Assembly (NCBI GenBank): GCA_015057325.1
Contig: SVEQ01000007.1
Location: 124,001 to 188,000, forward strand
Source: Lachnospiraceae bacterium
Lineage (GTDB): Bacteria > Bacillota > Clostridia > Lachnospirales > Lachnospiraceae
Reading direction: 5' to 3'
Length of the DNA stretch: 64,000 nucleotides
The position numbers and the translations under genes are program-made. The notes beneath the pieces are model-generated. The model saw only the letters and a list, made by a program, of their open reading frames with translations. It ran no database searches and was not told where the DNA came from. Shown here piece by piece: positions 1 to 64,000 of this stretch. Positions within the stretch are counted from its first letter, which is position 1. Each line of letters starts with the position of its first letter.

Positions 1-2460
1 GTAGATGACAGTCTGATTGCAAAACTGATTGAGAAAATGGATATTGACCTTATGCATTTTACAAAGGAATCAGAGAAGGCACTTGCCTATAGACCGAAGG
101 TGTCTGGTGGTAATCTATTTACAAGTTCTGATTTTCAAAAGACATTTGTTCACGCAGAGAAGGAAGCAAAACAGATGGGGGATGAGTATATCTCTGTGGA
201 GCATATATTCATGGCTCTATTAAAATACCCGAACAAAGCATTAAAAGGCTTGTTTATGGGATATGGAATTACCTCTGAAAGATTTTTAAAGGTTCTTTCG
301 GAAGTCAGGGGTAACCAGCGTGTGGATACCGATAATCCGGAAGCAACTTATGATAGTCTGGAAAAATACGGATATGATTTGGTGGAACGTGCAAGACAGC
401 AGAAACTAGATCCTGTTATCGGACGTGATACAGAGATTCGTAATATAATAAGAATATTATCCAGAAAGACAAAGAATAATCCGGTGCTTATCGGAGAACC
501 GGGTGTAGGTAAGACTGCGGCAGTTGAGGGACTTGCACAGAGAATAGTCAGAGGAGATGTGCCGGACGGTCTTAAGGATAAACAGATATTTGCACTTGAT
601 ATGGGAGCATTAATAGCGGGCGCAAAATACAGAGGTGAGTTTGAGGAAAGACTCAAAGCTGTGCTTGATGAGATTAAGCAGTCAGATGGTGAGATTATTC
701 TCTTTATTGATGAGCTTCATACGATAGTGGGAGCAGGCAAAACAGATGGTGCACTCGATGCCGGCAATATGTTAAAACCTATGCTTGCAAGAGGTGAACT
801 TCATTGTATAGGTGCTACAACTCTAGATGAATACAGAAAATACATTGAGACTGATGCGGCGCTTGAACGACGTTTTCAACCGGTTATGGTTGGAGAACCA
901 ACTGTTGAGGATACCATTTCAATACTTCGAGGACTTAAGAATCGTTACGAGGTATATCATGGCGTTAAGATAAATGACAGTGCAATAGTTGCAGCTGCAA
1001 CCTTATCAGACCGTTATATTTCAGATCGTTTTCTTCCGGATAAGGCAATTGATTTAGTAGATGAGGCGTGTGCGCTTATCAAAACGGAACTTGATTCTAT
1101 GCCGGTAGAACTTGATGAAATCAGCAGAAGAATGATGCAGCTAGAGATAGAGGAGGCTGCCCTTAAGAATGAGGAAGACAGACTTAGTAAGGAACGTCTT
1201 TCAAAACTTCAGGAAGAGCTTACAGAACTTCGAGAACGCTTTGAAAGCCTTAAAGCCGACTGGGATAACGAGAAAATGGGCGTTGACAAGGTCCGTGAAA
1301 TCAAAGGAAAGATTGAGGAGGTCAATAACGAAATACAGATTGCGCAGAGAAATTATGACCTCAACAAAGCTGCTGAACTTCAATACGGCAAACTTCCTGA
1401 ACTCGAAAAAGAATTGCAGGAAGTAGAAGCGAAGGAAGGCAACAAGGAGAAAGTGCTTGTTCATGAGAATGTAACGGATGAGGAGATTGCCTCAATAGTG
1501 TCTAAATGGACCGGAATCCCTGTTTCAAAGCTTACGGAAAGTGAACGTAACAAGACATTAAAACTTGCAGATGCTCTACACGAAAGAGTTGTTGGACAGG
1601 ATGAAGCGGTTGAACTTGTTTCCGATTCAATAATCCGTTCAAAAGCAGGTATCAAAGATCCAACCAAACCTATTGGCTCATTTCTTTTCTTGGGTCCTAC
1701 CGGTGTCGGTAAGACCGAACTTGCAAAAACGCTTGCACAGGCACTCTTTGATAATGAGGCTAACATGGTAAGAATTGACATGAGTGAGTATATGGAGAAG
1801 CACTCTGTGGCAAGATTAATCGGAGCGCCTCCGGGATATGTAGGTTATGATGAGGGCGGTCAGCTTACGGAAGCAGTCAGAAGAAAACCATATTCGGTCG
1901 TTCTTTTTGATGAGATAGAAAAAGCCCACCCGGATGTTTTTAATGTGCTTTTACAAGTCCTTGATGATGGTCGTATAACAGACTCAAAGGGAAAGACGGT
2001 TGATTTTAAAAATACCATTTTAATAATGACTTCCAATATCGGTTCGGCTAATCTTCTTGAAGGAATTAGTGAGGACGGCGAGATAACCGATGAGGCACGA
2101 GATAGTGTAATGGAAGAATTACGTCTTCATTTCAGACCTGAGTTTCTTAACCGATTGGACGAAACTATACTCTTTAAACCACTTACTAAGGACAACATAG
2201 GTAATATCATTGACCTGATGCTTAACGATTTAAATGAGCGACTTGCCGAGAGAGAGCTTTCATTAAAGATTACGGACGCTGCAAAAACTTATATAATGGA
2301 GCATGGTTATGACCCTGTATACGGTGCAAGACCACTTAAAAGGTACCTTCAAAAGCATGTTGACACTTTGGTCGCAAGAAAAATGCTTGAAGGAAGTGTT
2401 GGTGCCGGGGACACGTTGACCGTTGATGTTGAAAGTGATAAACTTATAGTTCAGAGATAA
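1..2460 (+). CDS. clpB: ATP-dependent chaperone ClpB, 5' end outside window
   Basis: Hsp100 disaggregase that threads aggregated proteins through a hexameric ring together with DnaK; cytosolic. The reading frame is open from base 1, so the true start lies upstream; 819 codons are visible against about 860 for the family, so only about 40-50 residues are missing. Seen: end of the Clp N-domain, first AAA+ module with Walker A GEPGVGKT near visible residue 165 and Walker B-like LFIDELHT, a long charged coiled-coil middle domain (about residues 400-520), second AAA+ module with GPTGVGKT near residue 565, and a C-terminal D2-small domain with [10 protein letters not shown]. The long middle domain separates ClpB from ClpC/ClpA. 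The 26 bp gap to the MoxR gene holds only a ribosome site and no terminator, so readthrough is possible. Confidence 0.95.
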
Positions 2461-2486
2461 TATTTCTACAAGAAAGGAATCACAAC

Positions 2487-3437
2487 ATGGACTATTCGGT
2501 TAAAGAACTTGCAGATAGAATACGTACTAATCTGTCATCAGTAATTGTAGGAAAAGAGAAGAATATAGATTTAATAATAACCGCGTTTATCGCGGGTGGT
2601 CACGTACTTATAGAAGATACGCCGGGGACCGGCAAGACGTTACTTGCCAAGTCGCTGGCTTCTTCTGTTGATGCGGGTTTTAAACGTGTGCAGTTTACAC
2701 CCGACCTGCTTCCGTCAGATATAACAGGTCTTCATATGTATAATCCCAAAGAGGCTGAGTTTAACTTTATTCCGGGACCGGCATTTACCAATGTGTTGCT
2801 TGCTGATGAGATTAACCGTGCAACACCAAGAACCCAGTCGGCACTTCTTGAGTGTATGGCAGAGGGACAGATTACAATAGATGGTCAGACCAGAGTGCTT
2901 AACACACCATTCTTTGTGATTGCCACGGAGAATCCTGTAGAAACTTCGGGAACATTTAATCTTCCTGAGGCACTTTTGGACAGATTTCTAATGAGAATAC
3001 CGATGGAGCCGCCGCTTAATCATGATGAGCTTTTGATGTTAGACCGCTTCATTGAGGACAATCCGTATGATTTGTTAAAACCTGTTTGTACAGGCAAAGA
3101 TATAGTAGAAGCAGGGAAGTTGTGTCGCAAAGTGTTTGTTCACAAATGCGTCAGACAGTATATAGTTGATATTGTTCAAAAGTCCAGAACACACTCAAAA
3201 TCATTACTTGGTGCAAGCCCTAGAAGCGCGCTTGCATTGATGTATGCTGCACAGGTTTATGCAGCGATGAAGGGCGATGAGTTTGTAACTCCCGATCATG
3301 TCAAAACGCTTGCAATTCCGGTACTTTCGCACAGAATATTGTTATCGACGGGTTCCGGAACGCGAAGAGATAAGGAAGCATTTATAGAAGAAGTGCTTAA
3401 TCAGGTGTCTACACCTACGGAAAGATGGGAGCAGTGA
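2487..3437 (+). CDS. MoxR-family AAA+ ATPase
   Basis: 316-residue MoxR-type AAA+ ATPase, a family of chaperone-like ATPases that usually act on partners encoded next door. Seen: Walker A TPGTGKT near residue 46, Walker B LLADEINRA, sensor region IATENPVE and a C-terminal lid domain. A ribosome site (AAAGGAA) sits nine bases before ATG. DUF58 follows after 3 bp, and a polytopic membrane protein overlaps that gene, giving the common MoxR-DUF58-membrane module. Such modules are associated with envelope or stress functions, but the substrate cannot be read from the sequence. Confidence 0.93.
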   Translation: MDYSVKELADRIRTNLSSVIVGKEKNIDLIITAFIAGGHVLIEDTPGTGKTLLAKSLASSVDAGFKRVQFTPDLLPSDITGLHMYNPKEAEFNFIPGPAFTNVLLADEINRATPRTQSALLECMAEGQITIDGQTRVLNTPFFVIATENPVETSGTFNLPEALLDRFLMRIPMEPPLNHDELLMLDRFIEDNPYDLLKPVCTGKDIVEAGKLCRKVFVHKCVRQYIVDIVQKSRTHSKSLLGASPRSALALMYAAQVYAAMKGDEFVTPDHVKTLAIPVLSHRILLSTGSGTRRDKEAFIEEVLNQVSTPTERWEQ

Positions 3438-3440
3438 TAA

Positions 3441-4559
3441 ATGAGACTCCTAATATCTGTTTTCGTTGTGATTATAATCTACAATTTACAACTGAAAATG
3501 TACAAGAAATACTGGGAACACAAGCTCCTGGTAAGTCTTGATTTCTCTAAGGATGTACTTAATTACGGTGAGGAAGCGGAACTTGTTGAGGTTATTAAGA
3601 ACTCAAAGATTCTTCCTCTTCCTGTATTAAATGTTAAGTTTGCTACGTCTAAAAATCTTGTATTTTCCAAAGATGATAACACGAACATTTCGGACCGCTA
3701 TTACCGCAATGATGTTTTTTCTATTCTCGGTAATCAAAAGATAGAAAGGCATCATGCATTTATGGCAGGTGGAAGAGGTGTGTTTAAAATATCGGAACTT
3801 CAGGTATCCTCAAAGGATTTGTTTCTTAAGCATTCCTTTGCGGATATTATCAAAAATGATACCACGATTACAGTTCTTCCAAAGCGTATTCCGGTTATGG
3901 CATTCATGGATATTGAGAATCGTTTTTTGGGAGACAATCCTATTAACAACATGCAGATGCCGGATCCTTTTGTGTTTAGAGGAATAAGGCAATACAGATC
4001 CTATGATACGATGAAAAGTATTAACTGGAAAGCATCTGCCAAGAACAATGAACTTATGGTTAATCAGTATCAGGCAACTACATGTAATGAGGTTATCATT
4101 TACTTAAATCTTAAGCCTTACATGAAGTCGCAGGCAGATTATCTGGCAGAACATGCAATAAGTATAGCGGCAACCGTTTCAGCCAATCTTATAGGCAGAG
4201 GAATCAGCACGGGAGTATATACAAATGCGTATGATATAGATGCGCCCGAAGAGGGAGCGGTAACTCCACACGTGGAATCGGGACTTGGCAACGAGCATAT
4301 CAAGGCTGTGGATATAATGCTTGCCCGTCTTAACATTTCGCGTGAAACGGCAGATATGAAAGAATTGTTTAACAAGGGTAGAGAGCAGCAAAAAGAAGGA
4401 ATAATCAGGATTATAATTTCGACTTACAGGGACGATGCGTTGTATGAGTTTTTTGGTGAGCATGAGAAAACAGAGCAGATTTATTGGATAGTTCCGGAAA
4501 GATTCGGTGCACCGGTTGATCTGCGCTATGATGGAATGATTAGGTGGGATTGTAAATGA
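3441..4559 (+). CDS. DUF58 domain protein
   Basis: 372 residues. A hydrophobic N-terminal segment (about residues 1-15) is followed by a beta-rich region, and the DUF58 core is recognisable by the phrase DPFVFRGIRQYRSYD followed by INWKASAKNNELMVNQY (about residues 175-210). DUF58 proteins are the usual partners of MoxR ATPases and carry a von Willebrand A-like fold. The start lies three bases after the moxR stop codon, and the stop overlaps the next start by four bases (ATGA), so the three genes are probably translationally coupled. The molecular function is unknown. Confidence 0.9.
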   Translation: MRLLISVFVVIIIYNLQLKMYKKYWEHKLLVSLDFSKDVLNYGEEAELVEVIKNSKILPLPVLNVKFATSKNLVFSKDDNTNISDRYYRNDVFSILGNQKIERHHAFMAGGRGVFKISELQVSSKDLFLKHSFADIIKNDTTITVLPKRIPVMAFMDIENRFLGDNPINNMQMPDPFVFRGIRQYRSYDTMKSINWKASAKNNELMVNQYQATTCNEVIIYLNLKPYMKSQADYLAEHAISIAATVSANLIGRGISTGVYTNAYDIDAPEEGAVTPHVESGLGNEHIKAVDIMLARLNISRETADMKELFNKGREQQKEGIIRIIISTYRDDALYEFFGEHEKTEQIYWIVPERFGAPVDLRYDGMIRWDCK

Positions 4560-5734
4560 GTAATAAGATTGATTTGTGTGGAAATATAATATCGCAAACT
4601 ATGCATTTTATTATAAGTCTTACGCTTTTTATTGTTGCACAGACGGTTTTGATAGGAGTTCCTGCACCGTTTTATATGCAGATGATGTTTTTGTTATGCT
4701 ACAGTGCAATAATAGTAATCAGATATCTTGTAAATGCGAATTTTCTTATATATATGATTGCACACGTAACACTTTATACAACACTTTTTTTAATACCGGT
4801 TTCAAGCCTGATGTTCATTGTGTTTGCTGTGTTTTTTGTTGCCATGACGGTTCAATCGGTTATGTTTTGGAAAAAAAACGGCAACGTGGATAAGTCGGAA
4901 GTGCCTTGGTTTTCTATCGTTGTTTTTTGCATATCATATATCTACGCCTATGTGGACGGACACAATCTTTTAAGGATATATCTTCTTGTTACGGGTGTGC
5001 TTTTCCTTTTGATGTTCATGGCGAATTTCTACGTGGAAAGTCTTTATCAACTATCAAAAAACACCATGTTTCATAGCCATTTGCCGTTACAACAGATTGT
5101 AAAAACCAATTCAGTTATAATTGCGCTCATTATTGCTGTAACATTCATGACAATATTGCTTGCAAATATAATAGATTTGGATCATTTAATATACAATATT
5201 GGCGATGGAATAGTAGCCGTTATCAGGGTGTTTTTAAGGTCGTTGTTTGCGATTCTTTCATGGTTTGCAAGTCTTTTTGAAGGGGATCGGGTTGTTGATT
5301 TGGGTTCGTTGGTCGATTCGTTTAGTAACATTGTAAAAGAAGAAAGCTTTATATCGAAGCTTTTAAATGTGCTTTTTGCTGTTATTAAAATTGTAGCCAC
5401 ATCATTTTTTGTTTTGTGGGTATTACGTGGTGCTAATAAGAGAGTCAGACAATATTTGAAAGATAACGTACTACCGACAGACAAAGTAACGTCGGTTAAG
5501 GCAAAGGAACCTGAAAGTCGTGATATTATAAAGCACGTATTTGCAAGCGTTGAGCCAAATAACAGCATACGAAAACGTTACAGAAGAGAAGTGCTTAAGA
5601 ACAAGGGAGACTTGGTGCTTACCAACTTTCTTACAACGGGAGAAATCGAAGCGGGAATGGATGAGAGAACTGCGAGGAAAATGAGACCGTTAAAGGAAGC
5701 TTATGAGGCTGAAAGATATCGTGATGAACAATGA
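4556..5734 (+). CDS. polytopic membrane protein of the MoxR-DUF58 operon
   Basis: 392 residues with about seven hydrophobic segments: several between residues 15 and 160, two near 180-205 and 215-245, and one near 275-290. A charged cytosolic tail carries IRKRYRREVLKNKG and ends LKEAYEAERY, resembling the DUF4129 tail often found on transglutaminase-like proteins of this operon type. No transglutaminase domain is visible, so this may be a reduced version of that third component. Its start overlaps the DUF58 stop. No terminator is evident after it, and the next gene has its own promoter-like sequence. Function unknown; the envelope role is inferred from context. Confidence 0.75.
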   Translation: MSNKIDLCGNIISQTMHFIISLTLFIVAQTVLIGVPAPFYMQMMFLLCYSAIIVIRYLVNANFLIYMIAHVTLYTTLFLIPVSSLMFIVFAVFFVAMTVQSVMFWKKNGNVDKSEVPWFSIVVFCISYIYAYVDGHNLLRIYLLVTGVLFLLMFMANFYVESLYQLSKNTMFHSHLPLQQIVKTNSVIIALIIAVTFMTILLANIIDLDHLIYNIGDGIVAVIRVFLRSLFAILSWFASLFEGDRVVDLGSLVDSFSNIVKEESFISKLLNVLFAVIKIVATSFFVLWVLRGANKRVRQYLKDNVLPTDKVTSVKAKEPESRDIIKHVFASVEPNNSIRKRYRREVLKNKGDLVLTNFLTTGEIEAGMDERTARKMRPLKEAYEAERYRDEQ

Positions 5735-5743
5735 AATAATTTC

Positions 5744-5772
5744 TTGAATACTTGTTTGATTCATGGTATTCT
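5744..5772 (+). promoter_or_regulatory. putative sigma-A promoter for the 5814 gene and glyA
   Basis: TTGAAT at 5744-5749 and TATTCT at 5767-5772 with a 17-base spacer, about 40 bases before the start codon at 5814. Confidence 0.45.
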
Positions 5773-5813
5773 ATAGTATATGTTTAGTAAAGTTGTTGAA
5801 AGGAGTAAGTTTA

Positions 5814-6104
5814 ATGAACGAGTGGATTTTGGTTGAAGACAGAGAACCTACAGTTGATGAGATTCGAGATAGAAATGAGTTTATATGTACTGATGGAATG
5901 ACAACATATATAAGAACCTACAGTTTCCGTCTTCACGGATTCGTTGCTGAATTCCGTGGAAAAGAAAGCAAGGATCGTGGTGTTATAGCCTGGATGCCGC
6001 TTCCGGCACCTTATAAGGCACCGGGTCAGGCAGAAAAAGAAGCTGAAGAGGAAGTTAAAAACGTGTATTTTAATGCGGGTTATATACCGCGTTACGACCT
6101 GTAA
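5814..6104 (+). CDS. small DUF551-like protein
   Basis: 96-residue acidic protein. ATG at 5814 is chosen because AAGGAG lies ten bases upstream; an earlier in-frame ATG at 5763 has no ribosome site and would start inside the promoter. The phrase WILVEDREPT at the start and VIAWMPLPAPYK near residue 65 match the layout of DUF551 proteins, which are short and of unknown function. It has no signal peptide or membrane segment. It lies 40 bp before glyA in the same direction and is probably cotranscribed, which does not reveal its role. Confidence 0.7.
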   Translation: MNEWILVEDREPTVDEIRDRNEFICTDGMTTYIRTYSFRLHGFVAEFRGKESKDRGVIAWMPLPAPYKAPGQAEKEAEEEVKNVYFNAGYIPRYDL

Positions 6105-6144
6105 TTAAGGTCCCATAATAATATTATTTTACCGGAGGTATAAC

Positions 6145-7380
6145 ATGTATAGTTTTGACGAGATTAGTAATTTTGACCCAGAAGTAGCTAAAGCGATGAC
6201 AGATGAGATTAACAGACAGAATGATAATATCGAGTTAATTGCATCTGAAAACATAGTAAGTAAGGCTGTAATGGCAGCTATGGGAAGTCCACTTACCAAC
6301 AAGTACGCAGAGGGATATCCGGGCAAGCGTTATTATGGTGGTTGTGAGCACGTTGATGTTGTAGAGGATCTTGCAAGAGAGAGAGCAAAAGAACTTTTTG
6401 GTTGTGAGTATGTTAATGTTCAGCCGCATTCAGGTGCACAGGCTAATATGGCTGCATTTTTCGCTATTATGGAGCCGGGTGATACGTTCATGGGAATGAA
6501 CCTTGCTCATGGTGGACATCTTACACATGGTTCACCGGTTAATCTTTCAGGTAAGTATTTTAATGTTGTACCTTACGGTGTTAATGATGACGGATTTATC
6601 GATTATGATGAAGTAGAAAGAATTGCAAAAGAGTGCAAGCCTAAGCTTATTGTAGCCGGTGCTTCAGCTTATGCAAGAGCAATTGATTTCAAGAGATTTA
6701 GAGAGATAGCAGATAGCGTTGGTGCAGTTCTTATGGTAGATATGGCTCATATTGCAGGTCTTGTTGCTGCAGGCGTTCATGAAAGCCCAATCCCATATGC
6801 ACACGTTACAACAACTACTACTCATAAGACACTTAGAGGACCTCGTGGAGGAATGATTCTTTCAAGTAATGAGGTTAATGAGAAATATAACTTCAATAAG
6901 GCAGTATTCCCGGGAATTCAGGGTGGTCCTTTGATGCATGTAATTGCAGGTAAGGCTGTTTGTCTTAAGGAAGCATTATCAGATGAGTACAAAGAGTATC
7001 AGAGACAGGTTGTTAAAAATGCAGCAGCCCTTGCAAATGCTCTTATGGAGAGAGGATTTAAGATTGTTTCAGGTGGAACAGACAATCACCTTATGCTTGT
7101 AGATCTTCAGAATCTTGATCTTACAGGTAAGGAAGTTGAGAAGCTTCTTGACAGTGTTCATATTACAGCTAACAAGAACACAGTACCTAACGATCCTAAG
7201 TCACCATTTGTAACAAGCGGTATTCGTCTTGGAACACCTGCTATTACAACTCGTGGTGCTAAGGAAGAGGACATGATTGTTATCGCAGATGCAATTAAAG
7301 CAGCAGTTATTGACAAGGACGAAGCAAAGGCTATGGAACTTGTTAAGTCAATAACTTCAAAATATCCGTTATACGCATAA
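6145..7380 (+). CDS. glyA: serine hydroxymethyltransferase
   Basis: 411-residue PLP enzyme that converts serine and tetrahydrofolate to glycine and 5,10-methylene-tetrahydrofolate, the main source of one-carbon units; cytosolic. Seen: N-terminal [23 protein letters not shown], and the PLP lysine K228 in [14 protein letters not shown]. The length is typical. CGGAGG stands nine bases before ATG. The gene ends with a clear hairpin terminator, and no glycine riboswitch was seen upstream. Confidence 0.97.
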
Positions 7381-7404
7381 GATTTATTACACAAAAGTCA
7401 ATAG

Positions 7405-7445
7405 AGACAGCATTGGACTGACTTTCTGATGCTGTCTTTTGTTTC
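7405..7445 (+). terminator. intrinsic terminator after glyA
   Basis: Perfect nine-base stem AGACAGCAT (7405-7413) with ATGCTGTCT (7429-7437), followed by a T-rich tract. Confidence 0.85.
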
Positions 7446-7463
7446 ATTTTCGGAGGGGTAATT

Positions 7464-9950
7464 ATGTTAAACAGCAGGCGATTGCGTTTTGTAGAAGTAT
7501 TTGAATTTGTTTTCTTTACTGCTATGCATATTTTTTATTCAACATTTATAAAAGATATGTATGTTACGGAATTGGTCGTGTTGTTTTCGATTGGATTAGA
7601 CCTTCTTGTCATTGCATGTCTTATTTTTATCAAAAATGAATTCTGGAATCAGATAGGCTTTAGTCTGTGCGTGGTGGTTACTGTTCATTTGATAGGAACG
7701 GCTATGGGGTCTCTGGCATACGGTATAGTTTTCTATATGATGGCAGGAACGATTATATCCATTAACGGTAATCGTTATCTTAACAGAGTCTATTTTTTTA
7801 TAGTCAACGTTGCGATGATCTTAGAACTTATCTTTGAATATGACGTGATAGTGAGCGTTATTCCCATTCATTTCTATGTGATGATAATTTTTACATGTGA
7901 AATGTATATGCTTGTGGAAAGTTATCTGGTTGTGTTATATCAACAAAATCTTGAGGAAATTCAGATACAAAATGAGATTCTTAATCTTGCTCAACAGAGC
8001 AAAGATCAGTTTCTTGCCAATATGTCTCATGAAATAAGAACACCGATGAATGCCATTGTAGGTATGAGTGAACTTATCATGCGTGAAGATATTAATCCCA
8101 AGGTTGAGCAGTATTGTCATAATATTGAAACCTCGGGACAGAATTTGTTGGCAATTATCAATGATATTCTCGATTTTTCTAAAATAGAATCCGGACAAAT
8201 GAGATTGGTAAATGAGCCATATTCTATATCAAGTATTGTTAACGAAGTTGTTAATATGGCTGTTTTTAGACGAAGCTATAAGGATATAAGCATAATTGTT
8301 GACATGAGACCTGACATTCCCAATCGTTTAGAAGGTGATGAGGTAAGAATCAAACAGGTGCTTACCAATATAGTCACTAATGCGGTTAAGTTTACAAAGC
8401 AGGGATATGTTTTTATTTCCGTTAGTTGCTACAAGCGTGAAGGAATTAACATATTAAAACTTGAGGTTAAGGATACAGGTGTCGGAATTAAGAAAGAGGA
8501 CTTGTCGCACCTGTTTGAATCATTTACACGACTTGATACAAAGAAGAACAGGTCTATAGAAGGAACGGGACTGGGTCTTGCTATTTGCAAACGCCTTGTT
8601 GAACTTATGCATGGAACAATTAAGGTTAGCAGTACTTACAGAAAAGGAACGACAGTCACAATTGAGGTTCCACAGGCAATAGTTGATGGTTCACCGAGTC
8701 TTGTCATAGACAATAAAAATATGAAGGTTATCTCTTATATGGATCTTGGTGCAAGACAAATAGGTGAAAGAAAAAACTATTACAAGATGGCATACGATCA
8801 TTTGTGGGCTCCTTTTGATATTGATAATTTGGTTGTTACTGAATACGGTAAAATGTATGATGCGGTAGAAAGCGGACAATATACTCATTTGATAATCGGA
8901 ACAGAAGAATACAGGACACACAGGCCTTACTTTGATGAGATATCCGAAAAGATAAGATTGTTTGTAATGTACGATCCAAGATATGATCTTCACTTGAAAG
9001 AGGGTATATTTGGAATCACATTACCGTTTTGTGCGGTTTCAATTATATTTGCATTAAACGGCGAGACAACCTACACTGAGATAAATGATGAACGACAACA
9101 GTCAAGATTCATAACACCTGATGCCAAGATTTTGGTTGTGGATGATAATGAGATTAACCTTAAGGTTACAGAAGGAATTCTTGGCATTTACAAGGCAGGT
9201 AGCATATTGGTAAAAAGTGGTCATGAGGCGATATCTGTACTTGCAAGCACGCCGGTTGATTTGGTTTTGATGGATCATATGATGCCGGAACTGGATGGCG
9301 TCGAAACGACACGAATAATAAGACAGACCGGAGCGGAATCATTTAGAAATGTTCCTATTATAGCCATGACAGCTAATGTTGTTAATGACGTGCAACAGAT
9401 GTTTTTGGAGAACGGATTCCAGGATTTTTTACCAAAGCCGGTTACTGTATCAACTCTTGGAGAAGTACTTGTCCATTGGCTTCCTAAGGAATATATCAAA
9501 TACGTGGAAGCGGGAGCGGAAGAAGATAATACTTCTTCACAAAAGACAGATGTCAAAAATGATCAACCGGCTAACCCATCAACTTCCGGTGCCCAAAGAC
9601 CTGATGTGGCAATCGATGCTGCGACTGCAATTGAGAATATGGGCGGTCAGAGAGATCTTTTTAAAGAACTATTGGAATACTGTCTTGAACTTGAAGAGAA
9701 GAGGTGGAATGATCTTGATGAGCAGTTTGTCAAAGAGGATTGGAAAGAGTACACAATTCAGGTTCATGCCCTAAAAGGCGGTATGCGAAGCCTTGGTATA
9801 GAAGAACTTGCTCTTGCGGCACAGGGACTTGAGCATGCCTGCAAAGAAGGACGCATTGATGATGTCAAAGAAGGACACCCGAAGTTAAAGGAGTTGTATG
9901 ATTTTACCCACAGGTGTATTGAACGATTCCTTGTGGATTTTGAAGTGTAA
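7464..9950 (+). CDS. hybrid sensor histidine kinase with receiver and Hpt domains
   Basis: 828-residue membrane phosphorelay protein. Seen in order: about five or six membrane segments (residues 12-160), a short coiled coil, HisKA with the phospho-acceptor H189 in FLANMSHEIRTPMN, a HATPase with N and G boxes (DTGVGI, GTGLGLAICK), a degenerate receiver-like stretch (about 410-530), a full receiver with ILVVDDNE and phospho-acceptor D604, and a C-terminal Hpt domain with H768 in VHALKGGMRSLG. No extracellular sensor domain is visible, so the signal is probably sensed in the membrane. No DNA-binding regulator is encoded nearby, so the output is unknown. GGAGGGG precedes ATG. It is flanked by terminators and is probably monocistronic. 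Confidence 0.93.
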   Translation: MLNSRRLRFVEVFEFVFFTAMHIFYSTFIKDMYVTELVVLFSIGLDLLVIACLIFIKNEFWNQIGFSLCVVVTVHLIGTAMGSLAYGIVFYMMAGTIISINGNRYLNRVYFFIVNVAMILELIFEYDVIVSVIPIHFYVMIIFTCEMYMLVESYLVVLYQQNLEEIQIQNEILNLAQQSKDQFLANMSHEIRTPMNAIVGMSELIMREDINPKVEQYCHNIETSGQNLLAIINDILDFSKIESGQMRLVNEPYSISSIVNEVVNMAVFRRSYKDISIIVDMRPDIPNRLEGDEVRIKQVLTNIVTNAVKFTKQGYVFISVSCYKREGINILKLEVKDTGVGIKKEDLSHLFESFTRLDTKKNRSIEGTGLGLAICKRLVELMHGTIKVSSTYRKGTTVTIEVPQAIVDGSPSLVIDNKNMKVISYMDLGARQIGERKNYYKMAYDHLWAPFDIDNLVVTEYGKMYDAVESGQYTHLIIGTEEYRTHRPYFDEISEKIRLFVMYDPRYDLHLKEGIFGITLPFCAVSIIFALNGETTYTEINDERQQSRFITPDAKILVVDDNEINLKVTEGILGIYKAGSILVKSGHEAISVLASTPVDLVLMDHMMPELDGVETTRIIRQTGAESFRNVPIIAMTANVVNDVQQMFLENGFQDFLPKPVTVSTLGEVLVHWLPKEYIKYVEAGAEEDNTSSQKTDVKNDQPANPSTSGAQRPDVAIDAATAIENMGGQRDLFKELLEYCLELEEKRWNDLDEQFVKEDWKEYTIQVHALKGGMRSLGIEELALAAQGLEHACKEGRIDDVKEGHPKLKELYDFTHRCIERFLVDFEV

Positions 9951-9964
9951 TATATAAGAAAAAA

Positions 9965-10011
9965 GCCGACAGGCATAATCAGAAGTAATTTCTGATATCC
10001 TGTCGGTTTTT
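9965..10011. terminator. bidirectional terminator between the sensor kinase and leuA
   Basis: GCCGACAGG (9965-9973) pairs with CCTGTCGG (9999-10006). An inner stem ATCAGAA/TTCTGAT extends it. A-rich sequence on the left and T-rich on the right let it serve both convergent genes. Confidence 0.8.
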
Positions 10012-10021
10012 AAAATTTGCT

Positions 10022-11698
10022 TTATTTTGCTGAACCGTCAAGTTCTTTGTTAACTGCAGATAATAATGCACATACAGATGCATCAATAATATCGTTTTTG
10101 ATACCGCAGCCCCATACGGTCTTGCTGTCAGATGTTTCGATTCCCACGTAAGCACAAGCCTGCGAATTAGAACCCTGCTGTAATGCATGCTCCTCATAAG
10201 AAACAAGCTTGAAGTCAATCTCAAAGTGCTTCTTGACTGCGTTAGATACGGCATCAAGACGTCCGTTACCGTTACCGTGATACTCTTTTAATACGTTGTC
10301 TCTCTTGATTGTAAGAGCAGTCGTGATTGTGCCGTCCTTTTCCTGTACGAAATGGCATTCCTCAAGCTTGATAACAGTCTTGATATTAACATAATTGTTG
10401 TTGAATATTCCAAGTATTTCTTCAGGCGTGAGCTCTTTATGGAGATGATCTGAAACACTCTTAACCGCATAGCCCAAATCTTCGCGCATTTTTGCAGGAA
10501 GATTGAAGCCATAGCTCTGCTCCAATATGTATCCGATTCCACCCTTACCTGACTGAGAGTTGATACGAATAACATCTCCTTCGTACTCTCTTCCTACATC
10601 ATGTGGATCAAGTGGAAGATAAGGAACTGTCCAGTCGGTAAGATTCTTATCCTCACGCCACTTCATACCTTTGGCGATAGCATCCTGATGTGAACCCGAA
10701 AATGCTGCAAATACGAGTTTGCCTGTATATGGTGAACGGTCATATATTCTCATTCCCGTTACGCGCTCGTATAATTCTGAAATCTTAGGAAGATTAGAGA
10801 AATCAAGCTTTGGATCAACACCGTGTGTGTACATATTCATTGCAAGTGTAATAATATCAACGTTTCCTGTTCGCTCACCGTTTCCAAAAAGTGTACCCTC
10901 AATTCTGTCAGCGCCTGCAAGAACACCAAGCTCTGCATCAGCAACACCACAACCTCTATCGTTGTGTGGGTGAAGTGAAAGGATAACATTGTCTCTCATT
11001 ATAAGATTCTTACTCATGTACTCAATCTGGCTTGCATAAACGTGTGGCATTGACATTTCCACTGTTGCCGGAAGGTTGATAATAACCTTGTTATCCGGAG
11101 TTGGTTTCCATACATCTATTACAGCGTTACAAACCTCTAATGCATAGTCAATCTCTGTACCTGTAAATGATTCCGGTGAATACTCAAACTGGTAATTGCC
11201 ACCGTCTTTTTTTGTTAAGTCAAGAAGCATTTGAGCACCGTCTGTTGCAATTTTCTTAATCTCTTCTTTTGACTTTTTAAATACTTGCTCTCTCTGTGCA
11301 AGAGAAGTAGAGTTATATACATGTACGATTGCGTGCTTGCATCCTCTTACTGCCTCGAAGGTCTTCTCGATAATGTGAGGTCTTGCCTGAGTAAGAACCT
11401 GAATTGTAACATCATCAGGGATAAGATCCTGCTCAATAAGTGCACGTAAAAAGTCATATTCCGTTTCGGAAGCGGCAGGGAAACCCACCTCTATTTCCTT
11501 AAATCCAACAGCGACGAGCATCTTGAAAAACTCGATTTTCTCTTCAAGGCTCATTGGTACTATAAGTGCCTGGTTACCGTCTCTAAGGTCAACCGAGCAC
11601 CATGCCGGAGCCTTGTCTATATATTCTTTTTTTGTCCAATCAAGAGCCTGCTCCGGTGGCATAAAATAGTTGCGCTTATACTTGCTTGCGTTCATCAT
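10022..11698 (-). CDS. leuA: 2-isopropylmalate synthase
   Basis: 558-residue enzyme condensing 2-oxoisovalerate with acetyl-CoA, the committed step of leucine synthesis; cytosolic. Seen: catalytic TIM barrel with SVDLRDGNQAL near residue 35 (metal and substrate site), SLHPHNDRG near residue 240 and GNGERTGN, followed by a C-terminal LeuA allosteric domain (about residues 430-550). The length fits the longer LeuA type. AGGAGG lies nine bases before ATG. Upstream on the same strand is a T-box leader whose specifier reads CUC (Leu). The rest of the leucine pathway is not in the window, so leuA appears to stand alone. Confidence 0.95.
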   Translation of the reverse strand: MMNASKYKRNYFMPPEQALDWTKKEYIDKAPAWCSVDLRDGNQALIVPMSLEEKIEFFKMLVAVGFKEIEVGFPAASETEYDFLRALIEQDLIPDDVTIQVLTQARPHIIEKTFEAVRGCKHAIVHVYNSTSLAQREQVFKKSKEEIKKIATDGAQMLLDLTKKDGGNYQFEYSPESFTGTEIDYALEVCNAVIDVWKPTPDNKVIINLPATVEMSMPHVYASQIEYMSKNLIMRDNVILSLHPHNDRGCGVADAELGVLAGADRIEGTLFGNGERTGNVDIITLAMNMYTHGVDPKLDFSNLPKISELYERVTGMRIYDRSPYTGKLVFAAFSGSHQDAIAKGMKWREDKNLTDWTVPYLPLDPHDVGREYEGDVIRINSQSGKGGIGYILEQSYGFNLPAKMREDLGYAVKSVSDHLHKELTPEEILGIFNNNYVNIKTVIKLEECHFVQEKDGTITTALTIKRDNVLKEYHGNGNGRLDAVSNAVKKHFEIDFKLVSYEEHALQQGSNSQACAYVGIETSDSKTVWGCGIKNDIIDASVCALLSAVNKELDGSAK

Positions 11699-11759
11699 AA
11701 TTACATACCTCCTAACTTATCAGTTATCTAATATAGAAATATTTGGTATAGAAACGTGC

Positions 11760-12035
11760 AATAAAAAAATCCCACGTCTCTTTGTTAAGAGACGTAAGAT
11801 GTTATCTTACGCGGTACCACTCTTATTCATACAAAATGTATGCACTCATTGCGAATACGAAACAGATTATTATCTGAATGATATTCTCCCTTCTGTAACG
11901 GTTGGGCTCCGTCCACACCTACTGTTATTAAATAACGTGTTCAGTGGGCTGCTCAAAGGCGAGTTCAGATTCTTTCCGTTGTCATCTCACACCAACCGAT
12001 GACTCTCTGAAAACTTTCAAAATCTTACTAGTCCT
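11760..12035 (-). promoter_or_regulatory. T-box riboswitch, leucine-type (leuA leader)
   Basis: On the minus strand the leader carries an AGAGAG AG-bulge, a specifier region GAACTCGCC (CUC at 11961-11963, a leucine codon), the T-box GTGGTACCGCG (complement of 11810-11820), and a terminator stem (11774-11782 with 11787-11795) followed by seven U. Uncharged tRNA-Leu should stabilise the antiterminator and turn leuA on. The specifier choice is inferred from its position and fits the gene. Confidence 0.92.
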
Positions 12036-12077
12036 TATCATTGCATTTGTAAATATAAGTTATATATTTATAGAAAG

Positions 12078-12106
12078 AGATTAACACATGAAAGTATATG
12101 TGTCAA
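12078..12106 (-). promoter_or_regulatory. promoter of the leuA T-box transcript
   Basis: On the minus strand TTGACA (12101-12106) and TAATCT (12078-12083) are 17 bases apart. This places the transcript start about 35 bases before the T-box stem I. Confidence 0.7.
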
Positions 12107-12160
12107 CACCCAATTATGCTTATATATTTGAAATCTGTCCTACTAATTATGACTGCACTA

Positions 12161-12169
12161 TGATATAAT
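12161..12169 (+). promoter_or_regulatory. extended -10 promoter for the ROK kinase gene
   Basis: TGATATAAT is an extended -10 element, 36 bases before the start codon; no good -35 is visible. It is divergent from the leuA promoter. Confidence 0.5.
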
Positions 12170-12204
12170 GATATCACTATTTAATGGCAGGGTGGTGATA
12201 GACT

Positions 12205-13173
12205 ATGTATCTTGTATTTGACGTGGGGGGAACATTTATCAAATACGCACTAATGGATGGCGATGGCGAAATTGTTGAAAAGAACAAGGTTAAAACGCCG
12301 CCAAACAAGCCCGGAACCAACTCCGGTGATTTTGTAGAGACGCTTGGTCGGATATTTGATGAATGTGTTAAGAAAGAAAAACTTGATGGAATTGCCATAG
12401 CACTTCCGGGTCAGATTGATGTGGATAACGGTATTGTGTATGGCGGAGGTGCACTCCCTTATCTTCACGAGGCAAGGCTTCAGGAACTTCTTGAAAAGAG
12501 GTGTGATGGCACACCTGTTGCACTGCAAAATGATGCCAAGGCGGCTGCGCTTGCGGAGGTTTGGAAGGGTAATGCCAGTGATGTTGATGACGCGTGCATA
12601 ATGATATTTGGAACGGGAATTGGCGGTGCGATTATCAAGGATAGAAAGGTACACATTGGTAAGCATTTACTTGCGGGAGAGTTGTCATTTGCAATAATGG
12701 GACTTGGCTTTGAAGATGTTGATAAGATAAGACCGGTAGAGGGCCTTGGAGTTTTGGAATCGTACGATAAGGTTCCGTATATCAGCTCAGCTCACGGCTC
12801 AACAGCAATGCTTTGCCATAAGTATGCTGTAAGGAAGGGCCTTTTGGATGACGATGTGACGGGCGAGCTCATTTATAAAAATGCTTCAGAGGGCGATGAG
12901 GTAGCCCAAGGCGTTCTTAATGAAATGTATTTTGCAATTGCAAAGCAGTGTCTTAACTTATACGTAATATATGACCCTGAGGTTATACTTATCGGTGGTG
13001 GAATCAGCGCAGAGCCTAAGTTTATTGAGGGAATACGTGAGTACGTGGACAAGATTAAGAAGATTTCGCGTGTTTATGAATCGATTAAACTTGATGTGTG
13101 CAAGTTCCGCAATGATTCCAATCTGCTTGGAGCGCTGTATAACTTCAAACAAAAATATGAAATTGCTGTTTAG
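12205..13173 (+). CDS. ROK-family sugar kinase (glucokinase-like)
   Basis: 322-residue ROK protein without a DNA-binding N-terminus, so a kinase rather than a repressor. Seen: ATP-binding VFDVGGTFIKYAL at the N-terminus, the sugar site region LQNDAKAAALAE near residue 110, and the phosphate-binding IFGTGIGGAII near residue 137. The usual ROK zinc motif CxCGxxGC is absent, as in a subset of the family. The next gene is a GH1 6-phospho-glycosidase, so a role in beta-glucoside or glucose use is likely. The last codons and stop (13161-13173) coincide with the end of repeat element E1a. The ribosome site (GGGTGGTGA) is weak. Confidence 0.87.
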   Translation: MYLVFDVGGTFIKYALMDGDGEIVEKNKVKTPPNKPGTNSGDFVETLGRIFDECVKKEKLDGIAIALPGQIDVDNGIVYGGGALPYLHEARLQELLEKRCDGTPVALQNDAKAAALAEVWKGNASDVDDACIMIFGTGIGGAIIKDRKVHIGKHLLAGELSFAIMGLGFEDVDKIRPVEGLGVLESYDKVPYISSAHGSTAMLCHKYAVRKGLLDDDVTGELIYKNASEGDEVAQGVLNEMYFAIAKQCLNLYVIYDPEVILIGGGISAEPKFIEGIREYVDKIKKISRVYESIKLDVCKFRNDSNLLGALYNFKQKYEIAV

Positions 13174-13953
13174 TTACATTTTAAAATGAAACTTTATGTG
13201 TCTTTAATGCGTCTCATATGATTGCAGTTCCAACGCAGGCACGCAGCACAAGGCATGCCCTGTCTCTAAGCTCATGCTTTGCATTCGCTAAGAGAGAGGG
13301 GATTCCGCCCGTTTTGAGCGCAACGGTACTAAGTTCACACGTTGTGTTCACTAAGTACCGGCGGTCAAAAAGGACCTGCTTATGGATACTGCAACATAAT
13401 TCGACGCATGATATACGCTATGAAGTTTCGCAATAAAATGTCCCTAAACGGACGCCAGACGCGACTCGCCGCAAGCGGCTCGCATCAACGCGCACGGTAC
13501 GTGTTGGCTGGTTTGATGCACTTTCCTACATCATGGAACAGCGTAAGATTATCTGCGTGTGCAATATCCTGTGTCGTAAAGATTGTTATATACATTACTA
13601 AACAAACGGCAGCATAAAGAATTGTTGTGTATTACATTCTGGGTGACATTCAGGAGGATATTAGAGTTTCTTGGTATATCGATGAGTAGACAGCGGCTGC
13701 CGAACATGGATGTTCGGCATGTTCCATTGAGACAGGATGTCGAATTGGAACAGTGCCGCGTACAATATCATAATGTCACCGAGATACCTAGAAACTCTTA
13801 TGTCCGTATGTCTCGTCACGCAGAATGTAATATATCGACAATTTGTTATGCGTCCGTTTTGAAAATGTATATAACAGTTCATTGGACACAGGATATGCAT
13901 ACATCTGATAATCTGTACGCGTCCGTCATATATAAAAGTGCATTAAACAGCAA
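13161..13953 (+). repeat. E1 element copy A, inverted-repeat intergenic element with a nested E2
   Basis: About 790 bp without a credible gene. The first 24 bases overlap the ROK stop and match the end of copy B at 36852-36876. The last 69 bases (13885-13953) match 36489-36557 at 67 of 69 positions on the opposite strand. The two ends carry inverted copies of TTGCTGTTTA. A subterminal inverted repeat brackets the interior (about 13511-13575 with 13885-13946). An inner 19-base stem pairs 13663-13681 with 13780-13798 (17 of 19), and inside it is a nine-base hairpin at 13699-13718. Copy A is longer than copy B because E2a (13189-13429) and roughly 85 bases at about 13575-13660 are inserted. No transposase is present. 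It looks like a MITE or a large structured RNA; which one is open. Confidence 0.8.
13189..13429 (+). repeat. E2 element copy A, nested in E1a
   Basis: A 241 bp near-palindromic element. The outer arms begin GAAACTT and end AAGTTTC and stay imperfectly complementary for about 45 bases. The core at 13324-13382 contains CGGTACTAAGTTC, AGTACCGGCGGTC and CCTGC and matches E2b at 43272-43330. The stem GCAGG/CCTGC is GCAGA/TCTGC in E2b. The direct repeat TAAAATG occurs on both sides (13182-13188 and 13434-13440), close to but not exactly abutting the arms. Confidence 0.75.
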
Positions 13954-13979
13954 AATAAGTAGATAGAGGAGGAAAAAGA

Positions 13980-15389
13980 ATGAATATAAAGAAGATGAAA
14001 AAGTTGCCTGACGATTTCATGTGGGGGGCATCAACAAGTGCATATCAGGTAGAGGGTGCCAATCTTACACACGGAAAAGGTCCCAGTGTTCAGGATATAA
14101 AGAAGGTACCGGAAGGCACAAGTGAGCTTGATGTGTGTGCGGATTTTTATAACAGATATGCGGAAGACATTGCTCTTATGGCGGAAATGGGCTTTAAGAC
14201 ATTTCGTTTTTCGGTTGCATGGTCAAGAGTAATACCGCAAGGTTCGGGAGCTGTCAATCAGGAAGGAATAGACTTTTACAGCAATGTAATTGATGAATGC
14301 TTGAAGCATAATATAGAACCGCTCGTTACAATGTTTCATTTTGACTTACCGGCAGCGTTGGAGAAAAAAGGCGGTTGGTCAAGAAGAGAAAGTGTTGATG
14401 AGTTTGTTGAGTTTGCAAAACTTCTTTATGAGAATTACGGTGACAGGGTAAAATACTGGCTTACGATTAATGAGCAGAATATGCTAACTCTTGTCGGAGA
14501 CGTTATCGGTACAACGAATACGGAAGGTGTTGCCAATAAGTATAAGAAGCTTTATCAGGAAAACCACCATATGTTACTTGCACAGGCCAAGGCTATGAAG
14601 CTTTGCCATGAAATGTTGCCTAACGCTAAGATTGGTCCTGCACCTAATATTTCTTTGGTATATCCTGCAAGTTGTAAGCCTGAGGATATGCTGGCCGCAC
14701 AGAACTTTAATGCGATAAGAAACTGGTTATATCTTGATATGGCAGTGTTTGGAAGATACAACAATCTTGTGTGGACATACCTTGAAGAAAGAGATGCACT
14801 TCCTGACATCGAGCCGGGTGATATGGATATAATGAAGGCTGCAAAGCCTGACTTTATCGGATTTAATTACTACAATACCGCAACGGTTGAGTGGGCAGAG
14901 GAAGGTGGAGAAGCCAAACTTGGCGATCAGCAGTCGGGTGCAAAAGAACCGGGTGTATATCAAAGTTTTGCAAATCCTAATCTGCTTCGTACGGAGTTTG
15001 GCTGGGAGATTGATCCGATGGGCTTTAGAGCCACTATGAGAGAAATGTATTCAAGGTATCATTTACCGATGATAGTTACTGAAAACGGCCTTGGTGCATA
15101 TGACAAGCTTACGGAAGATGGTAAGATACATGATGATTACCGTATAGAGTATTTAAGAAAGCATATTGAGCAGATTAAACTTGCGGTATCAGAGGGTGTT
15201 GAAATGATGGGATATTGTCCGTGGTCGGCAATTGATCTTGTTTCAACTCATGAGGGTGTTGTTAAGAGATACGGCTTCATATACGTTAACCGCGATGAGT
15301 TCGATTTGAAGGATCTTGCACGCTATAGAAAAGATTCCTTCTATTGGTACAAGAAGGTAATAGAGACTAACGGTGAAGATTTGTCGTAA
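13980..15389 (+). CDS. GH1 6-phospho-beta-glycosidase
   Basis: 469-residue glycoside hydrolase family 1 enzyme that likely cleaves phosphorylated beta-glucosides inside the cell. Seen: FMWGASTSAYQVEG at the N-terminus, acid/base E165 in LTINEQN, nucleophile E368 in IVTENG. Near the C-terminus, STHEGVVKRYG has the Ser, Lys and Tyr spacing (S, +7 K, +9 Y) that binds the 6-phosphate in this family, which favours a phospho-substrate over free cellobiose. No signal peptide. GAGGAGG lies eight bases before ATG. No PTS genes are adjacent. Glucosidase versus galactosidase cannot be settled here. A hairpin terminator follows. Confidence 0.9.
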   Translation: MNIKKMKKLPDDFMWGASTSAYQVEGANLTHGKGPSVQDIKKVPEGTSELDVCADFYNRYAEDIALMAEMGFKTFRFSVAWSRVIPQGSGAVNQEGIDFYSNVIDECLKHNIEPLVTMFHFDLPAALEKKGGWSRRESVDEFVEFAKLLYENYGDRVKYWLTINEQNMLTLVGDVIGTTNTEGVANKYKKLYQENHHMLLAQAKAMKLCHEMLPNAKIGPAPNISLVYPASCKPEDMLAAQNFNAIRNWLYLDMAVFGRYNNLVWTYLEERDALPDIEPGDMDIMKAAKPDFIGFNYYNTATVEWAEEGGEAKLGDQQSGAKEPGVYQSFANPNLLRTEFGWEIDPMGFRATMREMYSRYHLPMIVTENGLGAYDKLTEDGKIHDDYRIEYLRKHIEQIKLAVSEGVEMMGYCPWSAIDLVSTHEGVVKRYGFIYVNRDEFDLKDLARYRKDSFYWYKKVIETNGEDLS

Positions 15390-15425
15390 AATCATGGTTT
15401 TAATATTGAAATACAAAGAAGAAAC

Positions 15426-15457
15426 AAGCCCCTGTCATAGCAGGGGCTTATCTTTAT
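15426..15457. terminator. hairpin terminator between the GH1 gene and the lipoprotein gene
   Basis: AAGCCCCTG (15426-15434) pairs perfectly with CAGGGGCTT (15441-15449) around a six-base loop. The U tract is moderate on the plus strand; the hairpin could serve both convergent genes. Confidence 0.7.
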
Positions 15458-15471
15458 GTTTTGTGGTGTTC

Positions 15472-16467
15472 TTATCGTATTCTGATTGTGTACTTAATTC
15501 TATTGCCGGCTTTGTCGATTGCGATAATTTTGTGCTTGCCTTTTTTCTTGATTTCAAATTTGTAGTAGTTTTTGTACTTGCCGCTCTTCACAAGGTTTTT
15601 CTTTGTGAGTTTCAATTTCTTGCCGTTGTCGGTAACTGTGTCTAATTCAAGTTTGTCTTTGACATAGAATAATACTTTTCCTTTGTATGATTTGCCGTTT
15701 TTGATTTTCTTGATGACCGGTGCGGTCATATCTTTATAGAAGGTTACTGTTGTTGAGTTACCTTTGACGTCGGTTACGGTAAGAGTATTTAATCCGTCCT
15801 TGATGTTTGAAGTCGAATAAGACTTACCGTTGATTGTCTTGGAGGCAACTGCTGTATCGTCAGAAAACTGAATGTCTGGTATTCTGCAATAGTGGCCACC
15901 CTCTTCAACATTTGAGATGACAGGTGCTGTAACATCTGCCTCAATCAATTCCTTTCCGTGTGCGGTATATGCATACCATGACTCGCTAAGAAATTTTGTA
16001 TCGAACACAGCTGTATTTCCTTTTGTTTCCTCTTTGACGTTCGCGTTGGTTTCAACAATTTCTCCAGCCAAATTAATGGTCATTTTAATGTAAATGCTCT
16101 GGTTAACAAGATCAACTATTGATTGTTCGGTGCTTGTGGCATCTTTTGAGTTTCCGTTGTTTAAATCAACGTAGAAGATATCTTTTGAAATGTTTCCTGA
16201 TGATTCCTTTGAAAACTCTGCAACGCTAGGGTATTCCTTTGTTTCTGTCTGAGTATAATAAGTGTTGCCGTCCTCAAGAACCTCTTCAATTGTATTAGGA
16301 TCTTTTTCTGAGTTTAAAGAATCACTGGTACTTTTAAGTATTGCCTGTTTGACGGTTGCGGTTACGGTCTCGTTATCATTTACCGTTATGGTCTCATACA
16401 CACGCATACAACCTGTTGATAAAAATGCAACAGTTACTAATGCGCAGGCACACAAAAACTTTTTCAT
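15472..16467 (-). CDS. lipoprotein with Ig-like repeats, function unknown
   Basis: 331 residues. The ATG at 16467 is preferred because GGGAGG lies ten bases upstream. It begins MKKFLCACALVTVAFLSTGC, a lipoprotein signal with the lipid-modified cysteine at about residue 20. The first half is acidic and Ser/Thr-rich. The second half has two bacterial Ig-like stretches, each introduced by DVTAPVIS or DMTAPVIK, ending in a lysine-rich beta-strand tail. Probably attached to the outer face of the membrane with a binding or structural role. It has its own promoter with an overlapping dyad. Confidence 0.75.
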   Translation of the reverse strand: MKKFLCACALVTVAFLSTGCMRVYETITVNDNETVTATVKQAILKSTSDSLNSEKDPNTIEEVLEDGNTYYTQTETKEYPSVAEFSKESSGNISKDIFYVDLNNGNSKDATSTEQSIVDLVNQSIYIKMTINLAGEIVETNANVKEETKGNTAVFDTKFLSESWYAYTAHGKELIEADVTAPVISNVEEGGHYCRIPDIQFSDDTAVASKTINGKSYSTSNIKDGLNTLTVTDVKGNSTTVTFYKDMTAPVIKKIKNGKSYKGKVLFYVKDKLELDTVTDNGKKLKLTKKNLVKSGKYKNYYKFEIKKKGKHKIIAIDKAGNRIKYTIRIR

Positions 16468-16488
16468 AGTCAAAAACCTCCCTTAATG

Positions 16489-16518
16489 TACAACTTTAAC
16501 TGTATAGTCAAAATTGTA
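16489..16518. promoter_or_regulatory. 30-base dyad overlapping the lipoprotein promoter
   Basis: Symmetric at 24 of 30 positions, outer half-site TACAA/TTGTA. All six asymmetric positions are transitions, so an RNA copy could pair throughout using G-U pairs. It overlaps the -10 box and the likely transcript start. Confidence 0.4.
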
Positions 16519-16542
16519 TATTAGGGGAGGTTATATTGTCAA
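16513..16542 (-). promoter_or_regulatory. promoter of the lipoprotein gene
   Basis: Minus strand TTGACA (16537-16542) and TACAAT (16513-16518) with an 18-base spacer, about 45 bases before the start codon. Confidence 0.6.
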
Positions 16543-16564
16543 TTGTAATAATTAACGAACATTC

Positions 16565-16885
16565 TCATGCAATAAGTCCTATAACGGTTTCACACAAGAA
16601 TACCGCAATACAAGCTGCCATTGCTACAACGGTAAGACTCTTGTTCTTAAGAGCAAAGAATATTGCCGTAAGCAATCCGACAACGGCTGAAATAACATAG
16701 TCTGTAGCATACAGGCACGCAGGAAGTGTCATTGCTGTAAGGACTGCGTACGGTATATATGAAAGAAAAGATTTGACATACGGATTCTCAATCTTTTTTC
16801 TCATGGCAACAAAAGGAATAGTTCTGATAAGGTAAGTTGAGCCTGCCATGATGGCTAAGTATATGAAAAATATTGATGTTTTCAT
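16565..16885 (-). CDS. azlD: AzlD-family branched-chain amino acid exporter subunit
   Basis: 106 residues, four hydrophobic segments, the small AzlD partner of an AzlC permease. The pair exports branched-chain amino acids in characterised bacteria. The motif TYLIRTIPFVAM near residue 18 is typical. Its ATG overlaps the azlC stop by four bases, so the two are translationally coupled. Confidence 0.9.
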   Translation of the reverse strand: MKTSIFFIYLAIMAGSTYLIRTIPFVAMRKKIENPYVKSFLSYIPYAVLTAMTLPACLYATDYVISAVVGLLTAIFFALKNKSLTVVAMAACIAVFLCETVIGLIA

Positions 16886-17586
16886 GCTTCCTCCTCCTCA
16901 TCTTTTTGCGGATAAATAAGTGCTCCCAAAAGTGCCGCAACTATCGCACAAATACTTATTGATATTCCTGCGGAAATGTCCTTAAGAACAGGTACATAGT
17001 TAAATATACAACTAAGTACGAGGGCGGTTACAACGACAAATGATATAGATTTGCCACGCTTTAAGTCGGGCACAACAATAGCAACAAACATTCCGTAAAT
17101 GGCAAGTCCAAGTGCGCTCATTATAGGGTGTGGAAGCACGTTTCCAAGAAGTCCCCCGGCAAGCGTTCCAAGTGACCAGCCAAGATAAGGAAGCACGCAA
17201 AGTCCTGCAAAAAATGAACGGCTTACTTCTTTGCGGCTGCATGCAACAGCAAATATTTCATCAGTAATCATGAAGCCGAAAAGCACTCGCCATATGCCAC
17301 GAAATCGTGGATTAACTTTCTGGGAAAGTGATATAGACATAAATGAATAGCGCACATTTATCGTACATTGAGATATAAGCATTTCAAAATAATGACCGGG
17401 GTTTTGCATGACGGTTAATCCTGCAAACTGTCCTGCGGATGTTACTGTAAGCATTGAGATTATGAGTGCCTGCCACCATGAAAAACCGTATTTAACCGCA
17501 ATTATTCCAAATGTAAATGATACTGACAGATAGCCGAGCCCGATTGGAAAACCATCTCTTAATCCATGATAAAACTCTTTTGTCAT
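16882..17586 (-). CDS. azlC: AzlC-family branched-chain amino acid exporter permease
   Basis: 234 residues with about seven or eight membrane segments. The start at 17586 has AGGAG eight bases upstream and gives MTKEFYHGLRDGFPIGLGY, the usual AzlC N-terminus; a longer frame to 17631 has no ribosome site. Family motifs SAGQFAG and SISLSQKV are visible. It works with AzlD. No lrp-like regulator is adjacent; the shared upstream region carries a palindrome at 17680-17697. Confidence 0.9.
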   Translation of the reverse strand: MTKEFYHGLRDGFPIGLGYLSVSFTFGIIAVKYGFSWWQALIISMLTVTSAGQFAGLTVMQNPGHYFEMLISQCTINVRYSFMSISLSQKVNPRFRGIWRVLFGFMITDEIFAVACSRKEVSRSFFAGLCVLPYLGWSLGTLAGGLLGNVLPHPIMSALGLAIYGMFVAIVVPDLKRGKSISFVVVTALVLSCIFNYVPVLKDISAGISISICAIVAALLGALIYPQKDEEEEA

Positions 17587-17679
17587 AATGACTCCTATGT
17601 ACAAATTAATTATATTTTGCATCCAAAGCAAATACTTATTTTAGTCCATTGTCATATTTTTTTCAAGAACATTCTCTAT

Positions 17680-17697
17680 AGTACAACATGTCGTACT
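17680..17697. promoter_or_regulatory. 18-base palindrome between azlC and the transglutaminase-like gene
   Basis: AGTACAACATGTCGTACT is symmetric except for one base pair. It lies about 95 bases before azlC and 70 bases before the divergent gene, a position suited to an operator. No matching regulator can be named. Confidence 0.35.
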
Positions 17698-17766
17698 GTC
17701 CGATAAGTACAATTAATACATAGCCAATAATTGCTCACGATGAGACACTTAAAGGAGGGATTGTTT

Positions 17767-18486
17767 ATGTTTAATATGTACGGAGATAACATAATAAGAA
17801 GCGTAGTGGTTGTTGTAATGTTACTTTTTATCTTTGCAATGGGTGGAGGATGCAATAAGAAATGTCTTGCTCAAGAGGTTGAAGCAAATATGCGTATCGA
17901 GGGCGTTATATATGTTAAGAATTGCAAGGCGATGAGGAAAGAATTGATACATGCATTTGAGAGACATAAGGACAGCATAAGTGTGTCGTATCCCGGAATT
18001 ATTGATGATTTTGAAGAATATGGCAAGAATGGGTACAAGCCGCTTTTTAAGAAACTTATGAAGGAGAATGGTTACTATGTCGGCATCATATCAGGCTATT
18101 GCGTAAGTGTATGCCCTGAGGATGAGTATATCACAATCCAATGTGGATATATTACCACAAAGAAGCAGGAGAAGTATATTGATAAGCGGGTAAGGAAGAT
18201 TGCTCGGGAGTATAAGGGGAAAGATAAGTGGACTAAGATTAACGGAGCACGGAGTTATCTGATAAAACATATGACTTATGACAATAGATATTACAGCCCG
18301 TATCATGCATTTAAGAAGGGACGAGGGATATGTATGTCTTACGCACTTGCATTTCAGAGGATAATGCAGGAGATGAAAATACCGTGTATTTATATCAGAA
18401 AGGACAATCATGCATGGAACAAGGTTAAGGTAGGTGAACGATGGTACAAAGTGGACGTGACACTCGATGATGCAAGACGCTATTAG
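17767..18486 (+). CDS. secreted transglutaminase-like protein
   Basis: 239 residues. The start at 17767 is chosen for the AAAGGAGG upstream. A hydrophobic N-terminal segment (about residues 10-30, ending GGGCNKKCLAQ) acts as a signal or anchor; the GGGC could be a poor lipobox. The C-terminal domain has the transglutaminase-like triad C189 (in GICMSYA), H215 (in NHAWN) and D230 (in KVDVTLDD). Such domains in secreted bacterial proteins are peptidases or cross-linkers; the target is unknown. The protein ends soon after the Asp box, so the domain is compact. Confidence 0.8.
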   Translation: MFNMYGDNIIRSVVVVVMLLFIFAMGGGCNKKCLAQEVEANMRIEGVIYVKNCKAMRKELIHAFERHKDSISVSYPGIIDDFEEYGKNGYKPLFKKLMKENGYYVGIISGYCVSVCPEDEYITIQCGYITTKKQEKYIDKRVRKIAREYKGKDKWTKINGARSYLIKHMTYDNRYYSPYHAFKKGRGICMSYALAFQRIMQEMKIPCIYIRKDNHAWNKVKVGERWYKVDVTLDDARRY

Positions 18487-18489
18487 TAT

Positions 18490-18518
18490 TTGAAAAGAAA
18501 GATGCTTTATGCTACAAT
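18490..18518 (+). promoter_or_regulatory. promoter of the aconitase operon
   Basis: TTGAAA (18490-18495) and TACAAT (18513-18518), 17-base spacer, with TG one base before the -10. The start point would be near 18525, which rules out start codons upstream of it. Confidence 0.7.
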
Positions 18519-18556
18519 ATATTGTGATTTTATATATACACAAGGAGGATATAACA

Positions 18557-20839
18557 GTGATAGAGTTATACAAAGGCGGTGCCTATCTCATCAACGGAAA
18601 AGAATTAGTTGAAGATAATGACAATGCTTCAGAGGTTATTAAGAGTAAGACAGGTAGTGCTGTGACAAAAGAAGATGCAGCAAAGAATACTATCGCTTAT
18701 GGAATCTTGAATGCCCACAATACATCGGGCAATATGGATAAATTGCAGATTAAGTTTGATAAACTTACATCTCATGATATTACATTTGTTGGTATCATCC
18801 AGACAGCAAGAGCTTCGGGACTTACAGAGTTTCCGATACCTTATGTACTTACCAACTGCCACAATTCATTATGTGCAGTAGGTGGTACTATCAATGAGGA
18901 TGACCACATGTTTGGACTTTCATGTGCTAAGAAGTACGGTGGAATGTATGTTCCTCCTCATCAGGCAGTTATTCACCAGTTTGCAAGAGAGATGCTTGCA
19001 GAGTGTGGTGGCATGATTCTTGGTTCGGATTCGCATACACGATATGGTGCACTTGGAACGATGGCTGTTGGTGAAGGCGGTGGAGAACTTGTTAAGCAGC
19101 TCCTTAGCCAGACTTATGACGTTAATATGCCGGGCGTTGTTGCTATATACCTTGACGGCAAGCCGGAACCGGGCGTAGGACCACAGGACGTAGCTCTTGC
19201 AATAATCGGTGAAGTATTCGGTAACGGTTATGTTAAGAATAAAGTTATGGAGTTTGTTGGTCCTGGTGTTGCTAACTTAAGCGCTGATTATCGTATCGGT
19301 GTTGATGTAATGACAACAGAGACAACATGTCTTTCATCAATTTGGCAGACAGATGACAAGATTAAGGACTTCTATGAGATTCATGGAAGAGCAGACAAGT
19401 ACAAAGAGCTCAATCCTGGAAGCGTTGCATACTACGATGGAGTTGTTTACGTTGATCTTTCTAAGGTTAAGCCTATGATTGCTATGCCGTTCCATCCAAG
19501 TAACACATATACCATAGAGGAACTGAATGCAAACCTTATGGACATTCTTGATGATTGCGAGAAACGTGCACTTGTAAGTCTTGACGGTAAGGTTGATTTC
19601 ACACTTAAGGACAAAGTGCGTAACGGAAGATTATATGTAGATCAGGGAATTATTGCCGGATGTGCCGGTGGTGGATTTGAAAACATTTGTGCAGCTGCAG
19701 ATATTCTTAAGGGCGCAAGCATTGGTGCAGATGAGTTCACGCTTTCCGTATATCCCGCTTCAACTCCTATATATATGGAGCTTGCTAAGAACGGAAGACT
19801 CGCTGACCTTATCGGTACAGGTGCAATTGTTAAGACGGCTTTCTGTGGACCTTGCTTTGGTGCTGGAGATACACCTGCTAACAATGCATTCTCAATCAGA
19901 CATTCAACAAGAAACTTCCCTAACAGAGAAGGCTCTAAGGTACAGAATGGTCAGATTTCGTCAGTTGCTCTTATGGATGCTCGTTCAATCGCAGCAACAG
20001 CTGCTAATAAGGGATACCTTACCGCAGCAACAGATTTGGATGTTAACTACTCTAATCCGAAGTATTTCTTTGATAAATCAATATATGAGAATCGTGTATA
20101 TGACGGTGTCGGTAAGGCAGATCCTTCAGTTGAGATTAAGTTTGGTCCTAACATTAAGGACTGGCCTTCAATGGTTGCACTTACAGATAACCTTGTTCTT
20201 AAGGTTGCATCAGTTATACATGATCCTGTAACTACTACTGATGAGCTTATTCCTTCGGGAGAGACTTCATCATATCGTTCTAATCCTTTGGGACTTGCAG
20301 AGTTTACACTCTCAAGAAAGGATCCGGGATATGTTGCAAGAGCAAAGGAGATTCAGGCTGTAGAGAAGGTTAGAGAAGAAGGTGGTTGCATGGGTGAGGC
20401 TTATCCTGAAATGAAGGAAATCATGCAAAAGATTAAGGAAACTTATCCTGATGTATGCAAGGAGAATACAGGGGTTGGTTCAACAATATTTGCTGTTAAG
20501 CCGGGTGATGGTTCTGCACGTGAACAGGCAGCTTCATGTCAGAAAGTTCTTGGCGGATGGGCTAACATTGCCAAGGAGTATGCAACTAAGAGATATCGTT
20601 CAAACCTCATTAACTGGGGAATGCTTCCATTCCTTATGCCTGAGGATTACGACTTTGAACTTGGTGATTATATCTTTATACCTGACGTTGCTAAAGCTGT
20701 TAAGGATAAGAACGATAATATTAAGGCATACGTCGTTAATAAGGGAATGAAAGAGCTTACATTTAATCTCGGTGACCTTACTGATGATGAGAGAGACATA
20801 ATTCTTAAAGGATGCCTTATTAACTACAACAGAAGATAA
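18557..20839 (+). CDS. acn: aconitate hydratase
   Basis: 760-residue [4Fe-4S] aconitase interconverting citrate and isocitrate. GTG at 18557 is preferred: AAGGAGG stands nine bases upstream and the promoter lies just before it. Seen: [13 protein letters not shown] and [12 protein letters not shown] in the N-terminal half, the cluster-ligand region [15 protein letters not shown] near residue 435, and the swivelling C-terminal domain from about residue 600. The length is nearer the mitochondrial type than AcnA (about 890) or AcnB (about 860). Its job is probably 2-oxoglutarate supply for glutamate in an anaerobe. First gene of a four-gene run. Confidence 0.92.
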
Positions 20840-20863
20840 TTGTAGAGAAAGTGGGGGCTTTGT

Positions 20864-23326
20864 ATGGATCTACAACAGGTGCTTAATAAGCTTGATGATA
20901 TGATGAGAAAGTCTGATATAGACAATGTCATTCCTTTTCTGGAAGAGTCTATAAGTCAGGCTGAGAAAGAACAGGATGGCGGTAGTGTTCTGTCTATTCT
21001 TAACGAGCTCGTCGGGTTTTGCAGAGAGACATGCCAATACGACAAAGCCATGGAATATGCATCAAGAGCACTTACTGTTGTAGAGGATATCGGGCTTACC
21101 GATACGGTTTACCATGCAACCACAATGCTTAATATTGCCAACTGCTTAAGGGCAGCGGGAAGGCTTGAGGATTCACTTTCAACTTACAAGAAGGTTGAAG
21201 TGATGTACGAGCATATGCTTCCTAAGAATGATTTTGGATTTGCAAGTTTATATAATAACGAGAGCCTGCTTTATCAGGAACTTGGCGATTTTGTGGGTGC
21301 TTACGAGAGTCTTATCAAAGCACTTTCAATAGTCAAAGAGTATCCTGATAAGAAGCGGGAACTTGCTGCAACATACATTAATTTGACCAATACCTGTCTG
21401 TATATAGACAAGGAAGATAGCAGATCATCCGTTACTGATGAAGAGATAGAGGATTATGCTAACAAGGCTATTGACCTATCCAAAGAACTTGGAGAGATTG
21501 ATACGCACTATGCAGCAGCACTTAGTGGTAAGGGTCAGCTTATGGAACGAAAAGGTGACTTTGACACTGCGATTAATTGCTATGAGGAAGCGCTTACAGC
21601 AATTAAGAGTACCTTGGGTGAGACTGAGTTCTTCCGCAGAGTATGTGAATATCTTAAGAATGCCGTTAAACATAGTGAATGTGAATACAACGGACTTTAT
21701 AAGGATATAGTTAATAACAGTGGTAATTCTGCTTTTGTAAGTGGTCTTGAACTTGACAGAGCTTACTTTGAAGAAGTAGGAAGACCAAAACTATTAGAAC
21801 GATATGACCAATATTTCGATAGCATGACAGTAGGAATGTTTGGCGAGGGAAGCGACTGCTTTGGCTTTGATGATGAGTTTTCAAGGGATCATGATTGGGG
21901 TCCCGGCTTTTATATATGGCTTGAAGAGAAAGATTATCAGGAGATTGGACAAGATCTTTCCCAAGATTACAATAATCTGCCTAAGGAATTTCGTGGTTTT
22001 ACAAGACATAATACTGAACATGGAAGCAGACGCGAGGGTGTTGTTTTAGTAGATGATTTCATAGAATATTATCTCGGCAGGAAGGCTTTTGACGAATGGC
22101 AGACTACCGGGAAGATATCTGATGACACCATGCTTAACATTATGCCAAGTAAACTTGCGGCATTTTGTAACGGAATGATTTATCATGGCAAAGAAGACTC
22201 TAAGTTATACCGGATAAGAGAGTATATTAAGGGTTATTATTCAAGGAGCGCCACGACGAAACTGTTATGTCAGACGCTTGCGGAGTTTGGACAGAATGCA
22301 CAGTATAATTACCCTAGGATGAAGCAAAGAGGCGACAGTATCGTTGCGATGCAGTTACTTCATACAGGTCTTCGCAAATCAGTTACTGCTGCATATATAC
22401 TCAACAGAATGTATGTGCCTCATGACAAGTGGATAATGAAGGGTACGGAACAGTTTTCTGTTTTAAAAGAGGTGCCGGATATGGTATCTGCAATAACTAT
22501 AGAAGCCTCCAAAGAGCTTTTGAACCTTGGTGATGGAACCACACTTTCTAAGATAGAACAATTGGCGGCAACACTTCTTGGTGAGGCAGTTAATCAGGGC
22601 TATATAGGAAATATAAGACTTATTAATATTCCGGGCAAGACAGAGTTTTACATGGATACATATCTTGAGCATTATACGTCAGAGCTTATGTATAGAGCCA
22701 ATCTTTGCTCAATGTCTCACAATGAACTTGTAGAGTATATTGCCAAGATGGAATTTGAAGCTTTTGATCAGGTTAAGAATGCAGGCGGTAGGGCAGATTG
22801 TCAGGATGACTGGTACACGTTCCACATAATGAGAGCGAGTCAGTATACCACTTGGAATGACGAGATGCTTATACAGTATGCAGTCGATTTTAAGTTGTCC
22901 ATGGATAAGGGGTGGAATCCTATCATGGAGAAGTACGGCAGGATGGAAGAAAGTACCAATCCTGAAGAATGGAACAAGATAAAAGATAATTTCCCAATAA
23001 TTCCACCGGAGAAACAGCGGATAATGGAAGAGATAATCAAAATTCAGGTTGATTGGATGGAGAAGTTTGCAAGTAAGTATCCCGGACTTGCAAGTCATGC
23101 AAGACGAATTCATACAAGTGAGGACATGCCTTGGGATACTTCGTATGAGACTTATCTGCGCGGTGAGATGGGAACCTACAGTGATAAGATGCTTAAGCTT
23201 TACGGCCAGTTTGTTGTAGGTATTGTTAAGGAAGAAGATAATCTTGCTTACAGAATTATGAATGAGACAATACATATGTATGGATATTCTGATTTTGAAG
23301 AAGCTATGAGCAAGATGAATAAATAG
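20864..23326 (+). CDS. TPR - DUF4037 - DUF4125 fusion protein
   Basis: 820 residues, no signal peptide. Residues 1-270 are helical repeats of TPR type. Residues about 300-610 match DUF4037, a nucleotidyltransferase-like fold: GEGSDCFGFDDEFSRDHDW holds the Gly-Ser and the spaced Asp residues expected of the catalytic site. Residues about 620-820 match DUF4125, starting ELVEYIAKMEFEAFDQVKN with QDDWYTFHIMRASQY. The three parts suggest a scaffolded nucleotidyl-transferring enzyme with an unknown target. It lies 24 bp after aconitase and 16 bp before the flippase gene, in one transcription unit. Confidence 0.8.
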   Translation: MDLQQVLNKLDDMMRKSDIDNVIPFLEESISQAEKEQDGGSVLSILNELVGFCRETCQYDKAMEYASRALTVVEDIGLTDTVYHATTMLNIANCLRAAGRLEDSLSTYKKVEVMYEHMLPKNDFGFASLYNNESLLYQELGDFVGAYESLIKALSIVKEYPDKKRELAATYINLTNTCLYIDKEDSRSSVTDEEIEDYANKAIDLSKELGEIDTHYAAALSGKGQLMERKGDFDTAINCYEEALTAIKSTLGETEFFRRVCEYLKNAVKHSECEYNGLYKDIVNNSGNSAFVSGLELDRAYFEEVGRPKLLERYDQYFDSMTVGMFGEGSDCFGFDDEFSRDHDWGPGFYIWLEEKDYQEIGQDLSQDYNNLPKEFRGFTRHNTEHGSRREGVVLVDDFIEYYLGRKAFDEWQTTGKISDDTMLNIMPSKLAAFCNGMIYHGKEDSKLYRIREYIKGYYSRSATTKLLCQTLAEFGQNAQYNYPRMKQRGDSIVAMQLLHTGLRKSVTAAYILNRMYVPHDKWIMKGTEQFSVLKEVPDMVSAITIEASKELLNLGDGTTLSKIEQLAATLLGEAVNQGYIGNIRLINIPGKTEFYMDTYLEHYTSELMYRANLCSMSHNELVEYIAKMEFEAFDQVKNAGGRADCQDDWYTFHIMRASQYTTWNDEMLIQYAVDFKLSMDKGWNPIMEKYGRMEESTNPEEWNKIKDNFPIIPPEKQRIMEEIIKIQVDWMEKFASKYPGLASHARRIHTSEDMPWDTSYETYLRGEMGTYSDKMLKLYGQFVVGIVKEEDNLAYRIMNETIHMYGYSDFEEAMSKMNK

Positions 23327-23342
23327 AAACTGAGTAATTGTT

Positions 23343-25001
23343 ATGAGTAAGAAGAAAAGAGCAACTAATTTTGCTATGCAGGCCACTATTCTTGCGGCTG
23401 CAAGCATCGTTTCCAAGTTAATAGGCATGATTTATAATATCCCTTTTGCTAATATTTTAGAGGCAGAGGGTAACGGATATTATGGAAAGGCACAGACGGT
23501 TTATTATCTTATCCTTTTGATAGCTACATTCTCGATACCGCAGGCGGTATCTAAGATAATGGCAGAGAGAATCGAGAAGGGTGAATACAAGAATGTTAAG
23601 AGAATATTTGATGTGTCAATGTTATACGTTTTTGGTGTAGGAATTATTGCCGCAGCAATAACATTTTTCGGAGCTCCGTATTTTGTATCTCCAAGTGCTG
23701 TATTGTCACTTAGAGTTTTGGCTCCGACGGTATTTCTTTCAGGGTTTGCCAGTGTATACCGAGGATATTTTCAAGCATACGGTAACATGGTGCCAACATC
23801 TATTTCGCAAGTTGTTGAACAGGTTTTTAATGCGGTGTTTAGTATAACAATGGCAATTCTGTTTATGAGAATTGCAGCAGCTTCCGGTAAGGGTGAGCTT
23901 CGTCAGATGTACGGTGCCGCAGGTGGAACGGTTGGTACCGGAGTAGCAGTACTTGCAGGTCTTATTTATATGGCAATAATGTTTGCTAAGAATAAGAGTG
24001 AGCTTAAGCAAAGAATGTCGGCAGATACTACTAAGGATATTCTTAGCTACAAACAGGCAGTCAAACTTTTACTTATGATTGCAACACCAATTATCTTCAG
24101 TTCGTTTATATATAATATTAACGGAACTATTGATATGAAACTTTATGATGCAATAATGATTAAGAAGGGCATGGCAGAAGAAGTTTTTTCAGCAGAGTAT
24201 GGATTATACAGTAGATTCTATCTTGTGCTTGCCAACATTCCGATTGCTATGGCTGCTGCGGTTGCTTCAACCATTATTCCTAAGGTTTCTGCCCAGCATG
24301 CATCTTCGGATTTAGAAGGTTGCAGAAGAAGTATATCCAAGGCTATGCAGCTTACAATGGTGCTTACAATACCATGTGCAATTGGGTTTATGGTATTGGG
24401 TAAGGCAATTATTTCGATGCTTTATCCGTCGTTGTCAACGGAAAGTGTCAACACTGCAGCGGGATTGCTTTTGTATGGCGGTGTTTCCATTGTTTTCTAT
24501 GGATTCTCAAGCGTGTTAAATGGCGTATTACAGGGTGTCGGTAAGGTTAATTTCCCGGTTATATCCGCATCGTGTGCGCTTGTATTTCATATAGTATTAT
24601 TATATGTACTGCTTAAGTATACTAATATAGGCACATTATCTTTTATAGCGGCTACATTTTTATATGTGTTTATTATTGTATTAATGAATTACTGGAAGGT
24701 AAAACAATACCTTAATTATCACGTGGATTGGAAGAATGATATTATAATTCCGCTTCGGGCGGCTGTTTTCATGGGCATTGTTGCAGACGTTATCTACAAG
24801 GTTGTTGGATTGATTATATCAGGTGTTACAGGAGCATATATATGTAATGCTGTATCAACAATTGTAGCTATAGTGTTTGCGGCAGCCACTTACGGAGTAA
24901 GCCTTCTTAAGCTTGGAGGTTACACTGAAGAGATGTTAATGGCATTTCCTAAAGGAGCGGTTATAGCAAGAACTGCTAAGAAATTACATCTTGTCAAATA
25001 A
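23343..25001 (+). CDS. SpoVB/MurJ-type polysaccharide flippase
   Basis: 552 residues with about 14 membrane segments, MOP/MVF superfamily lipid-linked precursor flippase. Seen: N-terminal ATILAAASIVSKLIGMIYN and the internal region LAPTVFLSGFASVYRGYFQ, both typical of the SpoVB/MurJ group. In Firmicutes these flip lipid II or related precursors. The ribosome site is weak (GAGTAA) and the gap to the upstream gene only 16 bp, so translation may be coupled. Confidence 0.88.
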   Translation: MSKKKRATNFAMQATILAAASIVSKLIGMIYNIPFANILEAEGNGYYGKAQTVYYLILLIATFSIPQAVSKIMAERIEKGEYKNVKRIFDVSMLYVFGVGIIAAAITFFGAPYFVSPSAVLSLRVLAPTVFLSGFASVYRGYFQAYGNMVPTSISQVVEQVFNAVFSITMAILFMRIAAASGKGELRQMYGAAGGTVGTGVAVLAGLIYMAIMFAKNKSELKQRMSADTTKDILSYKQAVKLLLMIATPIIFSSFIYNINGTIDMKLYDAIMIKKGMAEEVFSAEYGLYSRFYLVLANIPIAMAAAVASTIIPKVSAQHASSDLEGCRRSISKAMQLTMVLTIPCAIGFMVLGKAIISMLYPSLSTESVNTAAGLLLYGGVSIVFYGFSSVLNGVLQGVGKVNFPVISASCALVFHIVLLYVLLKYTNIGTLSFIAATFLYVFIIVLMNYWKVKQYLNYHVDWKNDIIIPLRAAVFMGIVADVIYKVVGLIISGVTGAYICNAVSTIVAIVFAAATYGVSLLKLGGYTEEMLMAFPKGAVIARTAKKLHLVK

Positions 25002-25022
25002 CATAAAAAGGGGTGAGAGAGT

Positions 25023-26618
25023 ATGAAACTTACATTTATTGGTGCGGACCATGAGGTCACCGGAAGTTGTCACTGTCTTCAAGGTGCCGGCAAGAACATA
25101 CTGATTGACTGCGGTATGGAACAGGGTGAGGATGCATACGAGAATCAGGAACTTCCAATGAAGCCATCTGGTGTAGATTATGTTTTCCTTACACATGCAC
25201 ATATCGATCATTCAGGACTTCTTCCGTTGCTTTATGCCAGAGGTTTTAGAGGACGTGTCTTAACAACCAAGGCAACGACTGATTTGTGTAGCATTATGCT
25301 TCGTGATAGTGCTCACATTCAGGAGTTTGAGGCAGAGTGGCGTAACCGTAAGGCGAGACGTTCCGGCGAAGAAGAGTATGTTCCGTTATATAGTATGGAC
25401 GATGCTATCGGTGTAATGGAACATTTTATTCCATGTCAGTATGAGGAACTCATTGATGTTTGCGAGGGAGTCAAAGTTCGTTTCTCTGATGTAGGACATT
25501 TACTTGGTTCTGCAAGTATAGAGGTGTGGCTTACTGAAGATGGAATTACTAAAAAAATTGTATTTTCAGGAGATATTGGTAATCTTAATCAGCCGATTAT
25601 TAAGAATCCGCAGTACCTTAAGGAAGCGGATTATGTTGTTATGGAGTCTACTTATGGCGATCGTAACCATGGCGGTACTCCTAACTATGAGCAGGAACTT
25701 TCAAGAATTATCAAAGAGACCTTTGACAGAGGCGGTAATCTTGTAATCCCTTCATTTGCTGTAGGTAGAACGCAGGAACTTTTGTATTTTATTCGTAAGA
25801 TTAAGCAGGACAATATGATCCCTGAATACGAAGGTTTTGAGGTTGTTGTAGATAGTCCGTTGGCTGTTGAGGCAACTAACATATTCCATAAGAACGTAGA
25901 GAGCTGTTTTGATGATGAAGCGATGGAGCTTATTAAGCAGGGAATCAATCCTATTTCTTTCCAGGGTCTTAAGACATCTGTAACCAGTGATGATTCGAAG
26001 GCTATCAACTTTGATCAGAAGTCTAAGGTTATTATTTCTGCATCCGGAATGTGTGAAGCAGGACGTATTAGACATCATTTAAAACACAATCTCTGGAGAC
26101 CGGACAGTACCATTCTTTTTGTTGGTTATCAGGCTCATGGGACTCTCGGTAGAAGTTTGTTAGAGGGAGCTCTAAGTGTTAAACTTTTTGGTGAAGTAAT
26201 TGATGTCAGAGCAAAGATAGAGAAACTTGATGGTATAAGCGGTCATGCAGACCAGGAAGGACTTCTTAAGTGGCTCCATTCTTTTGATCCTAAGCCCAAG
26301 GTATTTGTTGTTCACGGTGAGGATTCAGTCTGCGAGCAGTTTAAGATAATGATTCAGAATGAGGGATATGAGGCAATAGCACCGTTCTCGGGCGGTGAGT
26401 TTGATCTTATTGCCAATGAACTTATATTCCAGGGTGTTACAACTAAGAAAGTTAAGATTAGCCAGAAGGCATTCCGTGCTCAGGCAATCTTTGATCGCCT
26501 TGTTGCTGCAGGTAATCGCCTTCTGGTGGTTATTGCACACAATAGAGGTGGTGCTAATAAGGATCTTATCAAGTTTACCGATCAGATTAATAATCTTTGC
26601 GATCGCTGGGATCGCTAG
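25023..26618 (+). CDS. beta-CASP metallo-beta-lactamase-fold RNase
   Basis: 531 residues. The MBL core has FLTHAHIDHSG near residue 55 (metal ligands), DVGHLLGSAS and VFSGDIGN. The beta-CASP insert holds NLVIPSFAVGRTQEL, and the C-terminal MBL motif ends with SGHADQEG. This layout is that of CPSF73/YSH1-like RNases, distinct from RNase J by length and lacking its C-terminal domain. Probably processes or degrades RNA. The last 32 bases overlap the convergent phosphofructokinase gene. Confidence 0.88.
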   Translation: MKLTFIGADHEVTGSCHCLQGAGKNILIDCGMEQGEDAYENQELPMKPSGVDYVFLTHAHIDHSGLLPLLYARGFRGRVLTTKATTDLCSIMLRDSAHIQEFEAEWRNRKARRSGEEEYVPLYSMDDAIGVMEHFIPCQYEELIDVCEGVKVRFSDVGHLLGSASIEVWLTEDGITKKIVFSGDIGNLNQPIIKNPQYLKEADYVVMESTYGDRNHGGTPNYEQELSRIIKETFDRGGNLVIPSFAVGRTQELLYFIRKIKQDNMIPEYEGFEVVVDSPLAVEATNIFHKNVESCFDDEAMELIKQGINPISFQGLKTSVTSDDSKAINFDQKSKVIISASGMCEAGRIRHHLKHNLWRPDSTILFVGYQAHGTLGRSLLEGALSVKLFGEVIDVRAKIEKLDGISGHADQEGLLKWLHSFDPKPKVFVVHGEDSVCEQFKIMIQNEGYEAIAPFSGGEFDLIANELIFQGVTTKKVKISQKAFRAQAIFDRLVAAGNRLLVVIAHNRGGANKDLIKFTDQINNLCDRWDR

Positions 26619-27846
26619 AAAGATGACCAACAGGGAGATATACAGGAAGTCCGTTTTTGTAGGTAACAGAGGTTTCGCCCTCAATTAACGGAGCAAGATA
26701 CTCTGTCATAGCAGATGTTACATCGTTGCCTTCCTCGTTAATCCATTCTCTTGGTATGTTCTTCTCTTTATTGGCTATTGATATGATATCAATAGTTCCG
26801 ATTTCGATAGTATAAGGGGCGTTTGAGGTGCGTGTCATTGTAAGCATGCACTTTGAAAGTCCCTTTTGTGCGTAAGATACGGCATTCTCACCTAACATGA
26901 AACCTTCATCAATATCGGTCTTAGAGGCTATGTGAGCAGCACATCTTTGTAACACGTTAAGCTCTATTGAACGAACTTTGATGTTTAATGTTTCTTTTAC
27001 AAGATACTCAAGACATTTTCCGGTTCCGGAAAGCTGTGAGTGTCCGAACTGATCGTTTACGGCTGTTGAAGCACTGATGTAATTGCCATCTTTATCACGT
27101 ATTCCTTCTGACACTGCTACTATAACGTTGCTATATTTGGTAAGCATTTTTCTAACGTCTTCAATGAAAGTATCTTTGTCAAATGCAACCTCAGGACAAT
27201 AGATTAAATGAGGTGCAGGACTGTATTCGTTTCTTGCAAGGACAGAAGAGGCAGTAAGCCATCCTGCATCACGTCCCATAATCTCAACAATAGTAACACT
27301 TGGCACGCTGTATATGAATGTGTCATGTGCTATCTCAAGAACAGATGAGGCAACAAACTTTGCTGCTGATCCAAATCCCGGGGTGTGGTCCGTTACGCAC
27401 AAATCATTATCAATTGTTTTGGGTATTCCTATAATTCTTATATCGCTTCCGATTTTCTCGCCGTAGTGACTTAACTTTAACACGGTATCCATTGAATCGT
27501 TTCCACCAATATAGAAGAAAGCACTAATATTGTATTTTGCAAATTGTTTGAAAATGAATGTGTAGGGAGCATCATCATCCTCGTAGTCGGGCAACTTATA
27601 TCTGCATGAGCCAAGGTACATTGCCGGACTGATTTTTAATGTATCTATAAAGTTGGAATCTTCGTTGGCTTTTTCTGTGAGGTTGATAAGATTATCCTCT
27701 AATACACCGATGATGCCATATACTGAACCGTATACGGTATTATAGTTATCGTTGTTGATTGCTGCTGCAAGAACTCCCGCAAGGGATGCGTTAATCGCAA
27801 CAGAAGGTCCTCCCGATTGAGCTACAATTATATTACCGGATGCCAT
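26587..27846 (-). CDS. 6-phosphofructokinase, PPi-type
   Basis: 419 residues. Fructose-6-phosphate phosphorylation in glycolysis. Seen: N-terminal IIVAQSGGPSVAINASLAG, YIGGNDSMDT near residue 105 and GIPKTIDNDL near residue 137. Asp in place of the second Gly of GGDGS, together with Lys in PKTIDND, is the known signature for pyrophosphate as phosphoryl donor. The donor is inferred from these residues. GGAGG lies nine bases before ATG. It runs tail to tail with the beta-CASP gene and overlaps it by 32 bp. Confidence 0.92.
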   Translation of the reverse strand: MASGNIIVAQSGGPSVAINASLAGVLAAAINNDNYNTVYGSVYGIIGVLEDNLINLTEKANEDSNFIDTLKISPAMYLGSCRYKLPDYEDDDAPYTFIFKQFAKYNISAFFYIGGNDSMDTVLKLSHYGEKIGSDIRIIGIPKTIDNDLCVTDHTPGFGSAAKFVASSVLEIAHDTFIYSVPSVTIVEIMGRDAGWLTASSVLARNEYSPAPHLIYCPEVAFDKDTFIEDVRKMLTKYSNVIVAVSEGIRDKDGNYISASTAVNDQFGHSQLSGTGKCLEYLVKETLNIKVRSIELNVLQRCAAHIASKTDIDEGFMLGENAVSYAQKGLSKCMLTMTRTSNAPYTIEIGTIDIISIANKEKNIPREWINEEGNDVTSAMTEYLAPLIEGETSVTYKNGLPVYLPVGHLSSDPSDRKDY

Positions 27847-28001
27847 AAATTATTCCTCCATTTGTATAAAAATATATTAGGTTTTGACACATTTTTTGAA
27901 TCTAAATGTGCTAACCAAACCAACAAGTATAATACTTGATTATGAGAGAAAATTCAAGCGTAAAACCGTGTGTATAATGCTGTTTTTTAGGCAAATTTTG
28001 C

Positions 28002-28030
28002 TTGTGTTTTTATGTAAAGTGATGTATAAT
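28002..28030 (+). promoter_or_regulatory. promoter of the 6S RNA gene
   Basis: TTGTGT (28002-28007), 17-base spacer, TATAAT (28025-28030); start predicted near 28037. Confidence 0.6.
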
Positions 28031-28036
28031 AAAGAC

Positions 28037-28245
28037 ACCAACAAGATAAGATAATATTGTAGAACTTCTGAGGTGTTCGACAACTCTTGCTATTTTGAAC
28101 CTACATTTATTTTTATGGGATTTCGATATTTATATGTGGATGTCATGCCTGCATCGACTGGACGGCAGAAGTGTATATGTGATTACCCACCTAGCTTGGG
28201 CTAGGACTCAAAATGCGGGAACCGGCACACTCGGATGTTCTACTT
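28037..28245 (+). ncRNA. ssrS: 6S RNA
   Basis: About 190-200 nt with the 6S shape. A long terminal stem pairs GTAGAAC (28059 on) with GTTCTAC (ending 28243) and continues TTCTGAGGTGT with ACACTCGGA. An asymmetric central bubble includes TTGCTATTTTGAACCTAC, and a distal arm contains CCTAGCTTGGGCTAGG. Its own strong promoter and the absence of an ORF agree. 6S RNA binds the housekeeping RNA polymerase holoenzyme and lowers promoter use in slow growth. The family call rests on my recall of the Firmicutes consensus, not on a model search. Confidence 0.77.
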
Positions 28246-28340
28246 TATTTTGTTAATATACGGAAGATGACAGCTTAGGTTACAAAAGATTTCAGAATAC
28301 CAAAGATTAGGTAACATACATAAACACAAAAGATAAGGGA

Positions 28341-28371
28341 GCAGCATTAGGCGAATCGTCTGGATGCTGCT
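28341..28371 (+). terminator. possible weak terminator before the SpoIID-like gene
   Basis: GCAGCAT (28341-28347) pairs with ATGCTGC (28364-28370), but the following tract TTCAACTGTG is a poor U run. It may instead be a leader hairpin. Confidence 0.3.
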
Positions 28372-28411
28372 TCAACTGTGTTTTAACTTAAAAACCGAAG
28401 GGAATAGAATA

Positions 28412-30709
28412 ATGAGAAGAGAACCAAAACAGGAAAGAACCGGCAAGAAGCATATTGGTCGCATTATTTTTTTGTTAATACTTGTTATTATTGGTGTTGC
28501 AGGTGGTGCATTTATCAAACTTGGCTATCTTAACCAAGTTACCACACAGTATCTGATGCCGATTAATGAGGCTAACCGTCTTATAAATTATCTTGGTTTG
28601 CCTGATTATCAGTATGAAGATAAATGGGGTTCGTCATTTACAGTTAAGGATGTGAAGGAACTTCTTGAAGCTGCCAAGGTATCGGAGGACAAACTTAAGA
28701 TATCACTTGATAAGAGACCAGGCTTTGTTCCTGTTACCAGGGGACAGTTTGAGTCAGTTTATGAGACTTTAATAAATGAACTTGAGATTGAACGTTTGTC
28801 AAAAGTGGCGTTATATATTTATGATGTTGACAAAAAGGCCGGCATGGAAGCTAACGGTGTTACATACGAGTCGGTAATCACTAACAATGGTGAATACTTT
28901 GTAGAGAAGGATTACGGGTTTTCAACGGATTATATAGGCAAGGTTGTTGATCTTTATGTGTCTAATAATGAGATTATTCTTAGTATGGGCGAGAGCGAAG
29001 GAACAACAACAATTAACAATGCATATTTCTCCAAGATTTCAGAAGAAAACGGTGGCAAATGCGTGTTGGCATATGTTAATTCAGGCATGCAGAAACTTAC
29101 GCTTGCAGAAGATGCAAAAGATATCCCTAAAGATTCGTGCATTTGTGACATAGTAATAAGCAACAGTGGAGTTAAGAGCTTTACGGATCACACGGGAGAA
29201 TTGGTTGAAGTTAAGGTTTTGACATATGCAGATGGGCTTGTGACCATTGATGGATATGATAATCCGTTTGTGCTTTCACAGGACTTTAATGTGTACAAGA
29301 CAAGCGGGCAGTTCAAAGCAACGCGTTCTGCCGGAACTTTGATAGGTTATGACAGTGTGCTGCTTCTTATGAAGGACAATACAATAGATGCAGCATTACT
29401 TACCGAAGACATCAGGTCAAAAAATATACGTGTAATTATAAGCAAGACAGATTTTGCAGGCTACTATCACAGTGAGGTGGCAATCAATTCCGATACGGAT
29501 TATACGATCACTTACGGTGATGTTGTTGAGGAACATGCAGCCGGCGAGAAAGTATTGTTTTCTAATGGTAGCGAGCAGTTGCAAAATGGTCCTGCCAAGA
29601 TTAGGTCAAAAGTCGATGGCGGACGCATAGCAATACAGTCAATTAAAAGACAAAGCGGTGAGCCGACATACAGAGGTGAACTTGAACTTTCAAGAAGTGA
29701 TGAGGGTGTTTTGATTATCAACGAGCTTCCTGTTGAGGAATATTTATATGGCGTTGTACCAAGTGAAATGCCCGTAACATATGAAACAGAGGCTCTTAAA
29801 GCTCAGGCAATATGTGCAAGAGCATATGCATATGGCAAGATGAATAGTGACGATTTTTCGGAATATGGAGCACATCTTGATGACAGTGTTGCAACGCAGG
29901 TGTACAATAACGTATTAGAAGATGAAAGGGCAACCTTTGCGGTTGATGATACTTACGGAATAGTTCCATGTTACAGAGGTGAGGTTATAGACGCATTTTT
30001 CTTCTCGACCTCGTGCGGTGCAACAAGCAGTAACAGTGTAATCTGGGGAGGATACCAGAAACCGTATCTGTTAGATACTATGGAGAATGACTTAAATGAT
30101 ATTGCGGATTTATCGTCAGAAAGCAAGTTTAAGGATTTTATTGACGGAAAGTTCGGAGTTGATTTTATAGAACAGGATGAACCGTTTTACAGATGGATGG
30201 TGGATTTTGATAAGGCTACATTAGGTCAGGCGATAAATGATCATTTATACGATAGAATAAAAGCAATGCCTGAGTATATATTGGCTAAGAACTCCTCAGG
30301 TGAATTCGAAAAGAAGGAAATCAGTTCAATTGGAGAACTTCAGGACATTAAGATTTCCAAAAGAGCTGATAGTGGTGTTATTGAGGAAATGATAATCAAG
30401 GGCTCGTCAGAAACAATTCTTGTCAAAGGACAAACCAATGCGAGAGCACTTCTTTGTCCTGAAAATGTCGTAATAACAAAACAGGATGGTTCTACACTTA
30501 CAGGCTGGACATCACTGCCCAGTGCGTATTATTATATAGATACTACCAACGGTTATAAAATATGTGGTGGTGGTTTTGGCCATGGTGTGGGCTTAAGTCA
30601 GAACGGTGCTAATGATTTGGCAAAAATGGGATATTATGCGACGGAAATCATATCACACTACTATGAGGGTGTTGAACTTAAGGATATGTATCGTTTAATG
30701 GGAGAATAG
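28412..30709 (+). CDS. SpoIID/LytB-domain protein
   Basis: 765 residues. Start at 28412, since GAAGGGA stands upstream and the earlier ATG at 28364 lies inside the hairpin. One membrane segment (about residues 17-37) anchors a large extracytoplasmic part. Residues about 440-750 match SpoIID/LytB: VEEYLYGVVPSEMP, LKAQAICARAYAY, FFFSTSCGATSS and GGGFGHGVGLSQNGA. SpoIID is a lytic transglycosylase of engulfment; LytB-type relatives in non-sporulating bacteria act in cell-wall turnover. The N-terminal 400 residues are unusual for SpoIID itself, so a wall-remodelling paralogue is more likely. Confidence 0.88.
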   Translation: MRREPKQERTGKKHIGRIIFLLILVIIGVAGGAFIKLGYLNQVTTQYLMPINEANRLINYLGLPDYQYEDKWGSSFTVKDVKELLEAAKVSEDKLKISLDKRPGFVPVTRGQFESVYETLINELEIERLSKVALYIYDVDKKAGMEANGVTYESVITNNGEYFVEKDYGFSTDYIGKVVDLYVSNNEIILSMGESEGTTTINNAYFSKISEENGGKCVLAYVNSGMQKLTLAEDAKDIPKDSCICDIVISNSGVKSFTDHTGELVEVKVLTYADGLVTIDGYDNPFVLSQDFNVYKTSGQFKATRSAGTLIGYDSVLLLMKDNTIDAALLTEDIRSKNIRVIISKTDFAGYYHSEVAINSDTDYTITYGDVVEEHAAGEKVLFSNGSEQLQNGPAKIRSKVDGGRIAIQSIKRQSGEPTYRGELELSRSDEGVLIINELPVEEYLYGVVPSEMPVTYETEALKAQAICARAYAYGKMNSDDFSEYGAHLDDSVATQVYNNVLEDERATFAVDDTYGIVPCYRGEVIDAFFFSTSCGATSSNSVIWGGYQKPYLLDTMENDLNDIADLSSESKFKDFIDGKFGVDFIEQDEPFYRWMVDFDKATLGQAINDHLYDRIKAMPEYILAKNSSGEFEKKEISSIGELQDIKISKRADSGVIEEMIIKGSSETILVKGQTNARALLCPENVVITKQDGSTLTGWTSLPSAYYYIDTTNGYKICGGGFGHGVGLSQNGANDLAKMGYYATEIISHYYEGVELKDMYRLMGE

Positions 30710-30713
30710 GAAA

Positions 30714-31619
30714 TTGGATGGTAATAACAGAAGGAGAATGAAAACCATAGGGTCACTTGGTGGTAAGTTCTCGGATATGATGTTTAATAATTATACCGGT
30801 GCGTGTGCAGCACAGGCAGCATTTTTCATAATGCTTTCTACAGTGCCGCTTGTAACGCTTATGTTATCGGTTACAACGTATTTGCCTATATCACAGGAAG
30901 AAATATTCAATTTGCTAATGAGTGTTATTCCAAATGATTTGTCCGGCTACGTTAAGGATATTATAACGGATTTGTATGAGCGTGCGGGTGCTACGGTTAT
31001 TTCGCTTTCCGCCGTTATCTTGCTTTGGTCGTCATCGACAGGTGTTGCAGCTTTGATGGACGGTTTTAATTCGATGTACAGGATAAGAAGCGAGAACAGA
31101 TATTGGAAGTATCGTCCTATAGCGATAATATATACGGTTATTTTTATTATATTTTTCGCTCTTGTATTGTCGGCATATTTTGTTGTGAGCCATTATTATC
31201 AGGGATATATCAAGGATGTCTTTGAAATAGGTTCTAAGCTTAGACATGTATTTTTGTTCGTAAGATATCTTTTGGGTTGGCTTTTGTTTTATCTCTTTAT
31301 ACTTATGATGTATGTTGTGTTACCCGGAGGTTTCGGAATCCCGATAGGTAAGATTGAGCATCATAATTTTTCGAAGAGAGTTAAGTCGCAAATGCCCGGA
31401 GCTGCATTTACATCTGTAGCATGGCTTGCAATTTCGCGACTTGTTAGATTGTATATTGAGGTATATCCGAATCTTTCGGTTATGTACGGTTCTCTTGCGG
31501 GTATCGTAATTATCATGCTGTGGCTGTATTTTTGTATGTACTTTTTGCTTATCGGCGCAATGATTAATTACTTTTACTCAAAAGGATACTTGACACGCGT
31601 CAAAAAAATGTTAAAATAG
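30714..31619 (+). CDS. YihY/BrkB-family membrane protein
   Basis: 301 residues, six membrane segments, with YTGACAAQAAFFIMLSTVPLV at the start and MVYGSLAGIVIIMLWLYFC-like C-terminal helices (MYGSLAGIVIIMLW seen), the YihY pattern. The family is functionally undefined despite the old RNase BN label. The start is uncertain: TTG at 30714 or ATG at 30738; AAGGAG lies too close to 30738, so 30714 is given with caution. The last codons overlap the pheS T-box promoter. Confidence 0.85.
   Translation: MDGNNRRRMKTIGSLGGKFSDMMFNNYTGACAAQAAFFIMLSTVPLVTLMLSVTTYLPISQEEIFNLLMSVIPNDLSGYVKDIITDLYERAGATVISLSAVILLWSSSTGVAALMDGFNSMYRIRSENRYWKYRPIAIIYTVIFIIFFALVLSAYFVVSHYYQGYIKDVFEIGSKLRHVFLFVRYLLGWLLFYLFILMMYVVLPGGFGIPIGKIEHHNFSKRVKSQMPGAAFTSVAWLAISRLVRLYIEVYPNLSVMYGSLAGIVIIMLWLYFCMYFLLIGAMINYFYSKGYLTRVKKMLK
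31590..31617 (+). promoter_or_regulatory. promoter of the pheST T-box transcript, inside the yihY 3' end
   Basis: TTGACA (31590-31595) and TAAAAT (31612-31617), 16-base spacer, within the last ten codons of the preceding gene. Confidence 0.65.
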
Positions 31620-31639
31620 AGCAGAAATTAATATCTAAC

Positions 31640-31912
31640 TATGATGGTGCAAAAGAATACGGTAATCCATCAGAGAGAAGGAATCCCCGGCTGAAAGTTC
31701 CTTTGGGCAATAACTGTATTTTAATTTCACACCTAAGTTTTGAGATTGAAGTCGATTTGATGTGTAGGTCTTGACGTGTAATGCACGTTACAGCATTTAA
31801 TGAGAGTCGAAGCGTTAGTATGAAGTTGCAAAGCTGATGTAATATATGCGCTTCGGAATTAGGGTGGTATCGCGAGCAATTCGTCCCTTTGGGATGGGTT
31901 GCTTTTTTTCGT
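31640..31912 (+). promoter_or_regulatory. T-box riboswitch, phenylalanine-type (pheST leader)
   Basis: AGAGAG-type AG bulge near 31672, apical GGCTGAAAG, a specifier loop containing TTC at 31726-31728 (a phenylalanine codon), the T-box AGGGTGGTATCGCG at 31861-31874, and a terminator hairpin followed by seven T near 31903-31909. Uncharged tRNA-Phe would promote readthrough into pheS. The specifier agrees with the genes controlled. Confidence 0.93.
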
Positions 31913-31985
31913 GCTAGCTACGAGTGATGAAATCACGAGGTTGCATGGCAACAAACAAGTAAATTATAAAAAAAGGAGATAAATC

Positions 31986-33005
31986 ATGAAAGAAAAATTG
32001 GAAGCAATTAAGGCGGAAGCACTTGCTAAGATTGAAAGTGCTACTGACATGGATGCCCTTAATGACATTAAGGTTGCAGTGCTTGGTAAGAAAGGTGAAC
32101 TTACAGCCGTTCTTAAGTCAATGAAGGACGTAGCACCTGAAGACAGACCAAAGGTAGGTCAGATGGTAAATGAAGCCAGAGAGGCTATTGAGGCTCGTCT
32201 CGAAGAGGAGCGTACAAAGCTTGCAAGACAGTTAAGAACTGAAAAGATGAAGAGAGAGACTATCGATGTTACTCTTCCGGGTAAGAGAAACATGAGAGGA
32301 CACAGACATCCTAACCAGACAGCATTAGAGGATCTTGAGCGTGTATTTATCGGTATGGGTTATGAGGTTGTTGACGGTCCTGAGGTTGAGTATGACAAAT
32401 ACAACTTTGAGCTTCTTAACATTCCGGCTAATCATCCTGCAAAGGACGAGCAGGATACGTTCTATATTACAAAGGATATTTTATTAAGAACCCAGACTTC
32501 TCCGGTTCAGGCCAGAGTTATGGAGAAGGGTAAACTTCCAATTCGTATGATTTCTCCGGGTAGAGTTTTCCGTGCTGATGAAGTTGATGCAACTCACTCA
32601 CCTTCATTCCATCAGTTAGAGGGACTTGTAATAGATAAGGGAATTACATTTGCTGACCTTAAAGGAACACTCGAGCAGTTCGCTAAGGAGTTCTTTGGTG
32701 AGAAGACAAAGGTAAAGTTTAGACCTCATCACTTCCCATTTACAGAGCCTTCAGCAGAGGTTGACATAACATGTTTCAAGTGCGGAGGAAAAGGCTGCCG
32801 TATGTGTAAGGGAAGCGGCTGGATAGAGATTCTCGGCTGTGGTATGGTTCATCCTAATGTTCTTGATATGTGCGGAATAGATAAGAATGAGTATCAGGGA
32901 TTTGCGTTTGGTATCGGACTTGAGCGTGTAACACTTCTTAAATACGAAATTGATGATATGCGACTCTTATACGAGAACGATACACGTTTCTTAAACCAGT
33001 TTTAA
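31986..33005 (+). CDS. pheS: phenylalanyl-tRNA synthetase alpha subunit
   Basis: 339 residues, the catalytic alpha subunit of the (alpha-beta)2 enzyme. Seen: N-terminal coiled coil (1-90), class II motif 2 region GRVFRADEVDATHSPSFHQ near residue 195, a Cys cluster CFKCGGKGCRMCKGSG near residue 260 and motif 3 GFAFGIGLERV near residue 308. AAAGGAG precedes ATG by seven bases. It is followed by pheT after 27 bp. Confidence 0.97.
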   Translation: MKEKLEAIKAEALAKIESATDMDALNDIKVAVLGKKGELTAVLKSMKDVAPEDRPKVGQMVNEAREAIEARLEEERTKLARQLRTEKMKRETIDVTLPGKRNMRGHRHPNQTALEDLERVFIGMGYEVVDGPEVEYDKYNFELLNIPANHPAKDEQDTFYITKDILLRTQTSPVQARVMEKGKLPIRMISPGRVFRADEVDATHSPSFHQLEGLVIDKGITFADLKGTLEQFAKEFFGEKTKVKFRPHHFPFTEPSAEVDITCFKCGGKGCRMCKGSGWIEILGCGMVHPNVLDMCGIDKNEYQGFAFGIGLERVTLLKYEIDDMRLLYENDTRFLNQF

Positions 33006-33032
33006 TAGATTGTATAGAAAGGAATATATATT

Positions 33033-35456
33033 ATGAATACACCTATTTCATGGATTAAAGCGTATGTCCCCGATCTTGATGTGGATGTACAGGAATTTGT
33101 AGATAAAATGACACTTTCAGGTTCTCATGTTGAGGGCTATGAGAAGAAGGATAAAAACCTTAAGAACATCGTTGTTGGTAAGATTGAGAGCATTGAGAGA
33201 CATCCTGATGCAGACAAGCTTGTAGTTTGTCAGGTAAATGTTGGCTCAGAGAAGCTTCAGATAGTAACCGGTGCAAAGAATGTTAAAGAGGGCGACTTGA
33301 TTCCTCTCGTTCTTGACGGTGGTAAGGTTGCGGCTGCTCATGGCGATGATAAGGAGTATCCGGACGGAATCGACATTAAGAAGGGTAAACTTCGTGGTGT
33401 TGAGAGTAACGGTATGATGTGTGGAATTGAGGAACTTGGTTCTTCAAGAGATTTCTACCCTGAAGCACCCGAGGACGGCGTATACATCTTCCCTGAGGAT
33501 TCAGGCGTTAAGCCGGGTGATGATGCAGTTCATGCCCTTGGTCTTGATGATACGATAGTTGAATATGAGATTACATCAAACAGAGTAGACTGCTTCTCTA
33601 TGATTGGTATGGCTCGTGAGGTTGCGGCAACATTTAACAAGCCTTTCCACGCACCTGAAATCAAAGATACAGGTAATGACAAGGATGTAAATGATTTCAT
33701 TAAGGTAACTGTAGAGGATACAGACCTTTGTAAGCGTTACTGTGCAAGAGTTGTAGAGAATATCAAGATTGGCCCAAGTCCTAAGTGGATGCAGGACAGA
33801 CTTCGTGCAATGGGAATCCGTTCAATCAATAATCTTGTTGATATAACCAACTACGTTATGGAAGAGTACGGCCAGCCTATGCACGCATTTGATTTATCGA
33901 CAATTGAGGGCAATGAGATTGTTGTTAAGCGTGCTAAGGACGGAGATACTTTCGTGACATTAGATGGTCAGGAGAGAAACTTAGACTCTGACGTTCTTAT
34001 GATAAATGATGGTGCTAAGCCGGTAGCGATTGCCGGAATCATGGGTGGCGAGAACTCAATGATTACCGACAATGTTAAGACTGTTCTTTTTGAGGCTGCT
34101 TGCTTTGATGGAACCAATATTCGTCTTTCATCAAAGAGAATCGGACTTCAGACAGATTCATCATTTAAGTTTACAAAGGGACTTGATCCCAATAATGCAA
34201 TAGATGCAATTAACCGTGCTTGTCAGCTTGTTGAGGAGATGGGCTGCGGCGACGTTGTTGGTGGAGTTGTTGATGTATATCCTAATCCTGTTAAGGAGAA
34301 GGTTCTTCCTTTTGAGCCTGAAAGATACAACGGACTTCTTGGTACTGACATTTCTAAGGAAGATATGCTTAAGTACTTTGAAAAGCTTGAGTTAAAGTAC
34401 AATGAGGCTGATAACACACTTACAATTCCGACATTCCGTCAGGATCTTGGCTGTATGGCGGACCTTGCAGAAGAGGTTGCTCGCTTCTACGGATATGATA
34501 ATATTCCTGTATCGCTTCCTAAGGGAGAGGCTACAGTTGGTAAGAAGCCATTTAATCAGAGAGTGGATGATGTTGCAAGAGAGATATGTGAGAGAAACGG
34601 TTTCTCAGGCGGTATGACTTATTCATTTGAGAGTCCTAAGGTATTTGATAAGCTCTTGCTTCCGGAAGACGCTAAGGAAAGACAGGCAATAGTTATCAGT
34701 AATCCTTTGGGTGAGGACTTCTCAATAATGAGAACAGTATCATTAAACGGTATGCTTACATCGCTTGCAACTAACTATAACAGAAGAAATAAGAGCGCAA
34801 GACTTTACGAGCTTGGTAACATTTATCTTCCAAAGGCACTTCCTCTTACAGAGCTTCCTGAGGAGAAAATGAGACTTACACTCGGAATGTATGGCGAGGG
34901 CGATTTCTTCGACCTTAAGGGTGTTGTAGAAGAGTTGCTTGAAAAACTTGGAATTGCGGGCGCAGAGTGTCAGCATTGTAACGATATTGTATATCTTCAT
35001 CCGGGACGTCAGGCTCGTATCATGAAGGGCAAGCTTGATCTTGGATTCCTTGGTCAGATACATCCTGAGGTTGGTGATAATTACAACTTGAAGGCTGATG
35101 CATATGTAGCAGTACTTAACATGGAAGTACTTACAATGATTGCTACATTTGATAGAAAGTACGAAGGAATTGCCAAGTTCCCTGCAAGTACACGTGACCT
35201 TTCAATGGTTATGGATAAGAGCATGTTCGTTGGCGATATCACACATGTAATTAAGAAAAATGCAGGTAAGATTCTTGAAAACTGCGAACTCTTTGATGTA
35301 TACGAAGGAGACCAGGTAGGCGAAGGCAAGAAATCAGTTGCATTCTCACTTGTATTTAGAGCAAAGGATAGAAACCTTGAATCTGCTGAGGTTGACAAGG
35401 CAGTTGAGAAGGTGCTTGCAGCACTTAAGGATTTGGGAATTGAACTTAGGAGCTAA
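33033..35456 (+). CDS. pheT: phenylalanyl-tRNA synthetase beta subunit
   Basis: 807 residues, usual for bacterial PheT. Seen: N-terminal EMAP/OB tRNA-binding domain (about residues 40-155, HPDADKLVVCQVN), B3/B4 editing domain with VDITNYVMEEYGQPMHAFD near residue 270, B5 domain, catalytic-like core, and the C-terminal anticodon-binding FDX-ACB domain starting KFPASTRDLSMV near residue 715. Cotranscribed with pheS and queA. Confidence 0.97.
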   Translation: MNTPISWIKAYVPDLDVDVQEFVDKMTLSGSHVEGYEKKDKNLKNIVVGKIESIERHPDADKLVVCQVNVGSEKLQIVTGAKNVKEGDLIPLVLDGGKVAAAHGDDKEYPDGIDIKKGKLRGVESNGMMCGIEELGSSRDFYPEAPEDGVYIFPEDSGVKPGDDAVHALGLDDTIVEYEITSNRVDCFSMIGMAREVAATFNKPFHAPEIKDTGNDKDVNDFIKVTVEDTDLCKRYCARVVENIKIGPSPKWMQDRLRAMGIRSINNLVDITNYVMEEYGQPMHAFDLSTIEGNEIVVKRAKDGDTFVTLDGQERNLDSDVLMINDGAKPVAIAGIMGGENSMITDNVKTVLFEAACFDGTNIRLSSKRIGLQTDSSFKFTKGLDPNNAIDAINRACQLVEEMGCGDVVGGVVDVYPNPVKEKVLPFEPERYNGLLGTDISKEDMLKYFEKLELKYNEADNTLTIPTFRQDLGCMADLAEEVARFYGYDNIPVSLPKGEATVGKKPFNQRVDDVAREICERNGFSGGMTYSFESPKVFDKLLLPEDAKERQAIVISNPLGEDFSIMRTVSLNGMLTSLATNYNRRNKSARLYELGNIYLPKALPLTELPEEKMRLTLGMYGEGDFFDLKGVVEELLEKLGIAGAECQHCNDIVYLHPGRQARIMKGKLDLGFLGQIHPEVGDNYNLKADAYVAVLNMEVLTMIATFDRKYEGIAKFPASTRDLSMVMDKSMFVGDITHVIKKNAGKILENCELFDVYEGDQVGEGKKSVAFSLVFRAKDRNLESAEVDKAVEKVLAALKDLGIELRS

Positions 35457-35459
35457 TGT

Positions 35460-36488
35460 ATGAAACTGTCAGATTTTAATTATGAGTTGCCACAAGAGTT
35501 GATTGCGCAGGACCCGCTTGATAAGCGTAGTGATTCAAGGCTTATGGTAGTGGGACGTGAGGACGGCTCAATTGAACATAAACATTTCTATGATATATTG
35601 GATTATGTTAACCAGGGTGACTGTTTGGTTATAAATGATACCAAGGTCATTCCGGCTCGACTTATGGGTGTTAAGGAAGATACCGGTGCATCTATCGAGG
35701 TTCTTTTGCTTAAGCGAGTGGAAGAGAAGGTGTGGGAAACACTTGTTAAGCCCGGTAAGAAGGCAAGAGTTGGTGCAAGAATATCGTTTGGTGACGGATT
35801 GCTTGTAGGTGAAGTAATTGATATTGTAGAGGAAGGTAACCGTCTTGTACGTTTTGAGTATGAGGGAATATGGGAAGAACTTCTTGATAAACTCGGACAG
35901 ATGCCACTTCCACCATATATTACTCATGCGCTTAAGGACAGGAATCGCTATCAGACGGTATATGCCAAGCATGACGGTTCGGCAGCAGCGCCTACAGCTG
36001 GACTACATTTTACAGAGGAATTATTAGAACAGCTAAAGGAAAAGGGCGTGGAGATTGCACATGTGACACTTCATGTCGGATTGGGAACATTTAGACCGGT
36101 TAAGGTAGATAATATTTTAGAACATCATATGCATTCAGAGTTTTACATGGTTTCAGAAGAGGATGCAGCTAAGATTAATGCCACAAAGGAACGTGGTGGA
36201 CGTGTCATATCCGTTGGAACTACAAGTACAAGAACACTTGAATCTGTTGCAGATGAAAATGGAATCGTAAAAGCCGGAAGTGGCTGGACAGATATATTCA
36301 TTTATCCCGGATATAAGTTCAAGGTGGTAGATTGCCTTATAACAAACTTCCATTTACCGGAATCAACGCTTCTTATGCTTGTTTCAGCATTCTCATCACG
36401 TGAGAACATGCTTCACGCTTATGAAGTGGCCGTGCAGGAGAAGTATCGCTTCTTCTCCTTCGGAGATGCGATGTTCATACAAAAGTAA
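35460..36488 (+). CDS. queA: S-adenosylmethionine:tRNA ribosyltransferase-isomerase
   Basis: 342 residues. Forms epoxyqueuosine at tRNA position 34 from SAM and preQ1-tRNA. Seen: [14 protein letters not shown] and DSRLMVV at the start, [14 protein letters not shown] near residue 57, [14 protein letters not shown] near residue 180 and [10 protein letters not shown] near residue 205. The start is three bases after the pheT stop, with the ribosome site (AGGAGC) inside the pheT end. Repeat E1b begins at its stop codon and may end the transcript. No other queuosine gene is in the window. Confidence 0.96.
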
Positions 36489-36876
36489 TTGATGTTTAAT
36501 GCACTTTTATATATGACGGACGCGTATAGATTATCAGATGTATGCATATCCTGTGTCAGAATGTCCGGTGCTAAGAGGTTGTAGGTATGCCGACAACACT
36601 TTCTTATAATACGCGACCGGCTATCAATTCGCCATCGTGGCTCAATGATGCCTTGCTCGCCATCCATGGCTCGCATCGCTATGTTAATCACGGCATACCA
36701 ACAACCTCTAAACACCTACCATATTCCACAGGATATTGCACACACAGATAATCTCACGCTGTTTCGTTATATAAGAAAGTGCATCAAATCAGCCAACACG
36801 TAACGTTCGCGATGATGCGAGCCGTTCACGGCGAGTCGCGTGCGTCCGTTCTTAAAATGTAACTAAACAGCAAATT
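36489..36876 (-). repeat. E1 element copy B, intergenic inverted-repeat element
   Basis: 388 bp filling the space between queA and aroA exactly, with no credible gene. Ends carry related inverted termini: on the minus strand it starts with TTGCTGTTTAG and its far end is the complement of TTGATGTTTA. Matches E1a in both flanks (69 bases at one end, 67 identical). The inner stem pairs 36574-36592 with 36691-36709 at 18 of 19 positions. The outer arms pair about 36492-36557 with 36726-36788. Orientation follows aroA, as E1a follows the ROK gene. Confidence 0.82.
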
Positions 36877-38160
36877 TCATGAATTAAGTCGTGCTAAGTC
36901 TTCATAGAAGGACGGATACGAAATATTCACGCACTCGGCATCGAGTATGTTCGTTTCGCCGTCGGCAAGTCCGCCTGCAATGGCGAAGCTCATGGCGATT
37001 CTATGATCTAATTTTGAATCAATGGTGGCAGCATGTAATGGCTTGCCGCCTTTTATTATCATGCCGTCATCTGTAGGTTCTACGTCAACTCCCATAGCTG
37101 AAAGGTTGGTTGACATAACATCAATTCTGTTTGACTCTTTAACCTTTAATTCCTGTGCATCCTTAATTATCGTTGTACCGTCTGCAAATGCAGCCATTAC
37201 AGCAATAATAGGTATTTCATCAATAAGCTTTGGAATGATGTCGCCCTCTATTACACAACCATGTAATGAGGATGTAGATACCGTTATATCTGCGACAGGC
37301 TCGCCTATGTCATCTTTTACATTAGAAAGCTTAATATCAGCGCCCATCATTTTACATACTGTTAAAATGCCGTCTCTGGTAGGGTTGATGCCCACATTCT
37401 TGATTGTAATTTCAGAATTAGGGGTGATAAGGCCTGCTACAATGAAGTATGCTGCCGAAGAAATATCTCCGGGAACATGGATATGCTGGGCTGTAAGCTT
37501 ATTTGCAGGTGTAACTGTGGCAGTTGTTCCCTGTGATTTAATATCAACGCCAAATTCCTCAAACATAAGCTCTGTGTGGTTTCTTGAAAGATATGGCTCT
37601 GTAACAGATGTTACACCGTCTGCGTAAAGTCCTGCCAACAATATCGCCGATTTAACCTGCGCTGAGGCTACTGGCGAATTATAAGCGATTCCATGAAGTT
37701 TTCCGCCATGTATTATAAATGGTGCACATTTATCGGTTGCAAGGGATTCAAAACTCGCACCCATTTCCGATAATGGCGTCATAATTCTGCCCATTGGACG
37801 TTTTCTTATTGAAGCATCGCCGTCAACTTTAGAAGAGAAGGGCTGTGCTGCTAATATTCCGGACATAAGTCTTGTTGTAGTTCCACTGTTGCCCACATCT
37901 AAAACACCAGCCGGGGCAGTCAAACCGTGTAATCCCTTTCCACGAATCTTTACCATATTGTTAATCGGGTTATTCTCAATCTCAATTCCCATCTTCTCAA
38001 AACAGGCTATTGAAGAAAGGCAATCTGCTCCTTGAAGGAAACCGGTTACCTCGGTTGTTCCTTCGGCAAGAGAACCAAGCATTATACTTCTATGAGATAT
38101 AGACTTGTCTCCGGGGACTATAATTTCACCGTGTAGATTTGATAAATGTGATATAATCAT
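36877..38160 (-). CDS. aroA: 3-phosphoshikimate 1-carboxyvinyltransferase (EPSP synthase)
   Basis: 427 residues, sixth step of the shikimate pathway. Seen: GEIIVPGDKSISHRS near residue 13, DVGNSGTTTRLMSG near residue 92, ASAQVKSAILLAGL near residue 165 and ESNRIDVMSTNL near residue 345. AGAGG lies before the ATG. It is downstream of tyrA on the same strand (170 bp gap), so the two form an aromatic amino acid unit. The E1b repeat starts directly after its stop codon. Confidence 0.96.
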   Translation of the reverse strand: MIISHLSNLHGEIIVPGDKSISHRSIMLGSLAEGTTEVTGFLQGADCLSSIACFEKMGIEIENNPINNMVKIRGKGLHGLTAPAGVLDVGNSGTTTRLMSGILAAQPFSSKVDGDASIRKRPMGRIMTPLSEMGASFESLATDKCAPFIIHGGKLHGIAYNSPVASAQVKSAILLAGLYADGVTSVTEPYLSRNHTELMFEEFGVDIKSQGTTATVTPANKLTAQHIHVPGDISSAAYFIVAGLITPNSEITIKNVGINPTRDGILTVCKMMGADIKLSNVKDDIGEPVADITVSTSSLHGCVIEGDIIPKLIDEIPIIAVMAAFADGTTIIKDAQELKVKESNRIDVMSTNLSAMGVDVEPTDDGMIIKGGKPLHAATIDSKLDHRIAMSFAIAGGLADGETNILDAECVNISYPSFYEDLARLNS

Positions 38161-38330
38161 ATTAAAACCTCTGTTAAAAATGTGATAGTGTTAAATGAAT
38201 GCTCTGAAAAAACTTACCGATGCATTCGCTGTGTCTTGCTTGATGTCTTGTTGAAACAATGAAAAATCAATAGTTTCTAAACTTTACCAAAATGTGATAT
38301 TTCTCGATAATTAATGTGATGTGATAAAAT

Positions 38331-39434
38331 TCATCTTTCGTACACTTGGTATTCTAGTTTTCTTAGTAACTCAGCCGCGGCAATTGCGCTCTCGTTGTCG
38401 TAGAATGACAATCTAAGCACTCCTTCATCGTCCTCTCGGTTGTGAGTGATGCCGATATTCTTAAGATTGATTCCTGCCTTACCGATATGCCCGACAGCGG
38501 TTGCAAGTGCATTAGGCTCATCCGGAATATCAAGATATACGTCATAATTCATTCGTATAACGCCGGTTGCATGTTCCGGAATGGAGTTGCGGTAATTCTT
38601 TGCGTAATCAAAAAAGTCGTATATTCCGCGTGCGTTATCATTCTCTATACATGCAATCATTTCATCAAGATTTTTTGAAAACTCCTTAAGCCCTATAATG
38701 ACATTATCAGGATTACTAAGAAGTATGTGTTCCCAGACAACGGGACTTGATGAAGCGATACGTGTAATATCTTTAAATCCCCCGGCGGCAAGTTGTTTTA
38801 ACATGCCGTTCTCGTCCTCCTTGTCAGCGACAAGCTTAACTAGCGATGAGGCTATTACATGAGGAACGTGACTGATATAAGCCGTAATCTCATCGTGTTT
38901 TTCCGGACTATATATAATAGGAATAGCTCCCAAATCCTCCAAAAATGTGCGGAAAGCCTCGATGCTTGTGTTGTCCACGGTTTCTGAAGGCGTGACAAAA
39001 TAGTACGCATTTTCAATGAGTCGGTCGTTTGACGCTTCGTAACCGCTTCGCTCCGAGCCGACCATCGGATGACCGCCTATGAAATGGTCTGCAAGTCCGT
39101 TTTCGTGAATTGCTTTATAAATGTCGCTTTTAACGCTGCCTACATCGGTAAGGATGCAGTCGTCTTTGATGCTTCTCTTTAATATAGGAAGATATGCGAT
39201 ATTGTAATGGACCGGTGCGCATAAGAAAATGTAGTCGCAATTCTCCATCTCTTCAAGCGAAGTAACGGTTTTAGAAATCGTATTTTCTGAAAGTGCAAGT
39301 GACAAAGCACTTTGATCCACATCGAATCCAAGTATTTGGGTGTCGGGAAAAACTCGGCGTATTGATTTTGCAACTGAACCGCCAATAAGTCCCAATCCAA
39401 TAAATCCAATGCATAAACTTGAATCTTTGCTCAT
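38331..39434 (-). CDS. tyrA: prephenate dehydrogenase with ACT domain
   Basis: 367 residues. Oxidative decarboxylation of prephenate to 4-hydroxyphenylpyruvate in tyrosine synthesis. Seen: NAD-binding FIGLGLIGGSVAKSIR at the N-terminus, GGHPMVGSERSGYEAS near residue 121, SHVPHVIASSL near residue 188, and a C-terminal ACT domain (about residues 293-367) likely used for tyrosine feedback. GGAGG precedes ATG. No chorismate mutase fusion is present. Confidence 0.94.
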   Translation of the reverse strand: MSKDSSLCIGFIGLGLIGGSVAKSIRRVFPDTQILGFDVDQSALSLALSENTISKTVTSLEEMENCDYIFLCAPVHYNIAYLPILKRSIKDDCILTDVGSVKSDIYKAIHENGLADHFIGGHPMVGSERSGYEASNDRLIENAYYFVTPSETVDNTSIEAFRTFLEDLGAIPIIYSPEKHDEITAYISHVPHVIASSLVKLVADKEDENGMLKQLAAGGFKDITRIASSSPVVWEHILLSNPDNVIIGLKEFSKNLDEMIACIENDNARGIYDFFDYAKNYRNSIPEHATGVIRMNYDVYLDIPDEPNALATAVGHIGKAGINLKNIGITHNREDDEGVLRLSFYDNESAIAAAELLRKLEYQVYER

Positions 39435-39523
39435 ATTTACTGCCTCCGATATATTGAAAAGTCTAGTTAAATGTCATAATTATGTTTGCTATGCTGCAAA
39501 TGCAGACAATAAAACATGGCTAC

Positions 39524-39553
39524 ATTGTAATATGTAGCACCCTGTCGTGTCAA
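39524..39553 (-). promoter_or_regulatory. promoter of tyrA-aroA
   Basis: Minus strand TTGACA (39548-39553) and TACAAT (39524-39529), 18-base spacer, about 90 bases before tyrA. The leader shows no T-box or other known riboswitch. Confidence 0.6.
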
Positions 39554-39635
39554 CACTTTAAATCGATAAAGTGCACAGGCACATTTATATGTGAATAAGG
39601 GAAACGTGTACATGAAATCAGTTCAGGATATGAAC

Positions 39636-40460
39636 TTACATGTAGGGCGATAGCAGTTCCAGTTCTTCCGTTGTTAACTTCCTGGACTCTCCAATTGCTA
39701 AGTCGCTTGGAAGTTTCAGTGGACCAAAAGATATTCGCCTTAGATATAAGACTTCTTTGCCTATTGCGTGAAACATTCGCTTAACCTGATGAAACTTACC
39801 TTCTGTAATTGTTACGGTGATATATGAAATTGAGCAAGAATCCCAATTAAATTCGATAGTATTTTTTTCGGTTTCTGTTGTATCGGTATTGTTTTTGTCA
39901 CTTTTACTGCTTACCATATTATAATAGGAAGAAAGTGGTTCATCCAATATAGCAAGTTTTGCCGGAAGGGCAACATTTAGGTCATCATCGCCAATATTAA
40001 CACCTTCTGCAAATATATGAATATCTTCTTTATTTACAATTCCCTCTATGACAGCATAATAGGTTTTGTCCACATGCTTCTTTGGTGAGAGCATATTGTG
40101 GGCAAGGGTGCCGTCATTAGTAATAAGAAGAAGTCCTTCAGTATCTTTGTCTAACCGGCCTACAGGGAATAAGTCCTTGCGCGTGCTGTCAATAAGCGAA
40201 ATTACGTCACTGTGGACATTATCCTTAGTGGCACTAACGTAACCTGCCGGTTTATTGAGTATATAGTACTCTGTTGATGACGTGTTTATTGATTCACCGT
40301 TTAGAGCAACCGAGTCTTTGTCCGGATCTACCTTTAGTTCAGGCTTAGACGCAGTTTCGCCATTTACGGATATTAACCCTTTCTTGATATAATCTTTAAC
40401 TTGTGTGCGGCTTCCGATGCCTGCGTTTGCTAGCATTTTATCAAGTCTTATAAGTGACAT
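39636..40460 (-). CDS. RsuA/RluB-family rRNA pseudouridine synthase
   Basis: 274 residues. N-terminal S4 RNA-binding domain (IRLDKMLANAGIGSRTQVKD) and a pseudouridine synthase core with catalytic Asp in VGRLDKDTEGLLL near residue 100 and GKFHQVKRMFHAIG near residue 225. RsuA modifies 16S rRNA position 516, RluB 23S; the sequence does not separate them with certainty. A short Asp/Thr-rich insertion is seen near residue 190. GGAGG lies before ATG. Confidence 0.9.
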   Translation of the reverse strand: MSLIRLDKMLANAGIGSRTQVKDYIKKGLISVNGETASKPELKVDPDKDSVALNGESINTSSTEYYILNKPAGYVSATKDNVHSDVISLIDSTRKDLFPVGRLDKDTEGLLLITNDGTLAHNMLSPKKHVDKTYYAVIEGIVNKEDIHIFAEGVNIGDDDLNVALPAKLAILDEPLSSYYNMVSSKSDKNNTDTTETEKNTIEFNWDSCSISYITVTITEGKFHQVKRMFHAIGKEVLYLRRISFGPLKLPSDLAIGESRKLTTEELELLSPYM

Positions 40461-40668
40461 GACAACCTCCGTAATAGATTGTACTTCAAAAAATACACAG
40501 TGCGGTTGCTCGTAACCAAAGGCTTAGCAGGGGATGCGACTGCATATTATAAATTGCACAAAATTGTAATGGTATCTTAACACATCGGCACAAAAAATGG
40601 TAGTGCATGTGTTATAAAAACACTAAATACCGTGAAAAATCGTACTTTTATGGCATAAAAAGGGGGAC

Positions 40669-40697
40669 TTGACAAGTATTTTGTTAAGTGATATATT
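40669..40697 (+). promoter_or_regulatory. promoter of the SH3-3D protein gene
   Basis: TTGACA (40669-40674), 17-base spacer, TATATT (40692-40697), about 60 bases before the start codon. Nothing else was recognised in the 300 bp between 40460 and 40760. Confidence 0.75.
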
Positions 40698-40759
40698 ACG
40701 TCATGTAACAAGTTTGTAACATTTGACGCAACCTATAAGTTGTATGGAGGAAGTAAGTT

Positions 40760-42232
40760 ATGCGCCATAATAGAAAAGCCGTGATGGCTGAACAATACAA
40801 ACTTTATATTAAGAAGAATATTTTTAACGGAAGATATTTTGTACGTAATTTGCAGGTTGGAGCATGTGTGTTGCTTGCTCTTCTTGTAATCGCAGTTACA
40901 GTAGTTCTTGTTAATTCCAAGGATGATACCAAGAACACTGCTGCTAACACATCAGAGATTGATGCTAAGGAAGCTTTGTTTGGAAGCGATGCGGATGCAA
41001 ATGCCGGATATGCAATGATAACAGATGCTGTTGATGATGTAGTTGTTACAGAAGATGTAACGGAAGCTGATACAGTAGAAGATACAGAAGCGCCTACAGA
41101 GGCTTCTACAGATTCTTTTGTTGGAGCTGTTGCTGAGAATGTGACAGAGGCTGTAATCGATGCAACTAAGGATGTTGAGGTTCCTGTAGAAGAGGAAGAG
41201 CCTAAGGGTGAGTTCGCAGATCGTTGTATCGCAAATGTTGACGAGACACTCAATATTCGTAAGAGTCCAAGCCGTGACTCTGAATTCGTAGGTTCAATGC
41301 AGCAAGGTTCGATCGCAATGGTTGAAGGCGTTGAAGGTGAGTGGACTAAGATTAAATCCGGAGACGTTGAGGGATATGTTCTTACAGAATATGTTCTTAC
41401 AGGCGAGCAGGCAGAAGAGTTTGCAAAAGATTATGTAACAATTCAGGGTATTGCTTTGGAAGATGCAGTTAACGTCCGCGAGGATCGTACAACTGATGCT
41501 AATATACTTAAGGTACTTAATAAGGATGATACAATTTCAGTCCTTGAAGTTCCTGAAGAAGATGCAGAAGATGTTGAGGGTCAGACAGAGACTACTGAGA
41601 CAGAAACAATTGAGAATACCCCGGTTGGTGTTCCTGCTGAAGCAACGACAGATAATGCAACTGAAGTTAAGAACGATGACAAAACAGATGAGATTACATG
41701 GCTTACCGTTATGTTAGAGGATGGCCAGATTGGATATGTATCAGCTGAGTTTATAGAAGTTAACAAATTATATACTCTTGCAGTATCGGCAGAGGAAATA
41801 CAAAGACGTGAGGCTGATAAGGCAGCGGCTGCAGCAGCGGCAGCACAGGCAGCAATTGATGCAGCAAAGCAGACGGCAAGTGCTGCACCGGCAAGCACTT
41901 CAACATATCAGGGAGCGACAACAACTCCTGTTAAGGCTGCTGAGTCAGGTGAGTGTTTGGGAACATTTACAATTACAGCATATTGCGGATGTAGTAAATG
42001 TAGCGGCGGTCATTCAAAGACTGCAACAGGAACTACACCTACAGAGAATAGAACAATAGCAGCAGATACAAGCGTGCTTCCATATGGAACGCAGGTTGTT
42101 ATCGGTGGCATTGTATATACCGTTGAAGATTGCGGAAGCGGAGTGTCAGGTAATCATATTGATATCTTCTTCTCAACACATGAGAAGGCAGTTGCTTTCG
42201 GAACTAAGACTATGAAGGTATATAAGTACTAA
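40760..42232 (+). CDS. secreted SH3b-3D domain cell-wall protein
   Basis: 490 residues. A membrane segment (about residues 33-52) anchors it, followed by an acidic Thr/Glu/Val-rich linker. Two bacterial SH3 domains follow (from about residues 155 and 235); the second is split by an acidic Thr-rich insert. Then an Ala-rich helix (about 350-375), and a C-terminal 3D double-psi barrel (from about residue 398) with FTITAYCGCSKCSGG and the DxG-type end GNHIDIFFSTHEKAVAFG. 3D domains occur in lytic transglycosylases and resuscitation-type enzymes, so a peptidoglycan-cutting role is likely. Its own promoter and terminator make it a single-gene unit. Confidence 0.87.
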   Translation: MRHNRKAVMAEQYKLYIKKNIFNGRYFVRNLQVGACVLLALLVIAVTVVLVNSKDDTKNTAANTSEIDAKEALFGSDADANAGYAMITDAVDDVVVTEDVTEADTVEDTEAPTEASTDSFVGAVAENVTEAVIDATKDVEVPVEEEEPKGEFADRCIANVDETLNIRKSPSRDSEFVGSMQQGSIAMVEGVEGEWTKIKSGDVEGYVLTEYVLTGEQAEEFAKDYVTIQGIALEDAVNVREDRTTDANILKVLNKDDTISVLEVPEEDAEDVEGQTETTETETIENTPVGVPAEATTDNATEVKNDDKTDEITWLTVMLEDGQIGYVSAEFIEVNKLYTLAVSAEEIQRREADKAAAAAAAAQAAIDAAKQTASAAPASTSTYQGATTTPVKAAESGECLGTFTITAYCGCSKCSGGHSKTATGTTPTENRTIAADTSVLPYGTQVVIGGIVYTVEDCGSGVSGNHIDIFFSTHEKAVAFGTKTMKVYKY

Positions 42233-42250
42233 TTAGGTAATTGATTATGT

Positions 42251-42282
42251 GGGCATTACAGATGACTGTAGTGCCCTTTTTT
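42251..42282 (+). terminator. intrinsic terminator after the SH3-3D gene
   Basis: GGGCATTACAG (42251-42261) pairs perfectly with CTGTAGTGCCC (42266-42276) apart from one wobble-free match of central bases, followed by six T. Confidence 0.9.
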
Positions 42283-42355
42283 AATACTTTTTAAAGATTC
42301 GTTATTTGATATAAAATAATACGAAAAATGCATATTTTTATGGCAATCTCGATAC

Positions 42356-42384
42356 TTGTTAAATGTATGAGTTTATGCTACAAT
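42356..42384 (+). promoter_or_regulatory. promoter of the surface-glycan locus
   Basis: TTGTTA (42356-42361), 17-base spacer, TACAAT (42379-42384) with TG one base before. The transcript would start near 42391, so the first gene must start at 42418 and not at the earlier in-frame ATG at 42328. Confidence 0.65.
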
Positions 42385-42417
42385 AAGTCGGATATTGATT
42401 TGGAGGTATATATTACC

Positions 42418-43209
42418 ATGAAACGTTTTGTAAACGACATGAAGAAGTACTATAATTACGAGGTTAGAGCGGCAAAATCAGCATTAAAGACTGAAGTTGC
42501 TAACTCATATCTTAACTGGATATGGTGGGTGTTAGATCCGCTGTTTTCAATGATGATATATTATTTGATATTTGGTGTTGTTTTTGAGGGAAAGGAGGAT
42601 CATTTTGTTACTTTCCTTTTCATTGGACAGACTATGTGGGCATTCTTTAACAAGAATGTTGTTCAGAGTGTTAAGATGATTAAGCGAAATAAGAGTATTG
42701 TAGCAAGAGTATATATTCCGAAGTTTGTTTTGCTTGTGTCAAACATGATGATTAATGGATTTAAGATGCTTATATCATGGATAATAGTCATTGTCATGAT
42801 GGTTGTAGCAAGAGTTCCGGTAACATTTAATGTTTTGTATGCTGTTCCGATTGTAATAATAATGTGTATGGTTACATTTGCCTTATCGATTAATCTTATG
42901 CATTTTGGCGTATTTGTAGAGGATCTTGGTAATGTAATTAATATAGCAATGAAATTGTTGTTCTATATGACGGGTATATTCTTTAGTATTGAAAAACGTC
43001 TTGGTACTCACTATCCGTTGGCGGCAAAAGTACTTGTACATGCCAATCCGATGGCACTTCTCATTACAGATATGAGAAACGTTGTGTTGTATAATAAGGG
43101 ACCACATCTTAAATGGTTGCTTATTTGGGCGCTCATAGCGTTGTTGTTCTCGATTATTGGAATTAACACTATTTACAAGAACGAAAACAGTTACGTTAAG
43201 GTAATATAA
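42418..43209 (+). CDS. ABC-2 type glycan exporter permease (first pair)
   Basis: 263 residues with six membrane segments, TagG/Wzm-like. Seen: N-terminal amphipathic stretch NYEVRAAKSALKTEVANSYL, then SYLNWIWWVLDPLFSMMIYY, typical of polysaccharide and teichoic acid exporters. GGAGG lies 11 bases before ATG. The cognate ATPase gene follows but is separated by the 185 bp E2b repeat region. It would move a lipid-linked glycan across the membrane. Confidence 0.88.
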   Translation: MKRFVNDMKKYYNYEVRAAKSALKTEVANSYLNWIWWVLDPLFSMMIYYLIFGVVFEGKEDHFVTFLFIGQTMWAFFNKNVVQSVKMIKRNKSIVARVYIPKFVLLVSNMMINGFKMLISWIIVIVMMVVARVPVTFNVLYAVPIVIIMCMVTFALSINLMHFGVFVEDLGNVINIAMKLLFYMTGIFFSIEKRLGTHYPLAAKVLVHANPMALLITDMRNVVLYNKGPHLKWLLIWALIALLFSIIGINTIYKNENSYVKVI

Positions 43210-43216
43210 TTATAAT

Positions 43217-43354
43217 CTGTGAATAATACACAGGTTCAACGCAGACACGCTCTCGCTCGATTATTCACGTAGCGGTACTAAGTTCGCACTAAATGCTCAC
43301 TAAGTACCGGCGGTCATAAACGGTCTGCTTTTGAAACCTGTATATTATTCGCAG
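43217..43354 (+). repeat. E2 element copy B, inside the glycan operon
   Basis: 138 bp inverted-repeat element. Outer arms pair 43217-43237 with 43333-43354 (CTGTGAATAATA with TATTATTCGCAG). The conserved core (43272-43330) matches E2a: CGGTACTAAGTTC, AGTACCGGCGGTC, and GCAGAC pairing with GTCTGC. No ORF. It lies between an ABC permease gene and its ATPase gene, where it could adjust their transcription or translation ratio. Confidence 0.75.
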
Positions 43355-43393
43355 AGGAAGTGTAATAGATAATAACGAAGGGAATTATATATT

Positions 43394-44137
43394 ATGGATA
43401 ATAATGAGAATCAGGATATTGCAATAGAGGTTACTGACCTTTGGATTGGATATAAGAACATACAGGCATATTCGATTAAGAAAAGTCTTTTGAGACTAAA
43501 GAAAGCACATGTGGAGGAGTTCCAGGCTGTACGTGGCGTGTCATATACAGTTAAGCGTGGTGAGATTTTGGGAATTATCGGTAAGAATGGTAGTGGTAAG
43601 TCTACAATGCTTAAGGCACTTGCTGGAATATTCTGTGCTGATAAGGGAACAATTGATTTAAAGGGTCATTCCGTATCATTGCTCTCGATCGGTGTTGGTT
43701 TCCAGAAGGAAATAACAGGACGTGAGAATATTCTTCTTTCGGGAATGCTTCTTGGTTTCTCTGAGGACGAGATTAAAGCAAAAATGGATGATATAATCGA
43801 GTTTGCAGAACTTGGTAAGTTTATTGACATGCCTGTTAAGACATACTCAAGTGGTATGCACTCGAAACTTGCATTTTCAATAACTGCAGTTCTCCAGACA
43901 GAGATTATGCTTATTGACGAGGTTCTTTCTGTTGGTGACGCTAAGTTCAAAAAGAAGAGTTATAGAAAGATGAAAGAACTTATATCAAATCGTGATCGAA
44001 CTGTTGTAATTGTATCTCACAACGAACAGACGCTGCTTGAACTATGTGACAGAGTTATGTGGATGCATGACGGTGAAATCAAAAAGATTGGTGATCCGAA
44101 GGAAGTACTTGATGAGTACGGTGAGTTTATGAAGTAG
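43394..44137 (+). CDS. ABC glycan exporter ATPase (first pair)
   Basis: 247 residues, TagH/Wzt-like nucleotide-binding protein without a C-terminal extension. Seen: Walker A IIGKNGSGKST near residue 58, signature YSSGMHSKLAFS near residue 155, Walker B EIMLIDEVLSVGD. GAAGGGA stands before ATG. Partner of the permease upstream. It lacks the carbohydrate-recognition tail of the second ATPase at 54110, so the two pairs may export different products. Confidence 0.92.
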   Translation: MDNNENQDIAIEVTDLWIGYKNIQAYSIKKSLLRLKKAHVEEFQAVRGVSYTVKRGEILGIIGKNGSGKSTMLKALAGIFCADKGTIDLKGHSVSLLSIGVGFQKEITGRENILLSGMLLGFSEDEIKAKMDDIIEFAELGKFIDMPVKTYSSGMHSKLAFSITAVLQTEIMLIDEVLSVGDAKFKKKSYRKMKELISNRDRTVVIVSHNEQTLLELCDRVMWMHDGEIKKIGDPKEVLDEYGEFMK

Positions 44138-44147
44138 GAAGTATATT

Positions 44148-46037
44148 ATGAATATTAAAAAAGCGATTCTTAACATTCCAGGGATGAAAACCTTTAACAC
44201 AGAGAGACTTCATTCCGGATATAAAGCACTGGATAAAACGAAAAAAAAGAATTATGAGAACTGTAAATATGTGCCGGCGGAGGGTGAAAACACTCCGCTT
44301 GTTTCAGTTATTATATTTGTATTAAACTGGGATGCAAAACCGGATAAACTAATAAGTTCGCTCACGAAATGTAGCTTTTATATCAATGTTGAATACATTT
44401 TGATTAACTATTCCGATTCGAATGCTGTTATAAATGATATAGCAAACTGGAAAGATACAAACAACGTGACGATAGTGGACAATCCGGGTAACGAGACTTG
44501 TACAGTGCTCTATAACCGTGCAGTATCTATGGCAAAGGGTGACAAGTTGCTATTTATACAAAGTACATTGCAGGTGACGGATGGATTTCTTGATGAATTA
44601 CTTAAGACAGAAGCAAATTCAGAAAACGCCGGAGCGATAGGTGCTAAGATTGTTTATACAGACTCGAAGGACGAGAATTTCAAGAAAGCATGGAAGATAT
44701 GTCACACAGGAGTCGACTTCAAGGACAAAACTGTAAGCGAGGAGTTTATTCTGCAACCGTATAATATGAATGATGGTGCGTCATCGTATGATGTTTCTCA
44801 AGATAGTGGAGAAAGACTTGCTTTGTCTGGTGGAATTTTGTATGTGCCGAAGGCAAATTTTGACAAAGTGGGTGGTTTTGATGAAAGATACAGCAACACC
44901 CTTTATGATATCGACTTATGCCTTAAACTTAATCAGAAAGGCTTTACAAACTATTATTGTGATGATTGTCTTGTTTATAACACCTGTGAGGGGATTGCGT
45001 CATTAAAAGAGTTTAAGACCAATAAGAAGCAAAAAAAGCAGGATGTCGAAGTGTTTAACGCGTTGTGGCAAGCATGGCTTCGATATAGTATTAATAAGGA
45101 AACAAGAGATTTGGATAGCAAAACCGTTGATATATGTGGAGCACATCCGGATAACGAAAACACTAAGTTCTGGGGCGATTACCACTATGCGATGGCGCTT
45201 AAGAACGAGTTTGAAAAGCGAGGTTATAAGGTTAATGTCTTATCGAGAGAGAACTGGTACAAGCAGACAAATGCTGCTTTTGTAATAGTATTACGTGGAT
45301 TAAAGGAATACTATCCCGAAATAGCATGCCGTGATGAAAATTGCCCATATCCAAGAAAGAAATATATTATGTGGAACATTTCGCATCCGGCAGAAGTTGG
45401 CATACGAGAATACAACGAGTATAATTATGTGTTTTTTGCTTCAAATCAAATGAAAAAAATGATGCAAGATGAACTCAAAGTGCCATTGGGTGTCCTTTTG
45501 CAGTGCACGGATCCAAGTGTTATGACGAGTACAGAGGGCAATGAGGGCCGATACGAGCTTTTGTTTGTCGGCAACAGTAGAAGAGTGTACCGTCAAATCC
45601 TTAAGGACCTGCTTCCGACAAAATACAAACTTACCGTGTATGGAAGACATTGGGAGGAGTTCCCGGTCAAGGATTATGTTGTGTCAGATTATATCGATAA
45701 TAACGAAGTAGGACAGGCATATCACGATGCCAAGATACTTCTTAATGATCATTGGGAAGATATGAAGAAATACGGAATTATTTCCAATCGTATTTTTGAT
45801 GCACTTTCAGCAGGCGCATTTATAATAAGTGATAATGTTGTTGGAATAGACGAAGTGCTTGAAGGCAATGTTGTAACTTATGATACAACTGATGATTTGA
45901 GTAAGAAGATTGATTATTATATGGAGCATGACGGTGAACGCAAGGAAAAAGCACTTGCAGGACAGAAAATTGTCAGAGAAAAGCATACATTTGCCAATCG
46001 TGTAAATGATATTATAGGGGTAATTGAGAAACTATAA
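44148..46037 (+). CDS. two-domain glycosyltransferase (GT2 + CgeB-like)
   Basis: 629 residues, soluble. Residues about 45-300 are a GT2-like domain (VSVIIFVLNWD, ALSGGILYVPKANFDKVGGFDERYSNTLYDIDLC). Residues about 320-629 resemble the CgeB/GT1-like glycosyltransferase module (DICGAHPDNENTKFWGDYHYA, LFVGNSRRVYRQIL, ISNRIFDALSAGAFIISD). The usual GT2 DxD is not obvious at the N-terminus, so that half may be weak or altered. It starts ten bases after the ATPase. Acceptor and donor unknown. Confidence 0.82.
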   Translation: MNIKKAILNIPGMKTFNTERLHSGYKALDKTKKKNYENCKYVPAEGENTPLVSVIIFVLNWDAKPDKLISSLTKCSFYINVEYILINYSDSNAVINDIANWKDTNNVTIVDNPGNETCTVLYNRAVSMAKGDKLLFIQSTLQVTDGFLDELLKTEANSENAGAIGAKIVYTDSKDENFKKAWKICHTGVDFKDKTVSEEFILQPYNMNDGASSYDVSQDSGERLALSGGILYVPKANFDKVGGFDERYSNTLYDIDLCLKLNQKGFTNYYCDDCLVYNTCEGIASLKEFKTNKKQKKQDVEVFNALWQAWLRYSINKETRDLDSKTVDICGAHPDNENTKFWGDYHYAMALKNEFEKRGYKVNVLSRENWYKQTNAAFVIVLRGLKEYYPEIACRDENCPYPRKKYIMWNISHPAEVGIREYNEYNYVFFASNQMKKMMQDELKVPLGVLLQCTDPSVMTSTEGNEGRYELLFVGNSRRVYRQILKDLLPTKYKLTVYGRHWEEFPVKDYVVSDYIDNNEVGQAYHDAKILLNDHWEDMKKYGIISNRIFDALSAGAFIISDNVVGIDEVLEGNVVTYDTTDDLSKKIDYYMEHDGERKEKALAGQKIVREKHTFANRVNDIIGVIEKL

Positions 46038-46059
46038 GCTTGGTTGTGGAGATGACAAT

Positions 46060-48060
46060 ATGCAGAATGAAAAAAACAATCCTTGGAAAAACTTTATAAA
46101 CATCCTTTTGATTATTAGTGTTTCAATATGTGTTTGTATGCTTATATATAAGGCGCAGGTTGAATGGGATAATGATGTTAGAATTAAGTATACGTTGATG
46201 CCGACGCACAAAAGTAACCAAAGTGTGGTTCTTTCTAAGGAGAATCCTGTGATGGTTGAGGATTTTGTTTCTAATGTTTCTGAACTAAAGAAAATCCAAA
46301 TAGAAGGTTGTTTGGAAGATGTAGCGGATGGCGATACACTTACAGTAGAAGTTCTTGGACTCGATTCCGGTGAAAGTTATTTGTCAAAGACGGGGGATGT
46401 TAAGAACTTTTTTGGAACAAAGACCGGAAAAAAGATGTTCAAACTGAAAGGGCTTCCCCAAAATACTGAGGGGCTTATGCTTCGGTTGATTGTGACATTA
46501 GAAACCGAAAGTGACACTAATCTTATCATGACAGCGGGCAGTAAACAGGGAACGGTTTTGTCGTTCAATGGAAATGGAATGGATCGAACAAACGTAATAT
46601 ACGCGATTAAATATGGTTCCGTTAGATGCCTTTCGGGATTGTTTGCGTTTTTGTGTATATGGCTTACGTTAACTATTCTGATAACATATTATCTTTTGTT
46701 TGTAAAAAAACTAGGCATAGAGAAATGGTTCCCAATCGTTGGGATTCTACTTGGTATAGCGATTGAGTGGGTTATACCTGTCAATGGTGTTCCGGATGAG
46801 TCGTGGCATATGGATACGGCATATCAACTGTCCGATACGATAATGAACGTTGATAAAGAGCCTCAAAACGGAACGGTTATTAAACGTGAATGCGATGTCA
46901 TTACGACAGATTTGCTCGCAAATGATGTTGAACCGAACTCATATTATCAGGAATGGGTCAATACCTTCAAAAAACCTGAAAAAACAGACCTTATAAGGGT
47001 TGCGTACGTCGACTCGGGTAATCAGGTTCCTGACATAGTATATCTGCCTGCTGCGATAGGAATATCGATAGGAAGGATTTGCGGCTTGTCGGGCATGATG
47101 ACTTATAAGCTGGGACGCATTTTTCCGTTGGTATTTTACATTATGCTCGTGTGGCTTGCGGTAAGTGTTCTTCCGTTTTGTAATTCCATGACAGGTATGA
47201 CAGGTTTATCGCTTATTGCTCTTCAACAAGCTTCATCAGCTTCTTATGATGCAATAATTAACGGTGTTATTATTTTGTTTGTGTCATTGTGCGTTGCTTT
47301 AGCATATGGTAATGTGGGAAAAAAGAATAAACTATATATCTTTTTGACGTTATTATCGGCTTTGTTGATTGTGACAGTAAAAGGAGGAGTGTATATTCCC
47401 GTTTTGATGTTGCTTATTTTGCCGGTTGAAAGGAGTGCAAAGGCGGGAAACTCGTTGTTGAAAACGAAGTATATTATCGGTGGAAGTTGTGCGGTGATAG
47501 TGGCGTGTTTACTTGTGTTTCGCCGGTTTTACGCACTTCTTAACACTATACTGTCAACCGGTGACGTCAGAGGCGGGGATGGCTATACGTTATCGTATGC
47601 GTTTAAGCATCCGGCATTGATAGTATATATTTTTGTAAGAACTATATTTAATAAAGGGGAAGTATGTATAAGAGGCATGTTTGGCGGAATGCTAGGTTGG
47701 CACAATATAAGTGTTTCGTGGATATTCATTATGCCGCTTTGCTGTGGTATGTTTTTGCTTATTCACTCTGAAAATGAGCGTCCGCCGGCTAAAAAATCAT
47801 TTAAAGCAGTATGCATTGCTGTGACATTTATAACAACTATATTAATAATGCTTGCGATGCTTTTCTCGGAAACTAAGATGGGTAAACCCAATATTTGGGG
47901 TCTTCAAGGAAGATATTTGATACCGGTAGAGGCAGTGCTCTTAATGGCATTATCAACTTCTATGATTACAGTCAATCATAATCAAAAGCAGAAAATTATT
48001 TTTGCAATGCTGACAATACAGGCTGTTGCCATGTTAGAGATTGTTGCATTAATTATCTGA
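46060..48060 (+). CDS. DUF2142 membrane protein
   Basis: 666 residues. ATG at 46060 is chosen (GGAG upstream); a TTG at 46024 would overlap the previous gene. One N-terminal helix, an extracytoplasmic beta-rich part (about residues 45-180), then about ten helices. NGVPDESWHMDTAYQLSD near residue 245 is the DUF2142 signature, which resembles GT-C-fold enzymes that use polyprenyl-phosphate sugars. A role in glycan side-branch transfer on the outer face is inferred, not shown. Confidence 0.82.
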   Translation: MQNEKNNPWKNFINILLIISVSICVCMLIYKAQVEWDNDVRIKYTLMPTHKSNQSVVLSKENPVMVEDFVSNVSELKKIQIEGCLEDVADGDTLTVEVLGLDSGESYLSKTGDVKNFFGTKTGKKMFKLKGLPQNTEGLMLRLIVTLETESDTNLIMTAGSKQGTVLSFNGNGMDRTNVIYAIKYGSVRCLSGLFAFLCIWLTLTILITYYLLFVKKLGIEKWFPIVGILLGIAIEWVIPVNGVPDESWHMDTAYQLSDTIMNVDKEPQNGTVIKRECDVITTDLLANDVEPNSYYQEWVNTFKKPEKTDLIRVAYVDSGNQVPDIVYLPAAIGISIGRICGLSGMMTYKLGRIFPLVFYIMLVWLAVSVLPFCNSMTGMTGLSLIALQQASSASYDAIINGVIILFVSLCVALAYGNVGKKNKLYIFLTLLSALLIVTVKGGVYIPVLMLLILPVERSAKAGNSLLKTKYIIGGSCAVIVACLLVFRRFYALLNTILSTGDVRGGDGYTLSYAFKHPALIVYIFVRTIFNKGEVCIRGMFGGMLGWHNISVSWIFIMPLCCGMFLLIHSENERPPAKKSFKAVCIAVTFITTILIMLAMLFSETKMGKPNIWGLQGRYLIPVEAVLLMALSTSMITVNHNQKQKIIFAMLTIQAVAMLEIVALII

Positions 48061-48090
48061 CATATATATGACGTGATGGTGGTGTTAATT

Positions 48091-48915
48091 ATGAACGAGA
48101 ATATTAATCATACATTTGTTATATGCGCATATAAAGAAAGTCCTTATATTGAGGAATGTATCAAATCATTGAAAAATCAAAGCAAGCAAAGTGAGATTTT
48201 GGTCGCTACATCCACGCCATGCATCTTTCTAAAAAAAATATGTGAAAAATATAATATTGAATATTGTGTGAGGGAAGGTCAATCTAATATTGCAGATGAT
48301 TGGAATTTTGCATATTCTCAGGCGAAAACTCCTTATGTGACGATTGCTCATCAGGATGATTTATACCGTAAGGAATATGCAAAACAAGTAATCGAGGCAT
48401 TGATGCAACATAATAATATTTTGATTGCATGCACCGACTATTCCGAGAAAAAAGGAGAAACTGAGAGTATAGGTGGGATTAATCTTTACATCAAAAGATT
48501 TTTGCTTGTACCTCTTAGAAATGATAAGAAAAATGACAAAAAATGGCGTAAGCGTTTTGCTATAAGATTTGGCAATGCCATTTGCTGTCCGTCAGTGACA
48601 TATAACAAACAATTAATCGAAAGTTTGATTAAGGATCAAGGAAGAGATAATCTGTTCCGTAAGCATTTTAGGAGTAACTTAGATTGGGAAGTGTGGGAAT
48701 GGTTAAGCACTAACCCCGGAAGGTTTAAATTTATTCCTAAGGTATTGATGTCACATAGAATCCATGAAGGTAGTGAGACGACAGCAACTATCAAGGATAA
48801 CGAGAGAAGCCACGAAGATTATGAGATGTTTTGCCGGTTTTGGCCTTCTTGGGTAGCTAAGTTGATAACCGGAGTGTATGCTAACAGTGAGAAGGGTAAT
48901 GAGCTTCCATCGTAG
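48091..48915 (+). CDS. GT2-family glycosyltransferase
   Basis: 274 residues, GT-A fold. Seen: FVICAYKESPYIEECIKSLKNQS at the start, DDWNFAYSQAKTPYVTIAHQDD with the donor-binding QDD near residue 85, and LDWEVWEWL near residue 200. ATG at 48091 chosen; two earlier in-frame Met codons (48076) have no better ribosome site. Donor sugar unknown. Confidence 0.8.
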   Translation: MNENINHTFVICAYKESPYIEECIKSLKNQSKQSEILVATSTPCIFLKKICEKYNIEYCVREGQSNIADDWNFAYSQAKTPYVTIAHQDDLYRKEYAKQVIEALMQHNNILIACTDYSEKKGETESIGGINLYIKRFLLVPLRNDKKNDKKWRKRFAIRFGNAICCPSVTYNKQLIESLIKDQGRDNLFRKHFRSNLDWEVWEWLSTNPGRFKFIPKVLMSHRIHEGSETTATIKDNERSHEDYEMFCRFWPSWVAKLITGVYANSEKGNELPS

Positions 48916-48924
48916 GCACGAAGG

Positions 48925-48953
48925 TTGATAAAAATGTTGTTTTATGGTAGAAT
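48925..48953 (+). promoter_or_regulatory. internal promoter in the glycan locus
   Basis: TTGATA (48925-48930), 17-base spacer, TAGAAT (48948-48953) with TG one base upstream. The start near 48960 precedes the AAGGAG and ATG of the next gene. Confidence 0.5.
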
Positions 48954-49002
48954 ATCCAGGTATTGGATTGACATTATTTATTTGCAGAAAAGGAGTATTC
49001 AT

Positions 49003-49722
49003 ATGCGCTTGCTTATGATTATACCCGCTTATAATGAAGAGGATAATATAGTAGACGTTATCAGGATGATTAAGGATAACTACCCTGAGTTTGATTACGT
49101 TGTAATTAATGATGGCTCAACTGACCATACATCGCGAAGATGTCATAGGGAAGGTTTTGAGATTATTGATTTACCGACTAATATCGGTCTTGCCGGTGCT
49201 TTTCAGACCGGTCTTAAGTATGCTTACTCAAGGGGTTACGACTGTGCATTGCAGTTTGATGCTGATGGACAACATAGGCCTGAGTATATAAAAAGTATGC
49301 TGGAGAAACTTTCCGAAGGCTACGATATTGTTATTGGTTCAAGATTTGTCACGAAACGTAAGGAAAAGACGCTTAGAATGTTAGGCGCAAGAATTCTTAC
49401 GGTTGCGATTAAAATGACAACAGGTAAGAGAATATCTGATCCGACATCCGGAATGAGAATGTTTAACCGCAGCATGATCAAAGAGTTTGCTGTTAACGTC
49501 AATTATGGTCCGGAACCTGATACGATTTCATACTTGCTCAAAAATGGTGCATCCATAGCTGAGGTTCAAGTGGAGATGGATGAAAGAGCCAAGGGTACAA
49601 GTTACTTAAATTGGAGTCAATCAGTGATGTACATGTTCAGAATGCTTGTTTCTATACTGTTCATACAGAATTTTAGAAAAAGAGATTCAAGACATGTGGT
49701 AATGAAACGTGGTGCCAAATAA
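49003..49722 (+). CDS. DPM1-like polyprenyl-phosphate glycosyltransferase
   Basis: 239 residues, starting MRLLMIIPAYNEEDNI with AAGGAG eight bases upstream. Seen: VVINDGSTDHTSR, LQFDADGQHRPEY with the DxD, and ISDPTSGMRMFNRSM. The type transfers sugar to a polyprenyl phosphate, and together with a small DUF2304 membrane protein (next gene) forms a common pair. The donor is unknown. Confidence 0.88.
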   Translation: MRLLMIIPAYNEEDNIVDVIRMIKDNYPEFDYVVINDGSTDHTSRRCHREGFEIIDLPTNIGLAGAFQTGLKYAYSRGYDCALQFDADGQHRPEYIKSMLEKLSEGYDIVIGSRFVTKRKEKTLRMLGARILTVAIKMTTGKRISDPTSGMRMFNRSMIKEFAVNVNYGPEPDTISYLLKNGASIAEVQVEMDERAKGTSYLNWSQSVMYMFRMLVSILFIQNFRKRDSRHVVMKRGAK

Positions 49723-49785
49723 TTGGCATTAATGTATAATTGTGCAACTAGGATATTACAGATTGGAATTAAGAGGATAATATAG

Positions 49786-50199
49786 ATGTCAGTAACGCTT
49801 CGAATTGTATTAATTGTATTATCGGTTTTAGATCTTGGCTATGTAATTCATAAGATTAGGTTTTCTAAGATGCAGATTGAGTATGCACTTTTTTGGATTG
49901 CATTATCAATAATGTTTATATTACTTGCGGTTTTTCCGGTGATTGCATACAAAGCAACAGAGTTGCTTGGGGTAATGTCTACCGCGAATCTTATTTTCCT
50001 TGCGATTATCGGGATATTGCTTCTTAAGGTGTTTATGATGACTATTGAGTTGTCAGTCCTTGAGAACAAAGTAAGAGATCTTGTTCAACAGCTTGGAATA
50101 GACGAGAAGAACAATAGGGATGAGTATAAGAAAATGTTAGTGAAATCAGCGAAAGTTGCTGACGATGGTATTGAGAAGAAAGGAAGCAGTGATAATTAA
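49786..50199 (+). CDS. DUF2304 small membrane protein
   Basis: 137 residues, three hydrophobic segments (about 3-20, 33-55, 62-85), then a charged coiled-coil tail. DUF2304 proteins lie next to DPM1-like glycosyltransferases, as here. They are thought to assist lipid-linked sugar handling, but no function is proven. GAGGAT lies eight bases before ATG. The stop codon is inside a hairpin that precedes the next start. Confidence 0.82.
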   Translation: MSVTLRIVLIVLSVLDLGYVIHKIRFSKMQIEYALFWIALSIMFILLAVFPVIAYKATELLGVMSTANLIFLAIIGILLLKVFMMTIELSVLENKVRDLVQQLGIDEKNNRDEYKKMLVKSAKVADDGIEKKGSSDN

Positions 50200-50220
50200 T
50201 CACTAAGTAATAAGTTTATG
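50180..50220 (+). promoter_or_regulatory. ribosome site separated from start by a hairpin (gene at 50218)
   Basis: AAGGAA (50180-50185) is 32 bases from the start ATG at 50218. Between them AGTGAT (50188-50193) and ATCACT (50199-50204) can pair around a five-base loop, and the hairpin holds the stop codon of the previous gene. Confidence 0.4.
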
Positions 50221-51204
50221 AGTCCGTTAGTGTCGATAATTATTCCTGTATATAATAATGACAGATTTGTTGAAAAGTGTATTCGTTCGGTAGTTGAACA
50301 GACATATAATAATTTGCAGATTATCATTGTTAATGATGGTAGTACAGACGGATCGTATGATATTATTAAGCGTCTTGCTGAGGAAGATTGTCGTATTGAT
50401 GTTATCAACCAAGAGAATAAGGGCGTATCAGCTGCAAGAAATGCAGGTCTGGAACACGCCAAAGGAGATTATTTAACCTTTGTTGATGGAGATGATTATA
50501 TATCATCAGATTATATATATAATCTAATGCAATGTGCATTAGAGAACCATGCTGAAATGGTGATTACCGGGCTTACAATGGTCAGACTTGATGAATCCGT
50601 TGTTAGAAGAATAATACCCGGCGAATATATTAGATTTGAACATGAAGAATGGACGTTCCGGTTATCAGCGGTAGCGGCTCATATGTATGAAACCGAATTG
50701 TGGAGACGACATAATGTGCGGTTTCATGAAGGAGAACGCGGTGAAGATATGCCGGTGTCTTTATTTTTTTCCGGAATATGTGAGCGTATAAGTATACTCC
50801 AAAAAGCAGATTACTACTATGTACAACACGAAGAATCAGCGATGCATAGCTTCAAGAAGCAGGATAAAAGCTTCCTTCCGTATAATGCACTTGAGAGTAC
50901 CATCGTATGTCTTAAGAATGTAGGCGTTAGGAACAGTAAGGATTTTCACGAGCTCTTTGTTCTTAGGATTATGGCATCTATGATTAATATCGCCAAAGGT
51001 GCCACAAAAGAAGAGATACGTGATTTATCGGAATATATTCATAGGATTATAGCAGAGTATTATCCTGAGTGTGGCAAGAATCCATACACAAGGATTAACT
51101 CGGGGCTTGATATACCATTTATGCAGAGGGTTGCTGTGAAGGTTTTGATTAGTGCCGACAAAAGAGGTGTGTTGTTTTCGCTGCTTAAGTTTATGTGTAG
51201 GTAA
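50218..51204 (+). CDS. GT2-family glycosyltransferase
   Basis: 328 residues with a GT-A domain: VSIIIPVYNNDRFVEKCIRS, IIVNDGSTDGSYDI, LTFVDGDDYISSDYI (DxD near residue 88), and GEDMPVSLFFS near residue 180. No ribosome site is immediately upstream; see the hairpin feature at 50180. C-terminal part is helical. Donor and acceptor unknown. Confidence 0.85.
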   Translation: MSPLVSIIIPVYNNDRFVEKCIRSVVEQTYNNLQIIIVNDGSTDGSYDIIKRLAEEDCRIDVINQENKGVSAARNAGLEHAKGDYLTFVDGDDYISSDYIYNLMQCALENHAEMVITGLTMVRLDESVVRRIIPGEYIRFEHEEWTFRLSAVAAHMYETELWRRHNVRFHEGERGEDMPVSLFFSGICERISILQKADYYYVQHEESAMHSFKKQDKSFLPYNALESTIVCLKNVGVRNSKDFHELFVLRIMASMINIAKGATKEEIRDLSEYIHRIIAEYYPECGKNPYTRINSGLDIPFMQRVAVKVLISADKRGVLFSLLKFMCR

Positions 51205-51207
51205 GAT

Positions 51208-52044
51208 ATGATGAAAAAATACGGATTTGTGATATTGCATTATGGAGCGGTTGATGTTACGCAGCACTGCATAGAGTCAATTATGAAGTTGGACAATAGT
51301 AACGAGTGTGTTGTTGTTATTGTTGATAACGATTCAGATGATGATTTATCTCGTAAAATCGCGAATAATGATAGATTGCATATAATTAAACCAAAAGAAA
51401 GCATGGGGTTTTCTCAGGCAAACAATTACGGATATAAGTATATTAAGGACAATTTCCAGCCGGATTATATTATCGTTGCCAATAATGATATTGTATTTAA
51501 ACAGCAGGATATGCTGCAATTGATAGATGCAAGTTATAAGCAGGATAGTTGGGATATACTTAGTCCGGATGTTGTAAGTGCCGATGACGGTCAGCATCAA
51601 AGTCCGATTGATTCTAAGGCTAGGACATTTTCTGAGCTTAATTATACAATTTTCTTTAACAGATTATGTCTTATGCTTTTGCCGGTAATATATCCGTATC
51701 TTAGTAAGAAAATGGAGTCGTATGGCAAAAGAGATTATATCAAAGAAAAAACTATGGATATAGTTCCGTGTGGTGCATGTATTATTCTTTCTAAGAGATT
51801 TATCTCATCTGAATCAAAGGTATTTGAACCTGAGACAAAGTTTTATTATGAAGAATATATTTTGCATTATAGATGTTGCGAAAAAGGATACAGTATCGTA
51901 TATGATCCTATAATTACAGTCATTCACGGCGACGGCAAAGCAACAAAGAATAAGTCGTCGAATGAAAAAGAGAAACTTCGCTTTGTTATGAAAAATACTC
52001 TTGAGTCTGCAAGAATATACAAGAAATTAATGAAAGATGCATAG
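51208..52044 (+). CDS. GT2-family glycosyltransferase, rhamnosyltransferase-like
   Basis: 278 residues: FVILHYGAVDVTQHCIESI, VIVDNDSDDD, MGFSQANNYGYKYI, IIVANNDIVF, and C-terminal FEPETKFYYEEYILHYRC with a catalytic EE. This layout matches WbbL-type transferases that often, but not always, use dTDP-rhamnose. It follows the previous gene by three bases. Confidence 0.82.
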   Translation: MMKKYGFVILHYGAVDVTQHCIESIMKLDNSNECVVVIVDNDSDDDLSRKIANNDRLHIIKPKESMGFSQANNYGYKYIKDNFQPDYIIVANNDIVFKQQDMLQLIDASYKQDSWDILSPDVVSADDGQHQSPIDSKARTFSELNYTIFFNRLCLMLLPVIYPYLSKKMESYGKRDYIKEKTMDIVPCGACIILSKRFISSESKVFEPETKFYYEEYILHYRCCEKGYSIVYDPIITVIHGDGKATKNKSSNEKEKLRFVMKNTLESARIYKKLMKDA

Positions 52045-52085
52045 TTTGCGGTTGTATCTAAGATAATGGAGATATTTAAGTTGTT

Positions 52086-53288
52086 ATGAAGAAATTATTA
52101 TGGATATCACAATATGTTCCGTACGATGGTGTGGTTCATGCAGGTGGGAAAACACATAATTATTATATAAAGTATTTTGAAAAGTCAAAAAAATTTGATA
52201 TTTTCCTGATAACACTTGCGGAGAAATATCAGGAGAAAGAAATTGATTTGGATCAATATGGCATTTCTTATGATGCAGAGGTCGTTAATTCAAACGCTTT
52301 CAAGGATATATACAGGAAAATATACAATTTTCGTTCAATGTATGATTCGGAGCATAGATTGTGTCAGACGATATTGTCGTACCAATTTGAATCATTGAAA
52401 AAAAGGGTTATAAGATATGGGAAGAATAATACACCCGATATAGTCATTATGCAGTGGACCGGTGCGGCATTTCTTCTCCCACTGGTAAAATCCCTTTTCC
52501 CGAACGCAAAGACAGTTATTATCGAAGAAGATGTAAGTTTTCTGGGATATGAAAGAAAATATAACGAAGAGGATAATGAAGCCAGAAAGAAAAGGAAAAA
52601 GAAGGTTTATGAAAAACTTCGAAACAGAGAACTTGAGTTGCTTGCGGCATGTGACATAGTTGTTCTTAACAATGGAAAAGATAAAGACTTGTTATTGCAA
52701 AATGGCATTCCTGAAGATAAGATGCAAATTGTGCCACCGTTTTATGAGGATTATTCGTCAAAGGAAAGAAACACGGATTGCTCGACAATACTTTTTTACG
52801 GAGTGATGAGTAGAATTGAGAATCATGAAGCTGCGGTGTGGTTTGTTGAGAATGTAATGCCACTCTTGGAGGATATGGATGTAAGATTTGAGATAGTAGG
52901 AAGTAATCCTAAAGAAGAGCTTATTAGGATGAGTAATGAGCGTGTACATGTAAGAGGTTATGTGGATGATGTGGGACAATATCTTGCTAAATGTTTGTGT
53001 ATGGTTGTTCCATTAACGCTTGGAGCAGGAATTAAGGTTAAGGTTTTGGAAGGTTTATCAGCCGGAGTTCCAATTCTCTCTTCTTACGTTGGTATTGAAG
53101 GTATTCCGGTGGAGGATGGAAAAGAGATATTTTGTTGCGAGACACCGCGGGAATATGATACAATAATACGCAGTCTGATTGCTTCTGATAACCTTCGAGA
53201 TTCAGTGTCGGAAGCGTCAAGAAAGTTCATGGATAGAACGTATAATATTGATGAGAAACTTGATAAACTTGTTGAGAAGCTCGGATAG
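52086..53288 (+). CDS. GT4-family glycosyltransferase
   Basis: 400 residues, GT-B fold. N-terminal half KKLLWISQYVPYDGVVHAGGKTHNYYIKYF, C-terminal half with VEIVGSNPKEELI-like FEIVGSNPKEELIRM near residue 275, GYVDDVGQYLAKCLCMVVPLTLGAGIKVKVLEGLSAGVPIL near residue 295-335, the usual nucleotide-sugar site. The ribosome site GGAG is 14 bases from ATG. Donor unknown. Confidence 0.85.
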   Translation: MKKLLWISQYVPYDGVVHAGGKTHNYYIKYFEKSKKFDIFLITLAEKYQEKEIDLDQYGISYDAEVVNSNAFKDIYRKIYNFRSMYDSEHRLCQTILSYQFESLKKRVIRYGKNNTPDIVIMQWTGAAFLLPLVKSLFPNAKTVIIEEDVSFLGYERKYNEEDNEARKKRKKKVYEKLRNRELELLAACDIVVLNNGKDKDLLLQNGIPEDKMQIVPPFYEDYSSKERNTDCSTILFYGVMSRIENHEAAVWFVENVMPLLEDMDVRFEIVGSNPKEELIRMSNERVHVRGYVDDVGQYLAKCLCMVVPLTLGAGIKVKVLEGLSAGVPILSSYVGIEGIPVEDGKEIFCCETPREYDTIIRSLIASDNLRDSVSEASRKFMDRTYNIDEKLDKLVEKLG

Positions 53289-53324
53289 CATAAGAATAAT
53301 ATATATTTTTATAGAGGTTAGATA

Positions 53325-54110
53325 ATGATTAATAGAGTTAAAGAGATTTTATCATATAAAGACATGGTTCAAAGTTTGGCAAAAAGGGAGTTGAGAGGAA
53401 GGTATCAGAAATCTGTTCTTGGTTTTTTGTGGTCTTTTATAAGCCCATTGTGCCAAATTGCGGTATTTACTATAGTATTCACATTTGTGTTTCCAAGTAA
53501 TATTCCAAATTACTATATTTATCTTATGGCAGGAATGATTCCTTGGCAATTCTTTTCCGACTCGATTTCACAAGGAGCCGGTTCTGTTATTCAGAATTCC
53601 GATATGACAAAGAAAATATACTTCCCTCGCGAGGTTCTTCCAATATCGTGTGTTACTGCAAAGTTTGTCAATCTTTTGTTGTCAATGCTCGTTGTATTCG
53701 GTTTTGTTTTGTTTTCAAAAGTGGGCTTTAGTTGGCATATTATTATGCTCCCCTACGCATTGTTTGTTGAATATGCGATTGCACTCGGATTTGCACTTAT
53801 ATTTGCGTGTGTAACGGTATATCTTCGAGACATGGAGTATGTAGTTAATGTAATTCTTATGGCTTGGATATGGGCAACACCAATTATGTACGCTCCGGAA
53901 CCGGTTATTAATAGTTTTCCGTGGATGGAAATGGTGTTTAGAATAAATCCGATGGCTTCAGTAATGTATCTATATAGGGATATACTGTATTATCATCAAA
54001 TGCCAACACTTATAGATGTATTTTTGCCGTTGGCATGGAGTGTTGTACTTTTGCTGTTTGGTGAATTCATATTTATGAAACTTGAAGGCGACTTTGCGGA
54101 GGAATTGTAA
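53325..54110 (+). CDS. ABC-2 type glycan exporter permease (second pair, Wzm-like)
   Basis: 261 residues with six membrane segments: YKDMVQSLAKRELRGRYQKSVLG at the start and FLWSFISPLCQIAVFTIVF in the first helix, typical of Wzm. The stop overlaps the ATPase start (TAATG), so the subunits are coupled. AGAGG precedes ATG. Confidence 0.92.
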   Translation: MINRVKEILSYKDMVQSLAKRELRGRYQKSVLGFLWSFISPLCQIAVFTIVFTFVFPSNIPNYYIYLMAGMIPWQFFSDSISQGAGSVIQNSDMTKKIYFPREVLPISCVTAKFVNLLLSMLVVFGFVLFSKVGFSWHIIMLPYALFVEYAIALGFALIFACVTVYLRDMEYVVNVILMAWIWATPIMYAPEPVINSFPWMEMVFRINPMASVMYLYRDILYYHQMPTLIDVFLPLAWSVVLLLFGEFIFMKLEGDFAEEL

Positions 54111-55522
54111 TGGAAAACATTATGGATGTTTCAAATAATATAGAAAAAAATGATGATAATATTGTTATAAGAGTTAATAATGTCAAGAAGTTCTTCAAAG
54201 TTTATCCTGATAAAGGCAAAACGCTTAAAGACAAAATATTGTTTCATAAGCGTAACAGATATGAACTTAGAGAAGTGCTTAAGGGCATAAGTTTTGATGT
54301 AAAACGTGGAGAGGCAATCGGTCTAATTGGTAAAAACGGATGTGGTAAGAGTACTACCCTAAAGATGCTTACTAAGATATTAAGGCCAAATGAGGGTACA
54401 ATAGAGATGAAAGGCCGCGTATCAAGTCTTATTGAACTTGGTGCCGGGTTCCATCCTGATCTTACAGGTCGTGAGAATATATATATTAATGCATCTATTT
54501 TTGGCATCAAGGCCAAAGAAGTTGATGAGCGATTGGATGATATCATCAGATTTTCGGAACTTGAAGAGTATATTGACAATCCTGTAAGAACGTATTCGTC
54601 AGGTATGTATATGCGACTTGCTTTTGCGGTTGCGATTAACGTGGATGCAGATATTTTATTGATTGATGAGATATTGGCGGTTGGAGATATCAACTTCCAG
54701 GAGAAATGTTTTGCTAAACTTAAAGAAATCAAACGTAACGGAACAACTATTGTTATAGTTTCTCATGCGCAGGGACAGATTGAGAAGATATGTGACAGGG
54801 TTATATGGATTGATGAAGGTAAAATTAAAGATCAAGGTGCACCGAAGTTAATCTGCAAGGAATATAACCTCGTTATGGAGGGAAAGCGTGTCGAACGAGC
54901 AAGAATTGAAGCCGCAGAAGAATTAGAGAAACTTAGAAAACAGGTTGAACTTCAGATAGCTACTGAGATAGAGGAAAAGAAAAGAATCAAAAAAGAGGAA
55001 GAAGAACGCCTTCAAAAAGAAAAAGAAGAGAAGCGATTGGCTAGAGAAAGGAAGATGAGGGATCTCACATGTCGAGAAGTATGTAGTCAGTGTGCAACTA
55101 ATGCTCATAGAGATGGAAGCGGTGAAGTTGAGTTTTCAAAAGTGGTTGTAAATGACGGCATAACACCTTTGATTATAAAAAAAGGTGACAAAGTTAATAT
55201 CAAACTTGAATTGAAAAAAAATAAGCCGGTAGATGGGGTATCTATATCAATTGGTATAACAAGAAGTGATTTCACTTATTGCTTTGGAGTGTCGTCTAAG
55301 GTTACATTGGGTACTTATTTTGATTTTGATGATAAAATGGAATTGGAGTTTTCTTTTATAAATAAGTTGTTAAATGGTGATTATTTTCTTGATTTTTTAG
55401 TTGAGGATGAAAAGGGCGGACGTTATGACGGTTTATACGAGCTTATTGGTTTTAAAGTAGACGATCCAAGTATAAAGGAAGTTGGTATATTTGGAATGGA
55501 TTACGAATGGGTAACAGATTAA
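54110..55522 (+). CDS. ABC glycan exporter ATPase with carbohydrate-binding tail (Wzt-like)
   Basis: 470 residues. Nucleotide-binding domain (about 1-250) with LIGKNGCGKSTT near residue 75 and YSSGMYMRLAFAVA near residue 165. A charged coiled-coil linker rich in Glu/Lys/Arg (about 265-320) leads to a C-terminal beta-sandwich (about 330-470) of the Wzt C-domain type, which in characterised O-antigen systems recognises the modified chain end before export. The linker is unusually long. Confidence 0.9.
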   Translation: MENIMDVSNNIEKNDDNIVIRVNNVKKFFKVYPDKGKTLKDKILFHKRNRYELREVLKGISFDVKRGEAIGLIGKNGCGKSTTLKMLTKILRPNEGTIEMKGRVSSLIELGAGFHPDLTGRENIYINASIFGIKAKEVDERLDDIIRFSELEEYIDNPVRTYSSGMYMRLAFAVAINVDADILLIDEILAVGDINFQEKCFAKLKEIKRNGTTIVIVSHAQGQIEKICDRVIWIDEGKIKDQGAPKLICKEYNLVMEGKRVERARIEAAEELEKLRKQVELQIATEIEEKKRIKKEEEERLQKEKEEKRLARERKMRDLTCREVCSQCATNAHRDGSGEVEFSKVVVNDGITPLIIKKGDKVNIKLELKKNKPVDGVSISIGITRSDFTYCFGVSSKVTLGTYFDFDDKMELEFSFINKLLNGDYFLDFLVEDEKGGRYDGLYELIGFKVDDPSIKEVGIFGMDYEWVTD

Positions 55523-55557
55523 GGATAGAAAGTAGTTTAGAAATAAGAGGTTGTAAA

Positions 55558-58500
55558 ATGTTTTCAAAAGAGTTATTCAAAACCGTACAAGAGTTTATTG
55601 ATGTTTGTATAGGTCAGGGTGGTGCGTTCCATGGTGACATGAGCACATTGCAGAAAAATGACAAAGAGTTGTGTTTGCTGATTAGTCATGAATTAAGCAT
55701 GACAGGAGCTCCTCTTGCTTTACTTAATATGGCAAAGGTACTTGAAGAGAGTGGAAAATGTCCGATTATCGTTTCGCCTTTTGATGGTCCGCTTCGTCAA
55801 GAGTTTCAAAAAGATTCTTTTCTGCTTATTGCACCGATTTTTTCAGAACCTGAATTGATTTATAAAGCTCACAAGTTATTCTCGTTTATTGTTGCCAATA
55901 CAGCTGTTGTCGCCCCGGTTCTTTCGTTGTTGAACGGAACGAACACACCGGTACTTTGGTGGATTCATGAGGCACATATGACGTATAATTTTTATTCTGA
56001 TTTAAGGTTCATGCCGAGCTTCTTGAATAATAATATTAAGGTTTACGCTGTTGGAGAGTGGGCTCGAGAAGGTGTAATGAAGGTCAGACCTAAATATAAT
56101 GTCAAAGAGTTATTATACTATATAGATGATATAACAAAACAGGAACAATCCTCAGTTGATTGCGTAATCAAAAATAAAGAGGGAAAAAGGGTGTTTGCGG
56201 TGGTAGGAACTATTGACCATCGTAAAGGACAAGATATTTTTTTTAACGCAATCGATAATCTCCCCAAACCAATTCTTGAAAAATCTCTTTTTGTATTAGT
56301 TGGAAGAATTAATGATGAATCGTACACAACTGTATTGGAGGAAGCCTTAAAAAAATACCCAAATAACATACAACATATAGAACATCTTGATCGTGAACAT
56401 ATGGGAATGTTTTACAAAGAAATAGATTGTCTTATCGTATCATCTCGAGATGAGCCAATGGCAATGACAATTACAGAGGCATGTCAGTTTGAAAAAATAA
56501 TTATTAGTAGTGATCACTCGGGATATGCTCCTATTTTACAAAGTAGTAATGCTGGATTTGTATTTGCAAATGAGCGTGCAGATGAGCTAGCAAAATATAT
56601 TGTACGCGTCTGTGATGGAGTTGATGATGAGTTGAATACAATGCGTAGTAATTCACGTAAAGTCTATGAAACATACTTCACTAAGCAAGTCTTTATGAAA
56701 AAAATAAATGATGAAGTATTGCCTTATTTATTAAAGGATAATACATCTTCGGATGAAGTTAATGATGAACTTTTAGAAGATTTATTAAACTCGCGTTTTG
56801 AAATATTCGGACTTAATCGAAAACTAAACGAATTGCAAATTGATAACAGTAACAAAAGCGGACATATCGATTTACTAATTGAAAGCGAACGAAAACTTAA
56901 AGGATATGAAAGCGGTTTTGAACGACAAAAAAAGGAAATCGAACAACAAAAAAAGGAAATTGACAAAAAAAACGACATAATAAATAATCAGCAGGAACAG
57001 ATTTCGCAACTTCTCGAAATTGAAAGATATTATCATCAGATTATTGCGTCCAAAGGTTGGAGATTGGTTAGCTTCCCGGGTAAAGTATTTGAAAAGATGT
57101 ATCCTCAGGGAACACCTAGACGAGAGCGTATTAGCAAAGAGTATAGGTATGTGACTGCGATTAATCCAACAAATATTAAGTTCGTTGCCGATGCTTTCAA
57201 AAGAGGTGGAGTTGCACAGGTGAAAGCAGAAATGCATGCTTTTGGAAGAAGGGTGGATAATGAAAGGGCGCAGGATGCTATTCAAGCCCCGAAAACGATT
57301 AAAGAGAATGAGATAACAGATGTTGCACAGTGTAAAAAGATACCATTCAAGAAGTGGGACAATCCCACTGTATCAATTGTTATCCCGGTATATAATCAAT
57401 TTACTTATACCTATAACTGTCTTAGAACGATTAGAAAAAACAGTGGCAAGGTTAAGTATGAGATTATTATTGCTGATGATGTGTCTACAGACCTTACAAC
57501 AAGATTGAGTGAGGTTGCTGAGAATATAACTATCGTTCGCAATAAGGAGAATCAAAGATTCTTGCTTAATTGTAACAATGCTGCAAAACATGCAAAGGGT
57601 AAATATATTCTTTTCCTCAACAATGACACACAAGTTCAGGAGAATTGGCTTGAACCTCTTGTGACATTAATTGAGAGTAAAGACGATATAGGAATGGTTG
57701 GCTCGAAACTGATATATCCGGATGGAACTCTTCAGGAAGCCGGAGGTATTATATGGGGCGACGCACCCGGACATGCATGGAATTATGGTAACGGTCAAAA
57801 TCCTGCAGAACCTGAGTTTAACTATGTCAAAGAAGTTGACTATATATCAGGAGCTTCTTTGATGATTAAGACATCATTGTGGAAAGAAATAGGCGGATTT
57901 GATGAGTATTTCGCACCAGCATATTGTGAGGATTCTGACTTGGCATTTGAGGTCAGAAAACGCGGATATAAGGTGTTGTATCAGCCACTTTCCGTAGTGG
58001 TTCATTTTGAAGGCAAGTCTAATGGTACTGACACAAGTTCAGGCGTGAAAAAATACCAGGTCGAAAACTCAGAGAAACTTATGAAGAAATGGGCTAAAGA
58101 GTTTGAAACAGAACAGTCACATTCTGAAACAGAACTTTTTAAGGCAAGAGAACGTAGTCAGAGAAAGAAGACTATTCTCGTAATTGATCATTATGTTCCG
58201 CAGTTTGATAAAGATGCTGGTTCCAAGACAACATGGCAGTATCTCAAAATGTTCGTAAAACAGGGATACAATGTAAAGTTTATGGGAGATAATTTTTATC
58301 AGGATGAACCGTACACTACAAAACTTCAGCAGCTTGGAATAGAAGTTTTGTATGGACCGTGGTACGCAAACAATTACAAACAGTGGATTATAGATCATAA
58401 GAATGATATTGATTTTGTGTATCTTAACAGACCGCATATAACAGAGAAATATATTGATTTTCTGAAAAATGAAACAAATATTAAGTGCATATACTATGGT

Positions 58501-59262
58501 CATGATTTACATTTTCTAAGAATTCATAGAGAGTATGAATTAAATGGTAATGAGGAACTTCTCAAGGAATCAGAGGAATGGAAGAACAAAGAATTTGCCA
58601 TAATGAAAAAGGCAGATATCAATTATTATCCATCCTATGTCGAAGTTGATGAAATACACAAACTAGAGCCGGATATCAAGGCAAAGGCGATTACAGCTTA
58701 TGTATTTGAGGAGTTTAGAAATGATATTGATGTTGATTTCTCGAAGAAGAACGGAATATTGTTTGTAGGAGGATTTGGACATCCACCTAATGAAGACGCA
58801 GTATTGTGGTTTGCTAAGGAAGTATATCCATCAATTAAAAAAGAACAAGACATACCATTCTACATTGTAGGTTCCAATGTTACAGAGAATGTTGAAAAAC
58901 TTCAGGGGGATGGAATTATTCTCAAAGGTTTTGTGACAGAGGAAGAACTTCAGGAATTATATAATACATGCAGAATCGTGGTTGTTCCACTTCGTTACGG
59001 TGCCGGAGTTAAGGGTAAAGTAGTTGAAGCGTTGTATTATGGAACGCCCATGGTTACAACTACAGTCGGTATAGAGGGTATTCGTGACGCAGAAAAGTTC
59101 ATGGAAGTTGCAGATGAAGCTCCCGAATTTGCAAAAAAGGTGCTTGCATTGTACAACGCTCCTGAAAGATTGAAGAAAACAGTCGAGGATTACCAGAACT
59201 ATGTTAAAGAGAACAATAGTGTAGATGCCGTCTGGAAAATAGTTGAAGAAGATTTTCAGTAA
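55558..59262 (+). CDS. three-domain glycosyltransferase (GT4-GT2-GT4)
   Basis: 1234 residues. ATG at 55558 with AGAGG seven bases before it is preferred over 55507, which overlaps the previous gene. Order: GT4-like domain (about 1-400, SREDPMA-type motif SSRDEPMAMTITEACQFEK), coiled coil (about 430-495) with ERQKKEIEQQKKEIDKKN, a KGWRLVSFPG hinge, GT2 domain (about 604-850) with VSIVIPVYNQ and FLNNDT, then a C-terminal GT4 domain (from about 870) with GGFGHPPNEDAV and YGAGVKGKVVEALYYGTPMV. It may add several residues of a repeat unit. Donors are unknown. Confidence 0.88.
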   Translation: MFSKELFKTVQEFIDVCIGQGGAFHGDMSTLQKNDKELCLLISHELSMTGAPLALLNMAKVLEESGKCPIIVSPFDGPLRQEFQKDSFLLIAPIFSEPELIYKAHKLFSFIVANTAVVAPVLSLLNGTNTPVLWWIHEAHMTYNFYSDLRFMPSFLNNNIKVYAVGEWAREGVMKVRPKYNVKELLYYIDDITKQEQSSVDCVIKNKEGKRVFAVVGTIDHRKGQDIFFNAIDNLPKPILEKSLFVLVGRINDESYTTVLEEALKKYPNNIQHIEHLDREHMGMFYKEIDCLIVSSRDEPMAMTITEACQFEKIIISSDHSGYAPILQSSNAGFVFANERADELAKYIVRVCDGVDDELNTMRSNSRKVYETYFTKQVFMKKINDEVLPYLLKDNTSSDEVNDELLEDLLNSRFEIFGLNRKLNELQIDNSNKSGHIDLLIESERKLKGYESGFERQKKEIEQQKKEIDKKNDIINNQQEQISQLLEIERYYHQIIASKGWRLVSFPGKVFEKMYPQGTPRRERISKEYRYVTAINPTNIKFVADAFKRGGVAQVKAEMHAFGRRVDNERAQDAIQAPKTIKENEITDVAQCKKIPFKKWDNPTVSIVIPVYNQFTYTYNCLRTIRKNSGKVKYEIIIADDVSTDLTTRLSEVAENITIVRNKENQRFLLNCNNAAKHAKGKYILFLNNDTQVQENWLEPLVTLIESKDDIGMVGSKLIYPDGTLQEAGGIIWGDAPGHAWNYGNGQNPAEPEFNYVKEVDYISGASLMIKTSLWKEIGGFDEYFAPAYCEDSDLAFEVRKRGYKVLYQPLSVVVHFEGKSNGTDTSSGVKKYQVENSEKLMKKWAKEFETEQSHSETELFKARERSQRKKTILVIDHYVPQFDKDAGSKTTWQYLKMFVKQGYNVKFMGDNFYQDEPYTTKLQQLGIEVLYGPWYANNYKQWIIDHKNDIDFVYLNRPHITEKYIDFLKNETNIKCIYYGHDLHFLRIHREYELNGNEELLKESEEWKNKEFAIMKKADINYYPSYVEVDEIHKLEPDIKAKAITAYVFEEFRNDIDVDFSKKNGILFVGGFGHPPNEDAVLWFAKEVYPSIKKEQDIPFYIVGSNVTENVEKLQGDGIILKGFVTEEELQELYNTCRIVVVPLRYGAGVKGKVVEALYYGTPMVTTTVGIEGIRDAEKFMEVADEAPEFAKKVLALYNAPERLKKTVEDYQNYVKENNSVDAVWKIVEEDFQ

Positions 59263-59276
59263 AGAGAGGGATAAAT

Positions 59277-60278
59277 ATGATTATTACTAAAACGCCTTTT
59301 CGTATGTCATTTTTTGGCGGCGGAACAGATATGCCTGATTTTTTTAATGAACATGGTGGTGCTGTTATATCTACTACCTTTGATAAGTATTGCTATGTGA
59401 ATGTCAGACATCTTCCTAGATTTTTTGATTATAAGACAGAGCTTGCTTATTCAAAGATGGAAAGAGTAACAGATGTTAATGATATTGTTCATCCGGCAAT
59501 CAGAGAGGCTATGAAATATCTTGATATGCAAGAAATACGTCTTACTTATGAGGCTGACCTTCCGGCAAGATCGGGACTTGGTACGAGTAGTTCATTTGCG
59601 GTTGGTATGCTTTCAGCATTCTATGCACTCAAAGGTAAATATGCAGACAAGCAGAAATTGGCTAGTGATGCTATATATTTGGAGCGTACGCTATGTGATG
59701 AAGCCGGTGGATGGCAGGATCAGATAGCAGCAGCTTATGGTGGTCTTAACAGAATCAATTTCAAGGGTGATAGCTTTACGGTTGATCCGATAATAATCTC
59801 GCCTGAAAGAAAGAAGACGCTTAATAATAATCTTTTATTGTTCTTTACTGGATTTACGCACTTCTCAGCAGAGGTTCAGGCAGAGAATAAGAAAGTAGAT
59901 AAAACCAAGCAGAAATTAGAAATGCTTGAATTGGTCGATAAAGCACAGGATGTGCTTACTGACAAGAGTACAGATCTTGATGAGTTTGGACGTCTTTTGG
60001 ATGTCACATGGAGATTGAAGCGTCAGACAGGAAGCAAGATAAGTACAGATTCCATTGATGCTTTGTATGAGCGTGGAATTAAAGCCGGTGCACTTGGTGG
60101 AAAACTTCTTGGTGCAGGCGGTGGCGGTTTCTTGTTATTCTACGTTCCGGAGGATAAGAAACAGAATGTCATACATCAGTTGAAAGATTTGATGTATGTG
60201 CCTTTTGAGTTCGAAGATGAAGGAACAAGAGTAATTCATTATACGCCGGAGACATATATACCGGTAGGTGAAGAGTAG
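59277..60278 (+). CDS. hddA: D-glycero-D-manno-heptose 7-phosphate kinase
   Basis: 333-residue GHMP kinase. Seen: TPFRMSFFGGGTDMPDFFNEHGG at the N-terminus (TPFRMSFFGGGTD), the GHMP ATP loop PARSGLGTSSSFAVG near residue 97, and the C-terminal GALGGKLLGAGGGGFLLFY. It makes heptose 1,7-bisphosphate, second step of the GDP-heptose route. With the next two genes it completes the route from sedoheptulose 7-phosphate. Confidence 0.92.
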   Translation: MIITKTPFRMSFFGGGTDMPDFFNEHGGAVISTTFDKYCYVNVRHLPRFFDYKTELAYSKMERVTDVNDIVHPAIREAMKYLDMQEIRLTYEADLPARSGLGTSSSFAVGMLSAFYALKGKYADKQKLASDAIYLERTLCDEAGGWQDQIAAAYGGLNRINFKGDSFTVDPIIISPERKKTLNNNLLLFFTGFTHFSAEVQAENKKVDKTKQKLEMLELVDKAQDVLTDKSTDLDEFGRLLDVTWRLKRQTGSKISTDSIDALYERGIKAGALGGKLLGAGGGGFLLFYVPEDKKQNVIHQLKDLMYVPFEFEDEGTRVIHYTPETYIPVGEE

Positions 60279-60301
60279 TATTAGAAAGGAAGTGCATTGA
60301 T

Positions 60302-60949
60302 ATGAGTAATCCCGGAAGATTTCTAGATGAATTTATTGAAAGATATCCTGATCTTTCTGTATGCAGAGACAGTATTGAACAGGCATATGAGTGTATAGCT
60401 GAAAGTTATGAGAAAGGTGGAAAACTTCTTGTTGCTGGTAACGGAGGAAGTGCTTCCGATTCAGAACACATAGTTGGAGAGTTGATGAAGAGTTTTATTC
60501 TCCCTCGTAAACTCAATGCAGTTTTTTGTGATAAATTAATTGAGGCAGATGCCGAGTTAGGAAAGGAATTAGGAGAAAAATTACAGGGAGCTTTACCAGC
60601 AATTGCACTTGTGGATCACATTGCTCTTTCAACAGCATATCTTAATGATGTTGATCCGTTGCTTGGATTTGCACAGCAGATTAACGGATATGGTGTTGCC
60701 GGTGATGTGTTCCTTGGAATAACTACATCAGGTAATTCAAAAAATGTTTTATATGCCAATACAATTGCTAAGGCAAAGGGGCTTAAAACCATTGCACTTT
60801 CAGGTAAGGATGGTGGGAAAATAAAGTGTATGGCAGATATAACAATCGTAGTACCTGAAAATGAAACATTTAAGATTCAGGAAAGACATCTCCCAATATA
60901 TCATTGCTTATGTCTTATGTTGGAAGAAAGATTTTTTGGCGAGGATTAA
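60302..60949 (+). CDS. gmhA: sedoheptulose 7-phosphate isomerase
   Basis: 215-residue SIS-domain isomerase giving D-glycero-D-manno-heptose 7-phosphate. Seen: LLVAGNGGSASDSEHIVGEL near residue 40 and GITTSGNSKNVLYA near residue 138. Residue pattern ALVDHIALSTAYLND is that of GmhA. AAAGGAAG precedes ATG. It is followed by the fusion gene after two bases. Confidence 0.93.
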   Translation: MSNPGRFLDEFIERYPDLSVCRDSIEQAYECIAESYEKGGKLLVAGNGGSASDSEHIVGELMKSFILPRKLNAVFCDKLIEADAELGKELGEKLQGALPAIALVDHIALSTAYLNDVDPLLGFAQQINGYGVAGDVFLGITTSGNSKNVLYANTIAKAKGLKTIALSGKDGGKIKCMADITIVVPENETFKIQERHLPIYHCLCLMLEERFFGED

Positions 60950-60951
60950 TA

Positions 60952-62217
60952 ATGAAAACAGTTATAATGGCAGGCGGAAAGGGAACAAGAATATCTTCTG
61001 TTGCAAGTGACATTCCCAAGCCTATGATTAAAGTATGTGGAATACCTGTGCTTGAAAGGGAGATAGAGTGTCTTAGGAGTCAGGGATTTGATGATATCAT
61101 AATAACGGTTAGTCACCTTGGACATATTATTATGGATTATTTCGGTGATGGCAGTAACATTTCTCCGGTTACAGGAAAGCCGTTTGGCGTTAATATACAA
61201 TATTATAATGAGGAAACTCCGCTTGGCAATGCTGGCGCATTATACGAATTAAAAGATCAGCTCACAGAAGATTTTCTTCTTCTTAATGCGGATGCTATGT
61301 TTGATATTGATTTTAACAGATTTGTGGATGCACATAGAAAGTCGGGAGCGTTGGTGACGTTATTTACTCATCCGAATAGTCATCCATATGATAGTGGATT
61401 GGTTATATCAGATGAGAATGGTGCTGTTCTTAAATGGCTTGCAAAAGAGGATGATCGTCCGGTTAATTATAAGAACAGAGTTAATGCCGGACTTCATGTT
61501 ATTTCTCCTAAGGTATTAGAGGAAAGACCTGATACGGAAAAGGTAGATCTTGACAGACAAGTGCTTAAACCGCTTGCGGGCACAGGCAAGATGTTTGTGT
61601 ATGACAGTCCGGAATATGTAAAAGATATGGGAACTCCTGACAGATATGAGGCTGTATGCCGTGACTGTGAGAACGGTATAATAAAAGCAAAGAATTTGTC
61701 GCATAAACAAAAAGCTGTATTCCTTGATAGGGACGGAACAATTAATAAATACGTAGGGTTCTTGAGAAATATCGACGATTTTGAACTCATTCCGGGAACA
61801 GCTGAAGCAATAAAAAAGATTAATGAATCAGGTTATCTTGCAATTGTAGTAACCAATCAACCTGTTATTGCAAGAGGTGAGGTTACTGTTGAGGAACTCA
61901 ATGAAATACATAATAAAATGGAACGTTTGCTTGGTGAACAGGGAGCATATATAGATGCAATCTATTATTGCCCACATCATCCTGACAAAGGATTTGAGGG
62001 TGAGATTCCGGAACTCAAGTTTGATTGCGATTGCAGAAAACCGAAACCGGGAATGCTTTTCAAAGCTGCAGAGGATTTCAATATCGACCTGTCTCAGTCT
62101 TATATGGTTGGAGACAGTGAGAATGATATTAAAGCCGGAGAAGCAGCGGGATGTAAGACGGTATTGGTTAAATCAGGATTAAAAGATTTAAGAGCACAAA
62201 CTATAAATGCAGGGTAA
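60952..62217 (+). CDS. fused heptose-1-phosphate guanylyltransferase and heptose 1,7-bisphosphate phosphatase
   Basis: 421 residues. N-terminal (about 1-235) sugar-nucleotidyltransferase with VIMAGGKGTRISS and KPMIKVCGIPVLE and LLNADAMFDID, of HddC type. C-terminal (about 250-421) HAD phosphatase with nucleophile D259 in FLDRDGTIN, the zinc site CPHHPDKG and CDCRKPKPG, and MVGDSENDIKAGE, of GmhB type. The two halves are usually separate proteins; together they convert heptose 1,7-bisphosphate to GDP-heptose. The start at 60952 is two bases after gmhA. An earlier frame start (60904) overlaps gmhA. Confidence 0.9.
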   Translation: MKTVIMAGGKGTRISSVASDIPKPMIKVCGIPVLEREIECLRSQGFDDIIITVSHLGHIIMDYFGDGSNISPVTGKPFGVNIQYYNEETPLGNAGALYELKDQLTEDFLLLNADAMFDIDFNRFVDAHRKSGALVTLFTHPNSHPYDSGLVISDENGAVLKWLAKEDDRPVNYKNRVNAGLHVISPKVLEERPDTEKVDLDRQVLKPLAGTGKMFVYDSPEYVKDMGTPDRYEAVCRDCENGIIKAKNLSHKQKAVFLDRDGTINKYVGFLRNIDDFELIPGTAEAIKKINESGYLAIVVTNQPVIARGEVTVEELNEIHNKMERLLGEQGAYIDAIYYCPHHPDKGFEGEIPELKFDCDCRKPKPGMLFKAAEDFNIDLSQSYMVGDSENDIKAGEAAGCKTVLVKSGLKDLRAQTINAG

Positions 62218-62257
62218 AAGCAAGTTTGTACTGTTATATCTTCATATATTATTGAAA

Positions 62258-62286
62258 TTGACAGTCGAGAGTGGTATTATTTTAAA
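62258..62286 (+). promoter_or_regulatory. putative promoter before rfbF
   Basis: TTGACA (62258-62263), 17-base spacer, TTTAAA (62281-62286), in the only long gap (135 bp) of the sugar-nucleotide part of the locus. Confidence 0.45.
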
Positions 62287-62317
62287 TAGTTTTTTTGTTT
62301 GGGTATAAAAGAAAGGG

Positions 62318-62355
62318 AAGGAGTGTATGAGAATCTCATACAATATAATCATATG
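62318..62355 (+). promoter_or_regulatory. ribosome site, hairpin and start codon of rfbF
   Basis: AAGGAG at 62318-62323 is 29 bases from ATG at 62353. A perfect seven-base hairpin, GTATGAG (62325-62331) with CTCATAC (62335-62341), lies between. Folding leaves an effective spacing of about 12 bases. Alternatively a nine-codon ORF (62327-62356) overlaps the start as ATGA and could couple translation. Confidence 0.5.
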
Positions 62356-63132
62356 AAAGTTGTAATTTTAGCAGGAGGATTCGGAACCAGAATAAGTGAG
62401 GAAAGTCACTTGAAGCCAAAACCAATGATAGAAATAGGAGGTAAGCCCATTCTGTGGCATATTATGAAGGAATACTCACACTATGGTTTTAATGAGTTTA
62501 TAATATGTTGTGGATATAAGCAGCATGTGATAAAAGAGTATTTTGCTGATTACTATTTGCATAATAGTGATATTACTTTTGACTTTAGTTCTGAAAATAA
62601 GATGACGGTTCATAATAATGTAGCTGAACCATGGAAGGTTACATTGATTGATACAGGTCTTAATACAATGACAGGTGGACGTATTAAGCGAATCAAACCC
62701 TATGTTGGAGATGAAACCTTTATGTTAACGTATGGTGATGCGGTGTCTGATGTTAATATTAAGGAGCTTTTTGAGTTCCATAAGAAGAGTGGCAAACTTG
62801 CAACATTGACAGCTATTCAAATAGATCAACGTTTTGGAATATTGGATGTTGATAAGGATAATACAGTAGAAGCATTCAGGGAGAAAGCTGATATTGATGG
62901 AGCCAGAATTAATGCAGGATACATGGTTTTAGAACCTAAAGTGTTTGATTATCTGAAGGATGATACAACAGTATTTGAAAAAGAACCATTGGTCCAATTA
63001 GTTTCAGAAAGACAGTTAAAGGCATTTAATCACGATGGTTTCTGGCAGTGTATGGATACAAAGCGTGAGATGGACAAGCTGGAGGAATTATGGGCGTCAG
63101 GAAAGGCCCCATGGAAGAAATGGGAGGATTAG
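62353..63132 (+). CDS. rfbF: glucose-1-phosphate cytidylyltransferase
   Basis: 259 residues, usual for RfbF/DdhA, making CDP-glucose. Seen: MKVVILAGGFGTRISEES with the nucleotide site, KPKPMIEIGGKPILWHIM, and DGFWQCMDTKREMD near the end. ATG at 62353 gives the normal N-terminus; a TTG at 62299 would add 18 extra residues. The start has no nearby ribosome site; see the hairpin feature. Confidence 0.95.
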   Translation: MKVVILAGGFGTRISEESHLKPKPMIEIGGKPILWHIMKEYSHYGFNEFIICCGYKQHVIKEYFADYYLHNSDITFDFSSENKMTVHNNVAEPWKVTLIDTGLNTMTGGRIKRIKPYVGDETFMLTYGDAVSDVNIKELFEFHKKSGKLATLTAIQIDQRFGILDVDKDNTVEAFREKADIDGARINAGYMVLEPKVFDYLKDDTTVFEKEPLVQLVSERQLKAFNHDGFWQCMDTKREMDKLEELWASGKAPWKKWED

Positions 63133-63156
63133 TGCTCGCACTATTTTATAATTATG
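63122..63156 (+). promoter_or_regulatory. ribosome site, hairpin and start codon of rfbG
   Basis: GGGAGG (63122-63127) inside the rfbF end is 26 bases from ATG at 63154. TAGTG (63130-63134) can pair with CACTA (63139-63143) around CTCG; the hairpin contains the rfbF stop codon. Folding leaves about 12 bases of spacing, as for rfbF. Confidence 0.45.
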
Positions 63157-64000
63157 ATTGATATGACTTTTTTTAAAGGTAAAAGGGTTTTGTTAACCGG
63201 ACATACCGGGTTTAAGGGTAGTTGGATGAGCCGGGTGTTGATAAACGCGGGAGCAGATCTTACAGGATATTCACTCAAGCCGCCAACCAATCCTAATTTA
63301 TTTGATATCGCCGGTATAGAGAAGGGAATGAACTCGATTATCGGGGATATTCGTGACTTGGATAAGTTGATGGATGTATTTTCAAAGTGTAAACCGGAGA
63401 TTGTTATTCACATGGCGGCACAGCCAATTGTTAGGGATTCTTATAAGGATCCTGTATATACGTATGAGACCAATGTGATGGGAACAGTTAATATAATGGA
63501 ATGTGTCAGAAGAACAGATTCTGTCAAATCCTTTTTGAATGTAACAACAGACAAGGTATATAAGAACAATGAATGGGAGTGGGGATACAGGGAAAACGAT
63601 CCGCTTGATGGATATGATCCGTATTCTAATTCTAAATCATGTTCTGAGCTGGTAACTCACAGCTATAAGAATTCTTTTTTTGAAGATAGGGATGTTGCAA
63701 TTTCGACTGCAAGAGCAGGTAATGTTATCGGAGGCGGAGATTTTGCCAATGATAGAATTGTGCCGGATTGCATAAGGGCAATGGAAAAGAAAGAAAAGAT
63801 AATTGTGAGGAATCCCCATTCCACACGACCATACCAGCATGTTCTCGAACCGGTCATGGCGTATCTTATGATTGTGAAAGAGCAGTACTGTGACAAGAGT
63901 TTAGAAGGATATTATAATGTCGGACCGGATGATCAGGATTGTGTAACAACCGGAGATTTGGTTGACATGTTTTGCAGTAAATGGGGCGAAGGTGCAGCAT
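63154..64000 (+). CDS. rfbG: CDP-glucose 4,6-dehydratase, 3' end outside window
   Basis: 282 codons visible of about 360. SDR-fold dehydratase making CDP-4-keto-6-deoxyglucose. Seen: VLLTGHTGFKGSWMSRVL (NAD site) near residue 11, MAAQPIVRDSYKDP near residue 87, the catalytic region GYDPYSNSKSCSE near residue 153 (Tyr and Lys), and STRPYQHVLEP. MIDMTFFKGK at the start matches the usual RfbG N-terminus and supports ATG at 63154. The frame is open to the last base. Confidence 0.95.
   Translation, partial: MIDMTFFKGKRVLLTGHTGFKGSWMSRVLINAGADLTGYSLKPPTNPNLFDIAGIEKGMNSIIGDIRDLDKLMDVFSKCKPEIVIHMAAQPIVRDSYKDPVYTYETNVMGTVNIMECVRRTDSVKSFLNVTTDKVYKNNEWEWGYRENDPLDGYDPYSNSKSCSELVTHSYKNSFFEDRDVAISTARAGNVIGGGDFANDRIVPDCIRAMEKKEKIIVRNPHSTRPYQHVLEPVMAYLMIVKEQYCDKSLEGYYNVGPDDQDCVTTGDLVDMFCSKWGEGAA

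Follow-up and report, generated by a model that had tools for sequence, protein, structure and literature searches.

A TwoAYGGAY core with a covarying stem at the predicted hairpin tip of a modular, terminal-inverted-repeat-bounded element, probably a BOX-like mobile repeat, in a Lachnospiraceae lineage

Since 2010, TwoAYGGAY (Rfam RF01731) has figured among the probable RNAs whose function is unknown. The original table of that year classes it as probably an RNA and probably not a cis-regulatory one (PMC2864571). In the accessible parts of later papers, CsrA binding has been proposed for it from motif matching (PMC4333381), and the Rfam 15 paper places RF01731 among the families improved with R-scape and reports covarying pairs (PMC11701678). 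The RNA family itself and its covarying pairs are already known, and we do not present them as new. Among bacterial repeats, the BOX elements of Streptococcus pneumoniae are described, in the available text, as modular non-coding repeats of 67-637 bp with terminal inverted repeats (TIRs), 36 copies of which contribute the stop codon that terminates a gene (PMC3049150). The ERIC/RU-1 and Correia/NEMIS elements are MITE-like repeats whose transcripts form stem-loops, and effects on mRNA via RNase E (ERIC) or RNase III (NEMIS) have been reported for them in the part of the review available (PMC2229807).

Here we analyze two related loci, E1a and E1b, that lie in one window, a stretch of 64,000 nucleotides from a Lachnospiraceae bacterium. 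The best explanation of the comparisons reported below is that both are copies of one MITE-like repeat, modular and non-coding, that belongs to a Lachnospiraceae lineage.

The covarying stem and its RNA family

An earlier note on this DNA, made from the sequence alone, had stated that two stretches of E1a pair with each other and that the equivalent arms of E1b keep the pairing through double changes, and had suggested that the fold is under selection. Read directly in the sequence, the 5′ arm of E1a (13663-13681, plus strand, AGAGTTTCTTGGTATATCG) does pair with the 3′ arm at 13780-13798 (plus strand). The matching arms of E1b are 36691-36709 (5′ arm) and 36574-36592 (3′ arm), on the minus strand when the locus is oriented like E1a. 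All three double changes from E1a to E1b are present, at stem positions 5 (T-A to G-C), 8 (C-G to G-C) and 17 (T-A to C-G), and so is the fourth position said to become paired in E1b, stem position 16, which is an A.G mismatch in E1a and G-C in E1b. The nested hairpin described inside E1a was likewise found, at about 13699-13718.

Analysis with cmscan showed that both stems match RF01731 over its full length (model 1-168). The core of E1a occupies 13649-13812 on the plus strand and scores 93.7 bits, and the core of E1b occupies 36560-36723 on the minus strand and scores 104.8 bits; because the gathering score is 43, chance is excluded for both stems. The 19-pair stem of the earlier note is the outer stem of the model, whose two terminal hairpins correspond to the nested hairpins and are present in both cores. 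In E1a the first of these (13698-13719, plus strand) has the loop ATGGAT, an instance of the AYGGAY motif, and the second (13720-13752, plus strand) has the loop AGGAT. The E1b counterpart of the second hairpin has the loop ACGAT, without GGA, so that GGA is found in both loops of E1a and in loop 1 only of E1b. We conclude that the paired stem is the core of TwoAYGGAY, a known but unexplained bacterial RNA family.

A search of 60 genomes with RF01731, the genome of the window included, returned 137 cores in 13 genomes. The distribution is patchy and mostly multi-copy, with 1 to 25 matches per carrier; the genome of the window (G000) has 25 cores over the gathering score in 3.05 Mb. From the 137 cores 52 were extracted, of which 44 were distinct and 40, from 13 genomes, were aligned. 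Across these 40 distinct cores the 19-pair stem was paired in 87.8% of 746 cells, compared to 70.3 ± 0.8% in shuffles. Double changes were seen in 15 of the 19 stem pairs, 115 cells being changed on both sides, and the covariation score of the stem was 0.444, compared to 0.144 when shuffled and at most 0.108 when the stem was slid. None of 500 shuffles reached any of the five measures taken. RNAalifold predicted 32 pairs from the same alignment, 28 of them with double changes.

Since counts of cells ignore descent, a tree was built from the non-stem columns, and the branches carrying a change on both sides that kept pairing were counted; the expectation was obtained by re-dealing the 3′ columns among the 18 pairs. 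With all 40 rows, 27 compensatory branch events were observed versus 2.2 ± 2.0 expected, and with 33 rows, 29 events versus 2.5 ± 2.1; in neither case were any of 2000 re-dealings as high. The seven rows left out of the smaller tree (L030, L032, L041, L043, L044, L047 and L052) have stems that looked out of register in the alignment. The selection on folding that the earlier note had proposed is thus supported by the test it had itself suggested, the addition of more copies. We conclude that the fold of the hairpin tip is under selection.

Double changes of this kind could also, as the earlier note allowed, be a by-product of a palindrome, if the two DNA arms corrected each other by template switching and the fold itself was not selected. 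The elements in which the cores lie are long imperfect palindromes, and in such palindromes arm correction by template switching is known to happen. Moreover, with all 40 rows G-U cells are little commoner than A-C cells, 35 to 22 when 26 pairs are counted or 37 to 22 when 27 pairs are. Such correction should, however, have erased a mismatch that lies within the stem, at a pair that none of the 40 rows forms (the bases are T.T in 38 rows, C.A in L030 and C.T in L043), and we disfavor conversion for this reason. It also sits poorly with the retention of GGA in loop 1 of 38 of the 40 rows and in loop 2 of 35 (in both loops of 35), and with a G-U to A-C ratio of 25 to 5 once the seven misaligned rows, together with pair 7-186, are removed from the count. 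We regard arm-to-arm conversion as very unlikely. A G-U excess would be in line with a stem that acts as RNA transcribed from the AYGGAY strand; this is favored but not proven, because the excess is large only after the seven rows are dropped.

Extent, copies and placement of the element

Around the selected stem lies a far longer element, whose ends can be defined and which the earlier note had missed. When copies were compared by eye, sharp ends emerged in inverted orientation, each reading TTGCTGTTTA followed by AATGCAC (A end) or by a GTTACA-like sequence (G end). With ends placed from other copies, E1a extends from 13163 to 13953 (791 bp), with a G-type end on the left and an A-type end on the right, and E1b from 36489 to 36873 (385 bp), with an A-type end on the left and a G-type end on the right. 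The TIRs of E1a are at 13163-13182 (plus strand, TTGCTGTTTAGTTACATTTT) and 13934-13953 (minus strand, TTGCTGTTTAATGCACTTTT); those of E1b are at 36489-36508 (plus strand, TTGATGTTTAATGCACTTTT) and 36854-36873 (minus strand, TTGCTGTTTAGTTACATTTT).

Whole-element folding was carried out for E1a and E1b. E1a is predicted to fold as two giant hairpins with a short linker between them (-347.8 kcal/mol, z -24, none of 20 shuffles as low), and both of its strands fold well (-347.8 and -325.5). E1b is predicted to fold as one giant hairpin (-158.2, z -8.8, 0 of 100 shuffles). The TwoAYGGAY core would form the tip of the right hairpin of E1a (13507-13951, plus strand) and of the E1b hairpin (36490-36795, minus strand), and in the predicted hairpins of both elements the terminal repeat pairs with an internal copy. 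This holds as well for the left hairpin of E1a (13166-13451, plus strand), which has no TwoAYGGAY core and is a different module without an Rfam match: the only family returned for 13163-13500 was mir-276, at 12.7 bits versus 62, which is meaningless. A stand-alone relative of this module lies at 43222-43357, with an ABC-2 membrane gene on one side and a gene for an ABC ATPase on the other; over 73 nt it shares 78% identity with 13319-13391. The genome-wide search for ends found no TTGCTGTTTA end there.

The pattern TTGCTGTTTARTKMMMTTTT, allowing up to two mismatches, gave 67 end matches in the genome of the window, of which 62 have no more than a single mismatch; the reversed pattern used as a control gave 1. 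The genome holds about 30 elements, with 57-62 ends. Seventeen elements have both ends on one contig and measure 385-829 bp; ten of these contain one core, five contain two divergent cores and two contain none, and the AYGGAY strand of all 20 of their cores reads outward to the nearer end. Both ends carried TTGCTGTTTA in 15 of 15 complete elements examined, a one-base variant being present at 4 of the 30 ends. Facing ends with at most one mismatch pair only at distances of 385-829 bp, and one end (C2:19920) has no partner; an autonomous partner with matching ends could have been lost in assembly gaps. By hand count, 28 of the 48 contig ends of this genome are no more than 600 nt away from the end of an element, and short-read assembly of this lineage therefore tends to break at these repeats.

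Features by which MITEs are recognized, namely TIRs and a dispersed, multi-copy and patchy distribution, were found. Target-site duplication was not consistent in the 15 complete elements, of which L061 alone has TAAA on both sides, and such duplications could have been lost by rearrangement. In another carrier genome, G024, a 40-bp remnant consisting of little more than two terminal repeats (L167, 1426-1465, on contig C17) is flanked by TATA on both sides. With the same bases on both sides, L167 and L061 are among the few possible target duplications.

Elements of the same design are present in G024, mostly with TTACTG ends, and the ends in G012 read, by eye, about TTAATGTTTA. Cores arranged as divergent pairs were also seen in G003, G007, G012 and G033, and in most of the loci compared in other genomes the self-complementary arms extend beyond the core. 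A wide scan of genomes with the end pattern returned at least 79 loci; outside the isolates RUI386 and RGIG4909 nearly all were single ends in assorted phyla, about the level that we would estimate for chance. The end pattern also occurs at 15 viral-contig loci, 12 of them with a single end and 3 with a second, weaker match (in L263 this match is 485 bp away and inverted); we claim no link to phages.

E1a is neighbored by a ROK-family gene, whose stop codon (13171-13173) falls inside the element, and by a GH1 glycosidase gene (ORF start at 13980). E1b lies between the convergent genes queA and aroA, starting at the base after the queA stop and ending 3 nt before the aroA stop, and thus fills all but 3 nt of the space between the two stops. 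In three relatives, G006, G013 and G015, the queA-aroA place has no element, and 175, 87 and 50 nt separate the stops. Two further structured RNAs were identified in the window, a T-box leader at 11785-12050 (RF00230, 147.9 bits, minus strand), upstream of the ORF at 10022-11698, and a 6S RNA at 28062-28241 (RF00013, 78.5 bits, plus strand).

The longest reading frame within 800 nt of flank was recorded for each element end, locus L071 being left out of the site counts as a duplicate of the window. In G000, 25 of 57 ends have this frame running into the element, and 20 of these 25 frames stop at -4 to +11 nt of the end. The same was found for 18 of 22 inward frames in G004 (48 ends) and for 7 of 11 in G024 (24 ends), as raw counts in all three genomes. 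A stop at +11 is supplied by the element's own TTTAG or TTTAA, as in E1a. In 15 of the 32 outward frames of G000 the first start codon lies 19-31 nt away from the element end, and a weak common TAWA is seen in the flanks just outside the ends. Many ends coincide with a gene boundary; frequent positions are the base that follows a stop codon and a point some 20-30 nt ahead of the next frame.

Start codons at such distances, together with the Rfam type label of RF01731 (Cis-reg), would suit a classical cis-regulatory RNA or riboswitch that precedes specific genes. Yet the four neighbors of E1a and E1b (ROK, GH1, queA and aroA) are unrelated, E1b sits between two stop codons, the type of end changes at shared sites (see below), and the 2010 table speaks against this class; we find a cis-regulatory role of this kind hardly credible.

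Sites shared with a sister species

In the genome of a sister species, G004, queA is 99% identical to the queA of G000. The flanks of element ends were compared between the two species, counting only alignments of at least 150 nt; the comparison covers a single sister genome, which is a metagenome assembly with breaks at these repeats, and ends found by pattern only. For 33 of the 57 G000 ends (27 loci) the flank also leads to an element end in G004. In 19 of these 33 the alignment runs right up to the element in both genomes, the others stopping 1-38 nt short. The type of end agrees in 13 of the 33 shared ends, compared to 16.4 expected by re-dealing, and the first 70 bases inside the element are 67.5% alike at shared sites, compared to 69.9 ± 2.2% for random partners. 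Eight shared ends have flanks that are 97-100% identical; four of these have switched end type, and a fifth has changed module.

Individual sites illustrate these counts. The E1b site reads queA-A...G-aroA in G000 and queA-G...A-aroA in G004, there on two contigs and with another composition, and at L148/L120 the same two flanks have their ends exchanged (flipped) between the species. At these two sites both orientations occur with the same flanks, between species only and with differing content too. The element of L067/L133 is unchanged between the two genomes. In G004 the flanks of L053 and L058 are distributed among different elements, a pattern suggestive of rearrangement breakpoints at elements. 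Because it is local, the end type beside a flank should be fairly secure against misassembly; the joining of far element halves in a metagenome assembly is less safe.

The remaining 24 G000 ends have no partner among the pattern-found ends of G004. The flanks of two of these, L111 and L119, lie in G004 without an element, and the right flank of E1b, also among the 24, does abut an element there. The empty sites at L111 and L119 were examined for the exact target, which was unreadable, the other side being different in G004. Only 3 of the 24 G024 ends compared share their flank with G000, so that site conservation beyond the sister pair is limited. Flank identity between G000 and G004 is very uneven, ranging in alignments of up to 250 nt from 75% to 100%, and this suggests that chromosome segments have been exchanged in a mosaic fashion. 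In this comparison, shared sites hold elements that differ in type and orientation as much as random ones do, even where the flanks are near-identical.

The same differences could arise if the two species had each acquired insertions of an ordinary mobile repeat at the same spots, which it prefers, independently of each other and with no exchange in place. Such insertion would be helped by the weak TAWA outside the ends and by the preference for stop codons, near which ends are common in three genomes, and it would agree with the elements being, by eye, different between genomes and more alike within one. By our own estimate, however, the 33 shared ends in 27 G000 loci demand far more specificity than TAWA offers, and the eight ends with nearly unchanged flanks leave little time for two hits at one spot, although four of them have switched type. 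We therefore think independent insertion doubtful.

The reading that we consider probable is that the element is a BOX-like, non-autonomous mobile repeat with a selected RNA fold, whose contents would be exchanged and whose hairpins, where transcribed, would serve as spacers in mRNAs or form their 3′ ends. A putative enzyme with the terminal repeats as its substrate would insert and exchange the elements, and the route of exchange might be recombination or re-transposition at the TTGCTG ends. Target duplication being inconsistent, we infer mobility from distribution and comparison. If content is truly exchanged at fixed sites, repeats would here evolve in an unusual way, and the exchange would give rise to genome rearrangement and assembly breaks in these bacteria.

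A bolder proposal goes further and takes the some 30 sites, many of them immediately after stop codons, as fixed docking sites, at which cassettes tipped by TwoAYGGAY would be swapped and inverted by site-specific recombination at TTGCTG ends (TTACTG in another species), faster than point mutations accumulate in the flanks, with the fold serving as a substrate for recombination or for an RNA-guided process. We consider this rather improbable. Were it true, recombination between sites would shuffle the chromosome.

Possible roles and comparison with known repeats

Under the BOX-like reading that we prefer, the most likely role of the element is that of a structured mRNA spacer affecting stability or processing, a role proposed by analogy with the BOX, ERIC and Correia repeats as described in the available parts of two reports (PMC3049150, PMC2229807). 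The intergenic hairpins, once transcribed, would act as structured spacers within mRNAs or as their 3′ ends. Their GGA loops may in addition bind a protein such as CsrA.

A stronger version of the latter idea makes TwoAYGGAY a small RNA that sponges CsrA and has been spread by the repeats. In most rows the loops read CANGGANG or CAGGANG, which we take to be close to the CsrA consensus, and a csrA gene is present in the genome of the window; the motif-matching proposal in the literature, cited above, points the same way. The distribution of CsrA does not, as it is found over the cut-off in 9 of 13 carriers of RF01731 and in 33 of 47 non-carriers, showing no association. CsrA is lacking in 4 of 13 carriers, two of them genomes at 90-91% completeness and two at 70-80%, versus 14 of 47 non-carriers. 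Cores of the E1b type also have no GGA in loop 2. Collectively, these data make a CsrA sponge possible but unlikely.

As far as our literature searches show, three things are new: the TIR-bounded hairpin element, its position at stop codons, and the way in which sites shared by the sister species have had their content and orientation scrambled. Searches of the open-licence literature on MITEs, Lachnospiraceae, Butyrivibrio, stop codons and invertons found no link of TwoAYGGAY to a repeat in the titles and abstract openings among the matches listed.

Compared with known systems as the available parts of their descriptions present them, the elements resemble invertons in that DNA between inverted repeats is found in both orientations, but here some 30 dispersed elements share their ends, and the content changes too (PMC11892184). 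REP/BIME sequences, which have RAYT transposases, are likewise extragenic palindromes in alternating orientation; REPs are, however, 20-40 bp long, unlike the 385-829 bp elements described here (PMC2817692, PMC3733652). The likeness to ERIC/RU-1 and Correia/NEMIS lies in their MITE-like form and stem-loop transcripts, but these repeats are smaller (about 107-155 bp), have other TIRs and show target duplications (PMC2229807). BOX shares with the present elements its modular, non-coding design and its TIRs, the comparison being one of architecture. For BOX, target duplications are reported, whereas E1-type elements have none that is consistent, and neither TwoAYGGAY nor a change of type at shared sites appears in the available text of the BOX description (PMC3049150).

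With TwoAYGGAY itself the relation is one of identity, the core being a full-length member of RF01731 by covariance model. Published descriptions of the family, in their available parts, cover the core only, whereas here the core is predicted to cap a long hairpin, within a repeat that is bounded by TIRs and located at gene ends. A place at the tip of such a modular repeat would explain why TwoAYGGAY is multi-copy and patchy and why its neighboring genes are unrelated.
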